In this document: piece by piece, positions 1 to 64,000 of the stretch
How positions within the stretch are numbered: the first letter of the stretch is position 1
How the letters are laid out: every line of letters begins with the position of its first letter
Program-made: the position numbers and the translations under genes
Notes under the pieces: generated by a model
Database searches by the model: none
The model's input: only the letters and a program-made list of their open reading frames with translations
Told to the model about the DNA's origin: nothing
Assembly: GCF_000165465.1 (NCBI RefSeq)
Contig: NC_017455.1
Span: forward strand, 2,108,001 to 2,172,000
Reading direction: 5' to 3'
Origin: Halanaerobium praevalens DSM 2228
Lineage (GTDB): Bacteria; Bacillota; Halanaerobiia; Halanaerobiales; Halanaerobiaceae
Length of the DNA: 64,000 nt

Positions 1-434
1 AGTCCATAATTAACTCCACCAGTATAATAAGCATGGTCATCTAAATCATCATCAATAAAATAATATGTTTGCCAAAAAAAGCTAAGCTCTCTACTTCTAG
101 TCTCTGCTTTCAAACCTACAGCTTTACCTAAATCCTGATTATCGACTTCACTTGTTAACATTAAATTAAGATCCAATTTTAAATTATCAGCTACTAAAAG
201 GTTCAGACCCAGATCTGTTCCTAAATAAAAATCGTCACCATCAAAGGCCAAATTAATTTTGGCTGGATAACCTCCTCTTAAACGAAATTCTGGCTCCAGC
301 TCTAAAGTATCAATATCAGAAGAATCTCCTGCAATTGAATAACTAATTGATTTTAAATCTGCTGCACTAACTGTGGTCAAACTAAGTCCTAAAAAAACTA
401 TTGTCATTACTAAAATAATTGATTTTTTTAACAT
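1..434 (-). CDS. Secreted/outer-membrane protein, 3' truncated by window edge
   Basis: An open frame starts with ATG at 434 and runs off the left edge, so only about 144 N-terminal residues are seen. GGAG lies 7 bases upstream of the start. The first 25 residues form a signal peptide: two Lys, a hydrophobic stretch, then an SAA-type cleavage region. The mature part alternates polar and hydrophobic residues and is rich in Asp, Leu and aromatic residues, as expected for a beta-barrel or periplasmic beta protein. It lies just downstream of the SPOR/glycosidase gene in the same orientation, with a 28-bp gap, so the two are probably co-transcribed. The family is not recognised, and the barrel assignment is inference from composition. 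Confidence 0.7.
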   Translation of the reverse strand, partial: MLKKSIILVMTIVFLGLSLTTVSAADLKSISYSIAGDSSDIDTLELEPEFRLRGGYPAKINLAFDGDDFYLGTDLGLNLLVADNLKLDLNLMLTSEVDNQDLGKAVGLKAETRSRELSFFWQTYYFIDDDLDDHAYYTGGVNYG

Positions 435-462
435 TTAATTACTCCTTATAGCCTATTTGAAA

Positions 463-2700
463 TTAATCTTCATCTTTTTCTTCAGCTTCTTCTCCAACCA
501 AAATCCCATTAGAAATTAATCTTTTTTCACTTGGATTACTCATTGTAAAATTGCGAATAACCATTCGAGCTGAACCACCACCATCTAAATTAATAGCAGA
601 AACAGCTCCCATTTCTTGCAGAGTTTTAGCTAATTCCCTTAAAGTCATGCCAACACTTAAATCAGATTGTCTACCATCAATTGTTAATAATAAAAGGTGG
701 TTATCAGCTGTTAAAGCCACTGCAGTTCTCGGGGCTCTACCAGTTAAAATATCTGCCTGAAAATTTTCTGCTTGACCAGTAATCTCAATTTTGCCAGCTT
801 TTAAAAGCTGAGGGCCACCTCCAAGAGCAGATAAAATATTTTTTTGCTTAAAATCAGGTTCAAAACTATGTTCTAAGCTAAATTTTTGAGCTTGAGCTGC
901 TAAAATTTGAGGCTTCAGCTTTTTTTGCAGAGACTCAACCGCTGGAATCCTGAGTACAAAACCATTAGCTGGAATCGGCGAGCTTTTGCCTGTTTCAGTT
1001 TCTAAACCCAAAAAGTTTTGATTACGCACAATCAAATCTAACTCTCCTGCTGCCAAAGGTGGCATCTGGGCACCATAGTAATGGTTAAAAACAATTAATT
1101 CCCCAGCCCTTGCTTTGCGATTTATACCATCAATTGCAATTGACTTTTCTGCTTGACCAATTACTATTTTACCAGACCAATCTACTTGAGCAAAAGCAAT
1201 TTGATTTTGAGGGCCAATCAAAAGTGAGCTGCGCTTATAAAGCGGTTCACTAACCAGCTCACCCTCAAGGTAAACTAAACCCAAAGGAGTTCCCTGACCA
1301 TCAAAATAGCTTCCATTAACTCCAGCTAAAGCAGAATGTTTTTTAATTAAAGACCGCAAATCTTCTTTACCAATAGTTTTTCCCTGAGCTAAAACTGGCT
1401 TTAATTTTAAATTATCACTATTTAAATCTAAATCTAAAATTGTTAAAACCCTCGGGCCAGACCAACTAAGCTGCCTGATTTCTCTAAACTTTAGCCCCCG
1501 CTTAATCCGAGCTTCAACTGTCTGCTCACTATCTAAAAGTTCATTTAAATTTTCAATTTTAGACCTACGATAATAATAATTTATCATTCCTTGGTAATCA
1601 TAATCTGTTTTTGCTAAAGCAATTAAACCAGCTTTGGGTTTTTTAATCTGCTTGAGAGAAAAGTCACTATTATAATAAAATTCATTTGACTTAGTCAAAA
1701 CTTCTCCCTCAGTTGCAGCTGCTGCTTTTTTGAAAACAGTTTTTAAAAGGCCAAAATTTACATCAATTAAATTTGTTAAGCGGGCTCCTTTAACTTCAAG
1801 CTGATATAAAAGATTAGTTCGATAAATTATTGCTTGAGCCTGAAGTGCTTTGGGATCTGTCTCAGCTTTACAGTATTTTTGCAAAAGGTAAGCAGTTAGC
1901 TCTTCCAAATCAGTCTTATAGCTAAATAAAACTGATTTTGCTAAAGGGCCAAAACTATATTGACCACTCATTTTTCTACCTGCTATCTGAAAATCACCTT
2001 TTAATTTAAAGGTATAGGCCTCTTTTAACTTTTCTGCCTTTAAATTATATAATTTAAGACTTTTAGATCCAGCTGCTAGATTAACATCTTTTTTGACTCT
2101 CAGCTTATTTAAATCACCATTTTTGCTCACTGCTGACTCAGCTGGCTCAGTTATTATTTCCTTTACAAACTGACGCGGCCAACCCTTAAAACCAGCACTC
2201 TCCAACTCCTCCTGCAGAGCTTCTGCTTTTTGCCGCTGCTCATAACTGCCAACAACTAATTTATATAAATCAGCTTCTTTTAAAATTTCGAAATCTAGCT
2301 CTTTTGCTTGCTCAAACTGATTAGTTAACTCTACCTTTAAAGCCTCTGCTTTTTTCAAATCAGAACTAGCCACAACTTGAACTCCCCAAACTGATTTTTT
2401 AGTTTTAGTAACAGGAGCCTCTGCTAACTCTAATTCAGCCTGGCTGATAAAATAGTTTTGACCCTGATTTAACTCTATTTTATCATTTTCATTGCTAATT
2501 AAAATGGCTTGAGACTCAGTTTTGATTGCAAACTGTTCTGTAGGTACAAAGATGGGTACAGTTATTTGCCCCTCAGTCTTAACAAAATCACTTAAATTAG
2601 AACGAAAATAGGCTGCAGCTGCTGAACCATTTAAAACTAAAAGCAAAATTAAAGCTAATAAAATCGGATAATAATGCCTGTATTTTTTCAAAATTTTCAT
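463..2700 (-). CDS. SPOR / SpoIID-like / phosphodiester glycosidase (NAGPA) multidomain protein
   Basis: This is a 745-residue exported protein with an N-terminal hydrophobic segment (about 11-30). Residues about 104-180 look like a SPOR domain (WGVQVVAS... then YKLVVGSY...), a fold known to bind denuded peptidoglycan. Residues about 225-375 resemble a degenerate SpoIID domain (ALQAQAIIYRT and a later ATEGEVLT stretch). Residues about 415-740 match the NAGPA/phosphodiester glycosidase family (GVNGSYFDG, PRTAVALT, INLDGGGSARM). Together this suggests cell-wall binding and processing in the periplasm; the substrate is unknown. The ATG at 2700 sits directly against its GGAG, so the in-frame TTG at 2691 (9 bases downstream of GGAG) may be the true start. 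The SpoIID part lacks the clear catalytic context of the lytic transglycosylase. Confidence 0.8.
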   Translation of the reverse strand: MKILKKYRHYYPILLALILLLVLNGSAAAAYFRSNLSDFVKTEGQITVPIFVPTEQFAIKTESQAILISNENDKIELNQGQNYFISQAELELAEAPVTKTKKSVWGVQVVASSDLKKAEALKVELTNQFEQAKELDFEILKEADLYKLVVGSYEQRQKAEALQEELESAGFKGWPRQFVKEIITEPAESAVSKNGDLNKLRVKKDVNLAAGSKSLKLYNLKAEKLKEAYTFKLKGDFQIAGRKMSGQYSFGPLAKSVLFSYKTDLEELTAYLLQKYCKAETDPKALQAQAIIYRTNLLYQLEVKGARLTNLIDVNFGLLKTVFKKAAAATEGEVLTKSNEFYYNSDFSLKQIKKPKAGLIALAKTDYDYQGMINYYYRRSKIENLNELLDSEQTVEARIKRGLKFREIRQLSWSGPRVLTILDLDLNSDNLKLKPVLAQGKTIGKEDLRSLIKKHSALAGVNGSYFDGQGTPLGLVYLEGELVSEPLYKRSSLLIGPQNQIAFAQVDWSGKIVIGQAEKSIAIDGINRKARAGELIVFNHYYGAQMPPLAAGELDLIVRNQNFLGLETETGKSSPIPANGFVLRIPAVESLQKKLKPQILAAQAQKFSLEHSFEPDFKQKNILSALGGGPQLLKAGKIEITGQAENFQADILTGRAPRTAVALTADNHLLLLTIDGRQSDLSVGMTLRELAKTLQEMGAVSAINLDGGGSARMVIRNFTMSNPSEKRLISNGILVGEEAEEKDED

Positions 2701-2836
2701 CTCCAGTAATAAATTACTTTTTTAAAACTAAATTTTATTGTGATTCAATTTCCTACTTATATATATTTAATCTCAAAGAGCTAAATCCTGCTTTTTAAAG
2801 TATTTATTTCACATTTTTTAAGCTCTCTCAACTTTA

Positions 2837-2845
2837 TGTTATAAT
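2837..2845 (+). promoter_or_regulatory. Extended -10 promoter of the radical SAM gene
   Basis: TG-T-TATAAT occupies 2837-2845, 77 bases upstream of the ATG, and a second overlapping TATAAT lies at 2845-2850. The -35 region 17 bases upstream (TTTAAG) is weak, as is usual for extended -10 promoters. It is the only convincing promoter facing right in the window. Confidence 0.6.
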
Positions 2846-2921
2846 ATAATTTAGAGTTTAAACTCAAACTGAAAATTAAAAATAAAATTAAAATAAATAA
2901 AGAAATAGGAAAGGATTTTTA

Positions 2922-4559
2922 ATGAAAAATACTAAACTAAAAATTACAATCATCGACGGTTATTTAGATGAGCCTTCTTGTCTTGGAGTCCCACCATATA
3001 TTTCACCCCATATTCGCTATCTCTGGGGAGCTTTAATTGAAGCTGGAATCCAAAAAGAAAATTTAAATTACTTAACTATTGATCAATTTCGTCAGCAAAA
3101 AGATTCTAAACTACAAGAATTAGAAAGTTTAGATATCTTAATTTTAGTGGCAGGAACTACAGTTCCTGGTAATTATCTAGGAGGCCAACCTGCCTCAGCT
3201 GCTGAAATTAAAGAAATTGGTCAAAAAGTTTTTTATCCAACTAAAATTTTAGCTGGCCCAATTACTTTAATTAAGGAAATGAGAAAAAAGTTTGAAAAAA
3301 ATTATGATATCTTAACTAAAGAACTAGCAGCCCTTGACCTTTACCAACGCTTAACTGAAACTGAAATTCCAGCTCTAAAAGCAGAACAATATATTAACAA
3401 ATTTGCTCTAACTGGAGCCCAGGTTGTGAATAAACATCCTAATTTCCCCAATTTAATAGCTGAATTAGAAACTTTTAGAGGCTGTCCCAGACCAAGTCAC
3501 TGTGCATTTTGTAGTGAACGCTTAAAAAAATTAACTTATAGCCGCCAACCAGAAGCAATTAGTGAAGAAGTAAAAACTTTAGCTGCTCAAGGCATCCATC
3601 ATTACCGACTTGGCAGTCAAACTGACCTGCTGCTTTATGGAGCTCAAGCTAAAAAAGATGGTTTTGACTTAAACCCAGCTCAAATTAGAGAACTTTACCG
3701 CGGCATCCGTCAGGCTGATCCAGAACTTAAAGTTCTGCATATGGATAATATGAATCCCGCTGAAATAGCTAAAAATCCAACAAAAGCTGCTCAGATAATA
3801 GAAACTATTAGTAAATACAATACTCCTGGTGATACTGCTGCTTTTGGTTTAGAATCTGCTGATCCAAAAGTCCTAGCTCAAAATAATATTGATAGTACTG
3901 CTCAAGAAAACTTTTTTGCTATTAAACTAATGAATCAAATAGGTGGGCAGCGTGAAAATGGAATTCCCAAACTGCTACCTGGACTTAATTTTCTGCACGG
4001 ACTAATTGGAGAAAGTAGAGCTACTCTAAAACACAATTATCAATTTTTAGAAAAACTATTAGCTAATAATTTAATGTTACGCCGAATTAATATTAGACAG
4101 GTAGTCCGTTTAGGCAGTTATCCTGAAGTAAAATATAGTCAGGGAGAGTTTAAAAAATATAAACAAAAAATAAATAAAAATATTAATCAAGCAATGCTCA
4201 AAAAAGTTTTTCCAAGTGGAGTTATTTTAACTGACCTTTATTCTGAAAAACAAAAAGGTAGTTTAAACTACTGCCGCCAGCTAGGAACTTATCCTATACT
4301 GACAGCAGTTATTGACCAAAAAGATTCCTTTTTTAAGCAAGCAAAAGTGGTTGATCACGGCTATCGTTCAATTACTGCTTTAAAATGGCCCCAAAAACCA
4401 GCTGCTTATAGCAAAAAAGAATTAGAATCTATACCTGGGATCGGCAGCAAAAGGGCCTCGAAAATTATTTTAGCTCAACCACAAACTAAAGCGGAGTTAA
4501 AAAAAGTAATTTCTGCTGATTTAAAAGAAGAAATCTTAAGTGAATTTTTTAAATTTTAA
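2922..4559 (+). CDS. Radical SAM protein with C-terminal helix-hairpin-helix (COG1031-like)
   Basis: This 545-residue protein carries a [4Fe-4S] radical SAM motif with the spacing Cys188-x5-Cys194-x2-Cys197, wider than the usual Cx3Cx2C. A helix-hairpin-helix signature (IPGIGSKRASKI, from about 504) sits near the C terminus. The early text (IDGYLDEPSCLGVPP, then GPITL) and the whole layout match the uncharacterised COG1031 group, which I know mainly from archaea. Function is unknown; the HhH suggests nucleic acid contact. It is the only plus-strand gene here, monocistronic, with its own promoter and a good AGGAAAGGA ribosome site. It is convergent with galU (25-bp gap) and no strong terminator is seen between them. 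Transfer from an archaeon or ancient retention are both possible. Confidence 0.8.
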   Translation: MKNTKLKITIIDGYLDEPSCLGVPPYISPHIRYLWGALIEAGIQKENLNYLTIDQFRQQKDSKLQELESLDILILVAGTTVPGNYLGGQPASAAEIKEIGQKVFYPTKILAGPITLIKEMRKKFEKNYDILTKELAALDLYQRLTETEIPALKAEQYINKFALTGAQVVNKHPNFPNLIAELETFRGCPRPSHCAFCSERLKKLTYSRQPEAISEEVKTLAAQGIHHYRLGSQTDLLLYGAQAKKDGFDLNPAQIRELYRGIRQADPELKVLHMDNMNPAEIAKNPTKAAQIIETISKYNTPGDTAAFGLESADPKVLAQNNIDSTAQENFFAIKLMNQIGGQRENGIPKLLPGLNFLHGLIGESRATLKHNYQFLEKLLANNLMLRRINIRQVVRLGSYPEVKYSQGEFKKYKQKINKNINQAMLKKVFPSGVILTDLYSEKQKGSLNYCRQLGTYPILTAVIDQKDSFFKQAKVVDHGYRSITALKWPQKPAAYSKKELESIPGIGSKRASKIILAQPQTKAELKKVISADLKEEILSEFFKF

Positions 4560-4584
4560 GCACTAAATTAAATTAGCAAGCAAA

Positions 4585-5457
4585 TTATTCTAATTCTGCT
4601 GTTAACTCTTTTAGATAAGCTTTAAACTCAGCTCCTAAATCTTGATGAGCTAAAGCCAGCTCAACAGTTGTTTTTAAAAATCCCATTTTATTGCCAACAT
4701 CATAGCGCTGACCTTTAAAATCATAGCCATAAACTTTTTGTTGAGCAAGTAAAGTTTTTAAAGCATCTGTGAGCTGAATTTCTCCACCTTTACCAGCTTC
4801 AGTTTCTGCTAAAATATCAAAAATCTCAGGTGTAATTATATAACGCCCTAAAATAGCTAATTTAGAAGGTGCTTTTTCAACTGCTGGTTTTTCAATTAAA
4901 TCCTCAACCTGATAAATATCACCTTCTTTTTTACTATAAGCAACAATCCCATATTTACTAACATCTTTTTCAGCTACTGTTTTACAACCTAAAACCGCAG
5001 CTTGTTTTTGAGCATAAACATCCATCATTTGTTTAATTACTGGTTCTTCAGCTTGAATAATATCATCACCTAATAAAACAGCAAAAGGTTCATTCCCAAC
5101 AAAACTTTGAGCACAGGCAATAGCATGACCTAAACCTTTTTGTTCTTTTTGACGAACTGAGTGAATAGTAATCATTTCAGAAATAGATTTAACTTGCTTT
5201 AATAATTCACTTTTACCCTGTTTTTCTAAAGCCTGTTCTAAGGCAGGAGATTTATCAAAATGATTTTCTAAACTTTCTTTATCTTTTGAGGTGATTATTA
5301 AAATATCTTCTATCCCAGCTGCCACAGCTTCTTCGACTATGTACTGGATAGCTGGTTTATCAACTATTGGCAGCATTTCTTTTGGTTGTGCTTTAGTAGC
5401 AGGAAGTAATCTAGTTCCCCAGCCTGCAGCTGGAATTACCGCTTTTTTAACTTTCAT
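4585..5457 (-). CDS. galU: UTP-glucose-1-phosphate uridylyltransferase
   Basis: GalU makes UDP-glucose from UTP and glucose-1-phosphate in the cytoplasm and supplies glycosylation of LPS, exopolysaccharide or other envelope glycans. The protein is 290 residues, the normal family length. It has the N-terminal nucleotide-binding motif GWGTRLLPATKAQPKEMLP (12-30), GLGHAI, LLGDD for metal and nucleotide binding, VEKP, and the late KGQRYDVGNKMG signature. It follows pgcA, whose product supplies glucose-1-phosphate, but a terminator and a new promoter lie between them, so the two can be expressed separately. Identification is firm. Confidence 0.96.
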   Translation of the reverse strand: MKVKKAVIPAAGWGTRLLPATKAQPKEMLPIVDKPAIQYIVEEAVAAGIEDILIITSKDKESLENHFDKSPALEQALEKQGKSELLKQVKSISEMITIHSVRQKEQKGLGHAIACAQSFVGNEPFAVLLGDDIIQAEEPVIKQMMDVYAQKQAAVLGCKTVAEKDVSKYGIVAYSKKEGDIYQVEDLIEKPAVEKAPSKLAILGRYIITPEIFDILAETEAGKGGEIQLTDALKTLLAQQKVYGYDFKGQRYDVGNKMGFLKTTVELALAHQDLGAEFKAYLKELTAELE

Positions 5458-5493
5458 TTTATCACTCCTAAATTTGTATTATTTTCACTACTT

Positions 5494-5522
5494 ATTATAA
5501 CATTTATTTAGCTAAATGTTAA
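5494..5522 (-). promoter_or_regulatory. galU promoter with internal inverted repeat
   Basis: Read on the minus strand: -35 TTAACA (5522-5517), a 17-bp spacer, then an extended -10, TG-T-TATAAT (5502-5494). An 8-bp perfect inverted repeat (AACATTTA at 5499-5506, TAAATGTT at 5513-5520) lies between and over the two boxes and could be an operator. The promoter starts right where the pgcA terminator ends. Confidence 0.75.
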
Positions 5523-5548
5523 AAAAGAGAGACCTCAAAGCCTCTCTT
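5521..5548 (-). terminator. Rho-independent terminator after pgcA
   Basis: On the minus strand a 7-bp stem (5542-5548 with 5525-5531) is followed by a run of T (5526-5521). It lies 34 bases past the pgcA stop and just before the galU promoter. Confidence 0.8.
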
Positions 5549-5581
5549 AGAAATCAAACTATTTATTTTTTAGCATCTATT

Positions 5582-7339
5582 TTAAATATCTTGCATTAAC
5601 TTCTCAATTTCTGCCATAACTTTTGTTTTAAAGCCCTCTAATTTTTCTGCTGCTGCTGACTGTGTATCAGCTCTAACAGCAAAATAGAATTTGAGTTTAG
5701 GCTCTGTTCCTGAAGGCCTAATTGTTAATTTCAGATCATCTGCCAATAAATATTGGAGTACATTAGATTGAGGCAGCTCAAGTTCTGTTTCTGTTTCTGC
5801 TTCTAAATCAAAAAGTTTTGACTGCTTATAATCTTTAATTTTTTCAACTTTAAAGTCAGCAATCTGCTCTGGACATTTTTCTCTTAAATGAGCAATTGTT
5901 TTAGTTATTTTTTCCTGACCTTCTTTACCTTCAAGTCTAATTGAATGTAAATCCTCCAGATAATAACCATATTTAGCTCTTAATTCTGCTAAGCGTTCTA
6001 AAACAGAACTACCTGCTGCTTGATATTTTAAAGCCATAATTGAAAATAAGCCAGCTGCTACAGCAGCATCTTTATCACGGGCATATTTGCCGATCAAATA
6101 GCCTAAACTTTCTTCAAATCCTAAAATAAAATCTTTAGCATCTACTTTAGAATCTTCATTTTCAAATTCAGTAATTTTTTCGCCAATAAATTTAAAGCCA
6201 GTCAGCACATCTAAAACTTCTACTCCAAAAGCAGCTGCAATATCTACAACTAAATCTGTAGAAACAATAGATTTGATAATAACTCCTTGTTCAGTTAAAG
6301 TTCCTGCTTCTTTTTTAGTTTTTAAGAGAAAATCAGCAAATAAAGCTCCAACTTCATTTCCATTTAAAAACTGATAGTTATGATCTTGGTCACGCACAGC
6401 AGCTGCCATCCGATCACAATCAGGATCAGTAGCAATAATTAGTTCAGCTTCTTCTTTTTCTGCTAAATCTAAAGCTAAATCAAAAGCAGAGACTTCTTCG
6501 GGGTTTGGACTCTCAACAGTAGAAAAATTAGAATCACCATCTGCCTGTTCTTGAACTACAGCTAAATTATTAAAACCCAAATCAGCCAAAAGCTGAGGTA
6601 CTACAGTACTTCCAGTTCCATGCAGAGGGGTATAAACAATTTTTAAATTACTACCTTTAGCAGCAGCAAGCTCTGTTTCTGGTAAAACCTCAAGCAGAGT
6701 ATTTAAATATTTTTGATCAAGTTCACTGCCAATATAATTTAAAAGACCTTCTGCTAAAGCCTCTTTTTTAGTCATTGTTTTAACAATAGAAAAATCGTCT
6801 ATTTCTTCTATTTCAGCAATAATATCTCTAGCTTGTTCTGGTACTACCTGACCGCCATCCTGCCAATAAAGCTTATAACCATTATATTCTGGTGGGTTAT
6901 GACTGGCAGTAATCACTATTCCTCCAACTGCTTTTAAATCTCTAACAGCAAAAGAAAGTTCTGGAGTTGCCCGCATTCCCTCAAATAAGTAAGTTTTAAT
7001 TCCATTAGCAGCTAAAACAAGAGCGGCCTCCAAAGCAAACTGGGGTGAATTATGGCGAGAATCATAAGCTATTACAACTCCCTGTTCTCTGCCGTGATCA
7101 CTATAGTTAATTATATAATTAGCCAGACCCTGTGTAGCTTTGCGAACTATATATTTGTTAATTCGATTTGTACCAGCGCCCATCTTACCTCTCATTCCAC
7201 CTGTGCCGAAATCCAGATTTTTATAAAATCGTTCCTCTATTTCTTGTTCATCATCTTTAATAGCTTCTAGCTCTTTTTTTGTTTGATCATCAAAATAATC
7301 GCTCACAAGCCAATCACGATATCTGGACATATAACTCAA
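5582..7339 (-). CDS. pgcA: Phosphoglucomutase/phosphomannomutase (PgcA type)
   Basis: This alpha-D-phosphohexomutase interconverts glucose-1-phosphate and glucose-6-phosphate (or the mannose equivalents). It has 585 residues, close to the 581 of Bacillus PgcA. The visible landmarks are the phosphoserine loop TASHNPPEYNG, the metal-binding DPDCDR, the sugar-binding EESLGYL and the C-terminal phosphate-binding RPSGTEPKLKF. It feeds GalU next door. The start is probably TTG at 7339 with AGGAG 11 bases upstream; the ATG three codons later is too far from that site. Whether glucose or mannose is preferred cannot be read from the sequence. Confidence 0.93.
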   Translation of the reverse strand: MSYMSRYRDWLVSDYFDDQTKKELEAIKDDEQEIEERFYKNLDFGTGGMRGKMGAGTNRINKYIVRKATQGLANYIINYSDHGREQGVVIAYDSRHNSPQFALEAALVLAANGIKTYLFEGMRATPELSFAVRDLKAVGGIVITASHNPPEYNGYKLYWQDGGQVVPEQARDIIAEIEEIDDFSIVKTMTKKEALAEGLLNYIGSELDQKYLNTLLEVLPETELAAAKGSNLKIVYTPLHGTGSTVVPQLLADLGFNNLAVVQEQADGDSNFSTVESPNPEEVSAFDLALDLAEKEEAELIIATDPDCDRMAAAVRDQDHNYQFLNGNEVGALFADFLLKTKKEAGTLTEQGVIIKSIVSTDLVVDIAAAFGVEVLDVLTGFKFIGEKITEFENEDSKVDAKDFILGFEESLGYLIGKYARDKDAAVAAGLFSIMALKYQAAGSSVLERLAELRAKYGYYLEDLHSIRLEGKEGQEKITKTIAHLREKCPEQIADFKVEKIKDYKQSKLFDLEAETETELELPQSNVLQYLLADDLKLTIRPSGTEPKLKFYFAVRADTQSAAAEKLEGFKTKVMAEIEKLMQDI

Positions 7340-7398
7340 AATTGATCAACTCCTTTGTTGATTAACACGAGAAAATTATTATTCTACTCATTGAAAAT

Positions 7399-7427
7399 AT
7401 TATATCACAAATAATTTTTTTTATAAA
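7399..7427 (-). promoter_or_regulatory. pgcA promoter
   Basis: On the minus strand: -35 TTTATA (7427-7422), a 17-bp spacer, then TG-A-TATAAT with the -10 hexamer at 7404-7399. This gives a leader of about 50 bases. Confidence 0.6.
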
Positions 7428-7480
7428 GTTTTGAGAAAAATCCAACACTAAAGAGACTTAAAAATAAAGCTTATTTTAAG

Positions 7481-8170
7481 CTATAACTTATATTTAAATT
7501 TAACTGCTATTTTCCGACCATCCTTATCAGAACGACCCGAATTATTATCATTCCGCTGCCAATCATACTGAATTTTAGTGTCAAGCTTCAAATCAGGATT
7601 CACCTTCCAGCCCCATTTAAGAGCAACCCGGTCACGCTGATAATCAGAATCAGAATCCAGCTCATAATTAGTCCACTGTTTTTGCAAAATCAGCTGATAA
7701 GAGTGGATTGGATTTAATTTATACTGTAAAGTGTACTGCAATCTGGTCAGCTCATAATCTTTTGTTGCATATTCAGCTTCTAAATAATCTTTATCACGCC
7801 ATAAAACTTTAAAACGATTTCTTAATTTTTCAGTTAAATAAAAAGTGTAATTTGCTTCTGTTTCAAAATTTAGACTATTATAGCTCTGACTTTGATCATA
7901 TATTTTTTCTTGCCGCTGGACTTTAAAATAGTAATATTCTCCAACTGCTAATTTTTGCTTATATTTTAACCATAGTTTATCATAACAATAATAATCAAGG
8001 GGATCATCATCTTCCCAGTTGCCAGGTTCAGTATAGAGTCTATCTCCACTTTCCATACTTCCACTAATTTCTGGTTGATAAGCTTTAGCAAAACTACTAA
8101 GAGAGAGAATCAGCAAAAAAATTAGACTAAAAACTAAAATAGAGCCGGCAAAAGTTATCTTTTTTTTCAC
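7481..8170 (-). CDS. Predicted outer-membrane beta-barrel protein, unknown family
   Basis: The protein has about 229 residues with a clear signal peptide (KKK followed by a long hydrophobic core ending SSFAKA). The mature chain is full of alternating charged/aromatic and hydrophobic residues and amphipathic strands ending in a KYKL-type tail, typical of a small beta-barrel. I start it at GTG 8170, 8 bases after AAGGG; a GTG three codons upstream overlaps that site. It sits just downstream of lptD (103-bp gap) and may be transcribed with it. A 6-bp hairpin at 7468-7482 followed by a T-rich stretch may terminate it. No family recognised. Confidence 0.7.
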   Translation of the reverse strand: MKKKITFAGSILVFSLIFLLILSLSSFAKAYQPEISGSMESGDRLYTEPGNWEDDDPLDYYCYDKLWLKYKQKLAVGEYYYFKVQRQEKIYDQSQSYNSLNFETEANYTFYLTEKLRNRFKVLWRDKDYLEAEYATKDYELTRLQYTLQYKLNPIHSYQLILQKQWTNYELDSDSDYQRDRVALKWGWKVNPDLKLDTKIQYDWQRNDNNSGRSDKDGRKIAVKFKYKL

Positions 8171-8282
8171 AAAAATCACCCTTTTCTTTTACTCTTCACC
8201 GACTCTCTTAAATTTCCTGCTAATTTGAGCAATTTTTGTTAAAAAATTATTTAATTAAATTATTTTCCAGTTTAAACTTAAT

Positions 8283-9977
8283 TTAGATTTCAATCCCAAA
8301 ACTAATACTCTCATCTTTAAATTCATAATTAAGAAAAAGACTATAACAATCTTCTTGTTGAGTAAAACGCAGATTTATTTCATCCCAATCTTCTAAATCA
8401 AGATCATAAATTGCACTTGTTTTAATTCTCAAAGAAGAATCTTTAAATTTTCGGTTAACATTTAAAGTCAGAGCTGGTTTAATTAAGCGATCTTGATCTT
8501 CACGATCATCAACTAAAGGACTCTGACCCCAAGGATAATTTTTTTGAAAAAACAAAGAAGAATTAAGTCTATACTTTTTATTAAATCGCAGTTGATGTTT
8601 AAAGCCTGTATTTAAAGTTGTATAATGATAATTATAATCATAACCACTCCGGTAGTGATCTAAACGATAATTATAAGCTAGATGATAAGAAAATCCAGCT
8701 GGAAGCGGTTGTCTAAAGTTATAGCGAAAATTAATTCTTTCTTTATTTAGTTCTGTCCCCTTATTTTCAACTCGCCCACTACCAATTGTTGTTCTAACTC
8801 CTAAAACAGAAGGAAAAGCTAAAGTTAAATAAGGATAATAATTATAACTTTCTCCATCAACATATTTTAAATTCCAGTTAATTGAATGTTTACTATAACT
8901 CATAGTATATTTTTCTTTAACCTGTTCCCAGTCAAAATTATATTCATGTTTAAAATTAGTTCTCAATCCATTATCAAAGCGATAACGGCCGCTCAGCAAA
9001 TAACGGTCCTGATCATCATCTTCTGCCTGCAAATCTTTACCAATTCCTGCTTCTAAAGCATATTTGCCGCGATTAAAAACTAAAGAACTAAAAAATTCCT
9101 CATCAAAATCATCTAATTCTTCATCATCTAAATCATAGTTATAAAGATATTGATAGCGATTTTTAAAAAGCCAAGACTTAGATAATTGATGATAATTAGT
9201 AAAGCGTCTAGTTTCATAACGATCATCTTCTCGTCCTTCAGTTAAATAATTAATTTCTCCCCAATTGCGCTCACTTATCTGATAAGGATAATTAAATTCG
9301 ACTGTAACTCCCCGATCATTATCATAACCAACTCTTGGCATAGGATAAGTACTTTTAAGTGAATCTTCATCATTTGGATCATAAGTAACAGAATAATAAG
9401 GAAGATAAAAAACAGGTATTTTACCAACAAAAGGTACAAGATGGTAAATATCCATAGTATTATCATCATTAATCTCTACTTCCTTAGCCCAATAATGATA
9501 ATGTGGATCTTTGCGACTACAAGGAGTAAATCTAGCAGAATCCATTTCGGCTTTTAGAGGATTAACCGAAATTATTTTTAATATTTCACCAGAAAAATTA
9601 AGTTTACCTAAACTACCATCTGCCTCATAAATTTTTCCTTTTTCAGTTTCATAATTATAAAAAAGTCCTGAACCCTGCACATTATCTTTATCAGAATAAA
9701 TTACTACTTGAGCTTCTGTTTCTACTGTTTTAGCTGCTGTATCAACTTTAAAACGCTCAGCTTTAATTTCGAAATCTACTGATTTAAAGGAAGCATTACC
9801 AGTAAACAAAAGCAAGTTTTTTTGCTTTAAAAAAGTAATATTATCTGCTTCTAAAAGATAATTATCAGTCAAATTTTCTACTGCTGCCAAAACTGGCAGA
9901 GAACTAAAGAGTAAAATACTAATAGCAAAAATTATTATTAACTTTTCATTTATTTTTCTTTCTCTTTTATTCAGCAC
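8283..9977 (-). CDS. lptD: LPS-assembly protein LptD
   Basis: LptD is the outer-membrane barrel that inserts LPS into the outer leaflet. The product has 564 residues, shorter than the roughly 780 of E. coli. After a signal sequence, residues about 35-125 form an OstA/LptA-like beta-jellyroll (EADNITFLKQKNLLLFTGNA). The transition region with the family-typical HYHYWAKEVEI and LPVFYLPYYSVTYDP-like text follows. The rest is Tyr/Asp/Arg-rich barrel strands. Only a few Cys are present, so the disulfide pattern of proteobacterial LptD is not preserved. The start is GTG at 9977, 8 bases after AGGAG. It lies 15 kb away from the lptA/B/C and lptF/G-like genes, with no lptE nearby. Confidence 0.9.
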   Translation of the reverse strand: MLNKRERKINEKLIIIFAISILLFSSLPVLAAVENLTDNYLLEADNITFLKQKNLLLFTGNASFKSVDFEIKAERFKVDTAAKTVETEAQVVIYSDKDNVQGSGLFYNYETEKGKIYEADGSLGKLNFSGEILKIISVNPLKAEMDSARFTPCSRKDPHYHYWAKEVEINDDNTMDIYHLVPFVGKIPVFYLPYYSVTYDPNDEDSLKSTYPMPRVGYDNDRGVTVEFNYPYQISERNWGEINYLTEGREDDRYETRRFTNYHQLSKSWLFKNRYQYLYNYDLDDEELDDFDEEFFSSLVFNRGKYALEAGIGKDLQAEDDDQDRYLLSGRYRFDNGLRTNFKHEYNFDWEQVKEKYTMSYSKHSINWNLKYVDGESYNYYPYLTLAFPSVLGVRTTIGSGRVENKGTELNKERINFRYNFRQPLPAGFSYHLAYNYRLDHYRSGYDYNYHYTTLNTGFKHQLRFNKKYRLNSSLFFQKNYPWGQSPLVDDREDQDRLIKPALTLNVNRKFKDSSLRIKTSAIYDLDLEDWDEINLRFTQQEDCYSLFLNYEFKDESISFGIEI

Positions 9978-10002
9978 AATAACTGCTCCTAATTAATTTT
10001 TA

Positions 10003-10031
10003 AAACCTGCCTCGAAAATGAAGGCAGGTTT
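10003..10031 (-). terminator. Rho-independent terminator
   Basis: A perfect 10-bp stem (10022-10031 with 10003-10012) and a 9-base loop are followed by a short T-rich tail on the minus strand. It lies 14 bases past the stop of the 310-residue protein gene and separates it from lptD. Confidence 0.8.
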
Positions 10032-10044
10032 AGATTTAAATGAC

Positions 10045-10977
10045 TTATTTAACAATTACTCCATATAATTCTTTGCTTTCAGTTACCTGAATATACATTT
10101 CAGAACCAGCAGGGATTTCTTCGTCTTTACCTTCTACAAAATAACCTGCTACAACTCCTGGTAAACCCAAAAGAGCTGTTCCTAAAACACTAGCACCAAT
10201 GGCCAGTTTTTGCGATTTGTTTTCTGCTTGGGCTTCTTCTTGGATAGCAACTGCCAAATCACTGCCATCAATTGTTTCTAAACTAGGAAAACCAATTTTA
10301 ATATCTCCATCTTTACCCATTTTACCAGCTTCTTCAATTTTAGTAACTTCTAATTGACCGCGAGTACCCTTAGGAATAATTAAAGTCTTATTAACTTTAA
10401 TATCTTCTATAACTTGATAAGCGACTTTTTCTCCTCTACGAGCTGTATTCGAATTAATTTTCTCTAATAATTCGATTCTAATTAGCTGGTTAGTCCTACT
10501 TTCTACTTTTTCAACTGGCATTTCTTGGCCTTTAATAGTTAAATTATATAATTTTTCAATTCTAGCTTTAAGTGGACCTTCATTTTGTTCTCCACTAACC
10601 ATTTCTTCTAAGTTATCTAATCTCTCAATTAGATTACCTCCACTTAACTCTCCCATAATAGACCATTCGATAGTATTAAATAGAAATAATAAAGAAGTTG
10701 AGTCTTCAGTAGTGCTTAAAAGGTCATCAATTAATCTTTCAGATCTTTTAACTACTGAGCCAGATTGCACAGAACTATAAACTGTCTTTTCTAAGTCATC
10801 AACTCTTTCCAAAATCGGTTTTTCAGAAACTGAACCATAAAGTAATTTTTCCATTTCTGCCAAACGATTAAGCGGTATAATTCCAACTGCCTCTGCCCGA
10901 TTAAACTGTAAAAAAGGTGTAAAAACCAAAAGAGTTAAAAGCAAAATACTGATTGTTTGTTTAATTTTTAATGACAA
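10045..10977 (-). CDS. Exported repeat protein of unknown function
   Basis: This 310-residue protein has a signal peptide (about 1-30). Residues 35-165 carry four degenerate repeats of the form R-L-x-x-L-E-x-x-x-(Y/S)G-S...I-x-x-R (for example LAEMEKLLYGS, VDDLEKTVYSS, LDNLEEMVSG, IEKLYNLTIKG), with predicted helices. The C-terminal third (from about 180) looks like a beta domain (GEKVAYQVIEDIKV, LIIPKGTRGQLEVTKIEEAGK). It contains a Gly/Ala-rich hydrophobic patch (LAIGASVLGTALLGLPGVVAGYF) that may contact a membrane. From memory, similar short repeats occur in exported proteins of other diderm phyla. The start is TTG at 10977, preceded by GGTGGAG. It is co-directional with the next upstream barrel gene (30-bp gap). 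Confidence 0.7.
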   Translation of the reverse strand: MSLKIKQTISILLLTLLVFTPFLQFNRAEAVGIIPLNRLAEMEKLLYGSVSEKPILERVDDLEKTVYSSVQSGSVVKRSERLIDDLLSTTEDSTSLLFLFNTIEWSIMGELSGGNLIERLDNLEEMVSGEQNEGPLKARIEKLYNLTIKGQEMPVEKVESRTNQLIRIELLEKINSNTARRGEKVAYQVIEDIKVNKTLIIPKGTRGQLEVTKIEEAGKMGKDGDIKIGFPSLETIDGSDLAVAIQEEAQAENKSQKLAIGASVLGTALLGLPGVVAGYFVEGKDEEIPAGSEMYIQVTESKELYGVIVK

Positions 10978-11007
10978 AAGAGCTCCACCATCCTTTTTAT
11001 TTTTAAA

Positions 11008-12006
11008 CTAAAAATTTATTTCAAAAGAGGCCTTAAATTTCTTCTCAGACTCTTTTTGATCTTCTGTTTCAATGATTTCATAACCCAAAGCTACTCCATA
11101 ATCTTCGTTTAACTGAACTCCTAAACCTAAATCCCAAGCCGTTTTTTGCTGAAATAAATCATTTTCTATTTCATCAAAATCAAGCAGCTTATAAGCTGCA
11201 CTAAAAGTGGCCAAATTATTAAAAGTTAAATCAACTCCAGTAACTTGCTGAGTAGCATCTGCTCCCTGATCAACTTGATAGCGGGCACTAATTGAAGAAC
11301 CCTGGGGATAATTATATTTTAAACCAAAGACTTTGGAATTCCCAACTAAATCCCAGCTTTCATCATAATAACTGCCAAAATCATTATTTTCTATATAGTC
11401 TGCTGAAACCTCGAATCTATCACTTGGTTGATATGCTAAACCTAAACTATGACTGCTTTCAATTTCATTTTGATAAACTTTATCAAAATTACTATTTAAA
11501 TTAGTTTCTGCTCCAGTCTCAGAATCATTATCTGGCTCAGTTTCAAAATCCTCTGTCTTAGCTGCAGGTATTTGCAAATTCCACCATTCTTGGTTTGAGA
11601 CTGCATAACCAGCTCTGAGCGAAGTTCTAGGATTTAAGGCATATTCTAATTGAAAATCAGCAGCTGTTTCTATTTTTTTAGCATCTTTTTGTTGATAATT
11701 AGCATTTAATTTAAAATCCTGACTTAAATTTAATTGCTGTTTTCTCTTTAAATTAATTAGAGGCAGCTCTAAATTCTGACTTTGAAAATCAAAATTATTG
11801 ATATCTATCTCGGCAGCTGGCTTTTGATCAAACTGAGAGGCAATACCTAAGAGTTCTTTGCGCGCTGAATCAGAAAAAGTCTTATTTTGCTCTAAATCTG
11901 CTGCTAAATTATCATTTTCAACATCTAAACTAGTTGGCTGATTTGCATAAATATTAAGTGAAAATAGCATTAAAATAATAATCAGCAAAAAAAGTATTTT
12001 TTTCAT
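11008..12006 (-). CDS. Predicted outer-membrane beta-barrel protein
   Basis: The protein has 332 residues with a signal peptide (about 1-21, cleaving near IYANQ). The mature N-terminal part is acidic and Asn/Gln-rich. From about residue 95 there are many amphipathic strands in pairs (LNANYQQ, FQLEYALNPRTSLRAGYAVS, GVALGYEIIE), and the chain ends KFKASFEINF. A terminal Phe is the usual Bam recognition feature of barrel proteins. The specific function is not recognised. It has its own extended -10 promoter and probably leads a two-gene unit with the 310-residue protein. Confidence 0.75.
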   Translation of the reverse strand: MKKILFLLIIILMLFSLNIYANQPTSLDVENDNLAADLEQNKTFSDSARKELLGIASQFDQKPAAEIDINNFDFQSQNLELPLINLKRKQQLNLSQDFKLNANYQQKDAKKIETAADFQLEYALNPRTSLRAGYAVSNQEWWNLQIPAAKTEDFETEPDNDSETGAETNLNSNFDKVYQNEIESSHSLGLAYQPSDRFEVSADYIENNDFGSYYDESWDLVGNSKVFGLKYNYPQGSSISARYQVDQGADATQQVTGVDLTFNNLATFSAAYKLLDFDEIENDLFQQKTAWDLGLGVQLNEDYGVALGYEIIETEDQKESEKKFKASFEINF

Positions 12007-12044
12007 CTCAGCTGCCCCCTTTCTTAATTTAAGTAGATAGTTTA

Positions 12045-12053
12045 ATTATAACA
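12045..12053 (-). promoter_or_regulatory. Extended -10 promoter for the 11008-12006 gene
   Basis: On the minus strand TG-T-TATAAT lies at 12053-12045, 39 bases upstream of the ATG. No good -35 is visible. Confidence 0.6.
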
Positions 12054-12113
12054 GATATCTGGCTAATAATCCAGACAAACTAAGATCTAGCAGTCTTTTT
12101 TTTGACTATTTAT

Positions 12114-12150
12114 AAAAAAATAAAGCCCAAGTTTTTAAACTCAGGCTTTA
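12114..12150 (-). terminator. Rho-independent terminator after tpsA-like gene
   Basis: A stem of TAAAGCC/GGCTTTA (12144-12150 with 12121-12127) has an inner AGTTT/AAACT pairing. It is followed by a seven-T run on the minus strand (12120-12114), right after the stop of the large secreted protein. Confidence 0.8.
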
Positions 12151-12156
12151 ATGATT

Positions 12157-15100
12157 TTAATCTTCTTCTGCTAAATAAAAAACTTGTTCTACTCCTTCAG
12201 GTAAACTAATACCTCCATTAATTAATTCAATTAGAGAATCTTTATCTACTCTAACTCGAATAAGATTATTATTTGGATTAGCAGCTTCCGAATTATTTGT
12301 TGAGCCCTCATCATTTCCCCCTCGGCTCAATTCACTTAAATAAACCTGTTCTGTACCAATAGCTAAAACAGGATCTTCATTTAAATTATTAATAAAATCA
12401 TCATTAACAACTAAAACCACAGTATAAATATCTTTAATGAACTCTGAGCCATCTATTTCTCTTGCAACTTCAATTATCCATCTGGCAGAATTTTCATTGA
12501 AAATTAGTTCAGGATAATCATTTTTATTGCCAAATTTTTTCTTAATCTCCCAGCCAGCTTCTTTAAAAGTAGCAAAATCCTTAAGCTCTTTAGTTGTTTT
12601 ACCATATTCAGTTTCCCCTAAAGCATCTGGATTTAGATTTTTATCATAAAAACTGGCTACTATTTCATTTTCTGGTAACTCAGGTATGGAAAGGCGAGCT
12701 GCTAAAGTTCTATCTGGCTCAGTTAAAAATAATCCACCTATATTTTCACCTTGACTAATCATTTCAACAGCAGCATAAGAATTTAATATTTTTTCATTTC
12801 TTAAAATCCCCACTAGACCAGCTGCATAATCATCAGCAATAATTTTCGCCTGAGCATAGCTATTTTCAATAGTTCCAGGGGGTTGAAGTCTTTTCTCCAT
12901 TCTACCAGCTAAACCTCCAATAAATCTGGAGCCCCTTATTTGCCCTTTAAAATAGCTGTTTTCTATTTTACTATCAATACCATAACCAACTAAGCCACCT
13001 ATAATTTCACTATTTGGCAGCTCAAAATCACTTGCTGCATAGCTATTTTTAATAATAGAATTCATTGAACCACCAATTAAGCCACCAATTATTGTATTTT
13101 CTAGTCTAATTCTTAAATCTGTTTTAAAACTTATTATTCTCTCGGGTTCTTTAAATGACATTTTCGAATAACTATTACTAATTTCTACTCCATTAGTCTC
13201 TCCCGCCAGACCCCCAACTAAATAATTAGCTTTAATTGTTCCTTGACTCCAGCTATTGCTAATTAATGCTTTTTCAACATTTTCGGGAGCTAAGGCAGAA
13301 GCTTTAAGATTATAATTTGAGTCAAGTCCTAAATAACCAACTAAGCCACCAACTCTATGATTACCAATAACTGTCCCCTGATAATAGCTATCTTCAACTT
13401 TGCTTTCTCTTGCATAACCAACTAAGCCACCTACATTGTTTTCGAAAGCTAAATCTAAGTTAGATTTTGAATAACTATTTATAATCTGTGAATTATAACT
13501 AGATCCAGCTAAACCACCAAAGCCGGTATTATAAGTTCCTCTAACCGCAAAGTCTCGCGGAGCAATAGAATCTGAGCCAATATCTGCATCTGAATAACTA
13601 TTTTCTATTTTAGAATAGTTTAAACTACCAACAAGTCCTCCTACATTTGCATAACCATCTACACTACCACTGCTGGAACTATTTTTAATTGTCCGAAAAG
13701 CAGTCCCTAGACTTCCAACTAAACCACCAACATCACTCCACCCTTTAACAATCGAGTCAGTATGAACATTTTCAATATGAGTATTTGAAGCAGAACCTGC
13801 AAGAGTTCCAACTCGATTTTCACCAGTAATTTCGGCATTTTTAAATTTTAAATTTCGAATATCAGAATTATAGAGACTAGAAAAAAGACCAAGATCACTA
13901 TTTATAGAATCAAGCTTAAAATTATTGATACTATAATTTTTACCATCTAAATTACCTTTAAATCCCACACTATTGTTTCCAATTGGCTGCCAATCTAAAC
14001 TACCATTTGTTAAGCTAGCATCAAGATCACTACCTAGCTCATAATTTCCTACTACATATTCAGGACTTACCAATCTAGAAGTTTTAGGTGTTAAATTTTC
14101 TCTTTGGCGAGCTGTATCAATCCACTGCAGCTGCTTAATATTATTAATAATTACTTTACCAGTATCTGCAAAATAAACATCACCATTTGCTTTAAAATAA
14201 ATTCCACCATCATTATTATTTTTATTTTCAACTACAGCATTAACATTAATATCATTATCAGCTTCTAATTCTAGTTTTGTTGCTGCAGACCAGCTAAGAT
14301 CAGAATTAATATCTATATTGCCTTCATCAGCATTAGAACCTTCCGTATTAATTGTTACATTACCACTATTTAAACTTGAGTTTAAAGTATTAGCAAAATC
14401 AGCATCAATATTGATATTTGTTGGATCTATTAACCAATGTCCACTTCTAATTTCTGCATTTTCACCTAAATTAAAGACTCGGCCACTAGTTTCTACAAAA
14501 CCTTCTTTTTTTCCTGTAATTAGTTTTCCATCAATTTTAGTTTCTCCACCATGAGCAAAAATTTCAATATAACCAGTTTTAGTTTCAGCAGAATTTTCAG
14601 CTTTTAGATCTGCAATAGTTCTAGCTTCTATTATACCTTCTGTATTTACTACTCCCGCTAAAAGATCATCAACTGCATTTACTGTTAAATATACTTTTCC
14701 ACCATCTGCCTTAATCGCCCTTTTATTTTCGACCAAACTATCTAATTCTCCCTTAGTTACTCTTAGATTAACTAAGGAATTAGCATTTAAATTGAGTGAA
14801 AATTCTTGACCTCCACTTAAATGTACTTCTCCTAAATTTGCTGTAATCAAGCCTTTATTAACTACTTTTTTAGCAAGCAAGGCTGAATATCCAGCATCTG
14901 AAATATTTATTTGTCCTTTGTTAATAACTGAAGTTTGGGCATTGCCAGCAAAAGAATAATTAGCATCCCTAAAATCCTGATCACTAAGCTCTTTAGTTGT
15001 GGCTAAAAGCCCGGCTGTATTTACTCTGGCATTTGCTCCAAATAATACTCCACTACTATTTAAAATCCAAACCTGACCATTAGCATTTAAAGCCCCATCA

Positions 15101-15375
15101 ATTACACTTTTTTCATTTCCTAAAATCCTGTTTAAAGTAATTGAGTTAAGACCTGGTTGATTAAAATTTACTGTTTCTGACTGATTAAGATTAAAACTTT
15201 GCCAATTAATTGTAGCTTTTGTTGAACTCTGATTAATCTCTGTCAGCTGATCACCATAGCTTATTTCGGCCTGACCTGTAGTGACTTTAGCACCTGTGGG
15301 AGCTGCCGCAGCTGTGCTGCCAAAAACTAAAATTAATAGTAAGAGAAAGACTAATATTTTTTGATAAAATTTCAT
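12157..15375 (-). CDS. Two-partner secretion exoprotein (TpsA) with TPS domain and GLUG repeats
   Basis: This is a 1072-residue exoprotein. After a signal peptide (about 1-25) comes a filamentous-haemagglutinin-type TPS domain (about 28-260). It contains the signatures NFNQPGLNSITLNRILG and NGQVWILNSSGVLFGANARVNTAGLLATT, the part recognised by the TpsB transporter. From about 450 to 900 it has many GLUG-type beta-helix repeats (GGLVG...I.NSYS). This predicts a right-handed beta-helix stalk. The last 150 residues are not repeated. The role is likely an adhesin or surface-associated protein; no toxin domain is recognised. The partner tpsB gene lies immediately upstream (40-bp gap), and a terminator follows. 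Confidence 0.88.
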   Translation of the reverse strand: MKFYQKILVFLLLLILVFGSTAAAAPTGAKVTTGQAEISYGDQLTEINQSSTKATINWQSFNLNQSETVNFNQPGLNSITLNRILGNEKSVIDGALNANGQVWILNSSGVLFGANARVNTAGLLATTKELSDQDFRDANYSFAGNAQTSVINKGQINISDAGYSALLAKKVVNKGLITANLGEVHLSGGQEFSLNLNANSLVNLRVTKGELDSLVENKRAIKADGGKVYLTVNAVDDLLAGVVNTEGIIEARTIADLKAENSAETKTGYIEIFAHGGETKIDGKLITGKKEGFVETSGRVFNLGENAEIRSGHWLIDPTNINIDADFANTLNSSLNSGNVTINTEGSNADEGNIDINSDLSWSAATKLELEADNDINVNAVVENKNNNDGGIYFKANGDVYFADTGKVIINNIKQLQWIDTARQRENLTPKTSRLVSPEYVVGNYELGSDLDASLTNGSLDWQPIGNNSVGFKGNLDGKNYSINNFKLDSINSDLGLFSSLYNSDIRNLKFKNAEITGENRVGTLAGSASNTHIENVHTDSIVKGWSDVGGLVGSLGTAFRTIKNSSSSGSVDGYANVGGLVGSLNYSKIENSYSDADIGSDSIAPRDFAVRGTYNTGFGGLAGSSYNSQIINSYSKSNLDLAFENNVGGLVGYARESKVEDSYYQGTVIGNHRVGGLVGYLGLDSNYNLKASALAPENVEKALISNSWSQGTIKANYLVGGLAGETNGVEISNSYSKMSFKEPERIISFKTDLRIRLENTIIGGLIGGSMNSIIKNSYAASDFELPNSEIIGGLVGYGIDSKIENSYFKGQIRGSRFIGGLAGRMEKRLQPPGTIENSYAQAKIIADDYAAGLVGILRNEKILNSYAAVEMISQGENIGGLFLTEPDRTLAARLSIPELPENEIVASFYDKNLNPDALGETEYGKTTKELKDFATFKEAGWEIKKKFGNKNDYPELIFNENSARWIIEVAREIDGSEFIKDIYTVVLVVNDDFINNLNEDPVLAIGTEQVYLSELSRGGNDEGSTNNSEAANPNNNLIRVRVDKDSLIELINGGISLPEGVEQVFYLAEED

Positions 15376-15415
15376 TTCAGCCTCCTTTTTGACTTTAAAC
15401 CCATTTAACCATTAT

Positions 15416-17110
15416 TTAAAAAACAAAACCAGCTTGAATTAAAAATCTACTATCATAATCATCCTCTGCTGTTACATCCTCATTTCCAAGCTTATGCGCC
15501 CAGTTTAATTTAGCAAAAAAATCTTTATAATTAAGATAATAAGCTAAGCCTAAATCCTGCAAGGTTCTTGATTCAAAATTCGCTACTGGATCTGCCATAT
15601 CTACTGAACCAAGATCATAAAATAGACTTAAACGATGTGAGTAATTTTCTAAATCAGGTAGATTATAAAAAAGCTCTAAATTAAGTAAATAACCTTTTTC
15701 AGCACTATGCTCACTAGCTGGATATAATCTAACTCCATTTACCCCACCAACAGAAAAATCTTCACTACCATCTAAATTTTGATCAGAAAAAACATATTGT
15801 ACTTTTAAAGAATTATTAAGTGACCATTTAGAATTAAATTGTATATTTTCAGCAAAGTGCAAGTTAGTTTTAGCAAAAGCACCAGCTGTATCTTCAAAAG
15901 CAGAATTATCAGGACTTCTGTCCAAATCTCCTAAACTAAGAGAACCCTGAATAGTTCGTTTAGAGTTCCAATTTTTTAAGCGATAGTTTTTAGTATTTGT
16001 TAAGCCAAAAGTCAATTTATTTAAAGTTTTAGCTGCTGTTTTAATTCCTGCCTGTTCATCTTCTAGATCCCTGTTCATCAATTCAGCTCTCAACTTAATA
16101 TTATGCAGACGAGTTCTTTTAATTGGATAACTAAAACTTAGAGATAAATCTTTAGAAACTCCTTCTATTTCCAAAGCAGAATAAATATCACCTAACTCAT
16201 ATTCTGTTCTAGCATAGGCTAATTCAGCCTCTAAACCTCTGGCATTTAAAGGAAGAGAATAAGCAAGCCTATAATTTTCTATACCACTACCATCACTTAA
16301 CATAGTTTGAATCCCTATTTGATCTCCTAAACCAAAAGGAGAATTAATATTTAAAGCTCCAGTTAATCTGTCTTCACCTGTATATTCACTCCCATAATTA
16401 TCAGCAACTAAATAGCCAGTAAATCTGGGGGTTGAGTCAGCTTTAATTAGAAAGTCACTAGTTCCCAGTTTTGCTCCTGGCATTACATCAGACTGAATAA
16501 CAACTGCTCCTGGTGTATCATTAATAATTAGCATAGCTCTCTCAATTGTATTTACACTAATAATATTTTGAGCTTTAACGGCATCCAAAATAGCCTGCAA
16601 TTTACTAGCTTTGACTAAAGAATTATTTTCTAAAATAAACTTACCATAATGACCCTCTATAACTGCTATTTCTAAGCTGTTATTTGCTATTTTTTGTTGA
16701 GGAATATAGGCACGGGCAACAAAAAATCCCTGCTGACGATAATATTTAGTTATTTTAAGAGCTGCTCTTTGCATTTCTAAAAAAGATATTTTTTTACCTG
16801 TATAAGTCTTAGTATTCACTAAAGCTTCTAGCTCAGCTGTACTCAAAAAATTATTACCACTAATAATTATTTTTTCAATCATTATTTTTTCAGTCCCCAA
16901 ATCTGAGGCTGGTTCTTTAATTTTCTCTTGTTCTAGTTTAGGCAGAGGAGAAGATTCTGCTTCAATTTCTGGTTTGTTTTCTGTTTCTTTGAGCACATCA
17001 CCAATATCTATTTTTGTACTAACAGGTTCCTTAATATTTTGAGCTAAAACTAAAGTCGGACTAGATAAAAGAAAAACAATCAGCAAAAATATTAATTTTT
17101 TATTTAGCAT
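15416..17110 (-). CDS. Two-partner secretion transporter TpsB (ShlB/FhaC family)
   Basis: This is a 564-residue outer-membrane pore of the Omp85 superfamily that exports the TPS-domain protein encoded next. It has a signal peptide (about 1-24) and a short acidic/Pro linker. A ShlB-type POTRA follows (about 77-147, MIEKIIISGNNFLSTAELEAL and FFVARAYIPQQ), then a second POTRA (about 148-212). The 16-strand-type barrel contains the lid-loop motif region GGVNGVRLYP, corresponding to the conserved VRGY, with Leu in place of Gly. The final residue is Phe. Gene order tpsB then tpsA with 40 bp between them is the standard arrangement. Confidence 0.9.
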   Translation of the reverse strand: MLNKKLIFLLIVFLLSSPTLVLAQNIKEPVSTKIDIGDVLKETENKPEIEAESSPLPKLEQEKIKEPASDLGTEKIMIEKIIISGNNFLSTAELEALVNTKTYTGKKISFLEMQRAALKITKYYRQQGFFVARAYIPQQKIANNSLEIAVIEGHYGKFILENNSLVKASKLQAILDAVKAQNIISVNTIERAMLIINDTPGAVVIQSDVMPGAKLGTSDFLIKADSTPRFTGYLVADNYGSEYTGEDRLTGALNINSPFGLGDQIGIQTMLSDGSGIENYRLAYSLPLNARGLEAELAYARTEYELGDIYSALEIEGVSKDLSLSFSYPIKRTRLHNIKLRAELMNRDLEDEQAGIKTAAKTLNKLTFGLTNTKNYRLKNWNSKRTIQGSLSLGDLDRSPDNSAFEDTAGAFAKTNLHFAENIQFNSKWSLNNSLKVQYVFSDQNLDGSEDFSVGGVNGVRLYPASEHSAEKGYLLNLELFYNLPDLENYSHRLSLFYDLGSVDMADPVANFESRTLQDLGLAYYLNYKDFFAKLNWAHKLGNEDVTAEDDYDSRFLIQAGFVF

Positions 17111-17166
17111 TTTAACATCTCCCTTTTTAAATTGATAATCTAAGTCCCTCCTTATTATTAGATCTA

Positions 17167-17172
17167 ATTATA
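17167..17172 (-). promoter_or_regulatory. Possible promoter of the tpsB-tpsA operon
   Basis: A minus-strand TATAAT lies at 17172-17167, 57 bases upstream of the tpsB ATG. There is no TG extension and no good -35, so this is tentative. Confidence 0.4.
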
Positions 17173-17238
17173 GTCTAATTCGCGATAAAGTTGTTGATAC
17201 CTTTTTTATTCATAATATTTTGAAATATATTAATTTAA

Positions 17239-17269
17239 AAATACCGCTCCTGCTCTAGAAGCGGTATTT
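17239..17269 (-). terminator. Rho-independent terminator after first SLH-porin
   Basis: A perfect 10-bp stem (AAATACCGCT/AGCGGTATTT, 17260-17269 with 17239-17248) has an 11-base loop and a T-rich tail on the minus strand. It lies just past the stop at 17277. Confidence 0.82.
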
Positions 17270-17276
17270 AGTTTAG

Positions 17277-19352
17277 TTAAAATTCTAATCTAAGTGAGGT
17301 TTCTAACATTGAAGAAACAGCTTCAATATCATAACCCTGAACATTATTCTGTTTGTAACTAGAATCTGAATCAGTAATCCGACCAGTTAAATTCCAGCTC
17401 AAGTTCTCTCTGAGCTTTTTATTAATAAAGGCTTCCAGATAATTGTAACCAGCTTCCATTTCTGTTTTATACTCTGTTGATTTGTTAATAACACGGCTGT
17501 CCCAATTACCAAATTTATTAACAAACTTAGCTCCCAACTGAGTTTTAGCATCTAGCTGATAAATAGTTTTTAAAATCAGAGTTAACTGCTCAAAATCAGC
17601 AAAGAAATTATCATTTTTTTCATATTTTAAAGCCAAAGAATTAGCAAAGCGTTCTCTTTGCTGTTTTAAACCTAGTTTATATATTTCTTTAGCTTCCGGT
17701 TTTACACCTGGAGCAAAAACTAAACCTTTAAAAACTTGATCCCATTCCGAATCAGGCTCAAGATAAGCATAAGAGGATTCTAAAACTAAATTATCAGTTA
17801 GAATATAGTCAGCACCTAAACCATAAAGATCAAAACCATAAGGGGCAGCTAAATCATTTTCTACTGCCAAAAATTCATCTCCGACACTCTGATATCTAGG
17901 CTTTAATTTAAAACGATCATTAATTTTCCAGTCAGCTTCTAAATCAAGATAATAGTCATTACCTTTTTTATTTTTAAGTAATTCTTCAAAACCAATATAA
18001 TACATATTAGGATTTGCAAAAGAAGGTAAACCTAGATCTTCAAGATCCCAATCATTATAGACTAATTCTCCTTTTAAACTTAAAGCATCATTAAACCTAA
18101 AATTAGTAAAATTTATCGCTAAATTACTAACATTCTGACCTTCATAACGAAGTTGATTAAAGCCTAAACTATAATCAGCAGTATTGATTTCTTTGGCTGC
18201 AGTTAAAGAATATAGATCTACAGGAAAATTAAATCCAGCTAAATCAATTTCTGAACCTCCAGCTAAGAATTGCCAAGTTATATCTTTATAATTCCTCCTA
18301 TATTCTAAAGCTTCTAAATCATTTTCTGCTAAAAAATATGGTTTAAGCTGATAATCATCTAAATCACCAATTTTAAAGTAATTATCATGATAATTAAAGC
18401 TTAATAAAGCTTTGTCCATTTTTAAAGCTTTCTGTTCAGGCTGACTATAATCATTAAAACCATCCGCTTTGGAAAATAAATTATCTATAGTTTCTAATTC
18501 TAAGTTAAAATCACCAAAAGCCTGCTGGCCATTAATTGTAAAGTCATATTCCTGCCAGAATTTTTTACGAGTTGGAATAGAATTTATATCATCTTTATAA
18601 TTTTCATCGTTTGCTGCAAGCTCAAAAAATTCAAGTTTTAAAGGAAAGACATTTTCGTTATTAAAAATATCTGTATTCATATAATCAGCTAATAGAGTAT
18701 GATACATATCTGCATAATCCATATCTCCCAAGTATTCATTTGCCTCTAAATCTAAAACATCTTCGTCAGTCCAAGTATAAACGGCTAAGGCTCGCTCTTC
18801 TTTATTAGAAGGATAATCTGTTGTTTCAAAATTAGTAGTAATTACTGCCCCAAATTCTATTTTATCTTCTGGTACTTTTAACTCTGCTAACTTCGCTTCT
18901 ACTGCAGCTATTTCTGTACTTAAATTCTCTACTTCTGCTCCTAAGACTTCTAATTCAGAAGCAAATTCACGGCTTAAACTATCAACTATTAATTTTATAT
19001 CTTTTAGCTGACCAGAACTTAATTTTCTACCTGACTGATCAACAACCAACATTTTTTCGCTGGCCATTTCTTTAGCTACCTGAGCCTCTGACTCAGTCAA
19101 AGAATTAAACTGTTCCAGTTCTTTTACTCTCTGATAAGCTCGCTCAACTAAAACAGCAACCTGATAACGAGTCATTTCCTTTGTTCCCTTAAATTCACCA
19201 TCTGGATAGCCCTCAATAATTCCCTGCTCCTGCAGCTCTGTTAGTGCTTGATAGGCCCAATGCTCAACTTCTAAATCCGAAAATGCCGCCTCAACCCCCA
19301 ATGTACCAGTAAAAATTAAAATAAAGCTTAGAAAAATAATTAGTTTTTTCAT
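17277..19352 (-). CDS. SLH-domain outer-membrane porin (OmpM type), paralog 1
   Basis: The protein has 691 residues: a signal peptide (1-22), one SLH domain (about 24-75, FSDLEVEHWAYQAL, GIIEGYPDGEF, TRYQVAVLVERAY), a coiled-coil stalk (about 80-165), then a large beta-barrel ending in LRLEF. In diderm Firmicutes such OmpM proteins bind wall polymer through SLH and so tether the outer membrane while acting as a porin; that role is known for the family and inferred here. A perfect TATAAT at 19406-19401 is a possible promoter with a weak -35. The terminator lies right after the gene. It is paralogous to the product of 20337-22271. Confidence 0.9.
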   Translation of the reverse strand: MKKLIIFLSFILIFTGTLGVEAAFSDLEVEHWAYQALTELQEQGIIEGYPDGEFKGTKEMTRYQVAVLVERAYQRVKELEQFNSLTESEAQVAKEMASEKMLVVDQSGRKLSSGQLKDIKLIVDSLSREFASELEVLGAEVENLSTEIAAVEAKLAELKVPEDKIEFGAVITTNFETTDYPSNKEERALAVYTWTDEDVLDLEANEYLGDMDYADMYHTLLADYMNTDIFNNENVFPLKLEFFELAANDENYKDDINSIPTRKKFWQEYDFTINGQQAFGDFNLELETIDNLFSKADGFNDYSQPEQKALKMDKALLSFNYHDNYFKIGDLDDYQLKPYFLAENDLEALEYRRNYKDITWQFLAGGSEIDLAGFNFPVDLYSLTAAKEINTADYSLGFNQLRYEGQNVSNLAINFTNFRFNDALSLKGELVYNDWDLEDLGLPSFANPNMYYIGFEELLKNKKGNDYYLDLEADWKINDRFKLKPRYQSVGDEFLAVENDLAAPYGFDLYGLGADYILTDNLVLESSYAYLEPDSEWDQVFKGLVFAPGVKPEAKEIYKLGLKQQRERFANSLALKYEKNDNFFADFEQLTLILKTIYQLDAKTQLGAKFVNKFGNWDSRVINKSTEYKTEMEAGYNYLEAFINKKLRENLSWNLTGRITDSDSSYKQNNVQGYDIEAVSSMLETSLRLEF

Positions 19353-19437
19353 CTTGACCCCCTTGTTGATATTGACATTTGTTCAAAAATATTTAATTAT
19401 ATTATACCTTATTTAAATTAAAATTACCAGAATAATT

Positions 19438-19482
19438 AAAAAAAGTCCTTAAAGCAGAATTTAAAGCTCTGCTCTAAGGGCT
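19438..19482 (-). terminator. Rho-independent terminator after small OMP gene
   Basis: A 15-bp, nearly perfect stem (19468-19482 with 19444-19458, two wobble or mismatch positions) has a 9-base loop. It is followed by a T run on the minus strand (19444-19438). It lies just past the stop at 19496. Confidence 0.85.
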
Positions 19483-19495
19483 CCTGAAATTTAAA

Positions 19496-20221
19496 TTAAA
19501 AGTTATATCCTACACCTAAACTATATGAAAAACCTTTACTGTACACATTTCCTTCATCTTGATCATCTATTTCCATATAAATATAACCTAAAGCAGCATT
19601 AACATTCCAATTTTCTGCAAAAGAACGCTCATAAGCTAAACCCAAGCGATAACTAACTGCATCTAGATCATAATCTGTATCTCCTTCTTTCTTACCGAAA
19701 CGAGATCCGACTAGATTCTGATTTTTAGTACCTCTATAAAAGCCTAAACCTCCACCTAAAGACCAGCGTTCATTTAAATTATAATCTGTTAAAAAAGCTA
19801 AACCATGTAATCTAACATCAGTTTCTGCGGTATGTTCATGTTCTTCTCCACCAATATTAGCTGAGCCTTCTTCTCCACCAATATTAGCTGAGCCTTCTAC
19901 TCCACCAAAAATATATTCATATCTAATAGTACCATCCCAATTTTCAGTTAAAGCTTTTTGAGCTCCTAAATAAACAATTGGTACTCGATCAATATTATCC
20001 ATTTTTTCTACATCATTTACAGGCAATCCTTTTTGAGCTATTAATCCATTTTCATCAAAATATGTTTCATTCAAATCATCAATAGTCCCATTCCACTTAT
20101 CTAAAGTAACCTCTGTAATTGCCATTCCACCAATAGCTTCCCAGTCAGAAGCTGCTGCATGTCCTGCCATAAGTCCTACACTCAACAATACCATCAGCAT
20201 TACTATAATCTTTTTCTTCAC
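19496..20221 (-). CDS. Small outer-membrane beta-barrel protein with in-frame tandem repeat
   Basis: The protein has 241 residues with a signal peptide (about 1-24, cleaving near AAASD). The mature chain looks like an 8-stranded OmpA/OmpW-type barrel, with aromatic-girdle strands near the end (LGLAYERSF, VNAALGYIYMEI, YSLGVGYNF) and a terminal Phe. Around residues 108-130 it carries a 9-residue repeat (GGEEGSANI) encoded by a 27-bp tandem duplication, followed by a His/Glu stretch; this falls in a predicted loop. The start is GTG at 20221 after a good AAGGAGG. It lies between the two SLH-porin genes with its own terminator. The exact role is unknown. Confidence 0.78.
   Translation of the reverse strand: MKKKIIVMLMVLLSVGLMAGHAAASDWEAIGGMAITEVTLDKWNGTIDDLNETYFDENGLIAQKGLPVNDVEKMDNIDRVPIVYLGAQKALTENWDGTIRYEYIFGGVEGSANIGGEEGSANIGGEEHEHTAETDVRLHGLAFLTDYNLNERWSLGGGLGFYRGTKNQNLVGSRFGKKEGDTDYDLDAVSYRLGLAYERSFAENWNVNAALGYIYMEIDDQDEGNVYSKGFSYSLGVGYNF
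19842..19907. repeat. 27-bp in-frame tandem repeat in the small OMP gene
   Basis: Two identical 27-bp copies (19842-19868 and 19869-19895) are followed by a partial, slightly diverged third copy. Copy-number change would add or remove exactly 9 residues of a predicted surface loop without a frameshift. Confidence 0.9.
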
Positions 20222-20272
20222 TTTTTCTAATTCCTCCTTATAAATTTACATAATTTTCCTATAAACACAGAA

Positions 20273-20299
20273 AACCCGAGGGAATAAATCCCCCGGGTT
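20273..20299 (-). terminator. Rho-independent terminator after second SLH-porin
   Basis: A GC-rich stem (outer AACCCG/CGGGTT at 20294-20299 and 20273-20278, inner four pairs, one mismatch) has a 5-base loop. The T tail is four bases on the minus strand; the plus-strand side is also T-rich, so it may work both ways. Confidence 0.75.
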
Positions 20300-20336
20300 G
20301 TTTTGTTTATTTTGTTTCTTTAGCTATAAGCTATAT

Positions 20337-22271
20337 TTAGAAGCTTACAGTTAGAGAAGTAGTAAGTGCATTACCTTCTCCATCATTCATGTTTCCACTA
20401 CCATCATCTTTTTCATTAACTTCACCAGTAATATACTTAAGCTCTGTATTCCAAGTCATGTTGTCAGCTAACTCTTTATCCATAGTAGCTTTTAGATAGT
20501 TATAGTTAATTACATCACCATCAGTCTTTTCTTCATCTTTATTTACTAAAGCAGCACCTAGAGTAGTTGTTTCGTTCCAAGCGTACTCAGTACCTAATTC
20601 GATAAGAGTAATATCATGGTCATCTTCGAATCCATCATTGTTAGTAATAGTAACATCTACATTGTTAGTAAATTTACCATATACATTTTCCCATCCTACA
20701 GCGTACTCATACTTATCTTCTGCATCATTAGTATAGTTATCGCTTCCAGGATTAACTAATTCAATAGAACCATTAACTGTATTCATTTCGTTTACAATAT
20801 ACTCTGCACCTAACATGTACTTGTCATAATCTACATTATTTAGAGTCTTATCAACAGACTCACCTTCATCTGTACCAGCTAAGTCATCATTGATAGCATA
20901 GAATTCTGAACCAACAGTTTCAATCATACCATTAATAGTTAGAGCTTCAGTAGCAGCAAAGTCTCCATTAACCATAAAGTAGATATCATTAGCACTATCA
21001 TCTTTTACAACATCAATATCTTTATCTGAACTCCAATCATTAAATGCTAATTCTCCACCCATTGTTAGAGCTTCTGTAACTTCAACGTCTGTTAACTCAA
21101 GAGCAACATAAGTAGAATCTACAGAATTATCTTTAGTAAAGCCTTGACCTCTAACCTGATAAACTTTACCAGTTAAGTTACCAAAAGTCATAGCTTTGTG
21201 AGCTGTCATACCATAGTAATCAGCTGTTGTATCATCATCATCACCTAATACAGTAGCCATGAAGTCAATATCATTATAAGTGTAAGTTGCTTCTAGACCT
21301 TCCATATCTTCTTCATCAGTTAAATATTTTTCCATGTGGTAATCAGCAAAGTCTCCCATTCTGAAACCATAATCATGGTAAGTTACTTCTAATAAAGCAG
21401 AATCCATTAAGAATGTATCTTCATCTTCTGGACTGTAATGATAATCATCATCTAAACCAGGATAATTTTCATCAAAAATTGTATCTTCACTAGCAAATAC
21501 ATTAGTAATTGTATCTACATCTAAATTAAACTTAGCTTCTCCTAAGTTACCATTAATATTGAAATCAAATTCCTGCTCAAATCTCTTTTCTGCAGGGAAA
21601 TCAGAATCGTCCTCTGATTTATAAATATCTTTACCATCTTTATCTGTACCTTTTTCTGGAGCTGCAATATCTAAAGCATCACCATCAGCCCATAAAGCTA
21701 CAGTGTTTGCTTTTTCTTTATCATCACCATAGTTAGCTACTTCAAAAGTAGTCTTGAACTCTGCACCAAATTCAATGTTATCTTCAGGTACGTCCATAGC
21801 GTCTACTTTAGCAGCTAATTCGTCTACGTCTTTTCCTAAAGCTTCTACATCTGCACCTAGAACTTTAAGCTCAGCGCGTAATTCGAATGTTAAAGCATCA
21901 ACGATATCTGCTACTTCTTCAGCTTGAGCATCGCTTAAGCTTTCATTTGTGTTCTTTTCCATTAAAGACTTAACAATAGCTGTTACGTCTTCAGCTTGAC
22001 CTGTAGTTAGGCCTTGACCCATTGCGTCCATTTCGTCAACAATGTTATCTAAAGCGCGGCTAACCATTACAGCCATTTCGTAACGGGTCATTGACTTGTC
22101 ACCTTTGTACTCACCATCTGGATATCCTTCAACGATTCCAGCGGCTACCAACTTGTTAATAGCATTGTATGACCAGTGGCTTGCAGGTACATCTGAGAAA
22201 GAAGCACCAAAAGCAGGCATAGCTAATGCTACGACTAACATTAAAGCAATTGTAATTGTAAGTTTTTTCAT
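20337..22271 (-). CDS. SLH-domain outer-membrane porin (OmpM type), paralog 2
   Basis: The protein has 644 residues: a signal peptide (1-22), an SLH domain (about 24-75, FSDVPASHWSYNAI, GIVEGYPDGEY, TRYEMAVMVSRAL), a helical stalk (about 80-165) and a long, very acidic beta-barrel ending in SLTVSF. The SLH and stalk align closely with paralog 1; the barrels have diverged. Codon use is more uniform and richer in C-ending codons than its neighbours, as expected for a very abundant protein. The ribosome site is AAGGGGG, 10 bases before the ATG, and the leader upstream is long and structured (22272-22540). It is probably the major outer-membrane porin and wall tether. Confidence 0.92.
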   Translation of the reverse strand: MKKLTITIALMLVVALAMPAFGASFSDVPASHWSYNAINKLVAAGIVEGYPDGEYKGDKSMTRYEMAVMVSRALDNIVDEMDAMGQGLTTGQAEDVTAIVKSLMEKNTNESLSDAQAEEVADIVDALTFELRAELKVLGADVEALGKDVDELAAKVDAMDVPEDNIEFGAEFKTTFEVANYGDDKEKANTVALWADGDALDIAAPEKGTDKDGKDIYKSEDDSDFPAEKRFEQEFDFNINGNLGEAKFNLDVDTITNVFASEDTIFDENYPGLDDDYHYSPEDEDTFLMDSALLEVTYHDYGFRMGDFADYHMEKYLTDEEDMEGLEATYTYNDIDFMATVLGDDDDTTADYYGMTAHKAMTFGNLTGKVYQVRGQGFTKDNSVDSTYVALELTDVEVTEALTMGGELAFNDWSSDKDIDVVKDDSANDIYFMVNGDFAATEALTINGMIETVGSEFYAINDDLAGTDEGESVDKTLNNVDYDKYMLGAEYIVNEMNTVNGSIELVNPGSDNYTNDAEDKYEYAVGWENVYGKFTNNVDVTITNNDGFEDDHDITLIELGTEYAWNETTTLGAALVNKDEEKTDGDVINYNYLKATMDKELADNMTWNTELKYITGEVNEKDDGSGNMNDGEGNALTTSLTVSF

Positions 22272-22538
22272 TATTTAAAATCCCCCTTGATTGTTTGTAA
22301 TCTTTCTTTTTAATCTATATAAGTTCTATAACTTATTCAATCACAGAGGACTCCGAGCGAGTTTCCTAGTTTCCTCTTCTTTGTCCTAAGTATTTTAATA
22401 AGTAGTGAGAACTCTTATAACTCTACAGCTCCGCAGCTTCGGGGGGCACCTCCTTTCCACCGCATTTTAGCTTTGAGTTTATAAGCTTAATTATTACAAT
22501 TTTACAATTGTAAAAGGCAAAAAATATTTAATTGTCAA
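22272..22538 (-). promoter_or_regulatory. Long structured 5' leader and promoter of the SLH-porin gene
   Basis: This 302-base gap before the SLH-porin holds no convincing gene. Read on the minus strand it has a TTGACA -35 at 22538-22533 with a poor -10 (TTTTAC, 22515-22510). The transcript region then contains a perfect ribosome-site-like AAAGGAGGTG (22456-22447), immediately followed by six C (22446-22441), and an AGCT hairpin (22427-22438). A bipartite hairpin follows (outer AGAGG/CCTCT at 22345-22349 and 22373-22377, inner ACTC/GAGT at 22350-22353 and 22359-22362), then a 7-bp AT hairpin (22319-22336), and finally the true ribosome site (GGGGG, 22286-22282). The C run can pair either with the local GGAGG or with the true GGGGG site. 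No known riboswitch class is recognised. Confidence 0.55.
22500..22515. promoter_or_regulatory. 16-bp perfect palindrome (possible operator)
   Basis: TTTTACAATTGTAAAA is a perfect palindrome at 22500-22515, 17 bases downstream of the TTGACA box of the SLH-porin gene, so it would overlap the -10 region. A third half-site-like ATTACAAT lies next to it at 22493-22500. The regulator is unknown. Confidence 0.55.
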
Positions 22539-22573
22539 AATTCATCTAATCTAATTCTAATATTTTTCTATCC

Positions 22574-23011
22574 TCAATCACTATTGTAAGTGCCAGCAGA
22601 GTTTTTGTCAAGTTTTTTTAAATATTTTTCTCCAATTATCAAAGCAGCATAATCATCTAAAGCTTTGCTCACTTTCCAGTTAACAAATTTACGCAGTAAT
22701 TTTTCATAATTAGACATTGGCTTTTCCTTTAAATAACGCTTTTGAGCTGCTTCAGTTGTAAACTCTTCTACCACTAAATTAATTTTTTTAAAATCAAAAT
22801 TTTTCTGAAGCAGCTCCATTACCCCTGCTGCTCCAGTCCCATTACCAACTATTACCTCTTGTAGCTGGTAATTACAGTCCAGTTCCTCTAAGTAATCTTC
22901 CAGCTCTGTTAAAGGAACAATAGTCTTTTCTTGGACTTGAGCTTGATAATCGAGTACAGCTGCTCCTATTTTGTCTCGTCCAGGATCTAAAGCTAATAAA
23001 TAATTATTCAT
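22574..23011 (-). CDS. YqgF/RuvC-like RNase H-fold protein
   Basis: This protein of about 145 residues has an RNase H-like fold of the YqgF/RuvX type. It opens with YLLALDPGRDKIGAAVLD (the first catalytic Asp in a DPG context), later has VIVGNGTG and VVEEFTT (second acidic position), and ends with WKVSKALDDYAALIIGE (third acidic position). It is related to, but distinct from, the housekeeping pre-16S rRNA nuclease. I start it at ATG 23011, 7 bases after GAGGAG. The upstream TTG would overlap the preceding stop. It is the last gene of the outer-membrane biogenesis operon and follows the DUF3084 gene directly. Its role there is unknown. Confidence 0.72.
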   Translation of the reverse strand: MNNYLLALDPGRDKIGAAVLDYQAQVQEKTIVPLTELEDYLEELDCNYQLQEVIVGNGTGAAGVMELLQKNFDFKKINLVVEEFTTEAAQKRYLKEKPMSNYEKLLRKFVNWKVSKALDDYAALIIGEKYLKKLDKNSAGTYNSD

Positions 23012-23012
23012 T

Positions 23013-24296
23013 TTAATTCTCCTCAAGCCTAAATTCTTCTAACTCAAAGCTGAGATTATCACTTAGTCTATCCTGACGCCAAATATTAGTCTTAGCATAA
23101 ATTTTAACTTTAAGCGCAGTTGAGCTTGAACGCACCTGATTTACTAGCTCATAAAACTGACTAAAATTAAGTGAGCCAACCTGACCAGAATTATCAGGCA
23201 AAATTCCCTGATTAATCGCTTTCGAATTAACAGACTCTAAAAGCTCTTCTAGCTCGTTTTCTATTTCTTCACTGCTTTGATCAGGACTAATAATTTGAGA
23301 ACTAATTAAAGAACCTTTTCTAAAAACTATAAAATCTTCATATAACTGAAAATTAGCATACAGCCAGTCATTTTGAGGAACATTAACTCGGGCCACCAAA
23401 GAAACTATTGTCCTGCTCCCAGCATCCATATTATAGATAATCCGAGCTGCATTTAAAATATCTTCAGTTTGCAAACGCAGAGCCATTCCTGTCTCTTTAT
23501 TGACCTTAATCTCCTGCTTGAGAGCAACTTTATTTGCCCGCTGCAGATACTTATTTAAAGCCGAAATAGTCTTTTGTTCACCTCTACCGCCCTCTAAAAC
23601 ATCACTATAAACTACATCACCTTTTTGATAAACTATATCCTCATCCATATAATAGATCACACCAGCTCTTAGCTGTTCAGCCACTTGCCGCAGATCATCA
23701 TAGTCAGCTTCTAAATCCGAAATCTGAGCCTGAAGTTCAGAAACTTGCTCTTCTAAATCCTGACGCTGTGAACTTAAATTCTCAATTCGCTGCTCTAATT
23801 GATCCCGATTTTTAGTCAGCTCAGCTAATTCTTTTTCAACTGCCAGTAATTCTTGGTCTTTAGCCTTAATCTCTGCTTCTTTTGTCTCAATCTCTGCTTC
23901 TTTAGCAGCTATCTTATCTTCTCGGGCCTCAATTTGAGCCTGTAATTCAGCCAGTTTTTGATCTCTAGCCTCCAGCTCTTCATTTTTAGCAGCTAAATTC
24001 TGATCCCTTTTTTCTAACTGCTGATTTAAATTTTCTAACCTATTTAAAACATCATTAATATTAAACAAGGCATTCCTTAACTCCGAATAAACTCCCAGCA
24101 AAATAGTGATAGAAAGTACCGCAATTAAAATTCCAGTCACAACTGTAATAATAATTGAAGAATAACGGGGCCGGAGACCAAATAAAGAAACTCTTTTTTT
24201 ACCCATTTTCATTCCAATTTTATCACCAATAAAGGCAATTAAACCACTTAAAAAAACTACTATAGCTATAATTGCAAATGCATTAATAATCTCCAC
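23013..24296 (-). CDS. DUF3084 membrane-anchored coiled-coil protein
   Basis: The protein has 427 residues. Two N-terminal membrane segments (about 4-22 and 45-70) flank the short conserved basic stretch MGKKRVSLFGLRPRYSS, typical of DUF3084. A long coiled coil follows (about 85-205), dominated by Glu/Gln/Lys with repeated AEIEAKE-like heptads, then a globular C-terminal domain. The family is known from cyanobacteria and diderm Firmicutes and has no established function. Position directly after the lpt genes suggests an envelope task. The start is GTG at 24296 with a weak ribosome site, consistent with translational coupling to the permease gene 18 bases upstream. Confidence 0.85.
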   Translation of the reverse strand: MEIINAFAIIAIVVFLSGLIAFIGDKIGMKMGKKRVSLFGLRPRYSSIIITVVTGILIAVLSITILLGVYSELRNALFNINDVLNRLENLNQQLEKRDQNLAAKNEELEARDQKLAELQAQIEAREDKIAAKEAEIETKEAEIKAKDQELLAVEKELAELTKNRDQLEQRIENLSSQRQDLEEQVSELQAQISDLEADYDDLRQVAEQLRAGVIYYMDEDIVYQKGDVVYSDVLEGGRGEQKTISALNKYLQRANKVALKQEIKVNKETGMALRLQTEDILNAARIIYNMDAGSRTIVSLVARVNVPQNDWLYANFQLYEDFIVFRKGSLISSQIISPDQSSEEIENELEELLESVNSKAINQGILPDNSGQVGSLNFSQFYELVNQVRSSSTALKVKIYAKTNIWRQDRLSDNLSFELEEFRLEEN

Positions 24297-24314
24297 CCCA
24301 CTTATAAGTTCTGC

Positions 24315-25415
24315 TTACTGCCGAGAACTTTTAAATAATAAAGCCAAACCAACTACAAAAATCACTATATTCTGCAGCCAGGCTCCCAACCAAGGCTCAA
24401 TTGTTCCCTGACTACCTAAAGCATCTCCGACTGTCATTAAAACATAATAAATAAATATTACAATAATCGAAATTCCAAAACCAGTTGCTGAGCCGGCAGA
24501 GCGCTGAGGCTTAATTCCCAAAGGTGCTGCCAAAAGAGCAAAAATAAAGCTGGCCAAAGGTATGGAAAATCTATGGTGAAACTCAACTCTTTCCGCATAT
24601 GCCTGCCGTCCTTGTTCTTCTTTTAAAGCAATATGCTCATTTAATTCTCTAATATTCATTTCATCAATATCTTTACCTAGTTTACCAGCCTGAGTTGGAG
24701 AATGGATCTCCTCTCTGGAGCGATAAGTACTGAATTCCAAAGCAGGCTGCCTATTTTCTCGATCTAAAAAATAAATAATCCCATCATAAAAATGCCAGCC
24801 GTCACTTAACCATTCTGCACTCTCTGCTTCTAAAACAGAATCTGGTTTGCCATCTTCAAAACTCTGGACAACTACATCCTTCATAATCCCACTATCTCCG
24901 TTAAAGCTGTGAGCATAAAGCATATAATCAGGGCGCCTGGTCCTGCTGTCCATTGGCGTTAAAAATAAATCATATTGAGTCTCCGGCCTCTGTTCTCCGT
25001 GTTGGGCTTGATACATTATTTGTTCAGCCTGATAATTAGCATTGGGCACTAAAAACTCCGAAATCCCAATAGTCACTCCACTTGTTAAAAGTCCTAAAAT
25101 TAAAGCAGGCATCACTAAAGCCAAAATACTAACTCCTCCAGCTCTCATAGCTGTAATTTCGCTGTCACCAGAAAGCCGATTATAAGCCATAATTGTACCT
25201 AAAAGTGAAGCCATCGGAAAAGTTAAAACAATAATCTCTGGTAGTTTTAAAAAGAAAAGTTTAATTAAAGTAAAAACTTCTACTCCCCATTTAGTATAAA
25301 ATTCTGTTAACTCAAAAATTAAATCTGTACCAATAAAAATACCAGTAAAAGCTGCCACCCCAAAGAAAAATGGTGCAATCAGTTCTTTATAGATATATTT
25401 ATTAAGTGTTTTCAC
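24315..25415 (-). CDS. LptF/LptG family LPS export permease
   Basis: This inner-membrane permease of the YjgP/YjgQ family has 366 residues from the chosen start. Three N-terminal membrane helices (starting KYIYKELIAPFFFGV, then LPEIIVLTFPMASLLGT) precede a periplasmic beta domain (about 135-270). Three C-terminal helices follow (FIFALLAAPLGIKP). I choose GTG at 25415 because it follows GAGGTG by 9 bases; longer in-frame versions would run deep into lptB. Only one such permease gene is present, where E. coli has lptF and lptG, so the transporter may use a homodimer or a second gene elsewhere. It lies downstream of and next to lptB. Confidence 0.9.
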   Translation of the reverse strand: MKTLNKYIYKELIAPFFFGVAAFTGIFIGTDLIFELTEFYTKWGVEVFTLIKLFFLKLPEIIVLTFPMASLLGTIMAYNRLSGDSEITAMRAGGVSILALVMPALILGLLTSGVTIGISEFLVPNANYQAEQIMYQAQHGEQRPETQYDLFLTPMDSRTRRPDYMLYAHSFNGDSGIMKDVVVQSFEDGKPDSVLEAESAEWLSDGWHFYDGIIYFLDRENRQPALEFSTYRSREEIHSPTQAGKLGKDIDEMNIRELNEHIALKEEQGRQAYAERVEFHHRFSIPLASFIFALLAAPLGIKPQRSAGSATGFGISIIVIFIYYVLMTVGDALGSQGTIEPWLGAWLQNIVIFVVGLALLFKSSRQ

Positions 25416-25431
25416 AAAAAGATGCACCTCA

Positions 25432-26151
25432 CTAAATTTTAAATTTTTCGCCGAGATAAAATTTGCGCGCTTTTTCATCTGCAGCAATTTCTTTGGCTGT
25501 TCCTGTTAAAAGAATCCGACCTTCGTGCATAATATAAGTTCTGTCAGTAATTGAAAGTGTTTCCCGAACACTGTGGTCAGTAATTAAAACTCCCAAACCT
25601 CTTTGCTTTAAATATAAAATTATATCCTGAATATCATTAACTGCAATAGGATCTACTCCAGCAAAAGGCTCATCTAATAAAATAAAATCCGGATCAGCAG
25701 CCAAAGCTCTGGCGATTTCTACCCTTCTTCTTTCTCCTCCAGAAAGCTGGAAACCCTTGCGTTCTCTTAAAGCTTCTAAATGAAATTCGGCCAGAAGCTC
25801 TTGAATATTTTTTTCTATTGCCGCTGAACTTAAATCTCGATATTCCAAAATAGCTTTCAAATTTTCTCCAACTGTTAATTTCCTAAAAATAGAAGCCTCC
25901 TGTGGTAAATAACCAATCCCAAGTTGAGCTCGCTTGTAAACTGGCAGCTCAGAAATATCTGCTTGATCATAAAAAATTTGACCCCCATCAGGGCTAATTA
26001 AACCTAAAATCATATAGAAAGTAGTAGTTTTTCCAGCTCCATTAGGACCTAAAAGGCCGACGATTTCTCCTCTTTTTACTTTAAGACTAACTTGATCAAC
26101 TACTTTTTCTTGATTATATTTTTTAATTAAAGCTTCTGCTCTAATTGGCAT
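25432..26151 (-). CDS. lptB: LPS export ATP-binding protein LptB
   Basis: This ABC ATPase powers LPS extraction from the inner membrane. It has 239 residues from ATG 26151, the usual length. It shows Walker A GPNGAGKTT, Q-loop YLPQEASIF, signature LSGGERRRVEIARAL, Walker B ILLDEPFAGVDP and switch His ITDHSVRET. A longer open frame upstream is only overlap with the preceding gene: the ATG overlaps the lptA-like stop by 11 bases, indicating translational coupling. Confidence 0.96.
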   Translation of the reverse strand: MPIRAEALIKKYNQEKVVDQVSLKVKRGEIVGLLGPNGAGKTTTFYMILGLISPDGGQIFYDQADISELPVYKRAQLGIGYLPQEASIFRKLTVGENLKAILEYRDLSSAAIEKNIQELLAEFHLEALRERKGFQLSGGERRRVEIARALAADPDFILLDEPFAGVDPIAVNDIQDIILYLKQRGLGVLITDHSVRETLSITDRTYIMHEGRILLTGTAKEIAADEKARKFYLGEKFKI

Positions 26152-26788
26152 CAGTTTGAGCCTCCACATCTGAGTCTGCTTGTTCATTTTTGGGAAGAGT
26201 GATTTGAGCCTGCCCCTGGAGCTGTACTTCTTCTGTCTGCTGATTGATCTCAGCTTTTTGGGCAGTAAAACTTTCTCCATTTCTTTCTCCTTCAACATTT
26301 CCGGTTAAATAAATCATTTCTCGCTCTAAATAATAAGTAATCTGATCTGCTTTAGCCCAAAAATCATTATATTCCAAATAAGCACTGCCTTTGACCTCAA
26401 TCCGATCTTCAGCTTGATAAAAATCAATTTTATCTGCTTCTAAATAAGAATTAGGGCCTTTAATCTGAGCATCTTTTTTTAAATGCAGAATCTCTGTTTT
26501 TAAATTACCTGTTAACTCAACTGCCTGACCTTCATATTCCTGGTAGAAAAACTCTACATTTTTTCTAAATTCTACTTCACCATTAAAACGACGATAAATA
26601 CCTTCATCTTCAGCTGTAATCCTTAATTGATCATAAATCAGCTCAACCTGACCAGTAGCTACTACAATCTGACCAGCTGAACTTTCTTTTAAGTCCAATT
26701 GATCTCCAGTTAGCTCTCTTTCGGCCTGAGCTGAAACTGGAATTACTAAAAATGCTATTAATAAAATTAAAAAAATCTTTTTATTCAT
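26141..26788 (-). CDS. lptA: LptA/OstA-like periplasmic LPS transport protein
   Basis: The 215-residue protein has a signal peptide (1-22) and an OstA-type beta-jellyroll made of repeating short strands (ATGQVELIYDQLRITAEDEGIYRR, GQAVELTGNLKTEIL, YLTGNVEGERNGESFTAQKAEI). In the family this forms the bridge that carries LPS from LptC to LptD. Assignment as LptA rests on that fold and its place between lptC-like and lptB genes. The start is ATG at 26788 with GAGGAG 7-8 bases upstream, and it overlaps the preceding gene by 8 bases. Confidence 0.85.
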   Translation of the reverse strand: MNKKIFLILLIAFLVIPVSAQAERELTGDQLDLKESSAGQIVVATGQVELIYDQLRITAEDEGIYRRFNGEVEFRKNVEFFYQEYEGQAVELTGNLKTEILHLKKDAQIKGPNSYLEADKIDFYQAEDRIEVKGSAYLEYNDFWAKADQITYYLEREMIYLTGNVEGERNGESFTAQKAEINQQTEEVQLQGQAQITLPKNEQADSDVEAQTDAN

Positions 26789-27386
26789 TGTTAGACTCCT
26801 CTGCTTTAATATCCTGCTGCAGGTCTTGAAATTTAATTACAGCTTGTTCTTTTTTATTTTTTTTGGATAAATTAAGTTCTTCCAATTTAAGATTAGAACT
26901 AAAAAATTCTGCTGTAGAATTAAAATCCTGACCTTTTAAGCTAACATTTCCTCTGCCTTCTAAATAATCTTTTTGCATTACATAATCTAGTTCATCTGCT
27001 AAAATAAGATAACGCTCACTCTCAACCACAACTTGACCTCTCACTTCTAGATATTCGCGCTGAGGATAATAAGTTCCCGCTTTCCCATCTAAAGTATAGA
27101 GTAATTCTTCAGTTTGCAGATCATAAACCTCAACTTCAACTGGCTCTAATTCTAAACGATCGTCATTTTTAAAATTTTCTACCTCGGCACTGATTAGCTT
27201 TAATTTTTGATTCTCAGCTTCATTATAGATATAAAAATTAACTTCTTTTAGTTCTGCGGCTGGTTTTTCCTCTGCTGCTGGCTCTGGTGCTTGAGGCATA
27301 GTTGGTATTTCTTCGCTGCTAAAATAAAAAGCAAAAGCTATAATTATAAAAATAAAGAGCGCTAAAAAAATACTCTTTTTATCCAC
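26781..27386 (-). CDS. lptC: LptC-like membrane-anchored LPS transport protein
   Basis: The 201-residue protein has one N-terminal membrane anchor (about 5-24) and no obvious cleavage site, then a Pro/Glu linker and a beta-jellyroll of LptC type (NFYIYNEAENQKLKLISAEVENF, LYTLDGKAGTYYPQREYLEVRGQVVV, DELDYVMQKDYLEGRGNV). This is the expected organisation of LptC, which hands LPS from the LptB-permease complex to LptA. Similarity is by layout rather than by strict motifs. It overlaps both neighbours slightly, so coupling is likely. The start is GTG at 27386 with GGAGGG upstream. Confidence 0.82.
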   Translation of the reverse strand: MDKKSIFLALFIFIIIAFAFYFSSEEIPTMPQAPEPAAEEKPAAELKEVNFYIYNEAENQKLKLISAEVENFKNDDRLELEPVEVEVYDLQTEELLYTLDGKAGTYYPQREYLEVRGQVVVESERYLILADELDYVMQKDYLEGRGNVSLKGQDFNSTAEFFSSNLKLEELNLSKKNKKEQAVIKFQDLQQDIKAEESNNE

Positions 27387-28524
27387 TATTTTTTAGCCCT
27401 CCTTCTTGCAGCAGTAAGTCTGCTGTTCTATTTACTGCCCCACCACCGCCTAATTTTTCACGCACGGTTTGTAGTTCAGCTTCTATTTTATTTAATTTAT
27501 GCTGATTATTTAACCAGTCTAAAGCAATTTCTACAAGTTCTGCTGTTTCAAAATCATTTTGTAATAACTCAGGTACAATTTGACTACCATAAATAATATT
27601 TGGTAAAGCTACAAATTCAATTTTAAAAATATATTTAGCTAAAAAATAAGAACTCCAAGCTGCTTGGTAACAAACCAGCTGGGGAGTTTGCAAAATAGCT
27701 GCTTCCAAAGTGGTAGTTCCCGAAGCTGTAATAATAAAATCAGCTATTTGCATCAACTCATAATTTGCTGACTCAACTATCTCAACTTCTACCTGACTCT
27801 GCCTCACAAAAGAAAGCAGGTAATCAATTTCAATTCCGGCTGCTGCTGCCAAAAAAATCTTCAGCTTAGACTTTTTTTGCTTTAAAATAGCAGCTGCCTC
27901 CAGCATTTTAGTTAAGAGAGAGTCGATTTCTCCCTTTCTACTACCTGGAAAAAGGCTAATCACCTGTTCTTTTTCTTTGAGCTGATATTTTGCTTTTAAT
28001 TCTGCAGTTTCGCTTTCTACTTTAACCAAGTCTAAGAGCGGATGTCCCACAAAACTAACTTCAGCTCCAGCCTCCTGATAAACTTCTTTTTCCATCGGAA
28101 AAACAGCTGCTATTTTAGTTCCATAAGCTGCCATTTTTTTAGCTCGCCGCCGATTATAAAGCCAAGCAGAAGGCGGAAAATAATTAACCGCCTTCACTCC
28201 TAATTCTCGACAGGCTTTAGCCAACCTCATATTAAAAGCAGAATAATCAACTAAAAAAACTAAATCTGGCTTTCTTAGTTTAATTAAATTTTTCATTTTC
28301 TTTAAGTGAGCAAAATGCTCTTTTAAATTTTTAAAAGCCTCTAAATAGCCAATAGTACTAATTGCTGTGGGATCAATTAAAATTTCAGCTCCCATAGCTT
28401 TGAGCTGGGGGCCACCCATCCCAAAAATTTCTAGTTCAGGTTCTTTAGCTCTAAGTTTTTTTAAAACTGCAGCTGCGTGCATATCACCAGATATTTCGCC
28501 TGCAGAAACCATTATTTTTAACAA
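27379..28524 (-). CDS. lpxB: Lipid-A-disaccharide synthase
   Basis: LpxB joins UDP-2,3-diacylglucosamine and lipid X into the lipid A disaccharide at the inner face of the membrane. It has 381 residues, the normal length. Landmarks are AGEISGDMHAAAVL at the N terminus, FGMGGPQLKAMGAE, FLVDYSAFNMRLAK, FPPSAWLYNRRRAK, FVGHPLLD, LFPGSRKGEI and ASGTTTLEAAI. It overlaps lpxI by 7 bases. The start is TTG at 28524; an in-frame ATG four codons later is a possible alternative. Confidence 0.95.
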   Translation of the reverse strand: MLKIMVSAGEISGDMHAAAVLKKLRAKEPELEIFGMGGPQLKAMGAEILIDPTAISTIGYLEAFKNLKEHFAHLKKMKNLIKLRKPDLVFLVDYSAFNMRLAKACRELGVKAVNYFPPSAWLYNRRRAKKMAAYGTKIAAVFPMEKEVYQEAGAEVSFVGHPLLDLVKVESETAELKAKYQLKEKEQVISLFPGSRKGEIDSLLTKMLEAAAILKQKKSKLKIFLAAAAGIEIDYLLSFVRQSQVEVEIVESANYELMQIADFIITASGTTTLEAAILQTPQLVCYQAAWSSYFLAKYIFKIEFVALPNIIYGSQIVPELLQNDFETAELVEIALDWLNNQHKLNKIEAELQTVREKLGGGGAVNRTADLLLQEGGLKNSG

Positions 28525-29348
28525 GGTAGGATCAATTCTCCTTCTTTAAATTCAGCAGCAGCGACAACAATTCCGGCGGCTGCAGCTTTTTGAAAAAATT
28601 TAGCTTGATCTAAAATAAAAGTTTGATCAGCTTCCACAATTAAAGCCCGAGCTTCAGCTGCAGCTAATTGCTCTAAAGTTTTTAAGCCAACTGTTGGAAT
28701 ATCAAAGCGCAAATCTTGTTCTTTTTTACTACATTTTGCCATTACCAGACCTGGGCCACCATATTTAGCAGCTCTTTGAATCGCCTGATCAGTTCCTTCG
28801 ATCGCCTCAAGTGCCAGAACAGCCCCATTTTTAACTATTGCTGTTTGGCCAATATCAAAACGACCTAAATTAATGGCTGTCTCAAAAGCAAAAATTAAAT
28901 CAGATTTAAGTTCTGCCTTAACTTCTCCAGCCAAAACCCCAGCTTTTGCCAGCTGGTCTGCTAAAAGATAAGTTTGCGGCAAAATATTAATCCCAATATT
29001 TATAATCTCTAAAGCTAAAGCCATTAAAATTGTATCATCATTTAAATTTGGTAACTGCTCTAATAGCTTTTGTAATTTCTGATCGGGCCTAAAATCAGCA
29101 AAAAGATGAGCTTTCTGAATTTTGCCGAGCCAGATAACTTCTTCTATCTTTTCCTCTGCTAAAATCTCAAGTATTTTACCAAGCTGAGTCAAATTAACCG
29201 TATAGGAGCTACAGTCTAAATCAGAGAATTCAGCTGTAATTTCTTCGGCAATTCTAATTACAATAAAATCCTCAGCTGCAGCTTGAGCTTTTTCAGCCCA
29301 AATTCGCGGCAGCTTACCCCAGCCTGCAATTAAAGCTTTTTTGCTCAT
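28518..29348 (-). CDS. lpxI: UDP-2,3-diacylglucosamine pyrophosphatase LpxI
   Basis: This 276-residue protein of the former DUF1009 family hydrolyses UDP-2,3-diacylglucosamine to lipid X, the step done by LpxH in enteric bacteria. N-terminal ALIAGWGKLPRIWAEKA and C-terminal motifs (LALEAIEGTDQAIQRAAKYGGPGLVMAK, RFDIPTVGLKTLEQL) are typical. It sits between lpxA and lpxB, which fits its place in the pathway. No lpxH is seen in the window. Confidence 0.94.
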   Translation of the reverse strand: MSKKALIAGWGKLPRIWAEKAQAAAEDFIVIRIAEEITAEFSDLDCSSYTVNLTQLGKILEILAEEKIEEVIWLGKIQKAHLFADFRPDQKLQKLLEQLPNLNDDTILMALALEIINIGINILPQTYLLADQLAKAGVLAGEVKAELKSDLIFAFETAINLGRFDIGQTAIVKNGAVLALEAIEGTDQAIQRAAKYGGPGLVMAKCSKKEQDLRFDIPTVGLKTLEQLAAAEARALIVEADQTFILDQAKFFQKAAAAGIVVAAAEFKEGELILPC

Positions 29349-29356
29349 AATTACAC

Positions 29357-30181
29357 CTACCGGCAGATTCCGCGGCTGGCATTACGCAAAAAGCGTAAAA
29401 AATGTTCAATTTCTTCACTAGCATCTAATTCTTGATCCATTTTTTCTATTGCCTGATCAATATTTAATTTAGAACGGTAGAGAGTTTTATAAGCACTCTT
29501 TATTTCACGCCTCATTTTAGGACTAACACCATTTCGTCTGAGTCCAACTACATTAATCCCATTGACACTAGCAGGATGACCATCTACTAAAATATAAGGT
29601 GGTACATCTTTTACTACTTTAGAGTGGGCACCAACCATGCTCATCTTACCGATGCGTACAAACTGATGAACTCCAACCATGCCAGCAATTACTGTATGGT
29701 CTTCAATTACTACATGGCCTGCTAAATTAGTAGCATTAGACATAATTATATTACTTCCTAGCTGACAATCATGAGCTACATGACAGTAAGCCATAATTAA
29801 ATTATCATTTCCAATTCTTGTCTCCCCGCCACCATCGGCAGTCCCCCGGTGAATCGTAGCATTTTCTCTAATTGTATTATTATCCCCAATAAAGAGGTAA
29901 CTTTTTTCGCCCTCAAATTTTAAATCTTGAGGCTCAAAACCAATTGAAGCTCCATGGAATATCTCATTATTTTTACCAATAGTTGTCCAACCTTTAATTA
30001 CTACATGTGGGCCAATTACTGTTCCGGCTCCAATTTCTACATTTTCTCCAATAATAGCATATGGTCCAACTTCTACATTTTTCCCTAGTTTGGCTCCAGG
30101 AGCAACGATTGCTGTTTCATGAATATTTTTGCTGCTCATGTGGAGCACTTTTCCCTTTTTCTCAGCTGCCAAGACTATCAT
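29357..30181 (-). CDS. lpxA: UDP-N-acetylglucosamine O-acyltransferase
   Basis: LpxA transfers a 3-hydroxyacyl chain from acyl-ACP to UDP-GlcNAc, the first step of lipid A synthesis. The protein is a left-handed beta-helix of hexapeptide repeats (about 20-205) with the catalytic His in ATIHRGT and the family text YCHVAHDCQLGSNIIMSNATNLAGHV, plus a C-terminal helical domain. The annotated start at 30181 has AGGAAGGGG upstream. It gives a 14-residue N-terminal extension over the usual start (MSSKNIHETAIV at 30139), so the exact start is uncertain. Confidence 0.96.
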   Translation of the reverse strand: MIVLAAEKKGKVLHMSSKNIHETAIVAPGAKLGKNVEVGPYAIIGENVEIGAGTVIGPHVVIKGWTTIGKNNEIFHGASIGFEPQDLKFEGEKSYLFIGDNNTIRENATIHRGTADGGGETRIGNDNLIMAYCHVAHDCQLGSNIIMSNATNLAGHVVIEDHTVIAGMVGVHQFVRIGKMSMVGAHSKVVKDVPPYILVDGHPASVNGINVVGLRRNGVSPKMRREIKSAYKTLYRSKLNIDQAIEKMDQELDASEEIEHFLRFLRNASRGICR

Positions 30182-30210
30182 TCCCCTTCCTAATTTATAA
30201 ACTACTTGTT

Positions 30211-30660
30211 TTACTTGTTCTCAAAAGTAAACATCATTTCAGCTTCTGCAGCCAGATTATCGCCCACATAAGCTTTTCCCTTAACTTTAGAAATTCTTTT
30301 TCTTAATCTCACAATTTCGACTTTCATTCTTAATTGATCACCTGGTTTAACAGGTGTTCTAAATTTCGCCTTATCAATACTCGTAAAAATTGGAAGCTTA
30401 TCTTCCATTTCTTCAAAACTATAATAAATTAAAATACCAGCTACTTGAGCCATAGCTTCGACTATTAAAACTCCCGGCATAATTGGATGATCTGGATAAT
30501 GCCCCAGAAAAAATTCTTCATTAATAGTTACATTTTTAATCCCAATAATAGATTCTTTCTTCTCGACCTTCTCAATCTTATCAACTAATAATAAGGGATA
30601 ACGATGGGGTAGGATTGATCTTATTACACTGATATCAATTATTTCATTTACCTCACTCAA
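30211..30660 (-). CDS. fabZ: (3R)-hydroxyacyl-ACP dehydratase FabZ
   Basis: FabZ dehydrates 3-hydroxyacyl-ACP in fatty acid elongation, competing with LpxA/LpxD for the same substrate pool. It has 149 residues with the hot-dog fold signatures LPHRYPLLLVDK, GHYPDHPIMPGVLIVEAMAQ (catalytic His and Glu) and KFRTPVKPGD. The start is TTG at 30660 after GAGGAGG. It sits between lpxC and lpxA, a common arrangement in diderm bacteria, and also matches the position of fabZ downstream of mbl in Bacillus. Confidence 0.96.
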   Translation of the reverse strand: MSEVNEIIDISVIRSILPHRYPLLLVDKIEKVEKKESIIGIKNVTINEEFFLGHYPDHPIMPGVLIVEAMAQVAGILIYYSFEEMEDKLPIFTSIDKAKFRTPVKPGDQLRMKVEIVRLRKRISKVKGKAYVGDNLAAEAEMMFTFENK

Positions 30661-30661
30661 A

Positions 30662-31528
30662 TTATTTTTCCTCCTCTAGCATTTTTGCCCTAATTTTCTC
30701 TGCTAATTTAACATGGAGTCTATGGCCGGATTTAACAGCTATAATATGACCCATAATTCTTCCATTTAAAAACATATCACCAATAACATCTAAAATCTTA
30801 TGTCTGACAAATTCATTTTCAAATCTTAGTGGGTTTACAGTTTTAGTAGCTTCAATTAAAACAGCATTTTCTAAACTGCCGCCTAAAGCTAAGCCCTGCT
30901 CATGTAATTTTTCTACTTCAGCTGCAAAACCAAAAGTTCTGGCTCCTGCTATTTCTTGGCTGAAGTCCATTTGTGCTGCTTCAAATTCAAAATAACTGCT
31001 GCCAATAACAGGATGTTCATAATCTAGAGTATAAGAAATTTTGAAGCCGTCATATGGCAAAATTGTAATATAGGAAGCTTCGGCTCTAGCAAAAATAGGC
31101 TCTTTTATTTTGAATACTCTGCGTTTTTGAGGCTGGTCTTTGAGGCCAGCTTTTAAAATTTGCTGATAATAAGGAAGAGCACTCCCGTCAATAACAGGAA
31201 TTTCGGGACCTGATACTTCAATTATTAAATTATCAATCCCACTTCCCCAAACTGCAGCCATTAAATGTTCGATTGTACTTATTTTAGCTGCCTTTATTTT
31301 TTTACTACCAATAGTTGTATTTCTAACTAAATTAACAACTGAAGCGGGTTCAGCTGGAATTTTTATTTTCTCTTCTAAATCTAAGCGACTAAAAACAATT
31401 CCACTTCCAGGCTGAGCTGGCTTTAATTTAAGCTCTGCTTCTTGCCCTGAATGTAGAGCAATTCCTTGAACAATAATCTCTTTTTTTATCGTCTGCTGTT
31501 TTTCTCTCTCTAGCTGCAAATGTGTCAT
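30662..31528 (-). CDS. lpxC: UDP-3-O-acyl-N-acetylglucosamine deacetylase
   Basis: LpxC is the zinc-dependent committed step of lipid A synthesis. At 288 residues it is close to the family length. Zinc and catalytic residues are visible: His in STIEHLMAAV, His and Asp in HKILDVIGDMFL, the general acid His in SGHRLH, and Glu in EEP-type loops. It is not fused to FabZ, unlike in Bacteroidetes; the fabZ gene follows with a 1-base gap. Confidence 0.96.
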   Translation of the reverse strand: MTHLQLEREKQQTIKKEIIVQGIALHSGQEAELKLKPAQPGSGIVFSRLDLEEKIKIPAEPASVVNLVRNTTIGSKKIKAAKISTIEHLMAAVWGSGIDNLIIEVSGPEIPVIDGSALPYYQQILKAGLKDQPQKRRVFKIKEPIFARAEASYITILPYDGFKISYTLDYEHPVIGSSYFEFEAAQMDFSQEIAGARTFGFAAEVEKLHEQGLALGGSLENAVLIEATKTVNPLRFENEFVRHKILDVIGDMFLNGRIMGHIIAVKSGHRLHVKLAEKIRAKMLEEEK

Positions 31529-31589
31529 CCTTTCTTTCTTTGCTCTCTCAATAGTTTATTATATATTTATTAAGATTAGAATTCAAGAA

Positions 31590-32669
31590 TTATTTAGATT
31601 CTAGCTCTTTAAGTTTTTGTTCAAGTTTTTTTATTTTTTCGATATATTTAGGTAAACGCCGCAAATAAGCCTGTTCTTTGAGGGCTTGGCGATGATTTTG
31701 GGCAGGAGCTCCCGAAATAAAATCTCCTTTTTTAGTACTAGCAGTAACCATAGCTCTGGCAGCAGCTGTTGTCTGATCTGCTAATTCAATGTGACCTACA
31801 ACTCCAGCTTGACCACCTAAAGTCACTCTTTTGCCTAATTTAGTACTACCTGCAATCCCTGTCTGAGAAATAAGTAATGATTCTTCGCCCACTTCCACAT
31901 TATGGGCTATCTGAATTAAATTATCCAGTTTAGAACCTCTTTTAATAATTGTCGGGCCGCTTGCTCCCCGATCAATCGTTACATTTGCTCCAATTTCGAC
32001 TCCACTTTCAATAATTACATTACCCTGTTGAGGAATTTTATGGTGACCATCACTGTCTGTAGCATAACCAAAACCGTCAGAACCAATTACAGCACCGGAT
32101 TGAATTATCACCCTTTTTTTAATAATGGAATCTCGTTCAATTATTACTCCAGGATGAAGAAGACAATTTGCTCCAATTTCCACCTCTGGTCCTATAATTA
32201 CTCCTGGGGCCAAAATAGTATTATCACCAATTTTAGTATTTTCGGCAATCACTACTCCGGGGTGAATAGATAGATTTTTTCCTAATTTAGCACTTTGATC
32301 AATTACTGCTTTTTTAGATATTTTTTGACTCTGATAAGGCCTAGCTGTTAAAGCTGCTGCAGCTAAAGCATATACTCGCCGTGGATTATCTGTCAGTAAA
32401 AATGTCTTTTGAGAATTTAATTTAGAATCTAGTTCCGAATAAATTTGATAACTGCTAACTATAACTGGAGCTTTGGAATTAAGAGCCTGTTTTAAATAAT
32501 CTTTTTGATCAACAAAAGTAACTGAACTTTGATTACTTTCTTGAACTCCACAAGCATTATCAACTAAAATATCAGCTTGACCTTTGAGTTCAGCTCCTGT
32601 TAAACTAGCTATTTGTGCTATTTTGTATTTACATTTATTTTTTTGATTATTTTCCTGTTCTTTAGTCAC
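31590..32669 (-). CDS. lpxD: UDP-3-O-acylglucosamine N-acyltransferase
   Basis: LpxD adds the second 3-hydroxyacyl chain to UDP-3-O-acyl-glucosamine. The 359-residue protein has an N-terminal uridine-binding domain (about 15-115), a hexapeptide beta-helix (about 120-320) with the catalytic His in [10 protein letters not shown], and a C-terminal coiled helix ([13 protein letters not shown]). The start is GTG at 32669 after AAGGAGG. It follows the OmpH-like genes as in many proteobacterial clusters. Confidence 0.96.
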
Positions 32670-32703
32670 TGTAATTTATCCTCCTTGATCAAATTAAAAA
32701 AAC

Positions 32704-33021
32704 TTAATTTTCTTTATCGATTTTTTTAGCTAAAGCAGAACTAATATCTTCTCCACCTTGATAGACCAAATGCTTAGTAATTACACTACTATAATTATTA
32801 TTTTCAGCATAGGCGGCAGCTTCTTTTTTAATAATCTGCATAATTGCAGCTTCTGCTTCTTGGGGAGTTTTATTTGCTTTGATAGAATTTAAAGTTTTAC
32901 TTTGAGCAGCTAGAGCGTTGACATCTAATAAAGCGACTCGTTTTGGTTTTGCCACCACTAAAGGTGAGACTAAAGTCATAACTAAAATAAAAACTGCTGC
33001 TGCTTTGCGATAATAATCCAT
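32704..33021 (-). CDS. Short OmpH/Skp-related protein lacking the coiled-coil arm
   Basis: The protein has 105 residues with a signal peptide (1-25). The start of the mature part (RVALLDVNALAAQSKTL) and its end (YAENNNYSSVITKHLVYQGGEDISSALAKKID) match the two halves of the Skp/OmpH body domain. The long coiled-coil arm between them is missing, replaced by about 25 residues. It is third in a row of OmpH-like genes, 12 bp after the coiled-coil gene and 34 bp before lpxD. It may be a degenerate paralog or a partner that trimerises with the others; neither can be decided here. Confidence 0.7.
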   Translation of the reverse strand: MDYYRKAAAVFILVMTLVSPLVVAKPKRVALLDVNALAAQSKTLNSIKANKTPQEAEAAIMQIIKKEAAAYAENNNYSSVITKHLVYQGGEDISSALAKKIDKEN

Positions 33022-33033
33022 TTTATTGACTCC

Positions 33034-33915
33034 TTAGTAATATTTTTTAGCTTTAGTTATTAGTTCAGCCATTTGTGAATCTTTTTTTTGCCGGCGAGAC
33101 TGAAGCGTATCTCTAATTTCTGTTCTTTTTTGGCTTAAACTCAACTCTATTTGTTTTTCTTTTAAAGCAAGCTCTTGCTGATAATTCTGCCTTAACTTTT
33201 GCCTATAATTAGCATATTCCTGGTTAAAATCTAAGATTAAAGACCTTGTTTGCTCAGAAATATCTTCATTAATCAGCTCAGAACGGGCTCCTAATAATTT
33301 TTGCTGTTTTTGCTCTAATTTTTCCATTTTTTGACTATAGTAATCTTCTTCTGCTTCATCTTGAGCCAAAACTTCAATTCCAATCCGCAAATTAATCATT
33401 TGCAAATAATTATCTCTAATCTCCTGCTGGCTGTAATCACTATATTGTGACTTAACCTGCTGCCTTAATTTTTGTAATTTTGTGGTTAAATTCGACTCTA
33501 ATTTTTTTCTTTTAGCCTGTAAAAGCCTTTCTTGCTCAGCTTCAAGCTCTAAACGAAATTGATTTAAAGCCAAATCTTCATCTTTTTGTAAATTATTTAT
33601 TTCTTCTAAGTAATTGCCAGTTAAAACAGCCAGCACAGCTTCTTGACTTGAATCCATTAATTTAAAACTGCGCTGTTTAAGTTTAGTTTCAAAATTTTTT
33701 TTAGCTTTTAAATTTAAATCAAAATCAGAGCTCGACTCTGCCAGCCAAAAAGTAGAATCTGAAAATTGAGCCGGTTTTTCTGCTTTAAAATCATAGACTT
33801 GATAATTAAAGTCAGCTGGAGAAAAAACATAAACGAGGAGAAAAGCAAAAAACAAAGCCATAATTATTGCTGTTAAAAATTTGAGTGAAATAAAATGATA
33901 ATCATGTCTATCCAC
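33034..33915 (-). CDS. Membrane-anchored coiled-coil protein in OmpH cluster
   Basis: The 293-residue protein has one N-terminal membrane segment (about 10-30, LTAIIMALFFAFLLVYVF), a short globular stretch (40-100) and then almost continuous coiled coil rich in Gln, Lys, Leu and Arg up to the end. No family name is recognised. Its place between two Skp/OmpH-like genes (24 and 12 bp gaps) suggests a chaperone-like or envelope-spanning role. The start is GTG at 33915 after AAAGGAGGAG. Confidence 0.7.
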   Translation of the reverse strand: MDRHDYHFISLKFLTAIIMALFFAFLLVYVFSPADFNYQVYDFKAEKPAQFSDSTFWLAESSSDFDLNLKAKKNFETKLKQRSFKLMDSSQEAVLAVLTGNYLEEINNLQKDEDLALNQFRLELEAEQERLLQAKRKKLESNLTTKLQKLRQQVKSQYSDYSQQEIRDNYLQMINLRIGIEVLAQDEAEEDYYSQKMEKLEQKQQKLLGARSELINEDISEQTRSLILDFNQEYANYRQKLRQNYQQELALKEKQIELSLSQKRTEIRDTLQSRRQKKDSQMAELITKAKKYY

Positions 33916-33939
33916 AGCTTAACTCCTCCTTTTAGTTAA

Positions 33940-34392
33940 TTACCAATCTGAATTAATTTTAGCTAAAACAGCATCTGTTAAATCAACACCACCATATAAG
34001 ACATCATCTGCCTCTAAAACAAATTTAACTTTTTTATTTTCAGCTGTCTCTATAATAATATTTTCTACTTCTTTTAAAACAGAATCCAATAATTCAGCTT
34101 CTAGATTTTCTAATTCTGATTGATATGAATAAAGCAATTTTTTCTGCTCAACTCCAGGTAATGATTTAGCTTCTTGCTCTATTTTTTGCTGGTATGCTGC
34201 TGCTTTTTGATTAAGTTTTTGCTCAGCTGCAGTCCGAGCTGGATGCTGATTAAAAACTTTTTCTAGATCAACATAAGCAACCTGATCTACACTTTGATTT
34301 TGATTTAAAAAAGCAAGAAAAAAGATTGAGCCTAAAATCGCCAGCAGTAAGACTATTACTGCTAGACGAAATTTTTGCTGACTTAAGTCCAT
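33940..34392 (-). CDS. OmpH/Skp family periplasmic chaperone
   Basis: The 150-residue protein has an N-terminal membrane segment/signal anchor (about 8-30). The Skp-type body strand VAYVDLEKVFNQHPARTAAEQKL follows, then a coiled-coil arm (50-110) and the second body part KKVKFVLEADDVLYGGVDLTDAVLAKIN. In the family, Skp/OmpH escorts unfolded barrel proteins to BamA, and the gene directly follows bamA here as in many diderm bacteria. It is the most canonical of three neighbouring OmpH-like genes. Confidence 0.88.
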   Translation of the reverse strand: MDLSQQKFRLAVIVLLLAILGSIFFLAFLNQNQSVDQVAYVDLEKVFNQHPARTAAEQKLNQKAAAYQQKIEQEAKSLPGVEQKKLLYSYQSELENLEAELLDSVLKEVENIIIETAENKKVKFVLEADDVLYGGVDLTDAVLAKINSDW

Positions 34393-34443
34393 TAATAAAT
34401 TCCTCCAAATAAATACTAATTGTCCAAAATTATTTAACTAAGT

Positions 34444-36186
34444 TTAAAAGGTATTACCAATACTAAAGTGGAGCATTCCTTCAGAATCTTCATCCCAACC
34501 ATAATCTAAGCGCAGCTGGCCAACTGGAGTGTTCATTCTCATTCCCAATCCATAACCAAGCTTTAAGTCATCAAGCTTAATTTTGTCTTGATCTTCCCAA
34601 ACATTACCAGCATCTGTAAAAATCACTCCCGTAAAACTATCATTAAAAGGAACTCTATATTCTACATTAAAGAGTAAGAGATTATTATTATCATGCTCAT
34701 TAGAATCAAAATCACTTTGTTCATAACCTCTTAAACTATCTGAACCGCCAAGGTCATATTCTTCACTACCTAAGCCTCCACTTTGATTTCGAGGATCACT
34801 TAAGCCAAGTTTCATTCTTAAAGCCCAGGCATGATCTTTAAAACCATGGTAATATCTGCGGCTGTCTAAATTATATTTAGTAAATTCCATATCTCCACCT
34901 AAAAAGCCACCTGCTTCCTCAATACTCAAATTATTAATAGAGCCTGAAGTTGGATGGAAGCGGTTATTAGAGGTATCCCGACTAAATGATAAAGTTAAAG
35001 ACTGTAAATCTTTATCTGAACCATCAATTAAATCTCCTTCTTGGTATTTGTCATCATCACTGCTTTCATCCCAAATTTCTTCTTTATCTTCTAATCTATA
35101 TCTTAAAGATGTTCTCCAGTCATTTGGCAGTGGATGACCTAAACTAATACTACCACCTTTACTCTTTTTAAGATAATCTAAGTCCCCAGAAGAATCAGTA
35201 GAAGTTGTTCTAACTGTTTCGCGATCATAAACACTAAAGCCAAAAGAATAGAGGCTGTCCCATAAATAAGGCTCATAAAAATTAAGTGAATAAGTCGTTG
35301 TATCTCCAAACTGCCACTTGAAACCAATATTTTGGCCGTTACCAAATAAGTTCTTTTCGCTGACATCAACAAAACCTATCCAGCCGTCATTTGAACTATA
35401 ACCACCACCAAATTGAAGGTTTCCTGTTTTGCCTTCTTCTAAATCAATATTTAATTTAGCACTATTTTCTGGGCCATCTACCCGCTGCAGCTTAGGATTA
35501 ATATTTTTAAAATAACCCAAGCGGCTTAAATTTTGAAAACCCTTTTGGATTTTATTAATATTAATTACCTCTCCTGCTTCAATCGGCATTTCTCTTAAAA
35601 CTACTTTAGAATCAGTTTTGGTATTACCACTAACTCCGACAGAATAAAGGTAACCAGGGCTGATTTCAATTTTAAGTATTCCCTCATCCGAAACATTAAC
35701 ATCTTTATAACGGGCTAAAATATAACCATCATCCTGCATTTTTTCTTGAATTTTTTTCAAGTTTTTATTCATTTTTTTCACATTAAGTACTGTTTCTAAA
35801 TTTAAATCTAACATTTCAATTATTTTATCTCGCTCATATATTGGCTGATTACCACTGATTTCAATCCCTTTTAAAACAGGATTTTCTACTACTTCAAAAA
35901 TAACATTTAGTCCACCTTGATAATTCTCAAATGCTATATTCACATCAGAAAAATAACCTAAGCTGAAAACATTTTGCAGATCAGAGCGCAGTTCATTTTG
36001 ATCAGTCTGATCTCCAACTTCAGTTTTGACAGCATTTAAAATTTCAAAGTCACTAACATAATCATTACCTTCAACTGTTATTTTAGTTACCTCATCAATC
36101 GGAATCTCTTGGGCTGCTGCCAGACCGGTAAAAATCAGGGCACAGCTTAGTATAATCAAGGTCCTAACTAATATCTTCTTTTTCAT
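34444..36186 (-). CDS. bamA: Outer-membrane barrel assembly protein BamA
   Basis: BamA (Omp85) inserts beta-barrel proteins into the outer membrane. From the ATG at 36186 (AGGAGG, 6-base spacing) it has 580 residues: a signal peptide, three POTRA domains (about 30-100, 100-178, 178-255; each ends in a V-E-N-P or E-E-G-type strand), then a 16-strand barrel. The barrel has the lid-loop motif GSDSLRGYE and ends in NTF. E. coli BamA has five POTRAs, so this is a short version. A longer open frame to 36207 overlaps tamB and lacks a ribosome site. It follows tamB directly. Confidence 0.95.
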   Translation of the reverse strand: MKKKILVRTLIILSCALIFTGLAAAQEIPIDEVTKITVEGNDYVSDFEILNAVKTEVGDQTDQNELRSDLQNVFSLGYFSDVNIAFENYQGGLNVIFEVVENPVLKGIEISGNQPIYERDKIIEMLDLNLETVLNVKKMNKNLKKIQEKMQDDGYILARYKDVNVSDEGILKIEISPGYLYSVGVSGNTKTDSKVVLREMPIEAGEVININKIQKGFQNLSRLGYFKNINPKLQRVDGPENSAKLNIDLEEGKTGNLQFGGGYSSNDGWIGFVDVSEKNLFGNGQNIGFKWQFGDTTTYSLNFYEPYLWDSLYSFGFSVYDRETVRTTSTDSSGDLDYLKKSKGGSISLGHPLPNDWRTSLRYRLEDKEEIWDESSDDDKYQEGDLIDGSDKDLQSLTLSFSRDTSNNRFHPTSGSINNLSIEEAGGFLGGDMEFTKYNLDSRRYYHGFKDHAWALRMKLGLSDPRNQSGGLGSEEYDLGGSDSLRGYEQSDFDSNEHDNNNLLLFNVEYRVPFNDSFTGVIFTDAGNVWEDQDKIKLDDLKLGYGLGMRMNTPVGQLRLDYGWDEDSEGMLHFSIGNTF

Positions 36187-36196
36187 CCTTTGCCTC

Positions 36197-39100
36197 CTAA
36201 AATTCAATTTCAGTTTCTAAACTTATTTGATATTCATCATCAGTAAAATAGCTTCCTTTTAAATTTGTAATCTCTGTTAATTTATATTGAAAAGAAAGTT
36301 CAGATTCTCTCTGTTCTTCCTCATTGAAAAAAGCTGCATATTCAAGATAAAAACGATTATTTAGATTTTTACCAAGGTAAATCGCAACTTCTCTTTCTAA
36401 ACCAAATTGGAGAGCATCTATTTCAATTCGATCTAAAGAAAGAGCAGTTCTAAAATCTGACTCTAGATCAGAAATAATATCTTCTTGTAAAAAACCATTT
36501 ACAATTCTGATCAACTCTTGGGTAATAATTTGACGAACACCTATATCTTCACCACCAATGACAGCCGAACCTAAAGCTCCACGGCTAGAAAGGAGGTTTA
36601 ATATCTCTTCTCGAGTCATTTCAGTATCAGAGCTTAAGTTAATCCGCATATTATTTGCTGGACCACTAAGGTTAATATTTATCTGACGCCCAGCTGCATA
36701 AGTTGTCGCATTAACCTGCAAACTAGGAATATCATTTTGATCAACTGGGGTAAATAAAGCCTCAGCATTATTTAAATTAAAACGAGAATTATAATAACTA
36801 AAACGACCCTGACTACTTTTGAGCCTACCTTCCATCATGAGAGAATTATCTCTTTTTCGATTAAAATTAAGTTTTAAATCTCCGTTTTCAATTAAGACTT
36901 CTAAATTTTGATTTTTAACTTTTACATTTTCTTGGGGCATCAGTTCTAAGTCAATCACAGGACTGATAGCTGGTTCTTCTTTTTTCTCTTTTGATTTTGA
37001 ACTCGGCCATTTAAAGGGCATTCCTATTTGGAAATCATAAAGGTCCAGCTTCCCTTTTAGCAGAGGCTCTGTTAAGGGACCAGCAAATTTTAAATCACTA
37101 TCAAAATTACCAGTTAAAGAACCGCGGTCAAAATAAAGTTTTGAACCTTTAAGTTTTAAGTTCCAAAACTGAGCTGGATCTAAGAGTTTTAACTTACCAC
37201 CCAGTTCAAACTGGCCGTCAACGAAATCTCCAGTTAAATTTTTAATTAAAGCCTGACTGCCTTCAATTTCAATTTGTCCCTGATAATTTTTAATTGGAGC
37301 CCAAATTCCAAGCTCTAAACTATTACCTGCCAACTTAAAATCACCATTTAACTTAGGCTTGCTTAAAGGGCCGTCTGCCCTCAGATTTCCATTTAAATAA
37401 CCATCAGCAGTCAAGTTGTCTCCAAAAAATGAAAGGATAAAAGCTAAAGGCAAGTCCTCTAAATCAGAACTTAAACTTAAGTTTTGCTCAGCTAGCAAAT
37501 AACTAAGATCAAATTTCAAGCTCCCACCTTGACTAAAATTAATTTTTTCGGCCGCCGAAATTCGGCGCTTTCCTTCTACTAAAATATCTCCTTCTATTTT
37601 TTCTAAAGGATTTTGATTAATTTTAATAGCATCTAAACTGTGACTGAAATTTAAAATAGGATTAGTTAAAGTACCACCTATTTCACCTTCAAAATCAAGT
37701 TTTGCTTCTGTTTTTAAGTTAAAGTCAGACTCAGCTGCAAAATATAATGGTAAGTCTGAAGCTTGAAAGCTTAAATTTAATTCTCTCCCTACTTTTCCTT
37801 TCAAACTAAAACTATTTTTTTCTGCTTGAGCTAAGTGACCAGCTAAGTCTAATTCGGCCTGATAAGCACTGCCCTCTGTTTTTATTTGAGTTTGACCAGT
37901 TAAACTAAGCTCTTCTGCCAAAGGATATAAGCCCAGATATCGCTGGAAATATTCTGTTAGTGGTACTTCTAAAAGCTCTAACTGCAGCTCAGATTGGGGA
38001 ATACTAGTTAAGTCTTTTATTTCTCCTGTCAGACTATAGTTACCAGAAGCAAAGTTAAAATCAAATTGCTCTAATTCCAATTTAGCTTGTTTTAGATCTA
38101 AATTGAATTGGTTTGCTAAAATCTCTAGCTTAAAGTTATCATAAAATAAATTTTCGCCAGCTAGCTCAAAATTAAGTTTTAAAGCTTCTAACTGCCCTTT
38201 TAGTTTTCCAGCTAAGTTTAAAGAACCACTAAGCTTTTCTAATTGTTTTGGACTCTGCTCTAAATAATTTTGAATTTTTATTCCCTGCAGCTGATAATCA
38301 ACTGCAAAACCAGTTTGAAAATCGTAAATTCCTTGAGCCTTAAAATCTAATTCCTGCTGACTAAAAGCAAGTTCTTCAATTTTAAGCTGTTTATTTTCTG
38401 TTTTCAAACTCAGACTTAAATTTGATAAATCAAATTCTCTTGCTTGATAAGCAAAAACAGGGTTTGAAGTGTTGAGATCTAGTTTAAATTGATAATCGGC
38501 TATTGGACCTCTCAGTTCTGATTGCAGCTCAACTGCACCTGTAAGTGGTAAATCAAAGTTAAGCTCTGAGTTTAGATCTTCAAAATATAAGTTTTCACTG
38601 TTGATATTTAAAGCCAAAATAGGATTTCCAGTTAAAGCTTTTACTTCACCCTCAGCTCGCAATTTACCCTGATTTAAATCTGCTATCAAATCTTTTATCT
38701 GCAAATTATCATTTACATAAGTTGCTTTTAAATTAATTTCGCTTAAACTGTAATTTTGGTAAGTTAATTGATCTAAATGCAAATCAGTACTTAGACTAGG
38801 GTTAGCAAAACTATTTTCAATTTGCCCTTCTGCATATTTAATTGTGGGCTTAACTGCTGCCAAAAGCTCTGAATCAAAAAGCTCTAACTGCTTATTTAAA
38901 ATTGCTGGTTCTAAATTTTTAATTGCATAGCGTAAATCAAGCTCTTTTTGGGCAAAATCTATTTCTCCTAATAAATCTAAATAAGCAAAATCAGAAAAAA
39001 GCTGCAAAGAATTAAGAAAAAGTTTTTGCTCAACATACCAAAAATCACTTTTTAGCTTTATGTCATTATTCTGTTCTTTAAATTTCAGCTTCAAATCAAG

Positions 39101-40627
39101 ATCACCTGTAGCTGATAGTTTAGTTTGAGATCCATAATAGCCGCCAAGATCTAAATTAAAATCTAAATGGTCAGCTTTAATTTCCTCTAATTTTGCCAAA
39201 GCTTTGGCAGTTGGCTTATAATCTGCTAAAAAAGAAACTAAAGGACTGGCTATTTTTAAGTTTTGAGCTTTAACTGCAGCTAAATAATTTTGGTTTTTTA
39301 GATCATAACTTGCTTTTAAATCAACTACTGCTTCAGAGCCTAAATTAACTTTTGCTTTTTCTAAAAAAAGCTGATCATCTACTAATTTGATTAAAAAATC
39401 AGTCTTAGTAAGCTCAGCATATTTAGTTTTTAGTTTATCTGTTTTGATTTCAGCTCTTAATTTTTCTAAATTATTTTTTTGACCCTCTAATTTTAAATCA
39501 AAGTCAAGTTGAGCAGCCTCTAATTCTGGCTTAAAAAAGGAATAATTATAATCAAATTCTGCTGCTGATAATTTTAATTGGTAAGCTAAATTTTGCTTTA
39601 GTTTAAAATCTAAAAGCATTTTGTTATTAGCCAAATTTAATTTATTTTGTACTGCTTCTAATTTAAAATCTGGGCCAGAAACAATAAAATTTAATTTTTT
39701 AAATTCAAAATCTAAACTTTCACTCTGCTGCTTAAATTCTAATTTAGGTTTAAGTTTTAAATTATTAGAGCTAATTTCTGCCCGATAATTTTCAATTTGA
39801 GCTCCCTTTAAATCTAATTTACCTTTAAGGTCTAAATCTCCCTTAAGAGTAGCTAAATCTAGCTCTAAATTTTCAAATTGATATTTTGGAGCCAGAGGCA
39901 GCACTTTTAAAAGAGGTGCTAAAGCAGTAGCCTTAGTCTTAAAATAAAGTTCTGACTTTGCTCCCTGCCTTTTAAACTTTAATTTTAAGTTCTCTGTTTT
40001 AAGCTTATTAAATTTAAAGTCTTGATAAGCAAATTTATTTAAATTAATTGAACTAGAAAAATTAAGCTCATAATCAGCTTTAGCTCTCGCTAAAAGTCCT
40101 AAGTTTAAATTATTAAATTCTAAAGCTTTAGTTTCAGTTTTCACTACTAGACTAGAATCAATAATATTAATTTTAGTTTTCAGCAAAAGTGGAGGCAAAT
40201 CTAACTGTTCTAAGTTAAAAGCCGATTTGGGCTGAGAATCTAAAGCCTCAGCTTGATCTAGCTGACTAGATAAAGACTTAAGTTGTTTAAGGTCTCTAAT
40301 TATGATTTCAGCTTTTTTGGCTGCTACAAAATCTATTTTAATAAATTGCTTTAAATCTCTAAAATCTAATTTATAGTTAAGTTGTAAGTCTTTAATTTTT
40401 ATTTGATTATTATTTTGATCAACAAAACTAAAGGACTGGAGACGAAGTTTATTGAGAGGCCAAACAGAAATAGAAGCAAAAGAAATATCCCCTTTTAGTC
40501 TAGTTTCTAGAAAAGCAATAATATCATCTTCAAAATATTGGGGTAAACCACTAAGCAGACTTAAAAAATAAGCTGAAATTAATAATAAGATTAAAACCCC
40601 CAGCAGATATTTTATTTGCTTATCCAT
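36197..40627 (-). CDS. tamB: TamB-like translocation and assembly protein (DUF490)
   Basis: This is a 1476-residue protein with an N-terminal membrane anchor (about 8-27). A very long run of short beta strands rich in Leu, Asn, Asp and Lys is predicted to form a lipid-carrying beta-taco. The C-terminal TamB/DUF490 domain begins about 1230 (SSQGRFSYYNSRFNLNNAEALF, ATTYAAGRQININLSGP, LSSDTEMTREEILNLLSSRG) and ends in LETEIEF. Known roles in the family are phospholipid transport and barrel assembly. It directly precedes bamA (11 bases from stop to the bamA ATG), and no tamA is seen; TamB working with BamA is the expected arrangement in such genomes. Confidence 0.93.
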   Translation of the reverse strand: MDKQIKYLLGVLILLLISAYFLSLLSGLPQYFEDDIIAFLETRLKGDISFASISVWPLNKLRLQSFSFVDQNNNQIKIKDLQLNYKLDFRDLKQFIKIDFVAAKKAEIIIRDLKQLKSLSSQLDQAEALDSQPKSAFNLEQLDLPPLLLKTKINIIDSSLVVKTETKALEFNNLNLGLLARAKADYELNFSSSINLNKFAYQDFKFNKLKTENLKLKFKRQGAKSELYFKTKATALAPLLKVLPLAPKYQFENLELDLATLKGDLDLKGKLDLKGAQIENYRAEISSNNLKLKPKLEFKQQSESLDFEFKKLNFIVSGPDFKLEAVQNKLNLANNKMLLDFKLKQNLAYQLKLSAAEFDYNYSFFKPELEAAQLDFDLKLEGQKNNLEKLRAEIKTDKLKTKYAELTKTDFLIKLVDDQLFLEKAKVNLGSEAVVDLKASYDLKNQNYLAAVKAQNLKIASPLVSFLADYKPTAKALAKLEEIKADHLDFNLDLGGYYGSQTKLSATGDLDLKLKFKEQNNDIKLKSDFWYVEQKLFLNSLQLFSDFAYLDLLGEIDFAQKELDLRYAIKNLEPAILNKQLELFDSELLAAVKPTIKYAEGQIENSFANPSLSTDLHLDQLTYQNYSLSEINLKATYVNDNLQIKDLIADLNQGKLRAEGEVKALTGNPILALNINSENLYFEDLNSELNFDLPLTGAVELQSELRGPIADYQFKLDLNTSNPVFAYQAREFDLSNLSLSLKTENKQLKIEELAFSQQELDFKAQGIYDFQTGFAVDYQLQGIKIQNYLEQSPKQLEKLSGSLNLAGKLKGQLEALKLNFELAGENLFYDNFKLEILANQFNLDLKQAKLELEQFDFNFASGNYSLTGEIKDLTSIPQSELQLELLEVPLTEYFQRYLGLYPLAEELSLTGQTQIKTEGSAYQAELDLAGHLAQAEKNSFSLKGKVGRELNLSFQASDLPLYFAAESDFNLKTEAKLDFEGEIGGTLTNPILNFSHSLDAIKINQNPLEKIEGDILVEGKRRISAAEKINFSQGGSLKFDLSYLLAEQNLSLSSDLEDLPLAFILSFFGDNLTADGYLNGNLRADGPLSKPKLNGDFKLAGNSLELGIWAPIKNYQGQIEIEGSQALIKNLTGDFVDGQFELGGKLKLLDPAQFWNLKLKGSKLYFDRGSLTGNFDSDLKFAGPLTEPLLKGKLDLYDFQIGMPFKWPSSKSKEKKEEPAISPVIDLELMPQENVKVKNQNLEVLIENGDLKLNFNRKRDNSLMMEGRLKSSQGRFSYYNSRFNLNNAEALFTPVDQNDIPSLQVNATTYAAGRQININLSGPANNMRINLSSDTEMTREEILNLLSSRGALGSAVIGGEDIGVRQIITQELIRIVNGFLQEDIISDLESDFRTALSLDRIEIDALQFGLEREVAIYLGKNLNNRFYLEYAAFFNEEEQRESELSFQYKLTEITNLKGSYFTDDEYQISLETEIEF

Positions 40628-40676
40628 TTAAAAACCTCCAGCAAGCATTAAATTTAATTACTGCTTAATTTTTTAT

Positions 40677-42602
40677 TTAGTCTCTAGTCTCAACTCCTGT
40701 TGTTTCTGCTTTCTCATTTTTCTTCTCTGTTTCAACTTCAGTTTCATTTTCTGCTGTATTTTGTTCTGAATTAGAATCTGATTTAGCTGCTAAGACTTCT
40801 AAATCTAAATTCAAACTACCTTCTAAAACATAATCAGTCGCAAATCTTTCTTTAATTTGTTCTGTTTCAGTTTCTAGCTTATTTTTTCTTGGTGCAGCCA
40901 GCTCTTTTTCTTTTTTAGTTTCAGCTTTATTTTCATTTTTTTCAGCAGTATGTTCTGCTTTCTCACCTGGAGCAGTTTTACTGCTTTCCTCATAGGCTGG
41001 GGCTGCATAAGCTGGATAAAGCTGTAAAATTAAATCATTATTAGCTGGAGCCTCCAAATAACTATTTAGCATTGACTCAAAGCTTTTATGACCTTCAATC
41101 TCTGCTTCTTTTACTGACAAATCATTTTGGAGCTGACTACTAGTTTCAGGTCTCATTGTTTCTCCTGTATAACCACCATCAATAAATAAGGTTGCTAAGC
41201 CTGGCTCCATATCTTCTGGTAAAGGCAGAGTTAATTTTTTAGTTTCAGTCCCATTGCGGTAGCGATGTAAAGTAACTTCGACTTCTAGCTCATCTCCAGG
41301 ATAAATTTCTTCATTTAAAACCTTAGCTTCTTGGATTAAAGCAACTTGATCATTTTGGTTAAAATCTAATTCTAATCTAATATCAATTAGATTAATTTCT
41401 TTAAAGGGATTTGTTAAAATCAAGTTTAAAAGCTGAGAAAAATCATAAAGGGCCATACTCCCAATATCTCTTTGGCTATAATACATTTCGGTTGATTCAA
41501 TTTGTAATTCTGGCAAACCTCTGCCCATCACTTTGACTTTAGCAGTGGCTGTACCTCCTCCAACTCGATCTAAAGCAGAATCTACTGCTTGTAAAGCTGA
41601 ACTATTTGAGAGAGCAGAAAATAACTGCTCATCATTAATTATTTGCAGGCTAACCTCTTTTAAAAGCTCTCCATTTTCTGTAATAGAGATATATAAAGGG
41701 GTAATCCGAGGAAAAGAACCTAATTTACCTGCAATACCTGCTCCCCGATCTTGAGTTACAGAACCTAAAAGTTCATTATAAGGAGAACCTAATTTAAAAG
41801 GTTGTTCTGAGCTAGGAATAATTGCATTAATCTTAGCTCTGCTCAATAAATAATTAACATTACCTCGATTTGTAAAGGGATGACCAAAAGCTAAAAAATC
41901 ATCTTGGTCTACATAAGTTAAAGTTCCTATCGAAGCAACACTAATATCTCCTCTAACCAGCTGAACTGCTATTGCATCTCCAGCTTCTGGCTTTTTATCA
42001 CTTGCTTTAGCTTCTGCAATTCCTGGACTAGGAACAACTTCTAAATCAAGCTCCTCTAAATTAGATTCTAATCTTTTTAAGGCCCGACCATCTATCCCGC
42101 TGACCATAATTGGACTAGAACTGCGGATAATATTTTCTCCTAAGGATTTTTCTTGTTTTTTAAAATCATAATCATCTAGTTGAGAATTAGAAGTTTTTGC
42201 TTGCTGATCTAAAAGTTTTAGCATTCTGTTAATTGGGGTAACTAAGCCATAACGATGATCACTGTTATTCCAACCATAACCAATAGCTCCAATTAATTTA
42301 TCTTCAACATAGATTGGACTACCACTCATCCCAGCTGCAATACCTTCAAAATCACCTTTTTGAGCACCAGTTAATTTAATTAAAATCAAATCCTCATCTA
42401 AACTGCGGTTATCTAAAACATCAATAACTTTGATTTTAAATTTTTCTACTTCAGTTCCCGAAAAAACTGTTTTTCCATAACCGGTCATTCCAGCTTTAAC
42501 TCTATTTAATGGCATAATATCTGTGGCAGCAAAAACTGGGCCATTAATTAAGATTAAGCCTATTAAAGCTAAAAATAATACTTTTCTTATTTTTTTAAAC
42601 AA
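40677..42602 (-). CDS. SpoIVB peptidase S55 domain protein
   Basis: The 641-residue protein has a signal peptide (1-26). Residues about 30-300 match peptidase family S55 of SpoIVB: LNRVKAGMTGYGKTVFSGTEVEKF, then LIKLTG, the nucleophile Ser in AAGMSGSPIYVEDKLIGAIGYGW, and AFGHPFTNRG. A beta-rich middle region follows. From about 540 comes a charged Lys/Glu/Ala-rich low-complexity tail. SpoIVB itself is a sporulation signalling protease; here the gene lies between mreB/mbl and tamB at the head of the envelope operon, so an envelope role is more likely. The substrate is unknown. The start is TTG at 42602 after GGAG. Confidence 0.85.
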   Translation of the reverse strand: MFKKIRKVLFLALIGLILINGPVFAATDIMPLNRVKAGMTGYGKTVFSGTEVEKFKIKVIDVLDNRSLDEDLILIKLTGAQKGDFEGIAAGMSGSPIYVEDKLIGAIGYGWNNSDHRYGLVTPINRMLKLLDQQAKTSNSQLDDYDFKKQEKSLGENIIRSSSPIMVSGIDGRALKRLESNLEELDLEVVPSPGIAEAKASDKKPEAGDAIAVQLVRGDISVASIGTLTYVDQDDFLAFGHPFTNRGNVNYLLSRAKINAIIPSSEQPFKLGSPYNELLGSVTQDRGAGIAGKLGSFPRITPLYISITENGELLKEVSLQIINDEQLFSALSNSSALQAVDSALDRVGGGTATAKVKVMGRGLPELQIESTEMYYSQRDIGSMALYDFSQLLNLILTNPFKEINLIDIRLELDFNQNDQVALIQEAKVLNEEIYPGDELEVEVTLHRYRNGTETKKLTLPLPEDMEPGLATLFIDGGYTGETMRPETSSQLQNDLSVKEAEIEGHKSFESMLNSYLEAPANNDLILQLYPAYAAPAYEESSKTAPGEKAEHTAEKNENKAETKKEKELAAPRKNKLETETEQIKERFATDYVLEGSLNLDLEVLAAKSDSNSEQNTAENETEVETEKKNEKAETTGVETRD

Positions 42603-42625
42603 ATTTAATCACTCTCCAGTCACTT

Positions 42626-43666
42626 TTAAGATAAAATGCTCTGGTCACCTGTACTTAAAACATTAGAAATCTTATCTATTTCATTTAAGGCCTGCCCTGT
42701 GCCTTCAGCTACACAGACTAAAGGGTCATCAGTTACAAAAGCCCCAACTTCTGTCCGCTGACTAATAAATTTATCTAATCCCTTAAGCAGTGAACCTCCA
42801 CCTGTTAAAATAATTCCTTTTTCAACTATGTCTGCTGAAAGCTCAGGTGGTGTTTGTTCTAATACTCTTCTAGCTGCTTGAGCAATATTATCTAATAATT
42901 CTTTAAAAGCTGTATAAGTTTCTTCAGCTGTTAGTTCTATATGCCGTGGTAAGCCTGTCATCAAATCTCTACCTTTAACTTCAAATTGAGCTGAAAAATT
43001 AGGGTCAGCACTACCAATACTTAACTTTATTTCTTCAGCAGTGGCTTCTCCAATTACTAAATTATAATGTTCTCTAACATAACGAACTAGGGCCTCATCA
43101 AATTTATCTCCACCAACTCTAATTGATTTACCAACTACAATTCCACCTAAAGATAAAACAGCAATTTCGGTAGTTCCTCCACCAATATCTATAATCATAT
43201 TTCCTTCTGGTTTTTCAATTTGCAAACCAGCTCCAATTGCTGCTGCTACTGGTTCTTCGATCAAAAAGGCTTTGCGGGCCCCAACTTGGACTGCTGCTTC
43301 CAAAACTGCTCTGCTTTCAACTCCTGTTACTCCAACTGGAATACAGACCATAATTAAAGGCTTAATAAATCTACTTTTAACTCCTACTTTTTTCAAAAAA
43401 CTTTTGAGCATCATTTCTGCAACCTCAAAATTTGCTATTACCCCATCTTTAAGTGGTCTAATTACTTCAATATTGGCTGGAGTTCTCCCTAACATTCTAC
43501 GCGCTTCTTCTCCAACTGCAATTATTTTTTTTGTATCTTTATCTAAAGCCACAAAAGAAGGCTCCTGTAGCACAATTCCTTTATCACTTTCGTAAATAAT
43601 AACTGTCGCTGTCCCAAGGTCAATGGCAATCTTCTTGCTCAATTTATTCAACAGATTCAATAGCAT
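42626..43666 (-). CDS. mreB: Rod-shape determining actin homolog (MreB/Mbl)
   Basis: This bacterial actin directs side-wall synthesis on the inner face of the membrane. It has 346 residues with the phosphate-1 motif IAIDLGTATVIIYE, the phrase VGEEARRMLGRTPANIEVIRPLKDGVIANFE, MIIDIGGGTTEIAVLSLGG (phosphate 2) and GIILTGGGSLLKGLD (adenosine motif). By position downstream of murA it corresponds to Bacillus mbl rather than mreB; mreC and mreD are not adjacent. It opens the long outer-membrane biogenesis operon. The start is ATG at 43666 after AAGGAAGGGG. Confidence 0.95.
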   Translation of the reverse strand: MLLNLLNKLSKKIAIDLGTATVIIYESDKGIVLQEPSFVALDKDTKKIIAVGEEARRMLGRTPANIEVIRPLKDGVIANFEVAEMMLKSFLKKVGVKSRFIKPLIMVCIPVGVTGVESRAVLEAAVQVGARKAFLIEEPVAAAIGAGLQIEKPEGNMIIDIGGGTTEIAVLSLGGIVVGKSIRVGGDKFDEALVRYVREHYNLVIGEATAEEIKLSIGSADPNFSAQFEVKGRDLMTGLPRHIELTAEETYTAFKELLDNIAQAARRVLEQTPPELSADIVEKGIILTGGGSLLKGLDKFISQRTEVGAFVTDDPLVCVAEGTGQALNEIDKISNVLSTGDQSILS

Positions 43667-43748
43667 ACCCCTTCCTTAATCAACTACTTGTAAAATTTAT
43701 TTAATCGACTAATTTGATTTTGAGTTTAAAACTAAGGCTAATTCTTTA

Positions 43749-43793
43749 ATTTTAAGATTAGCAGTTGTTATTATATAATATTAATCTTAAAAT
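43749..43793. promoter_or_regulatory. 12-bp inverted repeat around a -10 box upstream of mreB
   Basis: Arms ATTTTAAGATTA (43749-43760) and TAATCTTAAAAT (43782-43793) are perfect complements 21 bases apart. A minus-strand TATAAT (43775-43770) lies in the spacer. It could be an operator for the mreB-led operon or an mRNA hairpin at the end of the antiporter transcript; there is no T run after it. Confidence 0.45.
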
Positions 43794-43819
43794 GAAATTA
43801 AAAAGGACTAATTTATAAT

Positions 43820-45106
43820 TTAATTTTCTGTTTGTGATTCTCCAGCTTTAATTACTGCATATTTAGTTAATAAAGGTCCTATAACTTCAGTTAAAGCTGC
43901 AGTTAATAATAAAGTGTTGAAAATCAAAAGCCCTATTTCTGGATCTTTAGCATATTGTTTTTGAACAGAATAAGCAAGGGCAATTGCTACTCCACTTTGA
44001 GGTAAAAGTCCTAAACCAATATATTTTTTGACAACTAAAGGTGCATCAGATATTTTAGCTGCTAAAGTTGAACCTCCAACCTTACCAATTATTCTAGCAA
44101 TTAAATAAGTAAAGGCTAAAATTAAAAAGGCAGCTGAAGTCATCTCTGAGAACCTAATTTCTGTACCTGCTATAATGAAAAATAAAGCATAAAGTGGAAT
44201 TGTTAAAGTATCAAGTTCTTCTGAAATTTGTAAATTCTTTTTAGCAAAGTTTCGGACTGCAAATCCAACAGCCATATTTGTAATCAAAGCTGAAAATCCC
44301 CAAAATGTTGATAAAGCTGCACTAAAAACTATAGTAGTGACTACAGTCAATATTTTTCTAGTTTTCTCACTATAAATTGTAAGTAAGTATTGAGCTAAAT
44401 AACCAAAAACTAAACCAATAATAATTGAACCTAAGATTTCAGTTAAAGGGTAAAAAACTAGATCTTTAAAAGCGATTGCTCCTCCACCTTGATAATGAGA
44501 ATAAGCAATTGGATTAATTAAAGAAAAAATAATTAAAGCAAGAGCATCATCTAAACCAACAACAGCCATAATAGTAGATGTTAAAGGGCCTTCTGCCTTA
44601 TATTCTTTGAGCACCATTACAGTTGCAGCTGGAGCTGTAGCTGAAGCTATTGCTCCTAACAAAAGGGCCATAAAAAGTGGATAACCAAGCAAATAAATTA
44701 TACCTGTAACAACTATAAAAGCGGATAAAGATTCAAATAAGGCTATATAAAATATACTTTTCCCTAATCTTTTAATTGTTTTAATTGAAAGCTCACTGCC
44801 AATTGTAAAGGCAATAAAAGCAAGGGCAATCTGGGTTAGATAATCCAAATTAGAAAGCAAAAGGCTATAAGTTTCAGCTAAATTATGATCCATAATTGGT
44901 AAAATAGAAACAACATCTGGACTTAACAAAATACCCAAAAATACATAACCAACTACAATTGGCACTCTATACTTTTTAGCTACAAAAACTATTAAAAGAG
45001 CGAAAAGTAGTAAAATTGAAATTAAATAAAGTTCTTGATTACCGATATTATTAATCACTAACCATTCTTCTATTTCATAGGCAGACAAAGCTGCTAAATA
45101 ATCCAT
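43820..45106 (-). CDS. Cation:proton antiporter (CPA2/Kef-NapA type)
   Basis: The 428-residue integral membrane protein has about 12-13 helices. It shows typical CPA2 features: VPIVVGYVFLGILLSPD near the first helices, ASATAPAATVMVLKEYKAEGPLT, and the ion-site pair in VVGLDDALALIIF. The C-terminal end has LLPQSGVAIALAY and a final membrane bundle without a TrkA-N domain. It probably exchanges Na+ or K+ for protons, which fits a salt-loving organism. It is third in a unit with a PfkB kinase and a CBS protein (60-bp gap). Confidence 0.88.
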   Translation of the reverse strand: MDYLAALSAYEIEEWLVINNIGNQELYLISILLLFALLIVFVAKKYRVPIVVGYVFLGILLSPDVVSILPIMDHNLAETYSLLLSNLDYLTQIALAFIAFTIGSELSIKTIKRLGKSIFYIALFESLSAFIVVTGIIYLLGYPLFMALLLGAIASATAPAATVMVLKEYKAEGPLTSTIMAVVGLDDALALIIFSLINPIAYSHYQGGGAIAFKDLVFYPLTEILGSIIIGLVFGYLAQYLLTIYSEKTRKILTVVTTIVFSAALSTFWGFSALITNMAVGFAVRNFAKKNLQISEELDTLTIPLYALFFIIAGTEIRFSEMTSAAFLILAFTYLIARIIGKVGGSTLAAKISDAPLVVKKYIGLGLLPQSGVAIALAYSVQKQYAKDPEIGLLIFNTLLLTAALTEVIGPLLTKYAVIKAGESQTEN

Positions 45107-45166
45107 AACTTACACCTCTTTATCCTCACTGCTTAAATATTTTTTTAAAAATAACTTTATTTTAAC

Positions 45167-45631
45167 TTAATTACTGTCTTCTGTTTGAGCTTCATCTAAT
45201 AAATAATGGAGTAGATTAGATCTTTCGATAAAACCTCGCAAAAAACCTTTTTCATTTGTAACAAAAAGCAGAGATTCTTTATTGTTTAGCATAATATCGG
45301 CAACTTTTTTCATTTCACTATCTTCTGTAACTGCATCCCGATTATGAGCCATATATTTTTCTACACTTTCATCTTTAACATACTTTAAATTCTCAACTGC
45401 TTCGTTAACTTCATAAAAAAGACGACTACTATCTAAAAAACCAAAACTTTCAGGAATGATATTTTTAAGAATATTGTTACTATATATTGTGCCTACAAAT
45501 TGATTTTGATGGTCAACTACAGGCAAAACTGACTGCTCTGAGCGGTACATTAAAATTATTGCTTTACAAATATTATCATCTGGAGCAACTGAGTTCATTG
45601 TTCTAATCATATAGTCTTTAACTTTGCTCAT
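45167..45631 (-). CDS. CBS-pair domain protein
   Basis: This 154-residue protein consists of two CBS motifs (about 1-60, VKDYMIRTMNSVAPDDNICKAI...LPVVDHQNQFVGTIYS, and about 85-148, VEKYMAHNRDAVTEDSEMKKVADIML...LLFVTNEKGFLRGFI). CBS pairs usually sense adenine nucleotides. It stands alone without a catalytic domain, directly before the antiporter gene, so it may regulate that transporter; this is inference from proximity. The stop of the kinase gene is 3 bp upstream. Confidence 0.88.
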   Translation of the reverse strand: MSKVKDYMIRTMNSVAPDDNICKAIILMYRSEQSVLPVVDHQNQFVGTIYSNNILKNIIPESFGFLDSSRLFYEVNEAVENLKYVKDESVEKYMAHNRDAVTEDSEMKKVADIMLNNKESLLFVTNEKGFLRGFIERSNLLHYLLDEAQTEDSN

Positions 45632-45634
45632 CTG

Positions 45635-46594
45635 CTACACCTCCAGCTTTTTGATTTCAATTCGATCAAGAAAAGAGTGAAAATCTTTGGCCTCAGTTAA
45701 ATAAATATTTTCATTTTCTGCAATCCATAAAGCTGCTGCTGCAGCTCTTTTATTTGCTTCTAAAAAATCAAAGTCTGCTTTCCCATTTTGAAAAGCATAA
45801 TCTAGATAAGCTGCATTATAGGCATCACTTGCACCTAACCAATTAATTATACAATAGCCTTTAGGTGATAGCTGATATACCTGGCCATCTTGGTCAAAAA
45901 CTAAACGATCACAGTGAAAAGGAATCATAACTTTTTTAGCACCCATTTCTTGCATTTTGCGTCCAACTTTAATATAGTCTTCTTTTTGATCCATTTTTTG
46001 GTCTAAAATAGTTTTGTGATGTTTAAAATAGGGTGTTAAAACATCTGGTTCTGCTGCTAAAGCCAGCTTAAGTGCTTCTCCACTTGCTTGTAAAAATACA
46101 TGTTTACCTGCTGCTTTAGCAATTTTAATTAAGCGTTGATAAATATCAAAATTGACTCCTTCTGGAACTGAACCTGACATTAAAATACAGTTACTTTCAG
46201 AAATAGACCTCTTAAAACGAATTATTAATTCTTCCACATCTGCTTTTTCAACTCGGTAAGTATAATCATTATATTGGGTATAAGTAGCTGGATTACGACC
46301 TATAACTTTAACATTATTGCGAATTTCTTTTTCAGTGTGAATATAATTACTAATTATATTATGTTTTTGAACCATTTTTTGAAAAAATAAGCCCTGTTTA
46401 CCACCAACAAAACCAATATTTTGTACATCTTGATAGCCTAAAGCTTTAAAATTAATTGCACTGATTAAGCCTTTACCTCCAGGATAAACTTTTAGATCCT
46501 GATGATTATAGATAAACTGATTTTTCATAACTTCGTTTGTCTCAACAAAATATTCGCGGTCAATTGCGGGGTTAAGAGTAACTGTTGTAATCAA
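45635..46594 (-). CDS. PfkB-family sugar kinase (1-phosphofructokinase-like)
   Basis: The 319-residue protein starts like 1-phosphofructokinase and tagatose-6-phosphate kinase (ITTVTLNPAIDREY), with the sugar-binding YPGGKGLISAINF and MSGSVPEG. The usual C-terminal GAGDS motif is changed to WLGASDAYNAAY; the catalytic Asp is kept but the anion-hole Gly is Ser. This may alter substrate or activity. I start at TTG 46594, 8 bases after AAGGTGG, because this reproduces the family N terminus; a GTG four codons upstream is an alternative. It is not next to fructose PTS genes. It is co-transcribed with a CBS protein and an antiporter. Confidence 0.82.
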   Translation of the reverse strand: MITTVTLNPAIDREYFVETNEVMKNQFIYNHQDLKVYPGGKGLISAINFKALGYQDVQNIGFVGGKQGLFFQKMVQKHNIISNYIHTEKEIRNNVKVIGRNPATYTQYNDYTYRVEKADVEELIIRFKRSISESNCILMSGSVPEGVNFDIYQRLIKIAKAAGKHVFLQASGEALKLALAAEPDVLTPYFKHHKTILDQKMDQKEDYIKVGRKMQEMGAKKVMIPFHCDRLVFDQDGQVYQLSPKGYCIINWLGASDAYNAAYLDYAFQNGKADFDFLEANKRAAAAALWIAENENIYLTEAKDFHSFLDRIEIKKLEV

Positions 46595-46642
46595 TTTCTT
46601 CACCACCTTATTTTTTTAAAAGCAAAGCCATTTTCAAAACAG

Positions 46643-46664
46643 AAAACCGCTGAAATATCAGCGG
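46643..46664 (-). terminator. Rho-independent terminator after murA
   Basis: A 7-bp perfect stem (46658-46664 with 46647-46653), a 4-base loop and four T on the minus strand lie 10 bases past the murA stop. Confidence 0.78.
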
Positions 46665-46674
46665 CAGGTTTTAT

Positions 46675-47925
46675 TTACTCAGATACTTTATTTATGGAAG
46701 CTCCAACTTGGGAGAGCTTTTTTTCTATATTTTCATAGCCGCGCTCTACATGGTAAATATCTCTAACTTCAGTTTGGCCTTCAGCAGCCAGACCAGCTAA
46801 AATAAGGGCAGCTCCTGCTCTTAAGTCTGTAGCCTTTACTTCAGCACCTGACAAGCGACCAGGTTTGATTAAAGCACTATGTCCATCAATCTTAATATTT
46901 GCTCCCATTCTTTTTAATTCATCAACATGCATAAAGCGATTTTCCCAAACGGTTTCAATGATTAAACTTGTTTCATCAGCCTGAGTCAAAAGGGCCATCA
47001 TTTGTGACTGCATATCTGTTGGAAAACCAGGATAAGGCAAAGTTTTAACGTCAACTGCTTTTAAATCTTTAGTTGCTTTGACTCTCACACCTGCTATATC
47101 TTCTTCAACTACAATTCCCATCTCATGCATTTTAGCAATTAATGGTTTTACATGTTCAGTCAAAACATTTCTCACAAAAACATCACCTGCTGTGATAGCA
47201 GAGGCAATCATATATGTACCTGCTTCAATTCTATCAGGTATAATCCGATGCTCAACTCCATGCATCTCATCTACACCTTCAATTTTTATAATATCTGTAC
47301 CTACACCTTTAATTTTAGCGCCCATAACAGTCAAAAAGTTAGCTAAATCAACAATTTCTGGTTCTCGGGCTGCATTTTCAATTATTGTTTGACCTTCGGC
47401 GCGACTAGCAGCAATCATAATATTAATAGTGGCCCCTACACTTGGATAATCCAAATAAATATCTGCCCCGCTTAATTTATTTGCCTTAACATCAACTACT
47501 CCGTGATCTAAATTAACCTCTGCTCCTAGAGCTCTAAAACCTTTTAAGTGGAGATCAATGGGGCGATTACCTATATTACAACCTCCAGGCAAAGTTGTTC
47601 TGGCATGGCCAGACTTAGCTAGCATTACTCCTAAAATATAGTAGGAAGCCCTTAATTTCCGAGCTAAATTATGATCAGCTTCTGTCTTATTAACTAGCCT
47701 AGGATCAATTGTAATTTGATTTTTATTAGTTTCTACTTTTGCTCCCATATCACGAATAATACTACATAAATTTGTTACATCTCTCAGCCGAGGAATATCA
47801 GTTAAAATTACTTCAGAATCAGCAAGTAATGAAGCTGCTATAATCGGCAAAGCTGCATTTTTTGCTCCTCCAACTTTAATTTCTCCAGCAAGTGAGTTTA
47901 AACCTTCAATAACATACTTTTCCAC
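46675..47925 (-). CDS. murA: UDP-N-acetylglucosamine 1-carboxyvinyltransferase
   Basis: MurA transfers enolpyruvate from PEP to UDP-GlcNAc, the first committed step of peptidoglycan synthesis. It has 416 residues with the PEP-binding N terminus GGAKNAALPIIAASLLA, the active-site Cys in LPGGCNIGNRP, and IIPDRIEAGTYM and TLPYPGFPTDMQSQMMALL. The Cys is present, so sensitivity to fosfomycin is expected from the family. The start is GTG at 47925 with AAGGGG upstream. It follows the atp operon as in Bacillus, but spoIID is absent downstream. It has its own promoter and terminator. Confidence 0.96.
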   Translation of the reverse strand: MEKYVIEGLNSLAGEIKVGGAKNAALPIIAASLLADSEVILTDIPRLRDVTNLCSIIRDMGAKVETNKNQITIDPRLVNKTEADHNLARKLRASYYILGVMLAKSGHARTTLPGGCNIGNRPIDLHLKGFRALGAEVNLDHGVVDVKANKLSGADIYLDYPSVGATINIMIAASRAEGQTIIENAAREPEIVDLANFLTVMGAKIKGVGTDIIKIEGVDEMHGVEHRIIPDRIEAGTYMIASAITAGDVFVRNVLTEHVKPLIAKMHEMGIVVEEDIAGVRVKATKDLKAVDVKTLPYPGFPTDMQSQMMALLTQADETSLIIETVWENRFMHVDELKRMGANIKIDGHSALIKPGRLSGAEVKATDLRAGAALILAGLAAEGQTEVRDIYHVERGYENIEKKLSQVGASINKVSE

Positions 47926-47973
47926 CTCTAAAAGCCCCTTTCTTAAAATCGTGGCTTTAAAGGCCGCTTAAAA

Positions 47974-48002
47974 TTTATATCATTATTCAAACTAAATGAC
48001 AG
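47974..48002 (-). promoter_or_regulatory. murA promoter
   Basis: On the minus strand: -35 CTGTCA (48002-47997), a 17-bp spacer, then TG-A-TATAAA with the -10 hexamer at 47979-47974. An imperfect GGC-TTTAAA-GGCC palindrome lies just downstream in the leader (47953-47965). Confidence 0.6.
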
Positions 48003-48563
48003 TTATTTTTGGCAGCCTGCACAGCCTGTACCTAATAATCTATCGAATATACCGGCTTTTTTATAATTAATCTTTTCTTCCGGCGCTTTTTCCATTAATT
48101 CTTGCCAACAATCACTGCAGAGCAAAGAGCCTGCATTCTTTATAATATTATCAGATAAGCCTTTCTTTTGCAACTTTTCTTCTCTTTTTGGAATCTGAGC
48201 AAATTGCTGTGATACTGCACCTTTTCCAGCAACTGCCAAAGCTATATTTCCCTTAAAATCAGGAGAATTTTTTCGGGTAAATCTCAAGCCTTCAGCTCGG
48301 GCCAATTTTATATAATCTGAAATATATCTTTTGGCTATATCACCTCTAATAATTAACTTTGCTGCTTCAGGATGTGCTAAAGCTTCTTTTATTTCAGGAT
48401 AGATAGCCTTTTCTTTAATTTGAGCTTCAGTTAAATAAGCAATAATTCTTTCTTCAAACTCACCTAAAAATCTATTTTTTTCGCCTTTTTTTAGTTCTGG
48501 GGCTCCAAAAGCTCCATTACGGGCTGTTTTTTCTAATTTACTTTCTCCATTCTTAGAATTCAT
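48003..48563 (-). CDS. YueI family protein (DUF1694) with Cys-rich C-terminal extension
   Basis: Residues about 25-120 match the YueI family (RFLGEFEERIIAYLTEAQI, HPEAAKLIIRGDI, RYISDYIKLARAEGLRFTRKNSPDFKG). The family is widespread in Firmicutes with no firm function. The last 60 residues go beyond the usual end and carry two Cys pairs (CSDC at about 153, CAGC at about 182), which could bind zinc or a metal cluster. The gene has an extended -10 promoter and AGGAGGG ribosome site, lies between the atp operon terminator and murA, and overlaps the murA promoter at its 3' end. Confidence 0.8.
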   Translation of the reverse strand: MNSKNGESKLEKTARNGAFGAPELKKGEKNRFLGEFEERIIAYLTEAQIKEKAIYPEIKEALAHPEAAKLIIRGDIAKRYISDYIKLARAEGLRFTRKNSPDFKGNIALAVAGKGAVSQQFAQIPKREEKLQKKGLSDNIIKNAGSLLCSDCWQELMEKAPEEKINYKKAGIFDRLLGTGCAGCQK

Positions 48564-48582
48564 AGTCTTCCCTCCTATTTTT

Positions 48583-48612
48583 ATTTTAACATTTATTTTC
48601 CCTCAACTGCAA
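48583..48612 (-). promoter_or_regulatory. Promoter of the YueI-family gene
   Basis: On the minus strand: TTGCAG (48612-48607), an 18-bp spacer, then TG-T-TAAAAT with the -10 hexamer at 48588-48583. The leader is short (about 15 bases to the AGGAGGG). Confidence 0.5.
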
Positions 48613-48690
48613 CTAATCTTTTAATTAAAAATTAGCTGCTTGATCTCCACCATTAAGCTAAACGAATCTTTTTCAGCTAAATTTGGCAAA

Positions 48691-48715
48691 AGAAAAAGGC
48701 CCCACAAGGGACCTT
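48691..48715 (-). terminator. Rho-independent terminator of the atp operon
   Basis: An 8-bp GC-rich stem with one G-U pair (48708-48715 with 48696-48703) and a 4-base loop is followed by TTTTTCTTTT on the minus strand. It lies about 55 bases after the atpC stop. Confidence 0.88.
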
Positions 48716-48720
48716 CTCCA

Positions 48721-48764
48721 TTTATTTATAGTTATTTATAGTTATTTATAGTTATTTATAGTTT
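48721..48764. repeat. 10-bp tandem repeat, about four copies
   Basis: The unit GTTATTTATA recurs at 10-bp steps (48731-48760), with a partial, one-base-different copy before it and the start of another after it. It fills the short 3' untranslated region between the atpC stop and the operon terminator. Confidence 0.9.
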
Positions 48765-48769
48765 TATTT

Positions 48770-49201
48770 TTACAAACGATCATAACTGTGATCACTATGA
48801 CCAGCTGCTTTTAATCTAGCTTTAGCTCTATCATAAGCTGCTTCAGCGCGAGCAAAATCAATGTTTTCTTGATCTTTCTCTAGTTTTTCTTCAGCTCTTG
48901 CTTGAGCAGCTTGAGCTCTATCAATATCAATTTCTTCTGGCAGTTCAGCTGTGCGAACAACCAAATTAATCTGATTTGGCTGAACTTCCATAAAACCTTC
49001 ACTAATGGCTAATTGAAGTTCTTCGCCTCCTTTAACAATTCTCACAACTCCAATTTTCATTGCAGTTACTAAAGGAGCATGATTAGGTAAAATTCCAATC
49101 AAACCATCAATTGCTGGTGCTTCTATTAAATCAACTTCTTCACTGTAAACTAATTTTTGTGGTGTAACTACATCAAGCTGAATTTTTGGTTCAGCAGCCA
49201 T
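48770..49201 (-). CDS. atpC: ATP synthase epsilon subunit
   Basis: The 143-residue epsilon subunit of F1 has the N-terminal beta-sandwich ([47 protein letters not shown]) and the C-terminal two-helix part ([14 protein letters not shown]...[13 protein letters not shown]). It couples the rotor to F1 and can inhibit ATP hydrolysis. It is the last gene of the operon, 3 bp after atpD. Confidence 0.96.
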
Positions 49202-49204
49202 TGG

Positions 49205-51543
<2,339 letters not shown>

Positions 51544-51545
51544 TG

Positions 51546-53126
51546 TTATTTCACCTCAGCTTCCTCTGCTTCGGTATCAGATTCCTTAGAATCCAAATCT
51601 ACAATAGTATTTTTCTTAACCTGGAACATTTCTTTAAACTCATTTACCATCTTATTTAATTTATCTTTAAGTTCATCTGATAATTTTCCAGATTCTAGTA
51701 TTTCATCTTTAACTTCAGCATAATTAGTATCAACAAAATTTAGGTATTCTTCTTCAAAACGGCCTAAGTTATCAACTGGCAGGTCATCTAAATGACCATT
51801 AGTTACTGTATAAATAACTATTACCTGTTCAGCTACTGGCATTGGAGAATATTGTTTTTGCTTTAAAATTTCTACTATTCTTTCTCCTCGGGCCAACTTT
51901 TGCTGAGTTGATTTATCAAGATCAGAACCAAACTGAGAAAAAGCCTCTAGCTCACGGTACTGAGATAAATCCAGTCTTAAAGTACCAGCAACATCTTTCA
52001 TGGCCTTAATCTGAGCATTACCACCAACACGAGAAACAGAAATACCTACGTTAACAGCAGGTCTTACACCTGAGAAGAATAATTCACTTTCTAAGTAAAT
52101 CTGGCCATCAGTAATCGAAATTACATTTGTTGGAATATAAGCAGAAACATCTCCAGCTTGTGTTTCAATAATTGGCAGAGCTGTTAAAGAACCTCCACCT
52201 AAATCATCATTTAACTTAGCAGCACGCTCTAATAAACGTGAGTGTAAGTAAAATACATCACCAGGATAAGCTTCACGTCCAGGTGGTCTTCTTAAAAGAA
52301 GTGACATTGAACGATAAGCAACTGCATGTTTTGAAAGATCATCATAAACAACTAAAACATCTTTATCATCTTCATACATAAAATGCTCACCCATAGCACA
52401 GCCGGCATAAGGTGCGATATATCTAATTGGAGCTGGCTCACTAGCTGTAGCGGAAACTACTATAGTATAGTCCATTGCTCCTTCTTCTTTTAATCTCTCT
52501 GTAAGCTGAGCCACAGTTGAGTTTTTCTGCCCAATAGCTACATAAATACAGATTACATCATTATCTTTTTGGTTAATAATTGTATCAATTCCAATTGCTG
52601 TTTTACCAGTTTGACGGTCACCAATAATTAACTCACGCTGACCTCTACCAATTGGAGTCATTGCATCAATTGATTTTAAACCAGTCTGTAAAGGTACTTC
52701 TACTGGCTGACGCTCAACTACACCAGGTGCTTCTGATTCTACAGGACGATATGTATCACTTTCAATTGCCCCTTTACCATCAAGTGGTTGACCTAAAGGA
52801 TTAACTACTCTACCTAATAAAGCATCTCCTACAGGAACCTCTACCACTCTACCGGTTCTTTTTACATCATCACCTTCTGCAATTAATGTTTCGTCACCGA
52901 GTAAAACAACCCCGATATTATCTTCTTCAAGGTTTAAAGCCATTCCAAAAACTTCATTGGGAAATTCCAATAACTCTCCAGACATAGCATCCTTCAGACC
53001 GTAAACATGTGCAATACCATCTCCAACATCAAGCACGGTACCTACACCTACGGATTCTAATTTTTGACCATAATTTTCTATTTCTTTTTTGATAATTGAA
53101 CTTATTTCTTCAGGTCTCAGTTTCAA
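51546..53126 (-). CDS. atpA: ATP synthase alpha subunit
   Basis: The 526-residue non-catalytic nucleotide-binding subunit has Walker [56 protein letters not shown] and [15 protein letters not shown]. The last 17 residues form an extra acidic tail ([14 protein letters not shown]). It follows atpH with a 1-base gap. Confidence 0.98.
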
Positions 53127-53127
53127 A

Positions 53128-53688
53128 TTAATTCACCCCTAACTTACTTACTGGAATCGATTTAAGCTTCTGCTCTAAGGAACTAAGTCCATTCCGCAGA
53201 CTACCATCAATAATATAATCTTCTATTTTTAAAACAATACCAGCAATGATTTCTTCATCAATTTTATTTTCGATTTTAATATTATAATCTAATAATGAAT
53301 TTAGTTTTTCTTTCAACTTAGCAAGAATTGAATCATCTAGTTCTACAGCTGAAGTTACCTTAACATGTAAAATACTTTCAGCATCATCAACTAAATTATT
53401 AAATTCTTTGATAATTGATTCTAAAAAGAATTCTCTTCTTTTATCAATTAAAATAAAAAGAAAATGCAAGATATCATCACTTAACTCTTCTGCAAAAATT
53501 TCATTTAGAGTTCTCTTTTTATCAGCTGGCATTATCCGCTGATGAAAAAGAAGTTGATTTAAATCCTCATTTTCCAGCACAAGCTGCCAGAATTCTGCCA
53601 GAGAATCTTTTAATTCTAAAAGGTTTTCATGGTCTTTTCCCAGCGCAAATAATGCTCTACTGTATTTAGAGGCTACCTCATTTTTCAT
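53128..53688 (-). CDS. atpH: ATP synthase delta subunit
   Basis: The 186-residue peripheral-stalk subunit (OSCP family) has N-terminal [17 protein letters not shown], the middle [22 protein letters not shown] and the C-terminal [23 protein letters not shown] and [26 protein letters not shown]. It overlaps the atpF stop by 4 bases, so translation is coupled. Confidence 0.96.
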
Positions 53689-54185
53689 TGTAGCTCACCC
53701 ATTTTCTCTTTATCCAGATCATCTATAAAACTCATAATCATCTGTTGATGTTTTTCTTTGTCTAACTGCTCCTGGATTAGATTGTTTGCTGCCAAAATTG
53801 TATAGTCAGCAAGACTGTCTCTAAGTTCAGCAGTTGCTTCCTTTTTAGCCTGTTCTATTTCTTCTAACTTCTTGGCCTTTAAATTCTCAGCTTTTTCTTC
53901 TGCCTCATTTATAATTTCTTTAGCTTTTTTATTTGCTCTTGTTTCGGCATTATCTATAATTTCTTGGGCTTCACTATGAGCTTCTTTAAGCTTTTGCTCA
54001 TATTTAGCCTTCAATTCTTCTGCTTCTTTTCTTCTTGCTTCAGCATCATCTAAATCACCATTAATTTGGGCTGCTCTTTGATCAAGCATACCTTTAATTG
54101 GTGCATAAAGAAATTTGCGCAATAAAAAGAGAAGAACAAAAAAGTTAACTAACTGCCATAACATTGTAGTATTAATATTAACCAA
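53685..54185 (-). CDS. atpF: ATP synthase b subunit
   Basis: This 166-residue peripheral stalk subunit has one N-terminal membrane helix (LWQLVNFFVLLFLLRKFLYAPI) and a long charged coiled coil. I start at TTG 54185, 8 bases after a full AGGAGGTGA; the longer open frame to 54242 would translate through the ribosome site and the intergenic hairpin. It is a single b subunit, with no b' paralog. Confidence 0.93.
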   Translation of the reverse strand: MVNINTTMLWQLVNFFVLLFLLRKFLYAPIKGMLDQRAAQINGDLDDAEARRKEAEELKAKYEQKLKEAHSEAQEIIDNAETRANKKAKEIINEAEEKAENLKAKKLEEIEQAKKEATAELRDSLADYTILAANNLIQEQLDKEKHQQMIMSFIDDLDKEKMGELQ

Positions 54186-54214
54186 GAGTACATTCACCTC
54201 CTGAAATATAGTGA

Positions 54215-54231
54215 CCCATCTCAACGATGGG
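54215..54231 (-). other. Small hairpin in the atpE-atpF gap
   Basis: CCCATC/GATGGG (54215-54220 and 54226-54231) with a 5-base loop lies 7 bases upstream of the atpF AGGAGGTGA, without a T run. It may hold that ribosome site open or affect translation rate. Confidence 0.5.
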
Positions 54232-54259
54232 AAAATAGTCATTAATTATAGTAAGCACT

Positions 54260-54291
54260 ATTAAGCCAGGAGATCACTCTCCCGACTTAAT
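54260..54291 (-). other. Strong 14-bp intercistronic hairpin between atpE and atpF
   Basis: Arms 54278-54291 and 54260-54273 pair over 14 positions (12 Watson-Crick plus G-U/A-C type positions) with a TCAC loop. There is no T run downstream on the minus strand, so it is not a standard terminator. It begins 10 bases after the c-subunit stop and looks like an mRNA stabiliser or processing site that would favour c-subunit message. Confidence 0.65.
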
Positions 54292-54301
54292 TTACACTTT
54301 A

Positions 54302-54580
<279 letters not shown>

Positions 54581-54597
54581 TTAAAAAACAAAAATTA

Positions 54598-55005
54598 TTA
54601 TTTATACTCATCAAATTTACTTTGAAAAGTATCCTTCAATAAATCAACAATTGACCACATTATAACTACAAATTTAATCATAAATAGTCCAACTGCTGCA
54701 GCCATAAAATCTAAATTAAGATTTTTAGCTGCACTAAAAAGCACTGCAAAATAGAGGGCATATTCTATAAAGTAGCGATTACGAATAAATTTTTCAGCTG
54801 ACTCTTCTTCCATACTCAATGCCCTAATTATGTTATTATATTTTAATCTTAAAAGAAGGGTAGCAATTACAAGACCAAAAACAAAGCCAAATAAAATATC
54901 AAACTCTCCTGCTAAAAGGGATGAGCAGATAGGTAGTAGTGAAAACAAATAAGTTGCTTTTAAAATTTTAATTTGAACTTTTTTTGGATCATTAATATCT
55001 TTCAT
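54598..55005 (-). CDS. atpI: AtpI-family ATP synthase assembly protein
   Basis: The 135-residue membrane protein has four predicted helices and the ATP-synthase-I family text near the end (IRNRYFIEYALYFAVLFSA, AAAVGLFMIKFVVIMWSIVDLL). AtpI is known to help c-ring assembly in Na+-dependent and other synthases. It normally lies at the start of the operon; here it is placed between the two c-type genes (92 and 38-bp gaps), which fits a role in handling c subunits. Confidence 0.85.
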   Translation of the reverse strand: MKDINDPKKVQIKILKATYLFSLLPICSSLLAGEFDILFGFVFGLVIATLLLRLKYNNIIRALSMEEESAEKFIRNRYFIEYALYFAVLFSAAKNLNLDFMAAAVGLFMIKFVVIMWSIVDLLKDTFQSKFDEYK

Positions 55006-55097
55006 TAAATACTCCCTTTAATCATTATTTGGTCTTTTAAACTAGAACTTCAATTAAGAATTAAAAACTATAATTAAAACTAGACTTTAAAAATAAA

Positions 55098-56038
<941 letters not shown>

Positions 56039-56145
56039 AATGCTTCCTCCTCTCTTCAAAATAATTCGAATAAAGTTTTGAACATAAATTTAAAATCTTA
56101 AAAAAATTTAACTAAAAAACAAAATAATCAGAAAATATTTTTTAT

Positions 56146-56367
56146 TTAATCATCTAAGGTTGAGATCAAAAGCTTATAAACAGAGTAAAAACCTGAGGCC
56201 AGACCAATAATCAGGCCCAGGATCTGAAAAAACAACTCAAAGTTTAACCAATTATCGATTAAATAGCCCATCCCAAAACCAAGACCAGCTGAAATAATTA
56301 TAATTAAACCCACTTCTGTTAAAAGTGAAAGTCCCTGCATAATTTGGCGCCAATCTTTATTATTCAT
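56146..56367 (-). CDS. atpZ: AtpZ/AtpI-type small membrane protein
   Basis: The protein has about 73 residues with two membrane helices (LSLLTEVGLIIIISAGLGFGMGYLID and FQILGLIIGLASGFYSVYKLL). It is typical of the AtpZ family encoded at the head of atp operons in Firmicutes and suggested to act in ion (Mg2+/Ca2+) handling or assembly. ATG 56367 is preceded by AAGGTGA; an upstream in-frame GTG at 56373 is possible. It is the first gene of the atp cluster proper. Confidence 0.82.
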   Translation of the reverse strand: MNNKDWRQIMQGLSLLTEVGLIIIISAGLGFGMGYLIDNWLNFELFFQILGLIIGLASGFYSVYKLLISTLDD

Positions 56368-56468
56368 TTTCACCTTACCTTTTTAATATTTTATTATATT
56401 AAAAGCAAAGATGCAAGTCTAATTGTGAAATTTTCAACAAAGTTTTTCTAAAATTTAATTGCTCTTAA

Positions 56469-57509
56469 TCAACTATCCTCTAAAGAACAGCCTTCTTGTG
56501 GTAACTCAACTGAGAAAATACCTAATTTTTTAGCTCCATAAATTACTATTAAAATTACAGAAATGAAAATTATCAAAGCTTGATCAAATTTAATTCCATT
56601 AATAATAAAGGCAATTGTGCCTAAAATAGAACTAATTAAATAAACCGAAATTACAGCTTGTTTTTGGTTCATCCCAATTGCAAGTAAACGATGATGAAGA
56701 TGGCCGTGATCTGCTTCTCCTATTGGACGATCATTAAAGATCCGCCTCACAATAGCAAAAGTTGTATCTAAAATAGGTACAGCTAAAGCTAGCATTGGCA
56801 CAAAGATTGTTACTGCTGCTGCACTTTTTAAAGCACCAGTAATTGAGACAGCAGCTATAATATAGCCAATAAACATCGAACCAGTATCTCCCATAAAAAT
56901 CTGGGCTGGGTTAAAATTGTAGCGTAAAAAACCTAAACAGCTGCCAGCAAGTAAAACTGCTAACATCGGTGCCAGAAGCAGCCCTTCCTGTAAAGCAACA
57001 GCAAATAAGGTTAAAACTGCAATAATCGAGACACCCGCTGCCAGACCATCTAAACCATCAATTAAATTAATGGTATTGATAATACTAACAATCCAAAACA
57101 CTGTAAAAGGTATAGCATAAATCCCAAGGTAAATAAAACCTCCCAAAGGATTAGTAATAAAATTAATTCTAACTCCATAATAAACCAAAATCAAAGCCCC
57201 AATTATTTGGGCACTAAATTTTAGTGGAGCTGAAATTTCAAACTTATCATCTAATAGTCCTAAAATCAGCATAAAACTTCCACCAACTATAATTCCAGTA
57301 ATAGTATTATTTATTGGCAAAAAGAATTTCAGGGGAATCATAAAAGCAAGATAAATCGCCACTCCACCTGAGCTAGCTACAACTTTAGTATTTATTTTTC
57401 TTTGTCCCGGCTGATCAACAAAATTAAAATGTTTTGCTAATCTAATAATAACCGGGGTTATCAATAATGATAGTAATAATGAGCTAATAAAAGCTGCCAG
57501 ATAAAGCAA
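56469..57509 (-). CDS. WecA/TagO-type undecaprenyl-phosphate sugar-1-phosphate transferase
   Basis: This is a 346-residue membrane enzyme with about 10-11 helices. It carries the MraY/WecA family motifs GLLDDKFEIS, NTINLIDGLDGLAAGVS, FMGDTGSMFIGY and the WecA/TagO-type His loop ADHGHLHHRLLAIGM. It most likely transfers GlcNAc-1-phosphate to undecaprenyl phosphate to start O-antigen, wall polymer or secondary polymer synthesis. WecA versus TagO cannot be told from sequence alone. The start is TTG at 57509 after GGGGG. Confidence 0.9.
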   Translation of the reverse strand: MLYLAAFISSLLLSLLITPVIIRLAKHFNFVDQPGQRKINTKVVASSGGVAIYLAFMIPLKFFLPINNTITGIIVGGSFMLILGLLDDKFEISAPLKFSAQIIGALILVYYGVRINFITNPLGGFIYLGIYAIPFTVFWIVSIINTINLIDGLDGLAAGVSIIAVLTLFAVALQEGLLLAPMLAVLLAGSCLGFLRYNFNPAQIFMGDTGSMFIGYIIAAVSITGALKSAAAVTIFVPMLALAVPILDTTFAIVRRIFNDRPIGEADHGHLHHRLLAIGMNQKQAVISVYLISSILGTIAFIINGIKFDQALIIFISVILIVIYGAKKLGIFSVELPQEGCSLEDS

Positions 57510-57530
57510 TTATCTTACCCCCTATTTGAG

Positions 57531-57620
57531 AGCACCAACCTTTTAAACAATTAGTTAAAGCAATTATTTAAACTAATTTTAGCTTCAAGTGTTTTGACTA
57601 TATTTAAAACAGCTGGTGCT
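57531..57620. other. Nested inverted repeats in the upp-wecA gap
   Basis: The 121-base gap contains AGCACCA (57531-57537) complementary to TGGTGCT (57614-57620). Inside these lies a second pair, AATTAGTT (57549-57556) and AACTAATT (57571-57578). Together they could fold as one long stem with an internal hairpin. No T run and no clear promoter are seen. Confidence 0.4.
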
Positions 57621-57630
57621 AATTTAATTT

Positions 57631-58260
57631 CTATTTAGTACCGTAAAGTCTATCTCCTGCATCACCAAGACCAGGCACAATATAAGCGTGGTCATTAAGC
57701 TTTTCATCTAAAGCAGCAGTCCAAATATCAATATCTGGATGAGCAGCCTGTAATTTCTTAATTCCTTCAGGTGCAGCTACTAAAACCATAAACTTAATGC
57801 TGCGGGGATTTCTTTTTTTAATAAATTTAATTGCTTCCATAGCTGTATTACCAGTAGCTAACATCGGATCTACTACTAATAAATCTCTTTCTTCAACATC
57901 TGTTGGCAGTTTACAATAATATTCTACTGCTTCTAAAGTTTCAGGCTCTCTATATAAACCAATATGTCCTACTCTAGCAGCTGGAATTAGTTTTAAAACT
58001 CCATCCAACATTCCTAAACCGGCCCTTAAAATAGGGACAATCCCCATTTTCTTACCAGAAATCATTTTGAACTTAGCCTTAGTTATTGGTGTTTCAATCT
58101 CAACATCTTCTAAAGGAAGATCTCTAGTCACCTCATAAGCCATTAAAGTTGCTACCTCATCAGCAAGTTCTCTAAACTCTTTCGGGCCAGTATTTTTGTC
58201 CCTCATCAACGCTACTTTGTGTCTGATTAATGGATGTTCCATTACATGTAATTCACTCAA
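57631..58260 (-). CDS. upp: Uracil phosphoribosyltransferase
   Basis: Upp salvages uracil to UMP with PRPP. It has 209 residues from TTG 58260, the family length, beginning [20 protein letters not shown]. It shows [26 protein letters not shown] and the PRPP motif [18 protein letters not shown], and ends [19 protein letters not shown]. The TTG follows GAGGAG by 8 bases; the longer version with ATG at 58278 would start inside the ribosome site. Its place before the atp operon matches Bacillus. Confidence 0.96.
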
Positions 58261-58304
58261 AATAATTTCTCCTCTCATATTTATATTATTCTACTTAAAA
58301 AACT

Positions 58305-58802
58305 TTAATCCTGCTTTGATAAATCAAACTTCTTTAGATTTTCCAATAAAAATTCCAAATTAGCTTTGATCTCATCTCTTGTTGCTCTATAGACTGCTTC
58401 TGATAAACCAAAAGGATCCTGAATATCTTTATTCTCAGAATCTAAACCACTTAATTCTTTTAAAGTAAAAACCTTATCAGATAAATTCGGATAATCTAAA
58501 ACTAAAGCCCGACTGTGTTTCCGGGTCATAGTAATAATTAAATCCTGCTCTTCTAATTCTATATCTGCTAAACTATGTGAAATATGACCTTCAAGTTCAA
58601 TTCCAAGCTCTGCCATGACATTTTTTACTTTAGCATTAGCTTCTGCTCCTTTAACAGCAGATATACCAGCAGAAATAATTTGCCAATTCTCTAATTTTAA
58701 GTCATCTCGCTGTCTAATCATAGCTTTTAATAAATATTCGGCCATTGGACTCCGACAAGTATTTCCTGTGCAAACAAATAAAATCTTTTTAATTGTCTCC
58801 AC
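58305..58802 (-). CDS. Low-molecular-weight protein tyrosine/arginine phosphatase
   Basis: The 165-residue protein has the catalytic P-loop VCTGNTCRSPMAE (Cys and Arg present) near the N terminus and the general-acid DPFG near residue 125. It belongs to the LMW-PTP family and corresponds in position to Bacillus ywlE, a protein-arginine phosphatase. The Thr after Gly-Asn in the P-loop (GNT) is the feature linked to arginine phosphatase activity in YwlE. It overlaps sua5 by 14 bases. The start is GTG at 58802, close to its own ribosome site, so it is uncertain. Confidence 0.9.
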   Translation of the reverse strand: METIKKILFVCTGNTCRSPMAEYLLKAMIRQRDDLKLENWQIISAGISAVKGAEANAKVKNVMAELGIELEGHISHSLADIELEEQDLIITMTRKHSRALVLDYPNLSDKVFTLKELSGLDSENKDIQDPFGLSEAVYRATRDEIKANLEFLLENLKKFDLSKQD

Positions 58803-59922
58803 CTCCCGGCTGAGAATATTCTTCAGCTGCGGCTGCTTTCTGTATTCTATTCATTACTGCCTCACCAATTCCTTGAGCAGCTAATTCTTCTATGTAAATT
58901 TCTTCTACCTCAGGATCAGCATCTAAACTCCGCATTAAAGCAAAAAGTTTTTGAGCTAATTCTGCTGGCTTTTGATGGCTGAAGACTTTAAGTACTTTTA
59001 AATTTTTAGTTGGCAGCTGATAATTATCTAATTTAGAATTTCTAGCACTGATAATCGCAATTTTTTTGCTTTCTGCTTTTTTCAGAGCTTTTTTTAAGAT
59101 AAAAAGTTTATCTTCAAAATTAAAAGTATATAGTTTTTTATTTGGAGCATAATGACGGTATTTCATCCCTGGTGCCACAGCAGTATCATCTTTAAGATCT
59201 GCTGCAAGCAGCACTTCTTCTCCTAAAAAATCGGCAATTTCTTGGCGGCTAATCCCACCTGGTCTTAAAACTTTAACCTGAGCTGAGCGCAAATCGACAA
59301 CAGTTGACTCAACCCCAACTTGACAAGGACCTCCATCTAAAATCAAAGGTATTTTGCCTTTTAAATCATGATAGACATGTTCTGCTTGAGTTGGACTGGG
59401 AAAACCAGAAGTATTAGCGCTTGGAGCTGCCAGAGGCAGACCTGAGCTTTCTATAACTGCCAAAATAAGTGGATGAGCTGGCATCCGAATAGCAATTGTT
59501 TCTAAACCAGCTGAAGTTAGATTAGGAACTTTTTTACTTTTAGGAAAAATAATAGTCAAAGGTCCAGGCCAAAAGTGATCCATCAAAGCCTGTGTTTTGG
59601 CTGTTATTTTCGCTGCTGTTAATTCTTTTAGCTGAGCTTGGTCCGCAATATGAACAATCAAAGGATTATCTTGGGGACGACCCTTAGCTGCAAAAATTTT
59701 GCTGACTGCTTTTGGTGATAAAGCATTTGCTGCTAAACCATAAACAGTTTCTGTAGGTAGAGCTACTAATTGATTTTGACTTAAAAGTTCGGCTGCTTTT
59801 AAAATTACTTCATCTGTCTTTAATTTAGATCTCAGCTGCGAATTATTAGCCAATTTTGCCTGAGCTAAAGTTTTGAATTCATTTTGATATTTTGTCTGCT
59901 TTATTTTAGTCTTAAATTTCAT
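58789..59922 (-). CDS. sua5: L-threonylcarbamoyladenylate synthase (Sua5/YwlC)
   Basis: The 377-residue enzyme makes threonylcarbamoyl-AMP for the t6A37 modification of ANN-decoding tRNAs. The YrdC domain spans about 40-240 (LVALPTETVYGLAANAL, KGRPQDNPLIVHI, LPLAAPSANTSGFPSPT, LDGGPCQVGVESTVVDL). The C-terminal Sua5 domain follows a linker at about 240-260 (APGMKYRHYAP). ATG 59922 follows AGGTGA with good spacing; an upstream GTG overlaps it. In Bacillus spoIIR lies between prmC and ywlC; here it is missing. Confidence 0.94.
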   Translation of the reverse strand: MKFKTKIKQTKYQNEFKTLAQAKLANNSQLRSKLKTDEVILKAAELLSQNQLVALPTETVYGLAANALSPKAVSKIFAAKGRPQDNPLIVHIADQAQLKELTAAKITAKTQALMDHFWPGPLTIIFPKSKKVPNLTSAGLETIAIRMPAHPLILAVIESSGLPLAAPSANTSGFPSPTQAEHVYHDLKGKIPLILDGGPCQVGVESTVVDLRSAQVKVLRPGGISRQEIADFLGEEVLLAADLKDDTAVAPGMKYRHYAPNKKLYTFNFEDKLFILKKALKKAESKKIAIISARNSKLDNYQLPTKNLKVLKVFSHQKPAELAQKLFALMRSLDADPEVEEIYIEELAAQGIGEAVMNRIQKAAAAEEYSQPGGGDN

Positions 59923-59986
59923 TTTTCTCACCTATTTTAGAGCTAAAACCTGCTCTATATTTTAGCAAATCTAATTTTAATAAATT

Positions 59987-60856
59987 TTATTCAGCTTCTT
60001 TTTCTTTAAAAAGAGCAGAAACAATTCTATCATTTTCTGAATAATCTTTTTCAACTTCAATTTCGGACCAATTTGCTCCAAAGATTTCTCTTACTGCTGC
60101 TGCCTGTTGATAACCTATTTCTAAAAATAATTTACCACCATTTTTAAGTACTTTTTCGGCTTCTGGAATTAAACGGCGGTAAAAATCCAAACCATCTTTA
60201 CCGGCTACTAAGGCCTTTTTCGGTTCTTTTTTTACTTCTGGGGCTAAAGTTTCCATTTCTGCTTCAGTGATATAGGGTGGATTAGATACTAAAATATCAA
60301 TACCCTTAATTTCTCTTTTAATAAATTCTTTTAATAAATCACTTTTTAGGATGCTCATCCGTTCTGTTAAATCATGTTTTTTCATGTTTTGTCGTGCAAT
60401 TTTAAGAGCTGAATTAGAAATATCTGTTCCCACAACTTTGGCTTTTTGTAAATAATGGGCTAAGCTAACAGCAATGGCCCCACTGCCAGTACAGACATCA
60501 ATAATTTGAGGTGTTTTAAGCCCCTGTTGACGGCAGTATTTTATTACTTTTTCAACTAAATTTTCAGTATCAGGTCGAGGAATTAAAACTCCAGGCTCAA
60601 CTTTGAATTCTAAAGACATAAATTCTTTTTTTTGGATAATATAAGCTACTGGAATTCTTTGGGCCCGTTTTTTTATCATTTCTCGATATTTATCAATTTC
60701 TCTACTTTTTAGTGGATAATCATATTTAACATAAAGATTAATTCTTTCCATATCTAAAAGATCTGCCATCAGCACTTCTGCATCAAGCCTCGAACTTTTT
60801 ATTCCCTGAGCAGCTAAAAATTGATCACTGCGCTTAAGAAGTTCTTTTATATTCAC
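59987..60856 (-). CDS. prmC: Peptide chain release factor N5-glutamine methyltransferase
   Basis: PrmC methylates the Gln of the GGQ motif of release factors, and it directly follows prfA, its substrate gene. From GTG 60856 it has 289 residues. Visible are the N-terminal helical domain, YIIQKKEFMSLEFKVEPGVLIPRPDTENLVE, the SAM site IDVCTGSGAIAVSLA and the catalytic NPPY in LVSNPPYITE. The GTG lies 2 bases after the prfA stop with GGAG upstream; the longer frame into prfA is not needed. Confidence 0.95.
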   Translation of the reverse strand: MNIKELLKRSDQFLAAQGIKSSRLDAEVLMADLLDMERINLYVKYDYPLKSREIDKYREMIKKRAQRIPVAYIIQKKEFMSLEFKVEPGVLIPRPDTENLVEKVIKYCRQQGLKTPQIIDVCTGSGAIAVSLAHYLQKAKVVGTDISNSALKIARQNMKKHDLTERMSILKSDLLKEFIKREIKGIDILVSNPPYITEAEMETLAPEVKKEPKKALVAGKDGLDFYRRLIPEAEKVLKNGGKLFLEIGYQQAAAVREIFGANWSEIEVEKDYSENDRIVSALFKEKEAE

Positions 60857-60857
60857 T

Positions 60858-61940
60858 TTAGATCTTCTCCAATCTCTTGTTATTATCCTCCTCAATTAAA
60901 GCTTCTACCACTGGCTCTAATTCTCCATCCAAAATTTTATCTAATTGGTGGATAGTTAAATTAATCCGGTGATCACTTACTCTTCCCTGAGGGAAATTAT
61001 AAGTTCTAATTTTTTCACTCCGATCACCAGTACCTACCTGTGATTTTCTGGCCTCAGATCTTTCTTTTTGCTTTTCTTGTTCTTTCTTTTCCTGCAGCCT
61101 TGCTCTCAAAATTTTCATTGCCTTAGCCTTGTTTTTATGCTGAGATTTTTCATCCTGACAAGAAACTGTAAGACCTGTTGGCTCATGAGTAATTCTAATT
61201 GCAGAGTCAGTTGTATTTACACTCTGACCACCTGGACCACTAGAACGGAAAGTATCAATAGTTAAATCATTTGTTTCAATTTCAACATCTACCTCTTCTG
61301 CTTCTGGTAAAACAGCTACAGTAGCAGTTGAAGTGTGGATTCTTCCACTTGATTCTGTAGAAGGAACGCGCTGAACTCGATGGACTCCACTTTCATATTT
61401 TAAATATTTAAAAATATCTGTACCTTCAATAGTAAAAATAATTTCTTTAAAACCACCTGTACCTGATTCATTTGCACTCATTAAATCTACTTTCCAGCCT
61501 TTGCCTTCTGCATAACGAGTATACATTCGATAAAGATCAGCAGCAAAAAGGGCAGCTTCATCACCACCAGCTCCAGCTCTAATTTCTACAATAACGTTCT
61601 TTTCATCATTTGGATCATCAGGTAAGAGCATAATTGGCAGCTGTTCTTGAAGCTTTTCCTTTTTGGGTTTTAATTCTGCAATTTCCTCTTCAAATAAAGC
61701 TTGCATTTCTGGATCATCATCAAGCTCCATCATTTCTTCTGCTTCTGCTATACCTTCTTTTGCTGCTTTGTATTCTTTATATTTATCTACAATTTTTTTT
61801 AATTTAGCATGTTTTTTTAATAACTTTTGATATTTATCACTGTCATTAATCACTTCTGGATCACTTAGTTTTTTATTCATTTGTTTATATTTAGCAACTA
61901 ATTTATCCAGTTTAGATTCTAAATCATTTAAATCAAACAT
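60858..61940 (-). CDS. prfA: Peptide chain release factor 1
   Basis: RF1 reads UAA and UAG stop codons. It has 360 residues, with the tripeptide anticodon region around [18 protein letters not shown] (PxT motif as PST) and the catalytic GGQ in [20 protein letters not shown]. It is paired with prmC downstream. Confidence 0.97.
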
Positions 61941-62027
61941 TTATTTTTTCACCTCATATTAGCTTAAAATTTTAAAAACTTATCAATCAATCTATTTTAT
62001 TCAGCTCTAATTAGTTTTCAACTAGCT

Positions 62028-62606
62028 TTAATCAGTTCTCAGACTATGACAACTGCGGCAGCGGGCTTCATAAACTTCGGCTGCTCCAACTAAGATTACT
62101 GGATCATCTGCCCGAGCTGGTTGACCATTAATTAAACGCTGAGTTCTACTGGCAGGTTCTCCACACTGGATACAGATAGCGTGCAGTTTATCAACATATT
62201 CAGCTCTAGCCATTAGTTCTGGCATTGGTCCAAAAGGTTGATTGCGGAAGTCACGATCAAGGCCAGCCAAAATAACACGAATTCCCTCATCAGCTAATTC
62301 TTCACAAATTGCAACTAAGTCTGAATGGAAAAATTGAGCTTCATCAATACCGACTACATCAACTGTTTTGTCTATTCTTTTTAATATCTCTTCTGGATGA
62401 TCAACTGGCACTGCTTCTATACTGTTTCCACTGTGAGAAACTACATCTTTTTTGCTATAGCGATCATCTAAAACGGGTTTAAAGACCCTTACCTTTTGCT
62501 TAGCAATTTTTACTCTATTTAGCCTGCGAATTAACTCTTCACTTTTACCGCAGTACATCGGCCCAGTTATAATTTCTAACCAGCCACTTTTTGTTATTTT
62601 ATACAA
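62028..62606 (-). CDS. tdk: Thymidine kinase
   Basis: The 192-residue type II thymidine kinase has Walker [16 protein letters not shown], Walker [11 protein letters not shown], the lasso region PEYVDKL-like ([11 protein letters not shown]) and four zinc Cys (CIQC and CRSC). It phosphorylates thymidine for salvage. The start is TTG at 62606, 6 bases after GAGGTG. Position after rpmE matches Bacillus. Confidence 0.95.
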
Positions 62607-62705
62607 TTACTACACCTCATTATTATGATTTTTAAATTTTACACTAAAATAAATTTCAATTTTATTTAAAAATCAGCTTTTAAATTAAATAATGAAAATT
62701 TTTCT

Positions 62706-62735
62706 AAAAAAAAAGCAGAGCTATTAAAGCCCTGC
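62706..62735 (-). terminator. Rho-independent terminator after rpmE
   Basis: An 8-bp stem with one G-U pair (62728-62735 with 62715-62722) and a 5-base loop is followed by nine T on the minus strand. It lies 27 bases after the rpmE stop. Confidence 0.92.
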
Positions 62736-62761
62736 AGCAGAAAAAGAATTTCTTTTTCAAC

Positions 62762-62986
62762 CTACTCAGAATCTTCTGAGTCAGTTTCAGAAATCCCATA
62801 TTTTTTATTAAATCTTTCGACACGACCACCTTTTTTGGCTTTACGCTGTTTTCCTGTATAGAATGGATGACAGCTAGAACAAACTTCAACCCTAATATTT
62901 TCTTTAGTTGATTTAGTCTCATAAACCTCGCCGCAGGCACAGGTTACTGTAGTTTCTTTAACGTCTGGGTGGATTCCTTCACGCAT
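62762..62986 (-). CDS. rpmE: Ribosomal protein L31 (zinc-binding type)
   Basis: The 74-residue L31 begins [24 protein letters not shown] and contains the Cys pairs CAC and CSSC, so it is the zinc-containing form, followed by [10 protein letters not shown] and an acidic Ser-rich tail. It has a strong promoter upstream and a terminator downstream, so it is probably made mostly from a one-gene transcript. Confidence 0.96.
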
Positions 62987-63080
62987 CTATATCACCTCTC
63001 TTGCATACATAATTATTGTTACACCGATTACTTTTTGAAGCATAACCAGGCTGAAGACATAAATCTTCACGCTAATATTT

Positions 63081-63109
63081 ATTATAACACAGCCTTTTTA
63101 GCTATGCAA
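63081..63109 (-). promoter_or_regulatory. rpmE promoter
   Basis: On the minus strand: TTGCAT (63109-63104), a 17-bp spacer, then TG-T-TATAAT with the -10 hexamer at 63086-63081. The leader of about 85 bases contains a short GAAGA/TCTTC hairpin (63052-63067), a possible site for L31 autoregulation. Confidence 0.7.
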
Positions 63110-63134
63110 GGAAAAAGAAAAGTTAACTGCTACT

Positions 63135-64000
63135 TTAATTTTTAAAGATTTTATCTAGAGTCTGGAGCAATTCTTGATTATCTTTAGTATTTTTTAATTG
63201 TTTTAGTAAAGTGCTCATCAGCTCATAATCAGTCATATTAGCAGTCTGCCTTCTTAATTTCCAAATTGTTTCTAATTCTTTTTTAGCTAATAGCATTTCT
63301 TCTTTTCTGGTTCCAGAACGATTAATATCAATTGCTGGGAAAATTCTTCTTTCTGCTAAACGACGATTTAAATGTAATTCCATATTTCCAGTCCCTTTAA
63401 ATTCTTCGTAAATTACATCATCCATTCTACTACCAGTATCAACTAAAGAAGTAGCAATAATTGTTAAACTACCACCTTCTTCGATATTCCGAGCAGCTCC
63501 AAAAAAGCGTTTAGGAAAATGCATAGCTGTCGGATCTAAACCTCCAGAAAGAGTCCTTCCACTGGGAGGAATAGTAACATTAGCTGCTCTAGCTAATCTG
63601 GTAATACTATCTAAGAGAATAACTACATCGTTTTTGTGTTCAACTAATCTTTTGGCTTTTTCTAAAACTAATTCTGCCACTTGAATATGCTCTTCTGGCG
63701 GCTCATCAAAAGTTGAAGCTATAACTTCAGCATCAACTGAACGACTCATATCTGTGACCTCTTCTGGGCGCTCATCAATTAAGAGGATCATCATTTTAGC
63801 TTCAGGGTAGTTATGCCTAATACTATTTGCTATTTTCTTTAAGAGCACTGTTTTTCCCGCTTTAGGAGGAGAAACCAAAAGTCCACGCTGACCTTTACCA
63901 ATTGGAGACATTAAATCGATCATCCGCGAAGATATTTCATTTTTATGGTACTCTAACTTATATCTTTCTTCTGGATAAAGAGGAGTTAAATCTTCAAAAT
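63135..64000 (-). CDS. rho: Transcription termination factor Rho, 5' truncated by window edge
   Basis: The C-terminal 288 residues of Rho are present; the start lies beyond 64000. Visible are the region [12 protein letters not shown], the P-loop [28 protein letters not shown], the Walker B and R-loop [24 protein letters not shown] and the C-terminal [15 protein letters not shown]. An internal Met at 63923 is not the start. The hexameric RNA helicase ends untranslated transcripts. No intrinsic terminator is seen before the rpmE promoter. Confidence 0.97.

Follow-up and report, generated by a model that had tools for sequence, protein, structure and literature searches.

A conserved two-hairpin leader RNA of SLH-porin genes with predicted pairing between an apical loop and the gene's own ribosome site

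What is a strong Shine-Dalgarno (SD) sequence doing in the leader of a porin gene if no reading frame uses it? The question is raised by a 64 kb stretch of Halanaerobium DNA (64,000 nucleotides; the window, by which we mean the whole stretch analysed), in which the leader of the gene for the bacterium's main outer-membrane porin, an SLH porin, carries a perfect SD copy followed immediately by a run of cytosines. In most diderm Terrabacteria the outer membrane is believed to be tethered by SLH porins of the OmpM type (PMC10628300), and in the papers available a search on leader RNAs of Halanaerobium, of Thermus slpA and of ompM genes yielded no account of porin synthesis being set by an mRNA leader. 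The initial annotation had placed AAAGGAGGTG at 22456-22447, CCCCCC at 22446-22441 and GGGGG at 22286-22282, all on the minus strand, and these positions were confirmed. The elements used in the analysis are as follows.

20337 to 22271, minus strand: SLH porin (OmpM-like) of 644 aa, the gene behind the leader (Pfam SLH, E=8e-14).
22271, minus strand: start codon of the porin, ATG (from the sequence).
22282 to 22286, minus strand: SD of the gene, GGGGG, putative long-range partner of the antisense segment (from the sequence).
22323 to 22412, minus strand: hairpin (domain) II, a long imperfect helix closed by GUUCU 22412-22408 and AGAAC 22327-22323 (from folds).
22359 to 22376, minus strand: conserved apical part of hairpin II, GAG-GAAACTAGGAAA-CTC, with a GGAAAC repeat in a 12-nt loop (from the class alignment).
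22414 to 22485, minus strand: hairpin (domain) I, comprising P1 (22485-22475/22423-22414), P2 (22472-22469/22430-22427) and P3 (22463-22460/22436-22433) (from covariance model R1).
22441 to 22446, minus strand: CCCCCC, an antisense segment that complements the SD of its own gene and co-varies with it in relatives.
22447 to 22456, minus strand: AAAGGAGGTG, the decoy SD, which sits in the loop at the tip of hairpin I and complements the 16S 3' end CACCUCCUUU at 10 of 10 positions.
22507 to 22538, minus strand: predicted promoter, with -35 TTGACA at 22538-22533 and -10 TACAAT at 22512-22507 (from the sequence and a same-genus alignment).

The promoter aligns with TTGACA...TGTTATAAT of same-genus relatives, its spacer of 20 nt being above the usual length, and this alignment places the predicted transcription start at about 22500 and thus gives a leader of about 228 nt. 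A second SLH porin two genes downstream (17277-19352, minus strand) is without such a leader, and the host genome contains one R1 match only. Elsewhere in the window, and judged from translations only, the minus strand holds a two-partner-secretion-like pair at 12157-17110 (a filamentous exoprotein of 1072 aa and a ShlB/FhaC-like transporter of 564 aa) and, upstream of the leader at 24315-30181, a run of outer-membrane genes resembling LptF/G, LptB, LptA/C-like, LpxB, LpxI and LpxA.

The 16S genes of the host genome end in ...GGATCACCTCCTTTCT, which makes the decoy a 10-of-10 complement. It copies the strong SD AAAGGAGGUG, is adjoined in loop I by the antisense segment, and occurs once in the 64 kb window against 0.15 occurrences expected from shuffles. 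Pairing with 16S at 10 of 10 positions (G-U counted) is kept in 43 of 49 class-level matches, a figure to be taken as descriptive since the covariance model favours such sequences. The claim that this ribosome site lacks a reading frame held up: there are no starts 4-11 nt behind it here and, although 38 of 129 relatives have some ATG, GTG or TTG in that range, a conserved start codon or frame is absent. That the decoy serves as ribosome site for a leader peptide or an attenuator, as its strength might suggest, is exceedingly improbable given this absence and the finding of no intrinsic terminator in the porin leader. The same site invites another reading, in which the leader is a messenger stabiliser of the STAB-SD type: a 30S subunit parked at the near-5' decoy would block 5'-to-3' exonuclease and thereby prolong the life of an abundant porin message, and the C run would be secondary. 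The SD-like site is frameless, lies about 45 nt from the predicted start and perfectly complements 16S, and STAB-SD offers a precedent (cited in PMC3997798), but we hold this reading to be unlikely, as it accounts neither for an antisense that co-varies with the gene's SD nor for the conservation of loop II.

The proposal of a structured regulatory leader was borne out. The RNA folds better than shuffles (-56.9 kcal/mol, z -2.28), and a covariance check on homologous leaders, set beforehand as the refutation test, returned both conservation and strong covariation for two hairpins. For hairpin I, 86.6% of cells are paired across 47 distinct class-level sequences and 19 of 19 pairs show double-sided changes, with a covariation score of 0.544 against 0.221 for shuffled and at most 0.178 for slid versions, in an alignment that was fitted to the tested structure and so favours it; on a plain alignment of 23 sequences the covariation was 0.330 against 0.215. 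For hairpin II, 13 divergent leaders were aligned by sequence alone, with the structure taken from folds of the same sequences, and there 19 pairs have double-sided changes, 0 of 500 shuffles match the score and slides are beaten too. RNAalifold, run on the sequence-only alignment A1, mis-drew domain II and paired a C-rich stem with the SD; this drawing was rejected and replaced by per-sequence folds and structure-based counts.

Leader identity is 77-87% across 11 same-genus genomes, and parts of the leader recur across the order, again before SLH porins. The covariance model of hairpin I (R1) has matches in 43 of 59 Halanaerobiia genomes, mostly one in each, and in these genomes the leader precedes SLH porins. 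The further R1 matches that were read lie some 60-200 nt, measured from where the model match ends, ahead of a gene encoding a signal peptide and an SLH porin; the exceptions are one locus without the SLH part (L085) and one cut by the contig end (L087). In two Halanaerobium genomes a second, diverged copy of leader and porin lies 3-4.5 kb from the first (L018/L083 in G007; L017/L081 in G010). A two-motif pattern (GGAGGTG and GAGGAAACnnGGnnACTC, 66-96 nt apart) was then run over GTDB genomes, and the matches listed include Halanaerobiales, Limnochordia, Negativicutes, Atribacterota, Trueperaceae and other Deinococcota, together with one Synergistetes and one Armatimonadetes MAG. Nearly all of those examined among the matches listed stand before genes for signal-peptide porins whose N-termini are SLH or related. 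The pattern was found in 33 of 111 Deinococcota, 20 of 50 Atribacterota and 7 of 149 Bacillota, and the reversed pattern gave 0 matches in the same three scans. Since the search pattern itself imposed the decoy and loop II outside Halanaerobiia, their invariance there is no evidence of conservation. Two Mesorhizobium matches (L150, L165), with no porin behind them, were taken as chance. One Negativicutes MAG (L121) has tandem porin genes, each with its own leader, the copies lying at 1078, 2746 and 7411, with a fourth in L156. The two-motif pattern occurs in 1 of 101 Synergistota genomes and a strict pattern for the hairpin II loop alone in 7 of 101; 9 of the 10 Synergistota loci read for this loop stand before SLH porins, the tenth (L264) not. 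These nine (L259-L263, L265-L268) have the hairpin II loop without an evident decoy loop, which implies that domain I is dispensable in some leaders.

For the C run two alternative partners had been proposed, the GGAGG beside it and the true SD of the gene, and it is the second that relatives preserve. Although GG-A-GG does pair with CCCC in the minimum-energy fold of the window, the loop segment of decoy and antisense has a weaker local fold (-4.06 kcal/mol) than its shuffled counterparts (-5.76 kcal/mol), which argues against GGAGG/CCCCCC pairing and for an open loop. The local pairing is also missing in relatives, for instance in Atribacterota, where the segment CUUGGUAG has no complementarity to the decoy. 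A switch in which CCCCCC alternates onto the adjacent GGAGG is thus very unlikely, and this part of the initial annotation was not supported.

The pairing with the gene's SD could be examined with some independence, for the pattern search used neither the segment behind GGAGGUG nor the gene's SD; a caveat is that start codons were picked by a rule favouring an SD, albeit with no regard to whether that SD complements the loop. The antisense/SD pair reads CCCCC/GGGGG in most Halanaerobiia. In family f10, where the SD is AAGGAGG, it reads CCUUGAUUG/CAAUCAAGG, with CAAUCAAGGAGG as the natural partner to CCUUGAUUG; a Trueperaceae has CCCUUGAAUCG/CGAUUCAAGGG, an Atribacterota CUUGGUAG/CUACCAAG and a Bacillota lineage CCCUAAGU/ACUUAGGG at the corresponding places. 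Matched changes are found even among the three tandem copies of a single Negativicutes genome (CCUUAGGUU/AACCUAAGG; CCUUAGGA/UCCUAAGG). Averaged across 129 leaders, cognate partners form a duplex of -12.5 kcal/mol and permuted partners one of -10.05 (sd 0.19), and 0 of 20,000 permutations reach the cognate mean. These permutation tests are phylogeny-free and handle relatedness by clustering only: with one leader per cluster (80, 53, 41 or 22 clusters) at most 2 of 10,000 permutations reach the observed value, with the coarsest grouping into three clusters the test is without power, and for Halanaerobiia alone and for a mostly Trueperaceae set 0 of 10,000 reach it in each case. At least eight contiguous Watson-Crick pairs are formed in 23 of the 129 leaders, compared with 4.4 for non-cognate combinations and 0.3 for shuffled loops, and the pairing is centred at -11 to -16 from the start codon, i.e. 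on the SD. Weakly paired leaders are the first copies of L098 and L152, and L207. Among the windows of each leader, loop I is strictly the best partner of the SD in 47 of 129 only, because other C-rich stretches also pair with GGGGG.

The porin SD itself is of a minority type: in a 400 kb sample of the host genome, 19 of 297 ORFs have GGGGG as their SD-like motif and 80 have GGAGG, yet nearly all Halanaerobiia leaders examined, family f10 excepted, use GGGGG. This is consistent with a pairing constraint, though the SD type is not unique. The compensatory changes, with cognate pairing stronger than permuted, support a long-range pairing between the C run and the SD, whose complementarity has been maintained across phyla.

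With moderate confidence, we therefore read the leader as a conserved cis-acting translational-control RNA of SLH-porin (OmpM-type) mRNAs in which loop I is predicted to occlude the SD. The open loop of hairpin I would present two neighbours, the SD copy AAAGGAGGUG and a segment antisense to the SD region of the porin gene itself. The antisense would pair over a distance with the SD, forming a pseudoknot that joins loop I to the ribosome-binding site, hides the SD and presumably lowers translation, and translation would be permitted once this pairing opens. The likeliest opener would be a 30S subunit whose 16S 3' end docks on the adjacent decoy, as the 16S-decoy and antisense-SD helices could hardly coexist in one loop; the decoy might then be both a docking site and a sensor of free 30S subunits. 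The GGAAAC-repeat loop of hairpin II most likely binds a protein or another RNA that would modulate the switch, and the outcome would be that porin synthesis is adjusted to translation capacity and to the state of the envelope. Messenger stabilisation, a riboswitch and control by a small RNA or protein may each be combinable with occlusion of the SD.

As RNA, the apical part of hairpin II reads GAG-GAAACnnGGnnA-CUC, in which the second GGAAAC copy has two free positions, and GAGGAAACnnGGnnACTC is present in all rows of the class alignment. CsrA was considered as a binder and rejected: ANGGA is not conserved, the conserved part being GAGGAAACnnGGnnACUC, and the second GG of the loop, which is TAGGA in the window and GGCCA, GGTCA or GGCAA elsewhere, often has no following A, so that CsrA is unlikely. 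The loop could nevertheless be the target of a conserved protein or small RNA that alone sets expression, a tentative but possible reading. The eight best matches to Cyano-1 (RF01701) in the 59 Halanaerobiia genomes all coincide with hairpin II. Cyano-1 appears, from the description of Yfr2, to be this cyanobacterial RNA, which has a 12-nt loop with a GGAAACA repeat and a long stem interrupted at -4 (PMC1242208; PMC2662882) and for which a similar binding is suspected; Yfr1, which interacts with Yfr2, acts on two porin mRNAs in Prochlorococcus (PMC6778093). Against this, the Cyano-1 scores stay under the gathering threshold of the family (best in the class 30.3 bits against 41), the partner is a putative one, whether RNA or protein, with CsrA unlikely, and the covariation between loop I and the SD is left unexplained. 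A Trueperaceae leader gave no Cyano-1 match and a Synergistota leader a weak one, at 15.6 bits.

The initial annotation recognised no known RNA family in the leader, and this stood in part. Rfam 15 at its gathering score matched neither the window nor 20 relatives, a permissive Rfam search of the window gave Cyano-1 only (18.6 bits, below threshold), and a phage collection held no match to the leader. On the other side, Stav et al. (2019) reported a riboswitch candidate, 'SLH', from Synergistaceae, Clostridia and Negativicutes; of its 80 examples, about 60% stand before genes for SLH proteins (PMC6429828), and this published motif is probably the leader element or its hairpin II, or overlaps it, as far as descriptions rather than consensus sequences can be compared. 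A small-molecule riboswitch would make hairpin II, with or without hairpin I, the aptamer and the pairing of loop I with the SD the expression platform. The high sequence conservation of loop II fits such a design, and Stav et al. proposed a possible signalling ligand (PMC6429828), but hairpin II, one imperfect helix whose only conserved loop is the apical one and which lacks a conserved junction, would be unusual for an aptamer, and the candidate has neither an Rfam match at threshold nor a known ligand; we consider a riboswitch improbable.

Among known systems, hairpin II resembles Yfr2/Cyano-1, sharing a 12-nt GGAAAC-repeat loop on a long helix that in Yfr2 is interrupted near -4. Yfr2, unlike hairpin II in its porin mRNA leader, is a separate cyanobacterial sRNA with a 5' single-stranded element; the likeness may reflect either descent or convergence. 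A wider conjecture, speculative and on balance doubtful, is an ancient SLH-porin RNA module of diderm Terrabacteria, in which the GGAAAC hairpin would act in cis in Halanaerobiia, Deinococcota, Atribacterota and Synergistota and in trans as Yfr2, the cis form being coupled to a loop that binds either 16S or the SD, and the mRNA thereby sensing free 30S. If hairpin II and Yfr2 share a partner, findings in one group would explain the other. With the SLH motif the leader shares the character of a cis-regulatory element upstream of genes for SLH-domain proteins, while the available text of that report mentions neither a decoy SD nor a segment antisense to the gene's own SD, and names none of Halanaerobiales, Atribacterota and Deinococcota (PMC6429828). 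A conserved porin leader with a readable mechanism permits a direct test of OmpM-type porin control. To our knowledge, several features are unpublished: the two-domain layout, the 16S-complementary decoy, the antisense to the gene's own SD with its compensatory changes, the occurrence in Halanaerobiia, Atribacterota and Deinococcota, and the resemblance to Yfr2. We also know of no described family with a switch design that sets a decoy SD beside an antisense to the gene's own SD. The STAB-SD 5' stabilisers (cryIIIA, Bacillus) likewise have a frameless SD-like sequence near the 5' end, which in the porin leader is a predicted one, but are not known to carry an adjoining segment antisense to the gene's SD or to share a conserved two-hairpin fold. 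In translational riboswitches and thermosensors of the anti-SD kind, an upstream anti-SD segment likewise sequesters the SD; unlike theirs, the putative anti-SD of the porin leader lies in an apical loop, beside a decoy SD complementary to 16S.
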